Of a stretch of 32,991 bases of DNA, positions 1-32,991 are shown piece after piece. A program made the position numbers and the translations under genes. Origin of the DNA: Candidatus Collierbacteria bacterium GW2011_GWC2_44_18 (GTDB lineage: Bacteria > Patescibacteriota > Microgenomatia > UBA1400 > MFAQ01); contig LCIE01000002.1 of NCBI GenBank assembly GCA_001000865.1, forward strand, positions 1-32,991. Direction: 5' to 3'. How positions within the stretch are numbered: position 1 is the first letter of the stretch; every line of letters begins with the position of its first letter. The notes under the pieces are model-generated. The model worked only from the letters and a program-made list of their open reading frames with translations. It ran no database searches and had not been told where the DNA came from.

Positions 1-110
1 AACAAAACAGGCACAAAGAAACAAAGTAACTAAACCATAATCAAAAACAAACAAAACAGAAGAAGGTACTAACAGGAGGTTAATTATTCAACGGTCTCAC
101 ATGTATTTTA

Positions 111-1457
111 TTATTTCAGCCATTTTTTTGACAAGCTTCCGATAAAGAGCATTAATATCCCCAGCAGTGCCAGTCCAAAGGTAGTTGTCAGCCCTCCTGA
201 CGGCACCAGGACACCTGATTCGGTCGCCGGCATCGACGTTACAGTTGGAGATGGGGAAATACCTATCAATGGAGTTGGCGTAACTATCGGTGTCGCCGAA
301 GGAGTTGCGGTGAAGGCTGGTTGATTACTAAGTAGTACTGTAAATGTCCTGACAATTTTTTGGACTTGGTTGGCCGAATCTGAAAACTCCACTGTCAGAG
401 TGTGAGACCCCGGATCAAGTAGTTGAGGCGGAGTCCATTTCCAATTACCATCTGTATCGGGCTGGACTACTTGCGTCATCTCTACCGAGTTTAGGGTCAG
501 CTTTACTACAGATCCCACCGGGGCTTTCCCGCTAAACTCCGGTTTGTCGGTGGCAATTATTTCTCCATTCGTTGCCGGGTTTAAAATCTTTACTGAAGAA
601 GTTGCCTCCAACTGTTCTGATAGAGTGAGCTGGTCAGTTTCCAATTGGAAACCGGTACCCGTTTGTGCTTTGGGTGTTTCCCCTTCCAAGCTGGTCACTA
701 GCTGGCCTGTGTCCGAAAAACTTTGATTCTTCCCCATAACTATATCCGGGACAGGTTTATCCTTATTTGTATTCGTCAAAGCCGTTGCTGTTCCGATATT
801 TCCAGCTTGGACAAAAATCGATAACAGTGTCTTTCCCGGATCATAGGTTAAGACTTTTCCATCCTTGTCCCTTGAATTGGCAAGATTAAGTCTCCATGTT
901 CCATCTGTTTTGGTAATTGTCGACAGAGTTTGTCCTCCTTCGGCTTCGACAAAAACAATTCCTCCGTTAATCGGATCTCCGGTATTGCGGACTACTTTTC
1001 CAGAGATCAGATCTTCCGGAGGAGCAATCGCTTGTGCAGTTGTCCGGACCGAAAAAGGTTTACTGTTATCGTCATAGGTGCCCGACCCGGAAATAATTAA
1101 GAAGTAGTAGGTGGTGCTTGGCGAAAGACCGGATACGTTTACCGTATGATTGTTATAACTCTGGGAAGTACCGGAGATTTGATCCCGGACATCACCGGCA
1201 GGAGTAACTATTTTCGCCGGATCCTCCGAATATTTAATTAGCCCGGTCAAAGGAGTGTCTGTTGTCCAACTCACACTAAACGTGGAAGCGTTCAAGTTCG
1301 AAATCTTTAAATTTTTCGGACTTTCCGATGGACCGGCTTTGGACTCCAGCCCTTGCCTCATATTTACCAAGATCACTCCGGCCACCAAACCAGCGATGAG
1401 AATAAATATTCCTAGTATCGTCGGTATTCGTTTGGACATCAGTCCCTTTATGGCCAT
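111..1457 (-). CDS. Secreted/cell-surface protein with fibronectin type III-like and bacterial Ig-like domains, Pro/Thr-rich linker and C-terminal TM anchor
   Basis: N-terminal TM segment; FN3-like 'PKNLKISNLNASTFSVSWTTDTPLTGLIKYSED...STTYYFLIISG'; Ig-like 'GNWKWTPPQLLDPGSHTLTVEFSD'; C-terminal 'VPSGGLTTTFGLALLGILMLFIGSLSKKWLK'. Confidence 0.75.
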   Translation of the reverse strand: MAIKGLMSKRIPTILGIFILIAGLVAGVILVNMRQGLESKAGPSESPKNLKISNLNASTFSVSWTTDTPLTGLIKYSEDPAKIVTPAGDVRDQISGTSQSYNNHTVNVSGLSPSTTYYFLIISGSGTYDDNSKPFSVRTTAQAIAPPEDLISGKVVRNTGDPINGGIVFVEAEGGQTLSTITKTDGTWRLNLANSRDKDGKVLTYDPGKTLLSIFVQAGNIGTATALTNTNKDKPVPDIVMGKNQSFSDTGQLVTSLEGETPKAQTGTGFQLETDQLTLSEQLEATSSVKILNPATNGEIIATDKPEFSGKAPVGSVVKLTLNSVEMTQVVQPDTDGNWKWTPPQLLDPGSHTLTVEFSDSANQVQKIVRTFTVLLSNQPAFTATPSATPIVTPTPLIGISPSPTVTSMPATESGVLVPSGGLTTTFGLALLGILMLFIGSLSKKWLK

Positions 1458-1458
1458 T

Positions 1459-1767
1459 TTATAGTGGTGTGTTTATCGGCGCGGACTCTGTTGCTAACAG
1501 AGGAGCGGTGGGTGACGGTGTCACTGGAGGAACCATCACCAACCCATTAATATCAGCTTCAGTCACCAAAGTTCTTTGATCCAAATTTTTTATCACGGCC
1601 TCATCTATGGTGCCATCAAGAGGCTTAATTATCTCGATCTGTTCCGAGGTTAACTGCGTTTTTGTCGAAGCGGAAAATATTTGAAATGCTAATATTCCTC
1701 CAACGATCGATAATCCCATGATACCTACTAATAAAATATAAATAGAGAGTGTCTTTTTAGGTTTCAT
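1459..1767 (-). CDS. Small membrane-anchored protein of unknown function in the pilN/pilO cluster
   Basis: ORF with N-terminal TM helix, overlapping the upstream pilO-like gene by 4 nt and abutting the FN3 protein gene. Confidence 0.6.
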   Translation of the reverse strand: MKPKKTLSIYILLVGIMGLSIVGGILAFQIFSASTKTQLTSEQIEIIKPLDGTIDEAVIKNLDQRTLVTEADINGLVMVPPVTPSPTAPLLATESAPINTPL

Positions 1768-2420
1768 GACTCAGAATAAAAATAAAAATAAATTAGGCAA
1801 TTTGCTTTTACGGTTTTGACCTCATTGGCCATCGTTGGTTCGGATGATAGAGTGATACTATCAAGAACAGCTAGTCTGTCCAGGTTTTCCATTTCTTTCA
1901 GGAACCCATCGATATTGTTAGGGTCTCCGGTTACCGTAAAAGAGACCCCTGTTTGGATAATATTGTTTTGGTTTTTTGATAGAATTTTTTGAAACATGTC
2001 GCTCACCCCTTTTGTTGTTCCGAAGATCCTCACACCGGGCATACTCACCGTTTGCACCGTCAGCCCCCGCCTTCTGGCAATCAGCTCTATTCTCCCCGCC
2101 ATGTCCTGATACGAGAACTCATTGGGAACCGCTTCGTCGAATAAATGCAGTTTATCCTGAAATTTATTTATATCTGCTTGGGCTGAAAATACTTGAGCGA
2201 TCTTGTTATCTGCCTTTTTATTTACTGAATTCAGATCCTCCACTTTTTTCTGAAGAGATGCCACGTTGGTCAGCGTGGGACGAATAGCCGCAAAAATTAG
2301 CATGGTTACGGTAAATACTGAAAGAATTACTTCCAGCGAGGCTTTGACCTCCGGTCTTTGGTAAACCAGACGAACTCGCTGGTAAAAAAGAGAATATTTT
2401 TCGTTGTCTATTAACGCCAT
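1764..2420 (-). CDS. pilO: PilO-like type IV pilus inner-membrane protein
   Basis: N-terminal TM, coiled coil, then ferredoxin-like region ('VQTVSMPGVRIFG...VSFTVTGDPNNIDGFLKEMENLDRLAVLDSITL'); directly follows a PilN-like gene. Confidence 0.65.
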   Translation of the reverse strand: MALIDNEKYSLFYQRVRLVYQRPEVKASLEVILSVFTVTMLIFAAIRPTLTNVASLQKKVEDLNSVNKKADNKIAQVFSAQADINKFQDKLHLFDEAVPNEFSYQDMAGRIELIARRRGLTVQTVSMPGVRIFGTTKGVSDMFQKILSKNQNNIIQTGVSFTVTGDPNNIDGFLKEMENLDRLAVLDSITLSSEPTMANEVKTVKANCLIYFYFYSES

Positions 2421-2965
2421 TATTGAAAAGTAGTCTGAATATTAAACTTTACTGTTCCGGTAGTTTGATCAAAACTAGTTTCTTTCATTGACAGACGAGT
2501 CGCTCCACGAAATTTCTTGAGACTACGAAGCAGTTGGGCAAATCCCAGCTCCGAATCTGATTCTCCGACCAAAGTCATACCTGTTTTGTCAACAGTTAGT
2601 TTTTCTAGTCTCACTCCAGCCGGCATAATCCGACTCAGCTCGCCGTATCTTTCATTGAAAGCCAGATTTCCCATCAAATACCCATTTACCGGCGTTTGTT
2701 TTGCCAATATCGTCCTTATAATCCTTTCGGTATCGGCAAAAGCTTGAATCTGAGCTTGTTTTTGATCTACCTCTTCTTTTAGGTCATTTACTTTCTTGTC
2801 GAAATAAAATCGGGAACCAAAAGCCAGTAACACCACAAACTCGGTTAAGACAACCAGTACTCTTCCGGAAGTCGTCGCCCATGTCAGAAATTTTCCCAAA
2901 GTTGAATAGCTAAAGCTATCTTTAGGCAATAAGTTAATATGAAAAACACCTTGCTGAGCGGCCAC
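2420..2965 (-). CDS. pilN: PilN-like type IV pilus assembly protein
   Basis: N-terminal 'INLLP' motif, single TM, coiled coil, and 'YGELSRIMPAGVRLEKLTVDKTGMTLVGESDSELGFAQLLRSLKK' typical of PilN. GTG start. Confidence 0.7.
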   Translation of the reverse strand: MAAQQGVFHINLLPKDSFSYSTLGKFLTWATTSGRVLVVLTEFVVLLAFGSRFYFDKKVNDLKEEVDQKQAQIQAFADTERIIRTILAKQTPVNGYLMGNLAFNERYGELSRIMPAGVRLEKLTVDKTGMTLVGESDSELGFAQLLRSLKKFRGATRLSMKETSFDQTTGTVKFNIQTTFQ

Positions 2966-3009
2966 ACTTTCAGTATATCAAAGTGGGGGACTGAAAAATA
3001 CTTCTCGTC

Positions 3010-3246
3010 TTAAACGGCAACCTTTTTGGAGAGTCTGGCCTTGATTCTATCGGCTTTTCCTTTTTTAATGACTCCCTTTTTGGCAGCACGGTCTACAGCC
3101 GAGAAAGCTTTACCAAGTGATGCCACCGATAATAGCTTCTTGAATTCGTCTACGGCCGATTTGGCCTTTGTTTTGGTAGATCTGTTGAACACGGCTTTCT
3201 TTTTGTCGGCTCGGAGTTTCTTGATTGCGGATTTGGTTATAGGCAT
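3010..3246 (-). CDS. rpsT: 30S ribosomal protein S20
   Basis: 78 aa Lys/Ala-rich protein 'MPITKSAIKKLRADKKKAVFNRSTKTKAKSAVDEF...SAVDRAAKKGVIKKGKADRIKARLSKKV'. Confidence 0.92.
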   Translation of the reverse strand: MPITKSAIKKLRADKKKAVFNRSTKTKAKSAVDEFKKLLSVASLGKAFSAVDRAAKKGVIKKGKADRIKARLSKKVAV

Positions 3247-3310
3247 GTACTTATTTTATCATGACCTTCTGCTTCTGGCACATCTATGTTTCCTGAATTA
3301 AAATAGCTAA

Positions 3311-4960
3311 GTGGTAAATCGAATAATTTCCAAATCTCAAGAATTTTTGAACCGGAAAAGTAACAGCATCCTTTCTGCTGCTGTGATTATCGGCATTTCC
3401 TATCTGGGCTCCGCTCTTCTGGGGCTGATCAGGAACCATCTTCTCGCCGCCCGCTTCTTTGGGGGCATGGAAGCTGACCTTGATGTTTATTTCGCCGCTT
3501 TTGTCATCCCTGATACTGTTTTTCAACTACTGGTCGTCGGTGCTGTCTCAGCTGCTTTTATACCCGTTTATCAAGAATACTGTAATAAATCAAACGAAGT
3601 AGCCAACAAACTTGCCAACACAGCTCTTACCTCCATCGGTTTCTTCCTTTTTATCTTCTCCGTCATTATTGTTATTTTTGCCCGGCCTTTGGCTGGTCTT
3701 CTGGCTCATTTCCCTCCCGAAAAGCTAAATCTAATGGCTAACTTAATCCGTTTAATGGCCGTCGCCCAAATACTCTTTGCTGTTTCGGCCTTCATCACTG
3801 GTGTCCTCCAATCCCAAAGACGTTTTTTGATTCCTGCTCTCGCCCCACTTCTCTATAACGTCGGTACCATCACCGGCATCTATTTTCTTTCGTCTCGCTA
3901 TGGAATTTACTCGGCCGCTATCGGCGTTGTCTTTGGAGCCTTCCTTCATATGGCTATCCAGCTTCCTACAGCCAGGGCCCTTGGTTACTGGCCCAAAATA
4001 AATTGGGATCCTCGCCACCCAGGGGTGCTTTCGATGCTCAGGCTAATGCCTCCAAGAGCTCTGGCACTGGGTTTAGACCAGATTGAGCGTTGGGTGGCGG
4101 TCAACCTGACTTCTCTTTTGGCGGTCGGTTCGCTTTCCATTTTTAATTTTGCCCGCCAGCTTTATGTTCTCCCTATTTCTCTCTTCGGGGTTTCTCTCAG
4201 TCAGGCATCATTCCCTACCCTCGCCCAAGAGGCTCTCCTGGACGACAAAACTAAATTCAAGGGCACTCTCAGCAAGTCCATTCTGCAAATCTTTTTCTTT
4301 GCTCTCCCGGCGAGTGTCCTAATACTGGTTCTTCGGGTTCCTTTGGTTCGTCTCGCCTTCGGTGCCAAAAATTTTCCTTGGGAAGCCACTCTCCTTACTG
4401 GCAAAGCCCTTGCCTTTCTCAGTCTGGCTATCGCTCCCCAAGCCGTCACCAATACTTTGACTAGGGCTCTCCACGCCCTTAAAGATACCAAGACTCCCTT
4501 AGTTATCGGCTTTATTACAATGCTGGTTTTTGTGGGAATGGCTTATCTATTAGGCTTTGTTATCGAGAGAGATGTCGCCGGTATTACCCTAGCCATGTCT
4601 ATTGGTAATTTAATTGATTTCATCCTTTCCTATGTGGCTATCCGTAGAAAGGTTGGGCCATTGGGGATTTCGGTCAGAATGATAAAAATGATTTTTGTAA
4701 GTTTCTTCACTGGTATCTCTCTTTGGGTACCCATGCGACTTCTAGACCAGCTTATCTTTGATACTACCAGAACCGTCCCCTTAATTACCCTAACCTTGGT
4801 TGTCAGTGCGGTTGGTTTCTCTGTTTATCTATTCTTTTGTTGGCTGTTCGACATTGAGGAACTTCAGGACGTCTTAGATATCGTGAAAAAGATTGGTAAT
4901 TGGCGTAAAATACTGGCCAGTAGCGACGAGGTTCTCGAAACCACTCCAAATAGTATTTAA
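3311..4960 (+). CDS. murJ: Lipid II flippase MurJ (MviN family)
   Basis: 549 aa polytopic protein; 'GLIRNHLLAARFFGGMEADLDVYFAAFVIPD', 'RALHALKDTKTPLVIG' MurJ signatures. GTG start. Confidence 0.9.
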   Translation: MVNRIISKSQEFLNRKSNSILSAAVIIGISYLGSALLGLIRNHLLAARFFGGMEADLDVYFAAFVIPDTVFQLLVVGAVSAAFIPVYQEYCNKSNEVANKLANTALTSIGFFLFIFSVIIVIFARPLAGLLAHFPPEKLNLMANLIRLMAVAQILFAVSAFITGVLQSQRRFLIPALAPLLYNVGTITGIYFLSSRYGIYSAAIGVVFGAFLHMAIQLPTARALGYWPKINWDPRHPGVLSMLRLMPPRALALGLDQIERWVAVNLTSLLAVGSLSIFNFARQLYVLPISLFGVSLSQASFPTLAQEALLDDKTKFKGTLSKSILQIFFFALPASVLILVLRVPLVRLAFGAKNFPWEATLLTGKALAFLSLAIAPQAVTNTLTRALHALKDTKTPLVIGFITMLVFVGMAYLLGFVIERDVAGITLAMSIGNLIDFILSYVAIRRKVGPLGISVRMIKMIFVSFFTGISLWVPMRLLDQLIFDTTRTVPLITLTLVVSAVGFSVYLFFCWLFDIEELQDVLDIVKKIGNWRKILASSDEVLETTPNSI

Positions 4961-4963
4961 GCT

Positions 4964-6802
4964 ATGTCCAATTTGATAAGAAATTTTTCCATCATCGCTC
5001 ACATTGACGCCGGTAAATCCACCCTGGCAGATCGTTTCCTGGAAATTACGGGTACGGTCCAGGCTAACAAAATTACTCCACAACTATTGGATAGTAACCC
5101 CATCGAAAGAGAGCGGGGAATTACCATCAAACTGGCTCCAGTTTCGATGAACTACAAAGGATACACCCTTAATTTGATTGACACTCCCGGCCATGTTGAC
5201 TTTAATTATGAAGTCGAGCGCGCACTGCAAGCTTGCGAAGGCGCCATACTATTAGTAGATGCCACCAAAGGCGTTCAGGCCCAAACAGTAGCCAATCTTA
5301 GATTAGCAAAAAACCTTGGCCTTACTATCATCCCTATTGTTAACAAAATTGATGCTCCCCTTGCGGAAGTTCACGCCGCCTCCCGCCAGATCAAACAACT
5401 GTTAGGTGTTAATTATGAACCTCTTTTGGTTTCCGCCAAAACTGGTGAAGGAGTTGAGAGTCTTCTGCAAAAAATTATTTCCGACCTCCCTTCCCCAAAG
5501 GAGTCTCCTCGTAGGTTGAGCGAAGCGAAATCCCCTGGGATACTCCTGCAAGGAGACTCCTTGTTGGACTCCACCAAAGATCTCTTACACGCCCTGGTTT
5601 TTAACTCCACTTTCGACACCCATTTGGGTGTCATCGCTTTCGTCAAAATTATTTCCGGTGATTTGAAGTCCGGCGACAAGATGTCATTTCTTAGTTCCGG
5701 TCAATCATTGATCGCTTCGGAAATAGGAATTTTTTCCCCGGGTAGAACCAAAAAAGAAATTCTCACAGCTGGCAATGTGGGTTACATCATCACTGGTCTG
5801 AAAGATATTCGGAATGTTCTCGTCGGTGACACTTTGTGTTTGACCAGCCAGATAAAATTAGTTTCTCCGATACCGGGGTTTAGGAAAATTCACCCCAATG
5901 TTTTTCTAGATTTTTATCCTGCCGATGGCTCACAGTATCGTGATCTTGTTGACGCTTTGGAAAAATTAAAGTTGAACGATTCATCTCTTACCACTCAAGG
6001 TATCAACTCACCCATTCTTGGGCAGGGTGTTAAAGTTGGTTTTTTGGGCATGCTCCACTCTGAGGTGGTCGGCGAACGTTTGGAGAGAGAATTTGGTCTT
6101 CCTGTCATTTCAGTTTCTCCCTCAGTGGAGTACAAGGTTAAGCTTCGTTCAGGAGAAGAAAAGATCTTCAGTTCCCCCTCAGATTTTCCAGATCCGGCTA
6201 TCATCTCTCAAGGTTTCGAACCTATGGCCGCCGTTAATATCGTCGTGACTTCTCCATATGTGGGCGCTGTCATGGAACTCTGTCAAGAACTTCGGGGCAG
6301 TCTCGTAGATGTTTCTTATCTTGACGAGTTGGTTGAAATTGATTATTTCCTACCTCTGATCGAGGTAATTACTGCCCTTCATGATAGTCTTAAAAGTGTT
6401 TCTCAGGGCTTTGGCTCCATGAACTACGAACTGGCCGGTTGGCAGGAAGCTGAGCTTGTCAAACTGGACGTCCTACTAAATCACGAGCTTTTCGCCCCCA
6501 TGAGTGTTATTACTGTAAAAGAAAAGGCTTATTACAAAGGCAAAAAGATTTCCGAAAAACTGAAGGAGGCAATCCCAAGACAACAGTTCGAAATTCCCAT
6601 TCAGGTAGCCATAGGTGGTCAAATTGTGGCTCGAGAAACCATCAAGGCCTATCGCAAGGACGTCGACGCCAAGCTTCATGGCGGTGATTTCACCCGCAAT
6701 TTAAAACTTTTGAATAAACAGAAAAAAGGTAAGGCTCGCATGAAGCAGTTTGGTAAAGTCTCCGTCCCCCAGGAAGCTTTTCTGGCCATCGCCAAATCCT
6801 AA
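4964..6802 (+). CDS. lepA: Elongation factor 4 (LepA) GTPase
   Basis: 'IRNFSIIAHIDAGKSTLADRFLE', 'RERGITIKLAPVSMNYKG', 'LIDTPGHVDFNYEVERAL', C-terminal 'DVDAKLHGGDFTRNLKLLNKQKKGKARMKQFGKVSVPQEAFLAI'. Confidence 0.95.
   Translation: MSNLIRNFSIIAHIDAGKSTLADRFLEITGTVQANKITPQLLDSNPIERERGITIKLAPVSMNYKGYTLNLIDTPGHVDFNYEVERALQACEGAILLVDATKGVQAQTVANLRLAKNLGLTIIPIVNKIDAPLAEVHAASRQIKQLLGVNYEPLLVSAKTGEGVESLLQKIISDLPSPKESPRRLSEAKSPGILLQGDSLLDSTKDLLHALVFNSTFDTHLGVIAFVKIISGDLKSGDKMSFLSSGQSLIASEIGIFSPGRTKKEILTAGNVGYIITGLKDIRNVLVGDTLCLTSQIKLVSPIPGFRKIHPNVFLDFYPADGSQYRDLVDALEKLKLNDSSLTTQGINSPILGQGVKVGFLGMLHSEVVGERLEREFGLPVISVSPSVEYKVKLRSGEEKIFSSPSDFPDPAIISQGFEPMAAVNIVVTSPYVGAVMELCQELRGSLVDVSYLDELVEIDYFLPLIEVITALHDSLKSVSQGFGSMNYELAGWQEAELVKLDVLLNHELFAPMSVITVKEKAYYKGKKISEKLKEAIPRQQFEIPIQVAIGGQIVARETIKAYRKDVDAKLHGGDFTRNLKLLNKQKKGKARMKQFGKVSVPQEAFLAIAKS
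5497..5563. repeat. Palindromic repeat element embedded in frame within lepA
   Basis: Terminal inverted repeats AAAGGAGTCTCCTCG / CAAGGAGACTCCTTG (13/15 complementary) flank 'taggttgagcgaagcgaaatcccctgggatactcctg'; the sequence TCCTCGTAGGT recurs exactly in the hairpin at 6805-6829. Confidence 0.7.
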
Positions 6803-6804
6803 CC

Positions 6805-6829
6805 ACCTACGAGGACCATCCTCGTAGGT
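6805..6829. repeat. Perfect 11-bp inverted repeat (ACCTACGAGGA-cca-TCCTCGTAGGT) just after lepA
   Basis: Read directly; no T-tract follows, so it is not a canonical intrinsic terminator. Confidence 0.75.
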
Positions 6830-6873
6830 CCCACTCCACCCCCATGCCACATCTTTAAGGATTGTCCTTGAAG

Positions 6874-6905
6874 GGCCGTGATAGAATATGGAGTAATTCA
6901 CGGTC
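6874..6905 (+). promoter_or_regulatory. Extended -10 promoter (TGaTAGAAT) inside an inverted repeat upstream of the 6923 gene
   Basis: CCGTGA (6876-6881) / TCACGG (6898-6903), -10 TAGAAT at 6882-6887. Confidence 0.55.
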
Positions 6906-6922
6906 TTTTACAAGGAGGTACT

Positions 6923-7291
6923 ATGCATCAAAACCCGTTTGTTCTTAAGCCTGGTGAAAAGTTAACCCCGCAGGAATTACTTGATCGCTTTCTTTTATGG
7001 GATGAAAACCGCACGGAAACCCGCGCATGGGAAATAAAAAAAGACTGCGATGTTGATCTATGGAAAGGTCATCTCTGTTGTGAAGATCATTTTCACTACT
7101 CGCATGAACACGACGATTTTCTTCGTTATTTTGTCCACCTCGATGCGATGAGCTACGGCGATGTTGGTTTTGATAACGATTTAATTAAGCGTTTCATCAT
7201 TCGGTTTAAACTTAAATATGATCCTGACCGCCTCGCTAAATATTTGAACAAAACTCTGAGCGAATTTTGTGCTTTTATGATGGAAGATTAA
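6923..7291 (+). CDS. Orphan His/Asp/Cys-rich small protein of unknown function
   Basis: ORF track starts at 6878, but AAGGAGGT-act-ATG supports ATG at 6923 ('MHQNPFVLKPGEKLTPQELLDRF'); followed by a strong terminator. Confidence 0.75.
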   Translation: MHQNPFVLKPGEKLTPQELLDRFLLWDENRTETRAWEIKKDCDVDLWKGHLCCEDHFHYSHEHDDFLRYFVHLDAMSYGDVGFDNDLIKRFIIRFKLKYDPDRLAKYLNKTLSEFCAFMMED

Positions 7292-7300
7292 ATCATTACC

Positions 7301-7327
7301 AACACCCCTTCACCGGGGTGTTTTTTT
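7301..7327 (+). terminator. Intrinsic terminator
   Basis: ACACCCC-ttcacc-GGGGTGT followed by TTTTTTT. Confidence 0.85.
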
Positions 7328-8485
7328 GCGTAATCGCAATCCACCTATGGCGGATCGGTTACCCAGCGCCGCCAGGTGGCTCAAAAAACTTTCCGACAAA
7401 AGATCCGCATTGTGTGGGTAAAGTTTCATCCAACGGTATGTATCTTGGACAAAATAAGCGATTTCCCTCTTGGATATATTTTTGAATCTCGGATCACCAT
7501 AATAAATTCTACCCAAGGTCATTCTCCGGCATTTCAAACAACTTCCACACCAGTGTTCCGAACTTTGCTTAGCAATACTTGGCGTTTCTATTTCCCACTT
7601 CCTTCTATTATTTGGCAGTTGAAATGAAGCGGAAAAACAATTTTGGACCATTGGCAAAATCGAAATTCCCAGTTTCTTTTCTAACCCAATAATTTCCCCA
7701 ATTGTTTCGATATCTCCTGGATCTATGCCCACCACTTCCACATCCATTCCGGTATCTTTGAGTAGCTTGTTAAACCAGACCCAAACGTCTATCTGCTCAC
7801 TGAAATGATATTGACTCGGATCCGTTCCCATGCCACCTTCAATGAGCACTCTTTTTATTTGGTTCGGTGCTGCGGCCACTGCGACGGTCAAAGCCAGTAG
7901 CAGGTCTCTGGTTCTCATCGTATCAAATCCCGAGCTTCCTGAATTGTTTCTTAGTCTTACAGATAAATAGGGAACCTTCCATTTTTGGCATTGCTCTTCG
8001 CTGGCGATTGATTCTCGATAATTTCCTTTTGCATTGAGGTTCTTGAGGTGGACGGCCAAAGGCTTTTTACCCTGCGCCAATAGTTCGGCGATTCGATAAG
8101 CCGAATCCAACCCACCGGAATGAGAAGTAGCTTGATCGTATCTTTCCTGGATCATTTCCTGATCACGAACTTCCGGATTTATTTGTTCATCGAGTTTCAA
8201 AATTCTTGGTTTCTTTTTCCCGTAGTACTCATACAGTGCACCCAGCAGTTCCGGGAAATGAAAATCAAAGTTGGTAGAGATTTTTTCCGGCAGTTTGGGG
8301 CCCAATAGGTGAGCCACCATCATCGTCCTCATCAAATTTTGAGTCTCTTCTGTTGCGCCTTGTCCAAACGTCATCGGCTCTTCGAATGCCAAGCGGTATT
8401 TTCCGGACGCATCCCGCATCGACAAATCAAACGGATTTTTCTCCGATACCATTATTTGAGCTGACAGTTGTTCCGATCTAGGCAT
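7310..8485 (-). CDS. PP-loop ATP pyrophosphatase, QueC-like (7-cyano-7-deazaguanine synthase superfamily)
   Basis: PP-loop 'SGGLDSAYRIAELL'; C-terminal zinc-type cysteines 'NCF...HWCGSCLKCRR' like QueC's C...CGxCxxC. Confidence 0.65.
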   Translation of the reverse strand: MPRSEQLSAQIMVSEKNPFDLSMRDASGKYRLAFEEPMTFGQGATEETQNLMRTMMVAHLLGPKLPEKISTNFDFHFPELLGALYEYYGKKKPRILKLDEQINPEVRDQEMIQERYDQATSHSGGLDSAYRIAELLAQGKKPLAVHLKNLNAKGNYRESIASEEQCQKWKVPYLSVRLRNNSGSSGFDTMRTRDLLLALTVAVAAAPNQIKRVLIEGGMGTDPSQYHFSEQIDVWVWFNKLLKDTGMDVEVVGIDPGDIETIGEIIGLEKKLGISILPMVQNCFSASFQLPNNRRKWEIETPSIAKQSSEHWCGSCLKCRRMTLGRIYYGDPRFKNISKREIAYFVQDTYRWMKLYPHNADLLSESFLSHLAALGNRSAIGGLRLRKKTPR

Positions 8486-8515
8486 AGATAGGCGGCATTA
8501 TACGCCCTCTCGCCT

Positions 8516-9907
8516 TTAAAACTCCACTGTAAACATCGCAGCTGAGTTGGGAGTAAAAAACTCGGATGTTTTCCAGGTCGCTGAAGTTGTTGCCACATTC
8601 AACGTTCGACTACTACCCATAAACTCTGTTCTGGTAATCTTAAAGTTTCCTTTAGGCAGATTTTCAAAAGTCATGGGTACCGATTCTGTGTGAGCTCCCT
8701 TCGGGTCGTAGTTAACCACCATAATTTTCAAGTTTCCCTTGTCATCCGTTGAGGCAACGCTTTTGATCCACGAACCTTCTCCGGCCACACTTAACCTATA
8801 TGGTCCCAGATTATTCAAAAACTGAAGGGCATAGTATCGCGGTTTTTTTTCGGGAGTTCCAAATTTCTCATGAGTCAGGATTCCCCACCTGCCCCAGTAT
8901 TTCTCCGGCCCTAGTCCATCCTTAATCTCAAAAAGAAATGCTCGATCGATCGCCCCCATCATTGCTCTGGCTCCGGCGAGAGTGTGAATTGCTCCAAATA
9001 GTTCGTCATAGCCGGGATCTACTTCACTATTATGTCCCCACTCCGTCACATAAAATTTGAGATTAATTAGGGCGGGAATATTTTCGGCCCATTTTCTGGC
9101 TTGTCGGGCATCTCTTTCGTACTGCTCCAGGTCGTATGAGTATCGGTGCCAGCTAAGGAAATCCATTCTCAAATTATTAGCGTCCACAAATTTAATCATT
9201 CTTTCTTCCCAGTTTTGATATAACCCGGTCGTTGCTGGTCCACCTATTTCGAAGGGGTTCGCACCTCGTACTCTTCCCGCTGCGTGCGCCGAGGCGGTAT
9301 ACATGTCAAAATAATTTTTATCTCCGTATGTTTCGTATCCGCCGAACAGATCCGGCTCATTCCAAACTTCATAAATTACACCATTAATATTTTTCTGAGT
9401 TCTTCCACTGTAATGTTCTATGGTCGCCTGTACTACCTGACCCCACTCGTTCCAATCTTTGGCTGGTGAAACCATATCTCCGGTAGCAATCACCTCCGGC
9501 ATGTACGATAAAGAAAGGAAAGGTTTTGCCCCTGTCGCCAAGATAACCTCAATCGCCTTATCAAGTCCGGTCCAATCATAAGTCAGGTGACCATCGGTTC
9601 TGGATACCACCTTAAAAGCATCATAAATATGATCAAGTCTGATGTACTCCGGGTTTAACGCTTTCACTTCCTCAACTACGGGAGCGAGCATCTCTTTTGG
9701 TTCTTCTCCTCCTTGGCCCAAATTCCGCCACGGTTCTGGTATTTTCCCCAGTACTCCTTCATAGTTGTAAACCAAATTCGCGGGCACTCCAGCTGCCTTA
9801 CCTACATACTGTAATGCCGTAGGCAAAGCCACCACTACTAAGATGATCACCAGCAGTCCCGCAATAAGTGGTATTAACCCTCGAAAAAGCTCTTTCTTGC
9901 TTGACAT
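8516..9907 (-). CDS. Membrane-anchored or secreted glycoside hydrolase-like TIM-barrel protein (GH39/cellulase-like)
   Basis: N-terminal TM; 'YEVWNEPDLFGGYETYGDKNYFDMYTASAHAAGRVRGANPFEIGGPAT' (NEP motif) and 'FYVTEWGHNSE'. Start set at the ATG at 9907 (MSSKKELF), preceded by TGATAAAGT, rather than the upstream 9949. Confidence 0.75.
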   Translation of the reverse strand: MSSKKELFRGLIPLIAGLLVIILVVVALPTALQYVGKAAGVPANLVYNYEGVLGKIPEPWRNLGQGGEEPKEMLAPVVEEVKALNPEYIRLDHIYDAFKVVSRTDGHLTYDWTGLDKAIEVILATGAKPFLSLSYMPEVIATGDMVSPAKDWNEWGQVVQATIEHYSGRTQKNINGVIYEVWNEPDLFGGYETYGDKNYFDMYTASAHAAGRVRGANPFEIGGPATTGLYQNWEERMIKFVDANNLRMDFLSWHRYSYDLEQYERDARQARKWAENIPALINLKFYVTEWGHNSEVDPGYDELFGAIHTLAGARAMMGAIDRAFLFEIKDGLGPEKYWGRWGILTHEKFGTPEKKPRYYALQFLNNLGPYRLSVAGEGSWIKSVASTDDKGNLKIMVVNYDPKGAHTESVPMTFENLPKGNFKITRTEFMGSSRTLNVATTSATWKTSEFFTPNSAAMFTVEF

Positions 9908-9938
9908 TACCTTAACTTTATCACATCTTGACCAGATG

Positions 9939-9965
9939 TTATCACTCATGCTATCATTCTGCTAA
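9939..9965 (+). promoter_or_regulatory. CIRCE-like operator overlapping the hrcA promoter and start codon
   Basis: TTATCACTC-N9-TTCTGCTAA versus CIRCE TTAGCACTC-N9-GAGTGCTAA (8/9 and 6/9); promoter TTGACC-N18-TATCAT overlaps it. Confidence 0.6.
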
Positions 9966-10693
9966 TGGATCTTACAGATCGTCAAATTCATATCATCAAA
10001 ACTATCGTCGAGGAGTTTACCCTCACGGCTGAACCGGTCGGTTCGGTCACTCTGGAGAATAAATATCGTCTTGGAGTGTCTCCTGCTACTCTCAGGAATG
10101 AAATGGCTGTTCTGGAAAACAAAGGGTTCTTGTCACAGCCTCACGCTTCTTCTGGACGAGTTCCTACCCCCATGGCCATTAAGTTTTATGTCAATGAATT
10201 GATGAAAGAAAAAGATCTTTCCGTCGCCGAAGAGGTAAACGTCAAGTCACGCGTCTGGGATCATCGCTACAATCGGGATGATCTCATGCGTGAAGCCACC
10301 AAAGTTCTCGCCGAAAGGACCAAAGCTCTCTGCGTCGCCGCCACCGACGAAGGACTCACTTATCATTCCGGCTATGCCAACTTGTTTAATTCAGTGGAAT
10401 TTGAAAACCATCTGGACATCACTCGCGAAATTTTCTATCTACTTGATCAGCAGCAAAGACTGATGGACATTTTTGGTCGAGCCTCTGGTAGTTCACCTAT
10501 TCACATTTTGGTCGGAGACGAAATTGGGGTAACCCTCCTTCAGCCAGTCAGTTGGGTCTTCGCGGACATTCGTATTGGCGGCAAACGCGGTAGCCTTGGC
10601 ATTATCGGTTCCAGTCGTCAGGAATATGATCGCAATATTCCTTTTGTCCGATACGTAGCCAACTTAGTTAATCAAATTGCTCAAGAATGGTAA
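9965..10693 (+). CDS. hrcA: Heat-inducible transcription repressor HrcA (short form)
   Basis: 'LTDRQIHIIKTIVEEFTLTAEPVGSVTLENKYRLGVSPATLRNEMAVLENKGFLSQPHASSGRVPT' is diagnostic; C-terminal 'GSLGIIGSSRQEYDRNIPFVRYVANLVNQI'; 242 aa. Confidence 0.9.
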   Translation: MDLTDRQIHIIKTIVEEFTLTAEPVGSVTLENKYRLGVSPATLRNEMAVLENKGFLSQPHASSGRVPTPMAIKFYVNELMKEKDLSVAEEVNVKSRVWDHRYNRDDLMREATKVLAERTKALCVAATDEGLTYHSGYANLFNSVEFENHLDITREIFYLLDQQQRLMDIFGRASGSSPIHILVGDEIGVTLLQPVSWVFADIRIGGKRGSLGIIGSSRQEYDRNIPFVRYVANLVNQIAQEW

Positions 10694-11202
10694 AAAAACC
10701 CCCAAAAAAAAACATCACAGAACTGGCACACCTAAGCTCTCGTATCGAAGAACTGGAAAATAATTACAAAAGAGTTTTGGCCGACTACCAAAATCAGGAG
10801 CGTCGCCACAAAGAACAACGGGTGAATATCATCAAGATGGCTTCGGCTTCTCTGATCGAAAAACTTCTTGTGAATCTTGATTCACTGGAAATGGCCCAAA
10901 CTCACCTTAATGATCGCGGACTACAGATTGTCATCGATCAGTTCATCTCTATCTTAGGCCAGGAAGGTCTTTCTGTCATCAAGTCTGACGGCCAAGATTT
11001 TGATCCGCTGTTAATGGACTGTACCGAAGTCACTCCGGGAAAAAAAGATAGGGTAATCGAGACCGTTTCCCCCGGCTATTATCTCTATGACAAAGTCCTC
11101 CGCCCTGCCAAAGTGAAGGTTGGTTCTGGAACCAACCTTCATCCTCACGAAAGTGGGGATCCATCAAGTAACGCCTCCGGCCACCCAGCACCAACCACCT
11201 AA
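10687..11202 (+). CDS. grpE: Nucleotide exchange factor GrpE
   Basis: Coiled-coil N-terminus, 'EKLLVNLDSLEMA', 'VIETVSPGYYLYDKVLRPAKVKV'; lies between hrcA and dnaK. Confidence 0.85.
   Translation: MVKKPPKKNITELAHLSSRIEELENNYKRVLADYQNQERRHKEQRVNIIKMASASLIEKLLVNLDSLEMAQTHLNDRGLQIVIDQFISILGQEGLSVIKSDGQDFDPLLMDCTEVTPGKKDRVIETVSPGYYLYDKVLRPAKVKVGSGTNLHPHESGDPSSNASGHPAPTT
11115..11140. repeat. Perfect 26-bp palindrome at the 3' end of grpE
   Basis: GAAGGTTGGTTC-TG-GAACCAACCTTC. Confidence 0.85.
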
Positions 11203-11208
11203 CACCAC

Positions 11209-11252
11209 CGTCATTGCGAGTTTCGGTACTCCGAACCGCGGCAATCTATATA
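11209..11252. repeat. Dispersed 'cgtcattgcgag...cggcaatct' repeat between grpE and dnaK
   Basis: ccgtcattgcgagtttcggtactccgaaccgcggcaatctat; the same family recurs elsewhere in the window. Confidence 0.7.
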
Positions 11253-11294
11253 ATTAACTTCGTTTTACAAATTAATTAAAAACCAAAAAATAAT

Positions 11295-13211
11295 ATGTCC
11301 AAAATAATCGGAATCGATCTCGGCACTACCAACTCGGCCATCGCCGTCATGGAAGGTGGCACCGCCAAAATAATTCCCTCGGCCGAAGGTCGCAACACTT
11401 TTCCTTCTATCGTTGAACCTATCAAAGGCCTGGTGGGCGACGTTGCCAAACGACAAATGGTCCTCAACTCAACCAACACTATTTTCTCCGTTAAAAGACT
11501 CATGGGTCAAAAATTTACCGGTAAACAGTCTCAAAAAACCAAAGAGATCGCGCCTTTCGAAATTGCCGAGGGTAAAGATGGCATGGCCGTCATTAATCTC
11601 GGTGGTAAGACCTTTACTCCTCAGGAAATTTCCGCGAAAATTCTTCAGAAAGCCAAAGCGGATGCGGAAGCTTATTTAGGGGTTACTGTTACCGATGCCG
11701 TTATCACCGTTCCTGCCTATTTCGACGACTCACAACGCCAAGCCACCAAACAAGCCGGAGAAATAGCTGGATTGAATGTCCAAAGAATAGTAAACGAACC
11801 CACTGCCGCTGCTCTCGCCTATGGTTTGGATAAAGGTAAAAATGAAACTGTTGTTGTTTACGATTTGGGTGGCGGTACTTTTGATGTTTCCATCCTGGAA
11901 CTTGGGGATGGAGTTTTTGAAGTTAAGTCTACCAATGGTGACACTTTCCTTGGTGGCGATGACTTCGATCGCCGTTTGATCGATTACATCGTTTCCGAAT
12001 TCAAAAAAGAGACAGGAGTTGATCTATCTCTTGATAAGCAAGCACTTCAGCGTATTAAAGACGCCGCCGAAAAAGCCAAAATCGAACTTTCCTCTGCTAC
12101 AGAAACAGAAATCAACCAACCCTTTATTACACAAAAAGATGGTCAGCCACAGCACCTTACCATGAAGATTTCCAGGGCCAAGCTGGAAGAATTAGTTGAT
12201 GATCTGATCCAAAAAACCATTGAACCATGCAAGAAAGCTTTAGCGGACGCCAAGATGGAAAAGTCTCATATCGCCGAAGTCATTCTCGTTGGTGGTATGA
12301 CCCGCATGCCCAAGGTTCAGCAAGTGGTTAAAGATTTCTTTGGCAAAGAACCAAATAAATCAGTGAATCCAGATGAGGCAGTAGCTCTCGGTGCCGCCAT
12401 TCAAGGCGGTGTCATTTCCGGAGATGTCAAAGATATACTTCTTCTCGATGTCACTCCTTTAACTTTAGGTATCGAAACCATGGGCGGTGTTATGACCCCA
12501 CTCATCGAAAGGAATACTACCGTTCCCAGTAGTAAGTCTCAAATCTTCTCCACCGCTTCGGACAATCAGCCCCAAGTGGAAGTTCATATTCTTCAAGGAG
12601 AGCGACCCATGGCCGGAGATAATAAGACACTTGGTAGTTTTGTCCTTGATGGTATTCCGGCTGCACCAAGAGGTATTCCTCAAATTGAAGTCACTTTTGA
12701 TATCGATGCCAATGGTATTTTGAATGTCTCTGCCAAAGACAAAGCTACCGGTAAAGAACAGAAGATAACTATCAAGAACGCCACCAATCTTTCCGACGCT
12801 GAAGTAGAAAAGATGAAGCAAGATGCCGAGAAGTACGCCGAGGACGACAAAAAGAAAAAAGAGTTGGTTGATAAGCGAAATGAGGCTGACACTTTAATCA
12901 TTCAAACCCGCAAAGTCCTCAAGGATGCAGGTGATAAGTTTGGAGCCGATGCTGCCAAAGAAATGACCGAATCTCTTGATGAACTTGAAAAAGAACTCAA
13001 AAACGAATCGGCCACCGTCGAATCTCTGGACGCCAAACTGAAAACTTCTACCGAACTGGTCCAAAAACACGCCGAAGCTCTCTACAAAGCCGCCGCCGAA
13101 AAAGACAAACCTGCTGGCCCGTCAACTGACGATGCCACCAAGTCTGAAGAACCCAAAACCGAAACCAAATCGGACACCAAAACAGCCGAAGAAGGCGAAG
13201 TCGTCGAGTAA
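11295..13211 (+). CDS. dnaK: Chaperone protein DnaK (Hsp70)
   Basis: '[19 protein letters not shown]', '[38 protein letters not shown]', 638 aa. Confidence 0.97.
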
Positions 13212-13213
13212 GA

Positions 13214-13257
13214 GTTTCGTCATAGCGAGGCCGCCTTCGGGTGGCCGTGGCAATCTT
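13214..13257. repeat. Dispersed 'cgtcat(a/t)gcgagg...gtggcaatct' repeat
   Basis: cgtcatagcgaggccgccttcgggtggccgtggcaatctt. Confidence 0.6.
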
Positions 13258-13263
13258 ATAATA

Positions 13264-13299
13264 TGCTATAATACCTCCATCTCACTTTGACATGGAGGT
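13264..13299 (+). promoter_or_regulatory. Extended -10 promoter plus 8-bp inverted repeat that includes the Shine-Dalgarno
   Basis: TGcTATAAT (-10 at 13267-13272), ACCTCCAT (13273-13280) / ATGGAGGT (13292-13299), ATG at 13303. Confidence 0.65.
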
Positions 13300-13302
13300 C
13301 TT

Positions 13303-13815
13303 ATGTCCGACGAAGCTTTTGAATTCCCCGATGATCTAAAGAAAGCGGCCGTCAAGCTTGAGTTTGGCCACACCATCTTCGCCCTGTTGGAAAGAAAATG
13401 TGTCGAGTTTGTCGCCGGATTCAGAGAATCTTTCAATGTTTCTCCTGAAGAATGGTATGGCATGTCCATGTTTGGCCCGGAACTCACGGCCGATATCCGC
13501 CAGGCTGGGGAAGCCAAGTCGCTTCTGGAAACCATGCTCACTCAAGACCTGGCCAAAGGCTATAGTGATCGTCTCGATGCCATTGTCATTGGCTACGATG
13601 TGGCCTTTCTGGCTTTCGCTGAGGGCCTCATCCTCGACAATCGGCTTGATCCCATTGAGACGAGCCAATCACCGGCCTTGACCACTCAACTCTATCTCGG
13701 CCGCATTTTGTTAAACGGCCGCGTCTGGAAACTATTAGTCCAGGACGAACACGACGTTCTGGGTTCGAAATTCAGCGCCGCCTCGATCGATCGTCACTTC
13801 CATATCCTTGCCTAA
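13303..13815 (+). CDS. Orphan small protein of unknown function
   Basis: 170 aa ORF with GGAGGT-ctt-ATG start and a strong terminator directly downstream. Confidence 0.75.
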   Translation: MSDEAFEFPDDLKKAAVKLEFGHTIFALLERKCVEFVAGFRESFNVSPEEWYGMSMFGPELTADIRQAGEAKSLLETMLTQDLAKGYSDRLDAIVIGYDVAFLAFAEGLILDNRLDPIETSQSPALTTQLYLGRILLNGRVWKLLVQDEHDVLGSKFSAASIDRHFHILA

Positions 13816-13820
13816 TATTT

Positions 13821-13848
13821 TGACCCCGTCTCTACGGGGTCATTTTTG
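13821..13848 (+). terminator. Intrinsic terminator
   Basis: TGACCCCG-tctcta-CGGGGTCA then TTTTT. Confidence 0.85.
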
Positions 13849-13871
13849 TCTTTGTGCGACTTTTGGTCAAA

Positions 13872-13898
13872 CTAGCACTCGCCGCCCAAATCTGCTGA
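13872..13898 (+). promoter_or_regulatory. CIRCE-like operator upstream of dnaJ
   Basis: CTAGCACTC-N9-ATCTGCTGA; left half 8/9 to CIRCE; right half resembles the hrcA site (TTCTGCTAA). Confidence 0.5.
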
Positions 13899-13917
13899 TA
13901 ATTTGCTAAAATAAAAC

Positions 13918-13988
13918 GTCATTGCGAGGAACGAAGTGACGTGGCAATCCAGGCCTCGTCATCCTCGCGAAGGCGGGGATCCATCCAA
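13918..13988. repeat. Dispersed repeats between the CIRCE-like site and dnaJ
   Basis: cgtcattgcgaggaacgaagtgacgtggcaatcc followed by cgtcatcctcgcgaaggcggggatccatcc. Confidence 0.65.
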
Positions 13989-13999
13989 TAAAACTATTA

Positions 14000-14857
14000 A
14001 TGTCCACAACACGAGACCTTTACGATATTTTAGGGTTAACCAAATCTGCAACAGTGGCAGAGATTAAATCTGCCTATAGGAAGCTCGCTCTCAAATGGCA
14101 CCCCGATCGGAACAAAGAGAAAGATGCCACCGAAAAATTCAAAGAAATCAACGAGGCTTATGAGGTTCTCAGCAGTCCGGAAAAGAAGTCCAAGTACGAC
14201 CAGTTCGGTCACGCTGCTTTTGGTGGAGGCACTGGCTTTAATCCCCATGGGGGAGCTTCCGGAAATCCTTTTGCTGGTTACTATTCGTCAGGCGGCAACA
14301 TCAACTTTGAAGATCTTTTTGGAGGACAGGGTGGCTTTTCCGACCCCTTTGATATTTTTAGTGCCTTTTTTGGTGGCGGAAATCAGGGCAGGCGCCAGGC
14401 CAAACCCCACTACTCTCTCAAACTAGATTTTATGGAAGCGGTCAGCGGGGTCGAAAAAACCATCGTTCATCAAGGCAAGCAGTACACAGTGAAAGTTCCC
14501 GCCGGTGTTGATGAGGGTAACCGCATTCGCTATAACGAATTTGACGTCAGTTTCGAAATTAGACCAAGCAAAGTTTTCAAGCGGGAAGGAAATGACGTTA
14601 TCGTCAATCACGAAATTCCCTTTACTCTAGCTATTTTGGGCGGAGAAACCGAAGCCCCCACCCTCGATGGAGATCTAAAACTTAGAATCCGTTCCGGCAC
14701 CCAGCCTGAATCGGTTGTCCGGTTAACAGGCAAAGGCATCAAACATCTCCAGTCCAATCGCCACGGGGATCTCTATATCCGCTTCGTCATCAAGCTCCCT
14801 TCGCACCTCTCCGGCAAACAAAAAGACCTTCTCAAGAAATTCGAAGATTTGTCCTAA
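14000..14857 (+). CDS. dnaJ: DnaJ/CbpA-type J-domain protein lacking the zinc-finger domain
   Basis: J domain 'DLYDILGLTKSATVAEIKSAYRKLALKWHPDRNKEKDATEKFKEINEAYEVLS', G/F-rich region, C-terminal substrate-binding domain; no CxxCxGxG repeats. Confidence 0.9.
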   Translation: MSTTRDLYDILGLTKSATVAEIKSAYRKLALKWHPDRNKEKDATEKFKEINEAYEVLSSPEKKSKYDQFGHAAFGGGTGFNPHGGASGNPFAGYYSSGGNINFEDLFGGQGGFSDPFDIFSAFFGGGNQGRRQAKPHYSLKLDFMEAVSGVEKTIVHQGKQYTVKVPAGVDEGNRIRYNEFDVSFEIRPSKVFKREGNDVIVNHEIPFTLAILGGETEAPTLDGDLKLRIRSGTQPESVVRLTGKGIKHLQSNRHGDLYIRFVIKLPSHLSGKQKDLLKKFEDLS

Positions 14858-14862
14858 CCACC

Positions 14863-15062
14863 GTCATCTCGAGCCATACTACCGAGTTTACCCGCCTCCG
14901 GCGGGAGAGATCTCACTCCAGCGTCATTGCGAGACCCGCCTTGGCGGGTCGCGGCAATCTCACTCCATTGTCATTCCGGGCTCGACCCGGAATCCATCCC
15001 TTCCGTCATTGCGAATCTCGTACTCAGAGCCCTGCCTGCCGGCAGGCAGGTGTGGCAATCTC
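14863..15062. repeat. Cluster of several dispersed intergenic repeats, including a 58-nt copy (15003-15060) almost identical to 24798-24855
   Basis: Several 'cgtcattgcgag...ggcaatct' and 'gtcattccgggctcgacccggaatccatcc' units; contains the 20-bp palindrome CCTGCCTGCCGGCAGGCAGG. Confidence 0.8.
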
Positions 15063-15714
15063 ACATTATTCCCTGTCTTCTTTCGATTTCCTTTATCACC
15101 TTCACATAACTCTTTTTCTCTGTTGGATCTTCTCCCTTCAACTTCCCCATTTTTATTTTTATATTCGGATTCATTGCGACCACTCCTAGGGCCAAACCCA
15201 AATAGATTCTTTGCCATTCCTGTTCTATGGTTGTCATTTCAATATCCCAGTCAATCGTGATTTCGTTTGACCAAGACATATCATCTAAGGTAGTGAAAAT
15301 CTCTCTCAGTATCGGAGAACGACCAGGGTCTCTCTTGGTCATCTCTTTAATTATTTGAAGTCCCAGCTGTGTTCCAGAGGCCTGATCTTCATTAAAAACT
15401 CCAGCCAAATTAAAATCCAGGGCAAAGGCAATGGCCATCCCCAAATCTACCCTTGAACCTTCGGATGGTGTTCCGCCTGCGTTCCACAAAATATCCACTC
15501 TTCCTCCATGGCAAGCAGCTTGATACATAAATTCTCGCTCGGCCATCACAATGTTGTAGCCGGTCTCGTCCTGTTGGGGAGCATCTACCACCGGATTAAA
15601 GAGTCTGACCCCTCCCGCCTTAAGCGTTTCTGCGTATTTGGCGATTTCTTCTGCCTGTTCTGTCGTCACTTGCCGCACCGGCGAGATCAAATAAACCAGT
15701 TTTTCCTTTTCCAT
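15061..15714 (-). CDS. Nucleoside 2-deoxyribosyltransferase-like protein
   Basis: 'VYLISPVRQVTTEQAEEIAKYAETLKAGGVRLFNP...WNAGGTPSEGSRVDLGMAIAFALDF' resembles the family (Y-hydrophobic-P start, then a G-x-E/D...D/E-x-G-x-A motif). Start set at the 15714 ATG preceded by TG-TAGAAT. Confidence 0.55.
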   Translation of the reverse strand: MEKEKLVYLISPVRQVTTEQAEEIAKYAETLKAGGVRLFNPVVDAPQQDETGYNIVMAEREFMYQAACHGGRVDILWNAGGTPSEGSRVDLGMAIAFALDFNLAGVFNEDQASGTQLGLQIIKEMTKRDPGRSPILREIFTTLDDMSWSNEITIDWDIEMTTIEQEWQRIYLGLALGVVAMNPNIKIKMGKLKGEDPTEKKSYVKVIKEIERRQGIM

Positions 15715-15874
15715 GTCCCATATTCTACACCTCAAGTTACTCTACCTCTTCAATAAGCAAAAACTCTTCAAAAATTCGAAGACCTGTTCTGAGTCAAGCT
15801 TGGTAACCTATAGCTTGCATTTCATGCTCCCATGTGCTAAAATACTTCAAAATTCAGCGCATATGGAGGTTTCC

Positions 15875-16363
15875 TTGAAAATATATGTCCCAAGCTCAAA
15901 AAACCCATCGACCCAACTCTGTTTAGACTCTGCTCTGGTTGCAGAAGCAGACGTCATGATCATGGAAAAGGCGGGTGGAATTACTGCCGCCTATCCAATT
16001 TCTGCATCTGGAAAGGCTGATCTCGAAACTCTTAAACTTCGAGCCCACTATCAACCTGAGTACCACAACTCCTTTTACCCAATCCCGTTTTCTTTGGGCA
16101 ATGCCGTGGCTTTCCTGGTCAAGCGGTTTAAGGTGGAGTACATCAACCCGGTACAATCTTCGGAATTAAAACCAACTTTCTCCGTCGGTGATCTGGTAAT
16201 TTGCGGCAGTTTATACGGCAATGAAGTACATGCAGTGGTCGATGTACATCAACTTTCAGGGGTGGAGAAGGGGTTTGCGCTCCACTCCCAAAGAGTTACC
16301 ATCAGGGACCATAACGGCTATTTACCATCTATGTCTGGACATTTGTTGGTAAAGATCTTCTGA
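15875..16363 (+). CDS. Orphan small protein of unknown function
   Basis: ORF track begins at 15713, but ATGGAGGT-ttcc-TTG supports a TTG start at 15875 ('MKIYVPSSKNPSTQLCLDS'); followed by a terminator. Confidence 0.7.
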   Translation: MKIYVPSSKNPSTQLCLDSALVAEADVMIMEKAGGITAAYPISASGKADLETLKLRAHYQPEYHNSFYPIPFSLGNAVAFLVKRFKVEYINPVQSSELKPTFSVGDLVICGSLYGNEVHAVVDVHQLSGVEKGFALHSQRVTIRDHNGYLPSMSGHLLVKIF

Positions 16364-16374
16364 TTTCTTTCAAC

Positions 16375-16401
16375 AGCAGTTTCGCAAGAGACTGCTATTT
16401 T
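16375..16401 (+). terminator. Intrinsic terminator
   Basis: AGCAGT...ACTGCT hairpin followed by ATTTTT. Confidence 0.75.
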
Positions 16402-16414
16402 TATGCAAATGCGC

Positions 16415-16420
16415 TATAAT
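16415..16420 (+). promoter_or_regulatory. -10 element TATAAT of the putative ncRNA unit
   Basis: gcgcTATAATtaaat directly after a terminator and before strongly self-complementary noncoding sequence. Confidence 0.5.
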
Positions 16421-16426
16421 TAAATA

Positions 16427-16570
16427 GCATAACGGTAGTTATGAGTAATTATAAGAGGAAGCGCAGTCTGGATACTTCAATAAAATAGGTTATTGAAGAG
16501 AAGACGAGCAAGCTCTTATAATCACCCTAGGATTGTGGTTTTTAGTTGAGCGGCTCGGGTCGCTCTTTTT
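16427..16570 (+). ncRNA. Putative structured noncoding RNA of unknown family
   Basis: CATAAC-GGTA-GTTATG hairpin (16428-16443); ATTATAAGAG (16448-16457) / CTCTTATAAT (16513-16522) closing stem; inner CTTCAATAA-aatagg-TTATTGAAG hairpin (16475-16498); terminated by GAGCGGC-tcgg-GTCGCTC-TTTTT. No ORF of this strand covers it in the supplied track. Confidence 0.55.
16548..16570 (+). terminator. Intrinsic terminator with TCGG loop, nested in a larger inverted repeat
   Basis: GAGCGGC-tcgg-GTCGCTC + TTTTT; outer arms GTGGTTTTTAGT / ACTAAAAATCCAC (16535-16583). Confidence 0.8.
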
Positions 16571-16589
16571 ACTAAAAATCCACATCATC

Positions 16590-16672
16590 CGTCATCGCGA
16601 GGCCGTAGGCCGTGGCGATCCCCGACTCGGAGATTGCTTCAGCTCTGCTTTGCAGAGATTCGCAATGACAAA
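16590..16672. repeat. Dispersed 'cgtcatcgcgaggcc...gtggcgatcc...gattcgcaatgac' repeat
   Basis: Starts as one repeat family and ends with its inverse (gcaatgac), forming a compound element. Confidence 0.6.
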
Positions 16673-16734
16673 AGTAATAAATTAAAGTTAATACCAGCAC
16701 TGTGCACCAGGCACAATGCACCAAACACTAAATT

Positions 16735-17940
16735 ATGGACACACAAACTCTTTCTGCCCGCACCGAATTTGCCGCCGCTATCAATCAAATCTGTTCCGAA
16801 CGAGGTATTTCTCCTGAGATAGTTCTTAATGCTATCAACGGAGCCTTAGTGGCTTCCTTCAAAAAAGACTACCCGGAGCAAGCTCTCAAGTTCGAAGAGG
16901 ACGAGCTCGTTGTTAGTGCCGACGTCGATTCTGAGAACGGCCAATTTCGGCTTTTTGTCGGCAAGGAAGATGCCAAAAAGAAAGATCTCAAAGAAATTAC
17001 GCCCCCGGGCTTTGGTCGTATTGCCGCTCAGGCAGCCAAACAGGTCATTCTGCAGACTATCAGAGAAGCCGAGCGCGAGGCTGTCTTGGCTGATTATCAG
17101 GAACACATCGGTGAGGTTATGACCGGTATGGTCCAGCGGATGGATGGTCGCAACGTCGTCATCGATCTGGGCCGAGGTCAGGCCGTCATGCCTCCGGAAG
17201 AGCAGGTCCACACCGAGTTTTATCGTCTCAACTCCCGACTCAGCGTCTATCTTAAAGAAATTACCGAAACCATCAAAGGTAAGCAAATTATCGTTTCCCG
17301 AGCTGACGATCGTCTCTTAGCTGGACTCTTCCAGAGAGAGGTACCGGAGGTAAACTCCGGGGCTGTCGTCATCAAAGCTATCGCTCGCGAACCCGGTTCC
17401 CGCTCTAAGGTGGCAGTGGAATCAACCCAAGCTGGTGTTGATCCGGTAGGTTCTTGCGTAGGCCAAAAGGGTGTTCGCGTGCAAGCTGTCATCAATGATC
17501 TAAATAACGAAAAAATCGATATTATCCAGTACGCAGAAGATAAAGATAAGTTCATTAAGTCTGCTTTAGCTCCAGCTGACGGCCTTGATATTTCTTTCGA
17601 TAGCCGGTCTGGTGAAACTACAGTTACTGTTCCTTCTGATCAGCTATCTCTTGCTATTGGGCGAGGTGGCCAAAACGTCAAGCTGGCTGCCAAGCTGACC
17701 GGCAGTAAGCTCCGTATTGTCTCCGAAGCCGCTCCTCCTGAGTCAGCCATCGTGGCGACGGGAACAGAGGAATACGAAATTGACCAGCTTGACCTTGAGA
17801 CCAAAGCCCGAAACATCTTGGTTGAGGCCGGTCTCACTCACATTGAAGACCTCACGGAAGACAAATTGGACTCTGTCAAAGGCATTGGCCCCAAAACACT
17901 TGAGAAAATCAAGGTCCAGCTCGCCTCATACAAAAGCTAA
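16735..17940 (+). CDS. nusA: Transcription termination/antitermination protein NusA
   Basis: 'VVIKAIAREPGSRSKVAVESTQAGVDPVGSCVGQKGVRVQAVINDLNNEKIDIIQYAED', KH domains, C-terminal HhH. Confidence 0.95.
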   Translation: MDTQTLSARTEFAAAINQICSERGISPEIVLNAINGALVASFKKDYPEQALKFEEDELVVSADVDSENGQFRLFVGKEDAKKKDLKEITPPGFGRIAAQAAKQVILQTIREAEREAVLADYQEHIGEVMTGMVQRMDGRNVVIDLGRGQAVMPPEEQVHTEFYRLNSRLSVYLKEITETIKGKQIIVSRADDRLLAGLFQREVPEVNSGAVVIKAIAREPGSRSKVAVESTQAGVDPVGSCVGQKGVRVQAVINDLNNEKIDIIQYAEDKDKFIKSALAPADGLDISFDSRSGETTVTVPSDQLSLAIGRGGQNVKLAAKLTGSKLRIVSEAAPPESAIVATGTEEYEIDQLDLETKARNILVEAGLTHIEDLTEDKLDSVKGIGPKTLEKIKVQLASYKS

Positions 17941-17949
17941 TTAAATAAT

Positions 17950-19374
17950 ATGCGCCCCCCAGTGGTTACTATTCTTGGACACGTCGATCACGGCAAAACT
18001 TCCTTGTTGGATCGTATCCGTCACGCCGAAGTCGCCGCAGGTGAAATCGGAGGTATCACTCAGGCTATCGGGGCTTATCAGATTGAGTACAAAGGCAAGA
18101 AGATCACCTTTATCGATACTCCTGGCCACGCCGCTTTTTCTGCTATGCGTCATCGTGGCGGTCAAGCAGCAGACGTAGCCATCCTTCTCGTCGCCGCCGA
18201 TGATTCCGTCATGCCTCAGACCATCGAATCCATCGAACACATTAAGTCGGCTGGAATTCCTTTTGTGGTTGCAGTCAACAAGGTTGATTTGCCAGGTGTT
18301 AATCCGGACAGAGTCAAGACTGATCTGGCTAATAACGGTGTTTATGTGGAAGGGTATGGCGGTAATGTCCCCCTGGTAAACATTTCCGCCAAGACTGGTA
18401 CTGGCGTCGACGATCTTCTGGAGATCATTCTGCTACTGGCCGAGCTGGAAGAACTCAAGGACAACTCTTCCGAAACTCCTTCAACCGCCTTAGTTATCGA
18501 ATCCTCGCTTCATCCTCAGATCGGGCCTCTAGCCACTCTTTTGGTTAAGAGTGGAACCTTCAAAAAAAACGATAGTCTATTCTTAGTCAAGAAAAATGCC
18601 GGCAAGGTTAGATCGATGATCGATTACACTGGAAAAGCCATCTTGGAAGCAACTCCATCGACTCCATTTCAGGTCATTGGTCTGTCTGATGTTCCTAGTG
18701 TCGGCGACATTGTCTCCAACACCATTATTGTCTCTGTAGGGGCGGACCCCCGCGTCCGCCCGGAATCCTCAAATCCCGACCCAGGCACCCTCACCAACAT
18801 CGAAAAGCCCACCATCCTCCTCAAAGCCGATGTCCAAGGTTCTCTGGAAGCAATCTTGAGTTCTATTCAAGACCAAGTTAATGTGGTCTATTCTTCTGTC
18901 GGCAACATATCTGACTCCGACATTCAAACTGCCTCTTCCGCCCATGCCGAGATACTTGGCTTCAATGTTCGCATCTCAGGCTCTGTCACCAAGTTGGCCG
19001 AAATCGAAAAAGTTAAATTTACCAATTTTCGAATCATTTATCAGCTCTTTGATTATTTAAAGGAACTCCAAGAAAAAAAGACCATTGCCCAAGGACCAAA
19101 AATTATCGAAACCGGACAGGCAACAGTGTTAAAGGTCTTCAATTTCGCGGGGACTATCGTTTACGGCTGTGTTGTCACTTCAGGAAAAATAAAAATTACT
19201 GATAAGATCCAAAATTCAAAAATTTCTTCCTTGCAAGCCAACAAAACAGAAGCCTTGGAGGTCAAAAAAGACCAGGAGTTTGGCCTTACCCTTATTCCTC
19301 CTATAGAGTTCAAACCCGGTGATATAATGACGGCAACTACTACTGAAGTCCTGCCCGCCAGTAAGCAAGCATAA
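17950..19374 (+). CDS. infB: Translation initiation factor IF-2 (no N-terminal domains)
   Basis: Starts at 'MRPPVVTILGHVDHGKTSLLDRIR'; 'GGITQAIGAYQIEYKGKKITFIDTPGHAAFSAMRHRGGQAADVAILLVAADD'; 'ILLKADVQGSLEAI'. Confidence 0.95.
   Translation: MRPPVVTILGHVDHGKTSLLDRIRHAEVAAGEIGGITQAIGAYQIEYKGKKITFIDTPGHAAFSAMRHRGGQAADVAILLVAADDSVMPQTIESIEHIKSAGIPFVVAVNKVDLPGVNPDRVKTDLANNGVYVEGYGGNVPLVNISAKTGTGVDDLLEIILLLAELEELKDNSSETPSTALVIESSLHPQIGPLATLLVKSGTFKKNDSLFLVKKNAGKVRSMIDYTGKAILEATPSTPFQVIGLSDVPSVGDIVSNTIIVSVGADPRVRPESSNPDPGTLTNIEKPTILLKADVQGSLEAILSSIQDQVNVVYSSVGNISDSDIQTASSAHAEILGFNVRISGSVTKLAEIEKVKFTNFRIIYQLFDYLKELQEKKTIAQGPKIIETGQATVLKVFNFAGTIVYGCVVTSGKIKITDKIQNSKISSLQANKTEALEVKKDQEFGLTLIPPIEFKPGDIMTATTTEVLPASKQA
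18737..18765. repeat. Palindromic element inside infB
   Basis: GGGCGGAC-ccccgc-GTCCGCCC (18740-18761), encoding 'GADPRVRP'. Confidence 0.75.
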
Positions 19375-19376
19375 TT

Positions 19377-20318
19377 ATGGAAGATCAAAATCAGTTTTTA
19401 TCGACCAAAAAACTTCTCGAATCCGCTACTTCACTTATAGTTGTTCTTCCCCCTGATCCATCGGAAGATCTGGTCGCCGCTGGTTTAAGTCTCCATTTGA
19501 CACTGCTCTTAATGGGCAAAAAATCTCAAATTGGTTGCGGCAGTGAAGTGAGTGTCGGCCCCAAACTGCACGGAGCCCAGGAAATTACCGATAGTATCGG
19601 CGCCCGAAATCTGGTGATCTCCTTTGATTATCACGAAGACGATCTGGAGAAAGTCGATTACGATGTCCGCCCCGATGGCAAGTTCTACCTAATGATCAAG
19701 CCCAAGGCGAACGCTCCAGTCCCAGATGTGAGCAATGTCAAATACGCTTACTCTGGTGCATCAGCAGATTTGGTAATTACCTTAGGAATTGGTTCTTTAG
19801 AAGAGCTGGGCAAAATCTATGCCGATGAAAAAAATTTTTTGGACGAAGCCAAAATACTTAGTCTCAACATCACACCCAAACCAATTCAGTTCACCAAGAA
19901 TTTACTTCATCAGACTTCAGGTTCTTTTTCCGAACTGGTTGCTCTTCTTATGGATAGAGCTGGTATCAAACCAGACTCCGAAGCGGCCAAGAATCTTCTC
20001 GGTACCATTTACGAGGAAACCAAAGATCTCACGAGCCCTCGTATGACGGCCGATACTTTTTCCACCATCGCTTTTCTCATGCGACATGGTGCCCGCTTAC
20101 CAAACCAACAGGCTTTCGTTCCCCGATTCGCTCAGCCCGCCTTTTTCGAGGCTCCCACTTCTCTCGCCACTCCGGAAGTTATCGAAGAGGATAATCCATC
20201 CGCCGATCAGGAGGATATCCCTCTCCCCCCGGAGGAAAATGCTCCCCCAGCCGAAGCTAGCCAGCCCATTCCCAAAGATTGGACCAAACCCAAGATCTTC
20301 CGCGCCACCGACCTGTAG
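19377..20318 (+). CDS. DHH/NrnA-like protein with apparently degenerate catalytic motifs
   Basis: Overall NrnA-like layout ('LPPDPSEDLVAAGLSLHLTLLLMGK', 'LSLNITPKP...TSGSFSELVALLMDRAG', 'LLGTIYEETKDL...TADTFSTIAFLMRHGA') lacking the DHH motif; located between infB and rpsO. Confidence 0.55.
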   Translation: MEDQNQFLSTKKLLESATSLIVVLPPDPSEDLVAAGLSLHLTLLLMGKKSQIGCGSEVSVGPKLHGAQEITDSIGARNLVISFDYHEDDLEKVDYDVRPDGKFYLMIKPKANAPVPDVSNVKYAYSGASADLVITLGIGSLEELGKIYADEKNFLDEAKILSLNITPKPIQFTKNLLHQTSGSFSELVALLMDRAGIKPDSEAAKNLLGTIYEETKDLTSPRMTADTFSTIAFLMRHGARLPNQQAFVPRFAQPAFFEAPTSLATPEVIEEDNPSADQEDIPLPPEENAPPAEASQPIPKDWTKPKIFRATDL

Positions 20319-20377
20319 ATAGGAATGGTTGTGCCTACTGACAAAACCATCTCCTTCTGCTACAATACCAACTTGAT

Positions 20378-20665
20378 ATGGCTCTAAAACCTGACACCAA
20401 AATAGACATCATTAAGAAGTTCGCCGCCAGCCCCAAGGACACCGGCTCTCCCCGTGTGCAAATTGCCCTTCTTACTTCTCAGATCGAAGAACTGACCGGC
20501 CATCTCAAGGTCCACAAGAAGGACAATCACTCTCGCCGTGGTCTCCTTAAGATTATCAGCAAACGCCGCCGCCTTCTTAACTATGTCAGTAAATCCAACC
20601 CCAAGGATTATCTTGAAATTGCCAAGTCTCTTAAAATTACTAGCCAGTTGCGCTCGGCCGACTAA
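20378..20665 (+). CDS. rpsO: 30S ribosomal protein S15
   Basis: 'SPRVQIALLTSQIEELTGHLKVHKKDNHSRRGLLKIISKRRRLLNYV'. Confidence 0.95.
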   Translation: MALKPDTKIDIIKKFAASPKDTGSPRVQIALLTSQIEELTGHLKVHKKDNHSRRGLLKIISKRRRLLNYVSKSNPKDYLEIAKSLKITSQLRSAD

Positions 20666-20765
20666 TATTTTGAGGAGTAAATAGAGAATATCTTTTTGTT
20701 GGTCTTTTCTGTTTTCTTCTCAAGAACCTGCGGTGGAGCACACATATTCAGAAAGGAAACCGGAT

Positions 20766-22976
20766 ATGACCTATCCATCCGCCACCATTGTCCTCAATGG
20801 TAAAACTATTACTATTGAAACCGGTCGCTTCGGCGCCCAAGCTTCAGGCTCCGTTACTGTCCGTTGTGGCGATACCATCGTCAACGCCGCAGTCGTTGCT
20901 TCCAAAAGAATCAAAGAGGGTATCGACTATTTTCCTTTGTCTCTCGACTATCAGGAGAAGCTTTATGCAGGTGGAGTCATTAGCTCCAGCCGTTTTATCA
21001 AACGTGAAGGTAGGCCTTCCGAGAACGAGATACTTACCGGCCGAGTTATCGACCGTTCTCTTCGTCCCTTATTTGATCAGCGCAGTCGCAACGAAGTCCA
21101 GATTATGGCTTCACCTCTATCTATTGATGGTCAGGAAGAGCCGGAAATCTTGGCTGTTATTGCCGCTTCCGCCGCCGTTTCTATTTCCGATTATCCTTGG
21201 GCCGGACCTGTCGGTGCCGTTCGTCTCGGTATGACTCCTGATGGTCAATACATTGTTAACCCCACTACCGAACAAAAATTAACTTCACCACTTGATCTCG
21301 TCGTCTCTGGACCCAAAGGCGGTATTAGTATGGTCGAAGCGGGAGCCAACGAAGTTACCGAAGAAAAAATGATTGGGGCTCTTAAGTTCGCCCAGGAAAA
21401 TGTAGATATCATTTGTGACGCCATCGAAAAGTTCGCCAAAGAAAACGGTAAGAAAAAACGAACCCTAGTTTTCTCGGAAATTGATCCGGCTGTCACGAAG
21501 ATTGTTAAAGACGAAATCAAAAATATCGATGAGATTTTGGTCAACGAAGCCAAAAAAACCGGCACCCAGATGGCAGAATACACTGCCACCATTGCTCTTG
21601 CTCACCCGGAAATAAATCCCAATCAAATCAACGAAGTTGCAGATGGCATGCTTCGCACCCTAGCCCGCGCCGGGATACTTAATGACAGCAAACGTCCCGA
21701 TGGTCGTGAAATCGAAGAAATCAGAAAAATTAATATCGAAGTTGGTCTTCTACCTCGTACTCATGGCTCCGCTTTCTTCCAAAGAGGGCTGACTCACGTA
21801 CTTTCTGTTGTTACCTTAGCCTCTCCCGCGAGAGAACAGTTGATCGATGGTATGAAAGGTGAATCCACCAAACGTTACATGCATCACTACAACATGCCCG
21901 GCTACGCTTCGGGTGAAGTGGGCAGACCCGGTACCGGTCGCCGAGAAATAGGTCATGGTGCTTTGGCCGAAAGGGCTATCTTCCCCATGTTACCCTCTAC
22001 CGAAGATTTTCCCTACGCCATCCGTGTAGTTTCCGAAGTTATGTCCAGCAACGGTTCTACCTCACAAGCTTCTGTTTGTGGATCCACCTTATCTCTTATG
22101 GACGCTGGAGTTCCTCTCAAGAAACCGGTGGCCGGAGTGGCCATGGGTCTAGTTACGCAAGGTGACAAATATGTAACCCTAACCGATATTAGTGGTCTGG
22201 AAGATCATCTGGGTGATATGGATTTCAAGGTTGCCGGCACGGTTGATGGTATTACCGCCCTCCAAATGGACATTAAAGTCACTGGAGTCAACGCTAATAT
22301 CTTGATCAAAGCCTTAGAGCAGGCCAAGCGTGGCCGTCTCAAACTACTGGATATTATGAACGAAACACTTTCCGCTCCTCGTCCCAAACTATCTCAATAT
22401 GCTCCGAGAATCATGTCTACCAAAGTTCCTCAGCTTAAGATTGGTGAAATTATTGGACCTGGTGGTAAGATGATCCGTCAGATTCAGGAAGACTTCGAAT
22501 GTGAAATCGACATTCAGGAAGATGGCCGTGTTACGGTTACCGGAAAAGATCAGGCGAAAGTTGATGCCGCAGTAGCCTATATAGATTCTATGGTTGCCGA
22601 AGTAGAAGTGGGCAAAACCTATGAAGGCACTGTTGTTCGTATTGAAGCTTTTGGTGCCTTTGTTAACGTCATCCCGGGCAAAGACGGTTTGGTTCACGTC
22701 AGCCAAGTCAGTCCTGAAACCTTCAGATCCATGAAGATGGGGGACAAAGTCACTGTTCGTTGCTATGAAATCGATTCCATGGGCAGAGTTAATCTGACCA
22801 TGCTAGAAGAAGGAGAAACTCCCATACGTGCCGAAAGACCGGCTGGGGGTTCTGGTTTTGGCGGAGGACAACCCTCAGGCGGACGGGGTTTCGGCGGCGG
22901 CGGTGATCGCGGGAACAGTCGTGGTGGTCGACCCGGCGGTCGTCCTTCCTTCTCAAAGTTCCGCGACACCCGCTAA
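20766..22976 (+). CDS. pnp: Polyribonucleotide nucleotidyltransferase (PNPase)
   Basis: 'VIDRSLRPLFDQRSRNEVQIMASPLSIDGQEEPEILAVIAASAAVSISD', KH and S1 domains, RG-rich tail. ORF track begins at a GTG at 20733; the ATG at 20766 after 'agaaaggaaacc' is preferred. Confidence 0.95.
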   Translation: MTYPSATIVLNGKTITIETGRFGAQASGSVTVRCGDTIVNAAVVASKRIKEGIDYFPLSLDYQEKLYAGGVISSSRFIKREGRPSENEILTGRVIDRSLRPLFDQRSRNEVQIMASPLSIDGQEEPEILAVIAASAAVSISDYPWAGPVGAVRLGMTPDGQYIVNPTTEQKLTSPLDLVVSGPKGGISMVEAGANEVTEEKMIGALKFAQENVDIICDAIEKFAKENGKKKRTLVFSEIDPAVTKIVKDEIKNIDEILVNEAKKTGTQMAEYTATIALAHPEINPNQINEVADGMLRTLARAGILNDSKRPDGREIEEIRKINIEVGLLPRTHGSAFFQRGLTHVLSVVTLASPAREQLIDGMKGESTKRYMHHYNMPGYASGEVGRPGTGRREIGHGALAERAIFPMLPSTEDFPYAIRVVSEVMSSNGSTSQASVCGSTLSLMDAGVPLKKPVAGVAMGLVTQGDKYVTLTDISGLEDHLGDMDFKVAGTVDGITALQMDIKVTGVNANILIKALEQAKRGRLKLLDIMNETLSAPRPKLSQYAPRIMSTKVPQLKIGEIIGPGGKMIRQIQEDFECEIDIQEDGRVTVTGKDQAKVDAAVAYIDSMVAEVEVGKTYEGTVVRIEAFGAFVNVIPGKDGLVHVSQVSPETFRSMKMGDKVTVRCYEIDSMGRVNLTMLEEGETPIRAERPAGGSGFGGGQPSGGRGFGGGGDRGNSRGGRPGGRPSFSKFRDTR

Positions 22977-23001
22977 TATTGACGCCTGTAGTCTTATAGT
23001 G

Positions 23002-23038
23002 TAAAATAGACTGAGTACTTTAATTCTTGGTCTATTTT
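23002..23038 (+). promoter_or_regulatory. -10 element overlapping a 9-bp inverted repeat
   Basis: TAAAAT (23002-23007); AAAATAGAC (23003-23011) / GTCTATTTT (23030-23038). Confidence 0.55.
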
Positions 23039-23057
23039 TATACCCTCGGAGGTCAAA

Positions 23058-23570
23058 TTGAAACTCAAGCTCAATCCAGTGAATATCGTGAGTGCGGTCA
23101 TTGTGACGGTGATTGCTGCCGTCGTTGTTGTATTGACAATGACGTTGGGCAGGCAGGAAACCCTTACGGGTTACAATATCGAATTCGCCCTGCGCGATGA
23201 AGGTAGTACCTTTGAAATCGCGTCACTGACAAAGGCTCAGACAGAGAAGGTCGATGCCCAGATAGAGAACCACTCCATCAGCAATTCCGGCGTCTTTGTG
23301 TTCCAGGACTCAAAGGGGACACAATACGTATCGCAGATAAAGTTGTTCGAACACAGTAGTTGGGAGTCGCAATCTTTTGAGGGACCAATCTCCTGGGGCA
23401 AATATACAATAGTCGAAGTTTCCTATGTCGATGTCACCCTCTCATCCGCGAACCCCTTGAAAGTGATCATTGACTACTCCACTCACGACCGTTTTCTTGG
23501 GGTGTGGGTTTGGTTGTTCTGGGTGGTTGTGTTTTGGTTGGGTGGGATTTCCTTATCTATATTCGAGTAA
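23058..23570 (+). CDS. Orphan membrane protein of unknown function
   Basis: TTG start after GGAGGT-caaa; TM helices at both ends ('IVSAVIVTVIAAVVVVLTMTL' and 'VWVWLFWVVVFWLGGISL'). Confidence 0.7.
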   Translation: MKLKLNPVNIVSAVIVTVIAAVVVVLTMTLGRQETLTGYNIEFALRDEGSTFEIASLTKAQTEKVDAQIENHSISNSGVFVFQDSKGTQYVSQIKLFEHSSWESQSFEGPISWGKYTIVEVSYVDVTLSSANPLKVIIDYSTHDRFLGVWVWLFWVVVFWLGGISLSIFE

Positions 23571-23621
23571 CAATCTTTCTCTTTTATTGTCCATGACAAT
23601 TTGGATATAGTGTTTCTCATG

Positions 23622-23646
23622 CCGCTCCTTCGGGGGCGGTTTTTTT
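23622..23646 (+). terminator. Intrinsic terminator with UUCG tetraloop
   Basis: CCGCTCC-TTCG-GGGGCGG then TTTTTTT. Confidence 0.88.
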
Positions 23647-23662
23647 GATAGAATGAATCTAG

Positions 23663-24736
23663 ATGGATAATCCTGCCCCTACATCAGACGCCAATTCAAT
23701 CGCTCGACGTGATCTCGACCTTCTCAACAAAAAACTTGAAGGTGTGGAGATGCCTCCCGAGCTCAAAGAGAAAGCTCTCGACATGGTGGCGCGTTTGGAG
23801 CGCATGTTTACCCAGGGTTTCTATTCAGAGGAGTTTGAAAAAGTTTCTCACTATATCGATTGGATCATCAAAATTCCTTGGGTCAAGAGAGTTGATCGAG
23901 CCATAGATCTGGTCGCCATCAAAGAAACCATGGACAAAAGCCATTACGGCATGGACTCGGTCAAAGAAAGAATTATCGAATATATGTCGGTACTTAAGCT
24001 CCGTGCCAGCCGAAACCTTGGTGCGGCTCGAGCTCCCATCATTTGTCTCGTCGGTCTCGTCGGTACCGGAAAAACTACCTTTGCCTATGCTTTATCGGAG
24101 GCTCTCGGTCGCCCCATTGCTCGTATTCCCTTTGGAGGTTTAGGGTCAGCGAGAGACTTACGTGGTGAGTCTCGTCTGCATATCGAAGCCGAACCAGGTT
24201 ACGTTGCCCGTGCTCTTTGTGATTCGGGTGTCAAAAACCCCATAATTCTCCTCGACGAAATTGACCGTGTTACCGAAGAAGCTCGTATGGATATCATGGG
24301 TGTGCTAGTGGAGCTACTCGATCCGAGTCAAAACAATCGCTTCTTGGATCATTTTATCGATTACCCGGTCGACCTTTCCGAAGTTATGTTTATCGCGACC
24401 GCTAACAACACTGGTAATTTGGCCACTGCCGTCATGGACCGTCTTGAGCCAATAATGATGCCTTCTTATACGGACGAAGAAAAGATGCATATCGCCCAGA
24501 GCTATCTCTTCCCCAAGGCCCTCGAAGCGGCAGGCATGGATCCGGCTACCATTACCGTCGACCTCACACTTTGGCCCACTATCATTCGCCCACTAGGTTA
24601 TGACGCCGGTATCCGTACCCTCAACCGCACTATCGAAGGCATTGTGCGTAAAGTAGCCATGATGGTCGTCACTGGGCAAGCCAAAACGGTCTACCTGACC
24701 CCGGACAACATCAAATCCTTCCTCCCCAAATGGTAA
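23663..24736 (+). CDS. Lon-like AAA+ ATPase lacking the N-terminal LON domain and the C-terminal S16 protease domain
   Basis: 'PPELKEKALDMVARLERM...YIDWIIKIPWVKR', 'HYGMDSVKERIIEYMSVLKL', Walker A 'GLVGTGKTT', Walker B 'ILLDEIDR', 'LVELLDPSQNNRFLDHFIDYPVDLSEVMFIATANN', ending at the sensor-2 domain 'YLTPDNIKSFLPKW*'. Confidence 0.9.
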   Translation: MDNPAPTSDANSIARRDLDLLNKKLEGVEMPPELKEKALDMVARLERMFTQGFYSEEFEKVSHYIDWIIKIPWVKRVDRAIDLVAIKETMDKSHYGMDSVKERIIEYMSVLKLRASRNLGAARAPIICLVGLVGTGKTTFAYALSEALGRPIARIPFGGLGSARDLRGESRLHIEAEPGYVARALCDSGVKNPIILLDEIDRVTEEARMDIMGVLVELLDPSQNNRFLDHFIDYPVDLSEVMFIATANNTGNLATAVMDRLEPIMMPSYTDEEKMHIAQSYLFPKALEAAGMDPATITVDLTLWPTIIRPLGYDAGIRTLNRTIEGIVRKVAMMVVTGQAKTVYLTPDNIKSFLPKW

Positions 24737-24797
24737 TCTTGTCACTCTGAGCAGAGTGAGGCTTGTTGATCCCCGCAGGGGAGAATCTCACTCCACC

Positions 24798-24855
24798 CCG
24801 TCATTGCGAGTCTCGTACTCAGAGCCCTGCCTGCCGGCAGGCAGGTGTGGCAATC
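24798..24855. repeat. 58-nt dispersed repeat, second copy of 15003-15060
   Basis: ccgtcattgcgagtctcgtactcagagccctgcctgccggcaggcaggtgtggcaatc; one mismatch to 15003-15060 by eye. Confidence 0.88.
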
Positions 24856-24904
24856 CATCCCTTCTGGATCGCCACGTCACAATATCTCCTCACGATGACG
24901 ATTT

Positions 24905-26344
24905 TTACCTCCCCAGCAACCCCTTCATTTTCCCTTCAATCGTCTCTGCCCTCTTCTTATTTTTCCCAAAAACAATGTAGGATAAATATCCGTCGGTCAG
25001 AAGATTCGAGGAGCAAATCACCACACCCTCCTTAGTTTTCCTAGAAAATAAAATTGGTTCCATCAGATTATGAAGTTTCTTAAATGTAAATTTTTTCGGT
25101 GGGATGCTATACATATTATTGGACACCACAAAACTTTTTTTGGTAAAGTTTCTACCAACAAGCTCTTTCCCCGCCTCGTACACATGTGTTCCTCCAGTCA
25201 CTCTCACATTTGATTCACTGACAAAGATATCGCCGCCTTTGGCCGCTATATAGTCGACGTCAAAATATCCTCGATATCCGTCCTTTGAAAATTGTTCGCC
25301 GATCAAATACCCAATATCGGTCACTCTCGAGGCCACCCTTTTTGGTAACACATCTTCACCTATTTCCACTCCACCGAACTCCCCTTTGCTATTTACCCTC
25401 ATTCCACAGTAATACAGAAACTCTACCTCACCATCCTGCCTGATGAAGAACTCAGCATTTGGAAACCCTCCCCCGATTCTGGGATTCGGCACGACCAAGG
25501 ACTCCACTACAATCGGAAATTTCTCCCAATAGGCATCCTTCCTCAACAATTGAATAATTTCTTTCTCACATTCGACAAATTTCTTGGGCAAATCTCCCCT
25601 ATGAAAAATCAATACCCCTGCTCCAGAGTGTCCCTTATTCGTTTTTATTACCACCCCGCCTTCCTTAATGTATTTGTTTGCTGCAATTCCCGCCGTATCA
25701 ATGATGCCCGAACTGATTACCCCGTTTGGCATTTTCAAGTCTGCTCGTATAGCCCCATTTATTTGAGTCAGCTGACGGATGCCAGACTTACTACCGTAAA
25801 AGTTCACCGTCCACGCATTTGCCTTCTTAGGTGCTTCGGAGGTCCGTACTTCGACTTTTTCTGCCTTTAACTCGTCTACCAATTTCAGGAAATGAGAGGT
25901 CGTTGAGTAGGCTGTAATATTTATTCTTTTATACTCTTTACCCAATTGAATTAGTCTTTTCATCACCACTCTATCATTTAAGACATCTTCACAGAGCAAA
26001 CCCGTATGTTTTGCAGGAACCAATATTTCCAGATCCCTCACCATACAAACCTTTTTGTAATACTCAACAAAAAGTGGATCAATTGATTTTGGGGTAATAA
26101 AAGTAAACTCAAATTCTTCAGCCATTGAAAATAGATCCTTATCCGACAAATTAGCGTTCTCATCTATCTCCCATTTTTGTAACTTCTTATCTCCGTAGGC
26201 CTCGATAAACGGCCACACATCCTCCGAACAATTAAATATCCTTACTACTCTCTCTTTTTTCTTACCCCCAGGCTTTTCCCCTTCATCGTCATTGCGAGTT
26301 TCGTACTCGAACCGTGGCAATCTAGATTTAATTATCTTTTTCAC
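24905..26344 (-). CDS. ATP-grasp-type ligase (pre-ATP-grasp / PGM1-like)
   Basis: 'VVIKTNKGHSGAGVLIF', 'GYFDVDYIAAKGGDIFVSESNVRVTGGTHVYEAGKEL' (N-x-R-x-TGGTH). The 5' end overlaps a dispersed repeat, so the start (GTG at 26344) is uncertain. Confidence 0.65.
   Translation of the reverse strand: MKKIIKSRLPRFEYETRNDDEGEKPGGKKKERVVRIFNCSEDVWPFIEAYGDKKLQKWEIDENANLSDKDLFSMAEEFEFTFITPKSIDPLFVEYYKKVCMVRDLEILVPAKHTGLLCEDVLNDRVVMKRLIQLGKEYKRINITAYSTTSHFLKLVDELKAEKVEVRTSEAPKKANAWTVNFYGSKSGIRQLTQINGAIRADLKMPNGVISSGIIDTAGIAANKYIKEGGVVIKTNKGHSGAGVLIFHRGDLPKKFVECEKEIIQLLRKDAYWEKFPIVVESLVVPNPRIGGGFPNAEFFIRQDGEVEFLYYCGMRVNSKGEFGGVEIGEDVLPKRVASRVTDIGYLIGEQFSKDGYRGYFDVDYIAAKGGDIFVSESNVRVTGGTHVYEAGKELVGRNFTKKSFVVSNNMYSIPPKKFTFKKLHNLMEPILFSRKTKEGVVICSSNLLTDGYLSYIVFGKNKKRAETIEGKMKGLLGR
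26287..26330. repeat. Dispersed 'cgtcattgcgag...gtggcaatct' repeat overlapping the 5' end of the ATP-grasp gene
   Basis: cgtcattgcgagtttcgtactcgaaccgtggcaatctag. Confidence 0.7.
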
Positions 26345-26423
26345 TTCCTTTACAGTTTACTCATCTCCCTCGATTTGTAAAGCTGTAGATCGTTGGTATG
26401 CGCCGTGCCTAAGAGCAGGAGTG

Positions 26424-26432
26424 TGTTATAAT
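26424..26432 (+). promoter_or_regulatory. Extended -10 promoter TGtTATAAT
   Basis: gagTGtgTTATAAT context; directs toward 26440-26555 noncoding sequence upstream of RNase J. Confidence 0.45.
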
Positions 26433-26669
26433 ATCTCTCAGTCCACGGAAACGTTGTCAATAGTGATTTGTAAGCCGAGAAAGAGTCAGTTCTGATTTTC
26501 CTCCCGCCTGTCTGAGAAACCTACCCCGTAAATTAGGATTATTTGGCGTTTTTTCCGCGCCCAACCGAATGCCCTGTTTCTGTCATTCCGGCCTACGAGC
26601 CGGAATCCATAAATATAACCCAACATTCAGTTACAATATTATTTAGGAAAATAAATTATAAAAAAAATT

Positions 26670-28325
26670 ATGTCTCAACTTAAGTTGATTCCTCTCGGTG
26701 GTGTCGGTGGTGTTACCAAAAATATGTATGTCTACGAATTCGGTGACGACCAAGTTGTGGTTGACTGTGGTATGGGTTTCCCCACGAGCAGCGATCTAGG
26801 TGTCGACTCTGTAATCCCCGACATTAGTTATCTGGAAAGGCCCGGTAAGCGCCTTCACGGTATTATTCTTACCCACCCTCACATGGATCATATTGGTGGA
26901 TTACCCTACATCCTTCCCCGTCTCAAAGATGTTGAAGTTTTTGGTGGCAAGCTCGCCATTGCCATGGCCGAAGTTCGAGTTCGCGAGTTCGGCATTCCCA
27001 ATCGCATGACCCCTGTCGAAGGTAGCACTCTTGACCTTGGACCTTTCCATATCGAGTTTATTCATTCTACCCACTCAGTACCCAACTGTTTCCATTTACT
27101 CATCAAGACTCCTGCCGGTACCGTCTATCACGGCGCCGACTTCAAGTTCGACCTCACTCCAGTTGACAACCTTCCCCCGGACATGGCCTCCATGGCCATC
27201 GCCGGTAGAAATGGGGTCGATCTCATGCTTACGGATTGTCTCGGTATTGAAAAAGAAGGCTTCTGCCCTTCCGAAAGATCTTTGAAGAAAGCTATCGACA
27301 ACGAAATTCGCGATACCCAGGGTAAGTTGATTTTTACCGGCATGTCTTCGTCGATCTCTCGTTTCCAGATGGCCATCGAGTCTTGTATCAAGTATCATCG
27401 CCGTGTGGCCATTATTGGTCGATCAGTCGAACAAAATCTGGAAGCTGCCATCAAGACCGGCTTTATCAAGATCCCCACCGGTGTTCTTATTAAGCCCCAA
27501 CAGATTGCCACTCTTCCGGCTAATCAAGTTGCCATTATTGTTTCCGGTTCACAAGGACAGTCCGGTTCGGCCATGCACCGCTTAGCTAACAACGAGCATC
27601 GTCTGGCCCGTCTTAAAAAAGGCGATAAGGTGATCATTAGTTCCAACGCCATTCCGGGTACAGGAAACGACGCCGACATCTTTGACCTCATGGATACACT
27701 CTACAAGAATGGTATCGACGTCACTTATTCCGGCACTTCCGAGCATCTCCACGTTTCCGGACACGGATATCGTGGCGATATTGCCTTGCTTGCTCAGCTG
27801 GTTCGACCCAAATATATCATTCCCATTGGCGGAGATATTCGTCACATGATGCTTTACAAGAAATTGGCAAGCGATATTAACTTTGATCAAGAAAAGGTGA
27901 TGATTCTTCCTGAGGGGCAGTCCGTCATTCTCGAAGATCGTGTGGTTAAAGAAGGTCCTAAGTTTGAAACCAAGAATATCTACGTCGATGGTTTGGGTAT
28001 TGGAGATGTTGGTACTGTGGTCCTTCGTGATCGCCAGGTCATGTCTGAAGACGGCATTCTTCTTGCTATCGTTCCCATTAGGCGAGACAACTCTCAGGTG
28101 GCCGGAGATATCGAAATTATTTCACGAGGCTTCGTTTATCAAAAAGAATCACAAGATCTCATTCGTGACGCCAGGAGACACGTTCTGTCTTGTCTGAAAG
28201 ACGTTAAGGGTATAGCTACCGATTGGGGCTTCATCCGAAAGAAAATCGAAGGAGAGCTGGAGAAATTTGCCTTCGACCACACCCAGCGTCGTCCCATGGT
28301 CATAGCTATCGTCATCGAGGTATAG
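26670..28325 (+). CDS. rnj: Ribonuclease J
   Basis: 'LIPLGGVGGVTKNMYVYEFGDDQVVVDCGMGFP', 'LTHPHMDHIGGLPYILP', 'SGTSEHLHVSGHGYRGDIALLAQLVRPKYIIPIGGDIRHM'. Confidence 0.95.
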   Translation: MSQLKLIPLGGVGGVTKNMYVYEFGDDQVVVDCGMGFPTSSDLGVDSVIPDISYLERPGKRLHGIILTHPHMDHIGGLPYILPRLKDVEVFGGKLAIAMAEVRVREFGIPNRMTPVEGSTLDLGPFHIEFIHSTHSVPNCFHLLIKTPAGTVYHGADFKFDLTPVDNLPPDMASMAIAGRNGVDLMLTDCLGIEKEGFCPSERSLKKAIDNEIRDTQGKLIFTGMSSSISRFQMAIESCIKYHRRVAIIGRSVEQNLEAAIKTGFIKIPTGVLIKPQQIATLPANQVAIIVSGSQGQSGSAMHRLANNEHRLARLKKGDKVIISSNAIPGTGNDADIFDLMDTLYKNGIDVTYSGTSEHLHVSGHGYRGDIALLAQLVRPKYIIPIGGDIRHMMLYKKLASDINFDQEKVMILPEGQSVILEDRVVKEGPKFETKNIYVDGLGIGDVGTVVLRDRQVMSEDGILLAIVPIRRDNSQVAGDIEIISRGFVYQKESQDLIRDARRHVLSCLKDVKGIATDWGFIRKKIEGELEKFAFDHTQRRPMVIAIVIEV

Positions 28326-28367
28326 CCCGTCATTGCGAACAATGTACTCATGGTGTGGCAATCTCAC
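28326..28367. repeat. Dispersed 'cgtcattgcgaa...gtggcaatct' repeat downstream of RNase J
   Basis: cccgtcattgcgaacaatgtactcatggtgtggcaatctcac. Confidence 0.65.
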
Positions 28368-28455
28368 ACTATCAACCCTCTTGACTTCGGGTATTATTTG
28401 GTATTAAGCTGATCTAGGACAGAGATTTGACATTATGACAAATTTATCATAAAAT

Positions 28456-28752
28456 ATGAAACTAGAGATTGATATCAGAGTTCTCGAATTTCTCAAGGAA
28501 ATTCCTCAAAAAGATTCCTCGAAAGCGTTCCGCTACATCGAGCTTTTTGAAAAATATCAGTTCTCTTTAGACAACCGGTATCTGAAAAAGGTGTCCGGTC
28601 CGGTTTGGGAATTGAGACCGGGCAGGGTAAGACTTTATCTTTTGGTAAAGTCACCCAGACAAATTATCATCTATGCCATTATCAAGAAATCTCAAAAAAT
28701 AGCCAAATCAGACCTAAAAACTATTCAATCAAGACTTAGTGAATATCTATGA
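28456..28752 (+). CDS. RelE/HigB-type toxin (phage-derived Gp49-like family)
   Basis: 98 aa; 'LEKYQFSLDNRYLKKVSGPVWELRPGRVRLYLLVKSPRQIIIYAIIKKSQK'-type HigB core (ORF gives 'LFEKYQFSLDNRYLKKVSGPVWELRPGRVRLYLLV'); 4-nt ATGA overlap with the antitoxin gene. Confidence 0.8.
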   Translation: MKLEIDIRVLEFLKEIPQKDSSKAFRYIELFEKYQFSLDNRYLKKVSGPVWELRPGRVRLYLLVKSPRQIIIYAIIKKSQKIAKSDLKTIQSRLSEYL

Positions 28753-29039
28753 AGAATAAACCCAAGACAATTTCTATATCTGAGCTCAAAAACGAACTCA
28801 TGAAAAATAAAGATTTTCGGGTTGAGTATGAATCTCAACTACCCGAATTCCAGATTGCTTGTCAAATCATCGAGGCGAGACTCAAAAAAAACATGACCCA
28901 ATCTGATCTGGCAAACAAAATTCATTCCGGGCAGGCAGTCATCTCTCGCTTGGAAAGTCTAAACTCAAAACCATCTCTCTCTCTTCTTTCCAAAGTTGCC
29001 AAGGCCTTAGATACAAAAATAAGCATTTCCATTGAATAG
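28749..29039 (+). CDS. HigA-type XRE-family HTH antitoxin
   Basis: 'IIEARLKKNMTQSDLANKIHSGQAVISRLESLNSKPSLSLLSKVAKALDTKISISIE'. Confidence 0.88.
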   Translation: MKNKPKTISISELKNELMKNKDFRVEYESQLPEFQIACQIIEARLKKNMTQSDLANKIHSGQAVISRLESLNSKPSLSLLSKVAKALDTKISISIE

Positions 29040-29047
29040 TCAGTTTT

Positions 29048-29590
29048 ATGAATGATATCTCCGTTCGATTTCCCGTCAATGATTCCAGAAAGAAAATTCT
29101 TGAAGATTTGTGTGTAAGTAAAAAACAACTTCCAGGCATCAGAGATGTCATGTTTAAGCCCATCAGCATGGACCTGAATCAATACCACCCTAATAAAATT
29201 TGTCTTCGACTTAGAGAGTTTTCTGATGGTCATGCCTCATTAATCGAAATACAAACAGTCAAAGCTGTAACGGGTTATTCTGACGAAAAGAAAACATTTG
29301 GAGAAGGCAATCTCGCTGACTTGGAAAGAATCGCCAAAGAAATGAATTTTGAAAAATGGGGAGAAATGTCTGTCAATTCTACAGAGTACACAATGAGCAA
29401 TAACGGGTCCACGACCATAGCTCTAGTTCAGAATATAATCCCAGTTGGAGAGTTTATAAAAATTGAATCACCCACAGCCAAGGCAATTAATAATTTCCTA
29501 AAAGAACTCAATGTTTCAGAGGAAGAAAAGATCGAAAGAAACGCCGCAGTATTATTGGGTGAACATTTGGGGTTAATTGCCAAGCCTTAG
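29048..29590 (+). CDS. CYTH-like domain protein (tentative)
   Basis: 'KICLRLREFSDGHASLIEIQTVKAV' and 'IPVGEFIKIESPTAKAINNFLKELNVSEEEKIERNAAVLL' resemble CYTH/CyaB-type beta-tunnel proteins; the N-terminal ExExK motif is not obvious. Confidence 0.4.
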   Translation: MNDISVRFPVNDSRKKILEDLCVSKKQLPGIRDVMFKPISMDLNQYHPNKICLRLREFSDGHASLIEIQTVKAVTGYSDEKKTFGEGNLADLERIAKEMNFEKWGEMSVNSTEYTMSNNGSTTIALVQNIIPVGEFIKIESPTAKAINNFLKELNVSEEEKIERNAAVLLGEHLGLIAKP

Positions 29591-29594
29591 TTTT

Positions 29595-29666
29595 ACCTCA
29601 CCCCGTTGGTCTGTTGCCAGCCCAACTTCCCCTCTCCTTCAGAAGGAGAGGGGCCAGGGGTGAGGT
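29595..29666. repeat. 72-bp nested palindromic element (MITE/REP-like)
   Basis: Outer ACCTCACCCC / GGGGTGAGGT; inner CCCCTCTCCTTC-A-GAAGGAGAGGGG. Confidence 0.8.
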
Positions 29667-29682
29667 GGTAACACGGTAAAAA

Positions 29683-30276
29683 TCAGTTTATTCGTCTGTC
29701 GATTTCTTCAAACAGATTTTCAAAACGATCGAAATTTTGTTCCGATATGATGTAGTCAGCAACGATTCTTTGAGAAAATTTTTCATGTTGCTCAAGCTGT
29801 CTGGCTAAATCCAATAAATATGGTTCAGGATCTCTCTCGATTCTTTGCTTAATTTGCTTAATCAGAATTTCTTCTGATAGATCTAGCCGTATCAAAAATA
29901 TTTTGTATTTGTTTGTCTCAGCCGTTTTTTCGACCATATCAAACCCCCGGTCCATGCTGCTATCAAGGATCAAAAAACCATTTATCTTAGAAATATTTTT
30001 ATAAAGGAACTTCGAATAATCGATTAATAATTTTTGTAAATCAACTTGACTCAAGTCATAGTTCGGTGCGATATGATCACGAAAGATGTCTCTAATGTCA
30101 TCGTTGTTAATCCTAATTCCCTTGAATTTTTCTTCAATCCTCTTTGCAATAAAACTCTTCCCTGATCCAGCAGTTCCAGAAAACAGGATCATAATCTTGG
30201 GATTTTTTTGATCCAAATTATTTAATTTCTTGATGTGAATCTGATAGATCTTCTTGAGTATGTTTTGTAAGTCCAT
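29683..30276 (-). CDS. P-loop small-molecule/nucleotide kinase-like protein (AAA_33/zeta-toxin-like fold)
   Basis: Walker A 'LFSGTAGSGKSFIAKRIEEKF', 'GIRINNDDIRDIFRD', 'FLILDSSMDRGFD'. Start set at ATG 30276 ('MDLQNILKKIYQ'). Confidence 0.75.
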   Translation of the reverse strand: MDLQNILKKIYQIHIKKLNNLDQKNPKIMILFSGTAGSGKSFIAKRIEEKFKGIRINNDDIRDIFRDHIAPNYDLSQVDLQKLLIDYSKFLYKNISKINGFLILDSSMDRGFDMVEKTAETNKYKIFLIRLDLSEEILIKQIKQRIERDPEPYLLDLARQLEQHEKFSQRIVADYIISEQNFDRFENLFEEIDRRIN

Positions 30277-30282
30277 ATTTAC

Positions 30283-30290
30283 ATTATAAT
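30283..30290. promoter_or_regulatory. Palindromic bidirectional -10 (ATTATAAT) between the kinase and ftsK
   Basis: TATAAT on both strands; 6 nt to the kinase ATG and 11 nt to the ftsK ATG. Confidence 0.55.
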
Positions 30291-30301
30291 GGTACTTACC
30301 T

Positions 30302-32449
30302 ATGGCTCGTAAAAAAGGACGTCGCTCTAAACCATATAAGCTGAATCTTAAGAAAGATACTTTGAATTCAATATTGGCTATTCTCCTTATGGGTATCGGT
30401 GGGCTTATCGCCATCTCCTTTTCCCAGCAGGGCGAAATTCTTTCCAAGATTAACGAGATCGGTAGTCAGCTTCTGGGTTGGCCCTTGCTTTTCTTGCCCT
30501 TTATCTTCATTGTTGGCGGATTGATCATCACTCACGTCAAGCTCCCCCTTGCTTCCACCAACGTCCTCCTAGGTAGTGTAATTACTATGATTTCTCTCAA
30601 CGGTCTTTTTGGTGCGGGTAGTATTGGTGCGGGTCTCAAGGAATCGGTCATTTCCCTAATTTCCCTTCCCGGTACCATTCTCTTTTACTTCGTCGGTGTT
30701 ATCATCGGGCTTTTTATTCTTTTCGAAACCTCCATAGAAGATCTCCTGGTCCTAACCCAAAGTATTTATGGAAGGATTGCGGGAATGTTTGGCAAACTGA
30801 AGCACTTTCCTGCTATAGGTGGCCCTTCAGCCTTCCTAAACAAATCCAACACAGTCAAAATCACCGGCGGGGACGAACCCAAAGTCTTCTCTTCTGCCTT
30901 ACCCTCCTCGTCAACACCAGTTAAAATTATGGGCAAAGAACATGTAGTCAATCGCGCAATACAATCAGCCACTGAAGTTAAAAAGCTTCCCGATGGCGCT
31001 ACTACCGGTGTTTGGCACTTTCCACCGATCAATCTTCTCTCAGACCAAAAAATTGGTAAAGCCGACCGAGGGGACATTAAGAAAAACATTGAAACTATTC
31101 AAAACACCTTGTGGTCGTTTGGTATCCAAGCCAAAGTTACCGAAGTGCACCAAGGACCAGCGGTCACTCAATATGCTCTTACCATTACCGCTGGCACCAA
31201 GCTAAGCAAGATTAGCGCCCTTCAGTCCGATCTGGCTTTGGCTTTGGCCGCGCCCCAGGGGCAAATACGTATCGAGGCTCCTATCCCAGGTCGCGATCTG
31301 GTCGGAATAGAAATCCCCAATCGCTCTCTGGAGTTCGTTTCCCTCCGTGAAATGCTTACAGACAAAGCCATGCAAGAAAGTCGTTCAAAAACCGCCTTCT
31401 CGCTCGGCCTAGATGTCTCCGGTATGCCGGTGGTCGCTGATATTAACAAAATGCCCCACCTCTTAATCGCCGGTACCACTGGTTCTGGTAAGTCCGTCTT
31501 AATCAATGCCATTATTTCTTCCATTTTGTTCCGCGCTTCACCGGAAGAAGTTAAATTTATTATGGTCGATCCTAAGCGAGTCGAACTAACTCCCTATAAC
31601 GACATTCCTCACCTCCTTACTCCTGTCATTACCGACGTTGGCAAGGTAGTCCACGCTCTCAAATGGGCGACAGCAGAGATGGAAAGACGATATCGGCTCT
31701 TTGAAGAGATGTCGGTCAAAAACATTGCCGGCTACAACGAGCTCAGTGGTTTTCAAGCCATGCCTTACATTATTATCATTGTGGATGAAATGGCGGACGT
31801 TATGATGTCCAAAAATGCCAATGAGGTCGAAGAAAGCATTGTCCGTATTGCCCAGATGGCTCGTGCTGTTGGCATTCATCTAATTCTAGCCACTCAGCGT
31901 CCTTCTGTTAATGTTCTCACTGGACTTATCAAGGCCAATATTCCGGCGAGAATTGCTTTCCAGGTTACCTCTATGATCGACTCTCGGGTTATCATTGATA
32001 CTCCCGGTGCCGAAAAACTTCTAGGCAAAGGTGACATGCTTTATATTCCTCCAGATACGGCCAAACCAAAACGTATTCAAGGAGCTTTTGTCTCTGATAA
32101 AGAAATCAAAAATCTTATCGACTTCATTCGAAGCTCTGGTGTCACTGCTCAGCTAGATGAAACCATCACCAAGGATAAGGGTAGCAAGGGAACTCTCTCG
32201 TCTGAAGGGCTTAACCTCGGGCCGGTAGATGAGAAATTTGAAGAAGCAGCTCATCTCTGTATCGCAGAAGGTAAGGGGTCCGCCTCACTACTTCAGCGTC
32301 GTTTGGAGGTCGGCTACGCCCGTGCCGCCCGCATACTTGATCAACTTGAACAAGCCGGCGTTCTCGCCCACGCCGAAGGCAATAAGCCTCGTGAAGTTAT
32401 CGTCGGTAGTTTAAGCGATGTCTTTCCCGGAAATGGCGAAAATTCCTAA
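30302..32449 (+). CDS. ftsK: FtsK/SpoIIIE-family DNA translocase
   Basis: 4 N-terminal TM segments; 'MPHLLIAGTTGSGKSVLINAIISSILF', 'FIMVDPKRVELTPYNDIPHLLTPVITD', 'HLILATQRPSVNVLTGLIKANIPARIAFQV', gamma domain 'ASLLQRRLEVGYARAARILDQLE'. Confidence 0.96.
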   Translation: MARKKGRRSKPYKLNLKKDTLNSILAILLMGIGGLIAISFSQQGEILSKINEIGSQLLGWPLLFLPFIFIVGGLIITHVKLPLASTNVLLGSVITMISLNGLFGAGSIGAGLKESVISLISLPGTILFYFVGVIIGLFILFETSIEDLLVLTQSIYGRIAGMFGKLKHFPAIGGPSAFLNKSNTVKITGGDEPKVFSSALPSSSTPVKIMGKEHVVNRAIQSATEVKKLPDGATTGVWHFPPINLLSDQKIGKADRGDIKKNIETIQNTLWSFGIQAKVTEVHQGPAVTQYALTITAGTKLSKISALQSDLALALAAPQGQIRIEAPIPGRDLVGIEIPNRSLEFVSLREMLTDKAMQESRSKTAFSLGLDVSGMPVVADINKMPHLLIAGTTGSGKSVLINAIISSILFRASPEEVKFIMVDPKRVELTPYNDIPHLLTPVITDVGKVVHALKWATAEMERRYRLFEEMSVKNIAGYNELSGFQAMPYIIIIVDEMADVMMSKNANEVEESIVRIAQMARAVGIHLILATQRPSVNVLTGLIKANIPARIAFQVTSMIDSRVIIDTPGAEKLLGKGDMLYIPPDTAKPKRIQGAFVSDKEIKNLIDFIRSSGVTAQLDETITKDKGSKGTLSSEGLNLGPVDEKFEEAAHLCIAEGKGSASLLQRRLEVGYARAARILDQLEQAGVLAHAEGNKPREVIVGSLSDVFPGNGENS

Positions 32450-32451
32450 CC

Positions 32452-32991
32452 ATGAAGACTGTAGGTCAAATCATTCGTGCCGGGAGACAAAAGAGAAATC
32501 TTTCTGTGGAACAGTTGTCACATTTGACCAAAATTGATTCCAAGTATATTACTGCTCTAGAATCTGATCAGTATACAAGTTTACCCTCAGAAACTTTTAC
32601 CAAAGGGTTTATCCGTAATCTGAGCCAGCGGTTATCTTTGGATGCGGACGAGTTGGTTGCTATCTTTAGAAGAGACTTCCGCCAGCCGGACCGTACCCAC
32701 ACCGTAAAATTCCATCGACGGTCTTATTTACCCAAGGTATCATCACAACTACTTCCGTTCATCATCGGAGGTCTTGTCTTTGTTGTTTACTTAATTTTTC
32801 AATTCCGAGTCATCCTCACTCCACCAAAACTGGAGATCTATCGGCCTTTTAGCGCTGCCGTTCTCGTTTCTCCCGTAGAAATCGAAGGAGATACTGCCAT
32901 CGATGCCTCTGTCATTGTTAACGAGGATACTCAAGTCAAGCCCGATGCCTCTGGCCACTTTGTAACCAAGATCAACTTGCCCGTTGGCGAG
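32452..32991 (+). CDS. RodZ-like protein (N-terminal HTH, TM, extracytoplasmic domain), truncated by window end
   Basis: My translation: 'MKTVGQIIRAGRQKRNLSVEQLSHLTKIDSKYITALESDQYTSLPSETFTKGFIRNLSQRL...LLPFIIGGLVFVVYLIFQF'; open to the last base. Confidence 0.75.
   Translation, partial: MKTVGQIIRAGRQKRNLSVEQLSHLTKIDSKYITALESDQYTSLPSETFTKGFIRNLSQRLSLDADELVAIFRRDFRQPDRTHTVKFHRRSYLPKVSSQLLPFIIGGLVFVVYLIFQFRVILTPPKLEIYRPFSAAVLVSPVEIEGDTAIDASVIVNEDTQVKPDASGHFVTKINLPVGE

Follow-up and report, generated by a model that had tools for sequence, protein, structure and literature searches.

A class-conserved DHH-fold pseudoenzyme encoded between infB and rpsO in Microgenomatia

What protein is encoded between the genes for IF2 and ribosomal protein S15 in this bacterium, and what is it kept for? 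The window, i.e., the whole stretch of 32,991 nucleotides analysed here, comes from a genome that is most closely related, among named ones, to Candidatus Collierbacteria MAGs (Microgenomatia/Patescibacteria). Within it, a sole gene, here called X (19377..20318, + strand), separates infB (IF2; 17950..19374, +) from rpsO (S15; 20378..20665, +), with pnp (PNPase; 20733..22976, +) next downstream. According to the ORF reading, X encodes 313 amino acids, its ATG lies 2 nt past the infB stop codon, and a gap of 59 bp separates it from rpsO. The initial annotation was right about the exact position of the ORF, its lone status between infB and rpsO, and its location next to the genes for S15 and PNPase, and the rbfA/nrnA/truB arrangement it had expected in this interval does occur in other Patescibacteria, as infB-rbfA-nrnA (e.g., L134) and as nrnA-like-truB-rpsO(-pnp) (L112). 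The order infB-X-rpsO-pnp is kept across the class Microgenomatia and in several lineages outside it, and an unrelated extra ORF sometimes precedes rpsO in the loci of the class. In several Collierbacteria relatives (L062-L071), the X-rpsO interval spans 270-1000 bp and holds varying, mutually unrelated ORFs, some of which look SET-like or Fic-like by eye. A candidate promoter (CTGACA-17-TACAAT with an extended TG; window 20338-20366, +) was noticed some 11 nt ahead of the start codon of rpsO, which may additionally be transcribed from a promoter of its own with a leader of very few nucleotides; promoter-like sites in the region were about as many as chance would give, and neither the promoter/terminator scan nor the Rfam scan gave a result bearing on X.

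The fold of the protein was assigned from a family profile and a structural model. Searched as a single sequence, X matched none of the Pfam families, and its NCBIfam matches were weak and far below the cut-off; thus, homology detection required a family profile. Profile A1, an alignment of 22 X family members, retrieved from the PDB 4ls9 (E = 2e-14), TM1595 (7e-14), and NrnA (about 1e-10), and 13 of the 22 members matched Pfam DHH (PF01368) at E < 0.1, the best at 2.6e-6. An AlphaFold2 model built on 26 sequences had a confident core, with a pLDDT of at least 90 for most blocks of the DHH part and of 73-87 in the region of an insert described below. When this model was submitted to Foldseek, the top match had an E value of 8e-12 and a probability of 1.00, and the matches were DHH phosphodiesterases and their relatives, namely the TM1595 phosphodiesterase, NrnA homologues (the mycobacterial 4ls9 at 5e-11), GdpP, DhhP, and family II pyrophosphatases. 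The closest solved folds are those of TM1595 (TmPDE, 5o1u/5o4z), GdpP, and DhhP (8e-12 to 1e-7), which are catalytic, DHHA1-containing enzymes acting on cyclic dinucleotides or pApA. As judged from profile and model, X is a member of the DHH phosphoesterase superfamily by fold, as the initial annotation had proposed. Apart from X, the window genome has a single DHH protein that passes the Pfam cut-off (L127), and from its sequence this looks like a family II Mn pyrophosphatase; it belongs to the same superfamily, but its DHH motif is intact and its C-terminal domain is a different one, and it is not a close relative of X.

The active site of Bacillus subtilis NrnA consists of H20, D24, D26, D80, H103, H104, and D156 (PMC9757072). 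At these seven positions X carries P25, S29, D31, G137, I165, T166, and E214, such that a single metal ligand (D31) is left, and the aspartate of the DHH motif is gone as well (N164). Alignment with intact homologues and NrnA placed the former motif I at residues 25-31 (PPDPSED; 19449..19469, +), in which P25 replaces the histidine and S29 the first aspartate while the second is retained as D31. The former motif II aspartate is now G137 (19785..19787, +), a glycine shared by 46 of the 55 class members; the former DHH motif aligns with N164-I165-T166 (19866..19874, +), and the former motif IV aspartate with E214 (20016..20018, +), which is followed by the conserved T215 ('EETKDL'). The losses read earlier in these motifs (the motif I histidine, the DHH signature, and the motif IV aspartate) were correct, but the retained second aspartate of motif I had been overlooked.

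To express the degree of degeneration, ligands were counted over both aspartates of motif I, the aspartate of motif II, the three DHH residues, and the aspartate of motif IV, a count that includes the DHH aspartate and excludes the motif I histidine. The 55 class members retain 0-4 of these seven ligands, with a median of 1 and exactly one in 31 members, while 6-7 are retained both by 16 other members of the insert family described below (GGGH present in 15 of them) and by true NrnA proteins (n = 17). D31 is near-invariant in the class (50/55), and T215, E186, and N206 are strongly conserved besides it, while many different residues occupy the three positions of the DHH motif. Most conserved positions of the X family hold a hydrophobic residue, Gly, Asn, Lys, Tyr, or Pro, and no replacement set of conserved metal-binding residues was found among the class members. 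The GGGH motif is absent from X, and DHHA1 (PF02272) had no match in the window genome, the assembly of which is about 91% complete.

The initial annotation had likened X to NrnA/DHH proteins and regarded it as a catalytically dead member. In X, the spacer between motifs I and II measures 97 amino acids, as compared with 46-58 in NrnA, and 93-110 are found in nearly all full-length members of a family that we refer to as the insert family; by sequence, X carries its hallmark, an insert of about 48 residues between the two motifs. Other Patescibacteria have infB-rbfA-nrnA with an intact NrnA plus this second family, with a spacer of about 96 residues. Insert-family members with 6-7 ligands, most of them with GGGH (e.g., L100, L102, L112, L115, L118, and L119), lie upstream of (truB-)rpsO-pnp. 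In a tree from a quick search, with SH-aLRT support only and with the insert columns not deliberately removed, the 83 insert-family rows and the 17 NrnA rows were separated with a support of 99 on each branch, and the class members of X formed one clade (support 98). The insert and the tree make descent of X from the insert family, the sister of NrnA, the most likely reading; an NrnA without its motifs thus gave way to a member of a paralogous Patescibacteria family. In-place decay of NrnA was rejected on account of the insert, the tree, and the coexistence of intact NrnA with X in some class genomes. The two proteins share the DHH fold, a similar order of elements, the infB-rpsO neighbourhood, and common ancestry. 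NrnA (NF053633, DHH-DHHA1) is a bifunctional oligoribonuclease/PAP phosphatase; X differs from it in the loss of six of seven metal ligands, the absence of DHHA1 and GGGH, the beta insert, a new C-terminal linker and motif, and its separate branch. Close counterparts of X are unnamed insert-family DHH-DHHA1 proteins (e.g., L089, L100, and L112), which have the same insert, fall in the same tree clade, and are in several cases encoded directly upstream of rpsO-pnp or truB-rpsO-pnp. They keep 6-7 ligands and DHHA1, whereas X derives from such proteins but is dead and has no DHHA1.

Every class member read between infB and rpsO was degenerate, the most divergent included. A 59-row clade (support 94) holds most degenerate members, and L104/L124 and L087/L114/L088/L109 fall elsewhere, suggesting that catalysis was lost more than once. 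Some dead members (L105, L106, L120, L121, and L122) are only 212-218 amino acids long and end at or before motif IV, and several of them also lie in an infB-X-rpsO-pnp neighbourhood. Family f40 has very divergent X homologues of about 370-378 amino acids at infB-X-rpsO-pnp that nearly escaped the profile (L147, L148, and L157), and in other genomes of that family (G123, G150, and G164) infB is followed directly by rpsO. One bin of another class, G212, has a contig with a Microgenomatia-type infB-X (L111; G212:C73) together with an infB-rbfA-nrnA locus of its own and an insert-family gene that is intact; this contig is probably bin contamination.

Could X nevertheless be the nanoRNase of its host? 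Outside the window, the window genome encodes an Orn of 181 amino acids (L195:973-1515, - strand; G000:C3) that matched Orn in the PDB at E = 2e-45. Intact, insert-less NrnA was found elsewhere in seven other class genomes (L208, L209, L210/L213, L211, L212, L214, and L215), and three of these genomes (G357, G369, and G390) also showed a dead X next to infB. The Orn of the window genome and the intact NrnA of the seven others indicated that X is not the nanoRNase, and Orn ruled out X as the sole, dead nanoRNase of its genome. RNase_T-family matches were seen in all nine members of the genus searched and in one other member of the family, and in 0 of 7 genomes from other families of the order.

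The dead protein is nonetheless firmly retained. X was present in 54 of 54 relatives searched and in 271 of 281 class genomes, or 233 of 237 of those of good quality (a few via NrnA-type matches alone); across the phylum, 249 of 287 genomes were positive with the profile, a figure to which other DHH paralogues contribute. For the closest pair, dN/dS was 0.074 over the whole gene and 0.03 over the insert, and values were 0.06-0.10 where measurable, synonymous sites being near saturation in more distant pairs. In-frame stops within the class were isolated cases only. On this sequence evidence, X is a class-conserved pseudoenzyme under purifying selection, in agreement with the retention of a dead protein suggested at the outset. 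That 233 of 237 good-quality genomes keep a dead family indicates, very probably, an important and so far undescribed non-cutting job.

Which parts of the protein might do this job? The family-specific insert (residues ~76-127; 19602..19757, +), supported by spacer length, AlphaFold2, and conservation, is predicted to form a four-stranded beta module, with a pLDDT of 87-96 over its strands. It has the highest mean conservation in the class (0.57 versus 0.42-0.51 in the other regions compared), had no match among PDB structures, and is present in intact and dead members alike; being most conserved and kept in both, it probably serves an older, non-catalytic function. In DHHA1's place lies a Pro/acidic-rich linker (residues ~247-297; 20115..20267, +), predicted to be disordered (pLDDT < 50 at residues 260-299) and variable in length and sequence among relatives. 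By eye, peptides such as SPACRQAG and VIPTEVEES, encoded at window 24763-25035 and in the L005 linker, resemble translated short repeated elements, one of which apparently lies inside the X linker in L005. The protein ends in a conserved motif, DWTKPKIFRA (residues 301-310; 20277..20306, +), of which W302, P305, and K306 are at least 90% conserved. DWxKPKI[FY] or a close variant occurs in 49 of 55 class members, with 2 matches in the 14,756 residues of the rest of those proteins, and no second copy was found elsewhere in the window genome. It is missing from 6 of the 55 and from several divergent families (f147 and f159), and hence it is not essential to the core function everywhere. The core of X is acidic (median pI of 5.1). 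The RNA-binding role that had been suggested thus found no support, as the acidic core and the loss of the substrate-binding DHHA1 argue, at the sequence level, against simple RNA binding, although specific RNA contacts are conceivable.

The computations covered the fold of X, the disappearance of its catalytic residues and of DHHA1, selection on the gene, its synteny, and the conserved insert and tail; from these we infer a role and partners. We give about an even chance to the reading that X is a non-catalytic adaptor of the translation or RNA-decay machinery. Its ancestor in the Patescibacteria would have been a DHH-DHHA1 phosphoesterase that was sister to NrnA, carried the extra beta insert, and was encoded upstream of truB-rpsO-pnp; it would have lost its metal site and DHHA1 and been retained as a non-catalytic protein. 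The DHH core and the conserved insert would make up one binding surface, the flexible acidic/proline linker would offer the DWxKPKI[FY] peptide for contact with another partner, and the protein may thereby tether translation or RNA-decay components from the same locus (IF2, S15/30S, or PNPase). The neighbouring genes hint only weakly at physical contact of X with IF2, S15, or PNPase.

X may instead be a ligand sensor that binds a nucleotide (a dinucleotide, pAp, or a (p)ppGpp-like compound) uncut and so regulates translation or PNPase; the conservation of D31 of the old pocket, T215, E186, and N206 fits such a role, but the substrate-recognizing DHHA1 with its GGGH is gone and residues at the remaining ligand positions change without constraint, a pattern not expected of a conserved binding site, and we consider a sensor possible but rather improbable. 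Strong purifying selection, together with the migrated residues that occur in some pseudoenzymes (PMC10211241), would also be compatible with an enzyme whose active site has been rebuilt; this is very unlikely, as a new conserved metal-binding cluster is what the class members lack, their conserved residues being mostly of the kinds listed above. The least probable reading, to which we attach hardly any weight, is a decaying nanoRNase en route to loss. Motif loss is indeed graded, some class members (Woykebacteria; families f20 and f22) keeping up to 4 of 7 ligands, but the low dN/dS, the retention in good-quality genomes, the scarcity of in-frame stops, and the conservation of insert and tail all speak against decay.

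The position of X invites a further explanation, namely that it took over the part once played by RbfA in 30S maturation. X lies where rbfA would stand, directly after infB; RbfA (PF02033) was undetected in 20 of 20 relatives and among the class genomes listed by the phylum search, while it was detected in 146 of 287 phylum genomes, and loss of RbfA, Era, and Der has been published for Microgenomatia/WWE3/Dojkabacteria (PMC12641178). The degenerate, DHHA1-less proteins adjacent to infB that were examined outside the class (e.g., in G060, G082, G066, G098, and G306) likewise occur in genomes without detected RbfA. Against this, X had no Pfam match to the RbfA/KH fold and no sequence likeness to RbfA, its fold being DHH; the shared state possibly reflects one ancestral event, and a deletion of rbfA-nrnA alone would put X beside infB. 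Tracking of catalytic loss with RbfA loss across the phylum was not supported for the insert family as a whole, for degenerate members with RbfA and intact ones without it exist. Since the two losses are uncoupled across the insert family, an RbfA-like role is a minority hypothesis, which we deem unlikely. Similarly doubtful is the proposal that the dead DHH protein would be a lineage-specific 30S or translation factor of Microgenomatia and their neighbours that offsets the missing RbfA and other published losses and docks via the new C-terminal DWxKPKI[FY] peptide. The preferred reading is still the non-catalytic adaptor.

No description of the X family was found in the open-licence literature on Patescibacteria/CPR, which is weak evidence of novelty, and the main text of PMC6744442 does not mention DHH proteins. 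Annotating these genes by their DHH/NrnA similarity would wrongly credit the genomes with a nanoRNase. With catalytic-looking and dead members in one phylum and more than one apparent loss, the family is a good test case for the passage from enzyme to pseudoenzyme. Many ribosome-assembly factors thought to be indispensable are absent from Patescibacteria (PMC12641178, PMC6744442), and X, which is almost universally kept between infB and rpsO-pnp, has no name, and is non-catalytic, offers a concrete candidate for such missing machinery.
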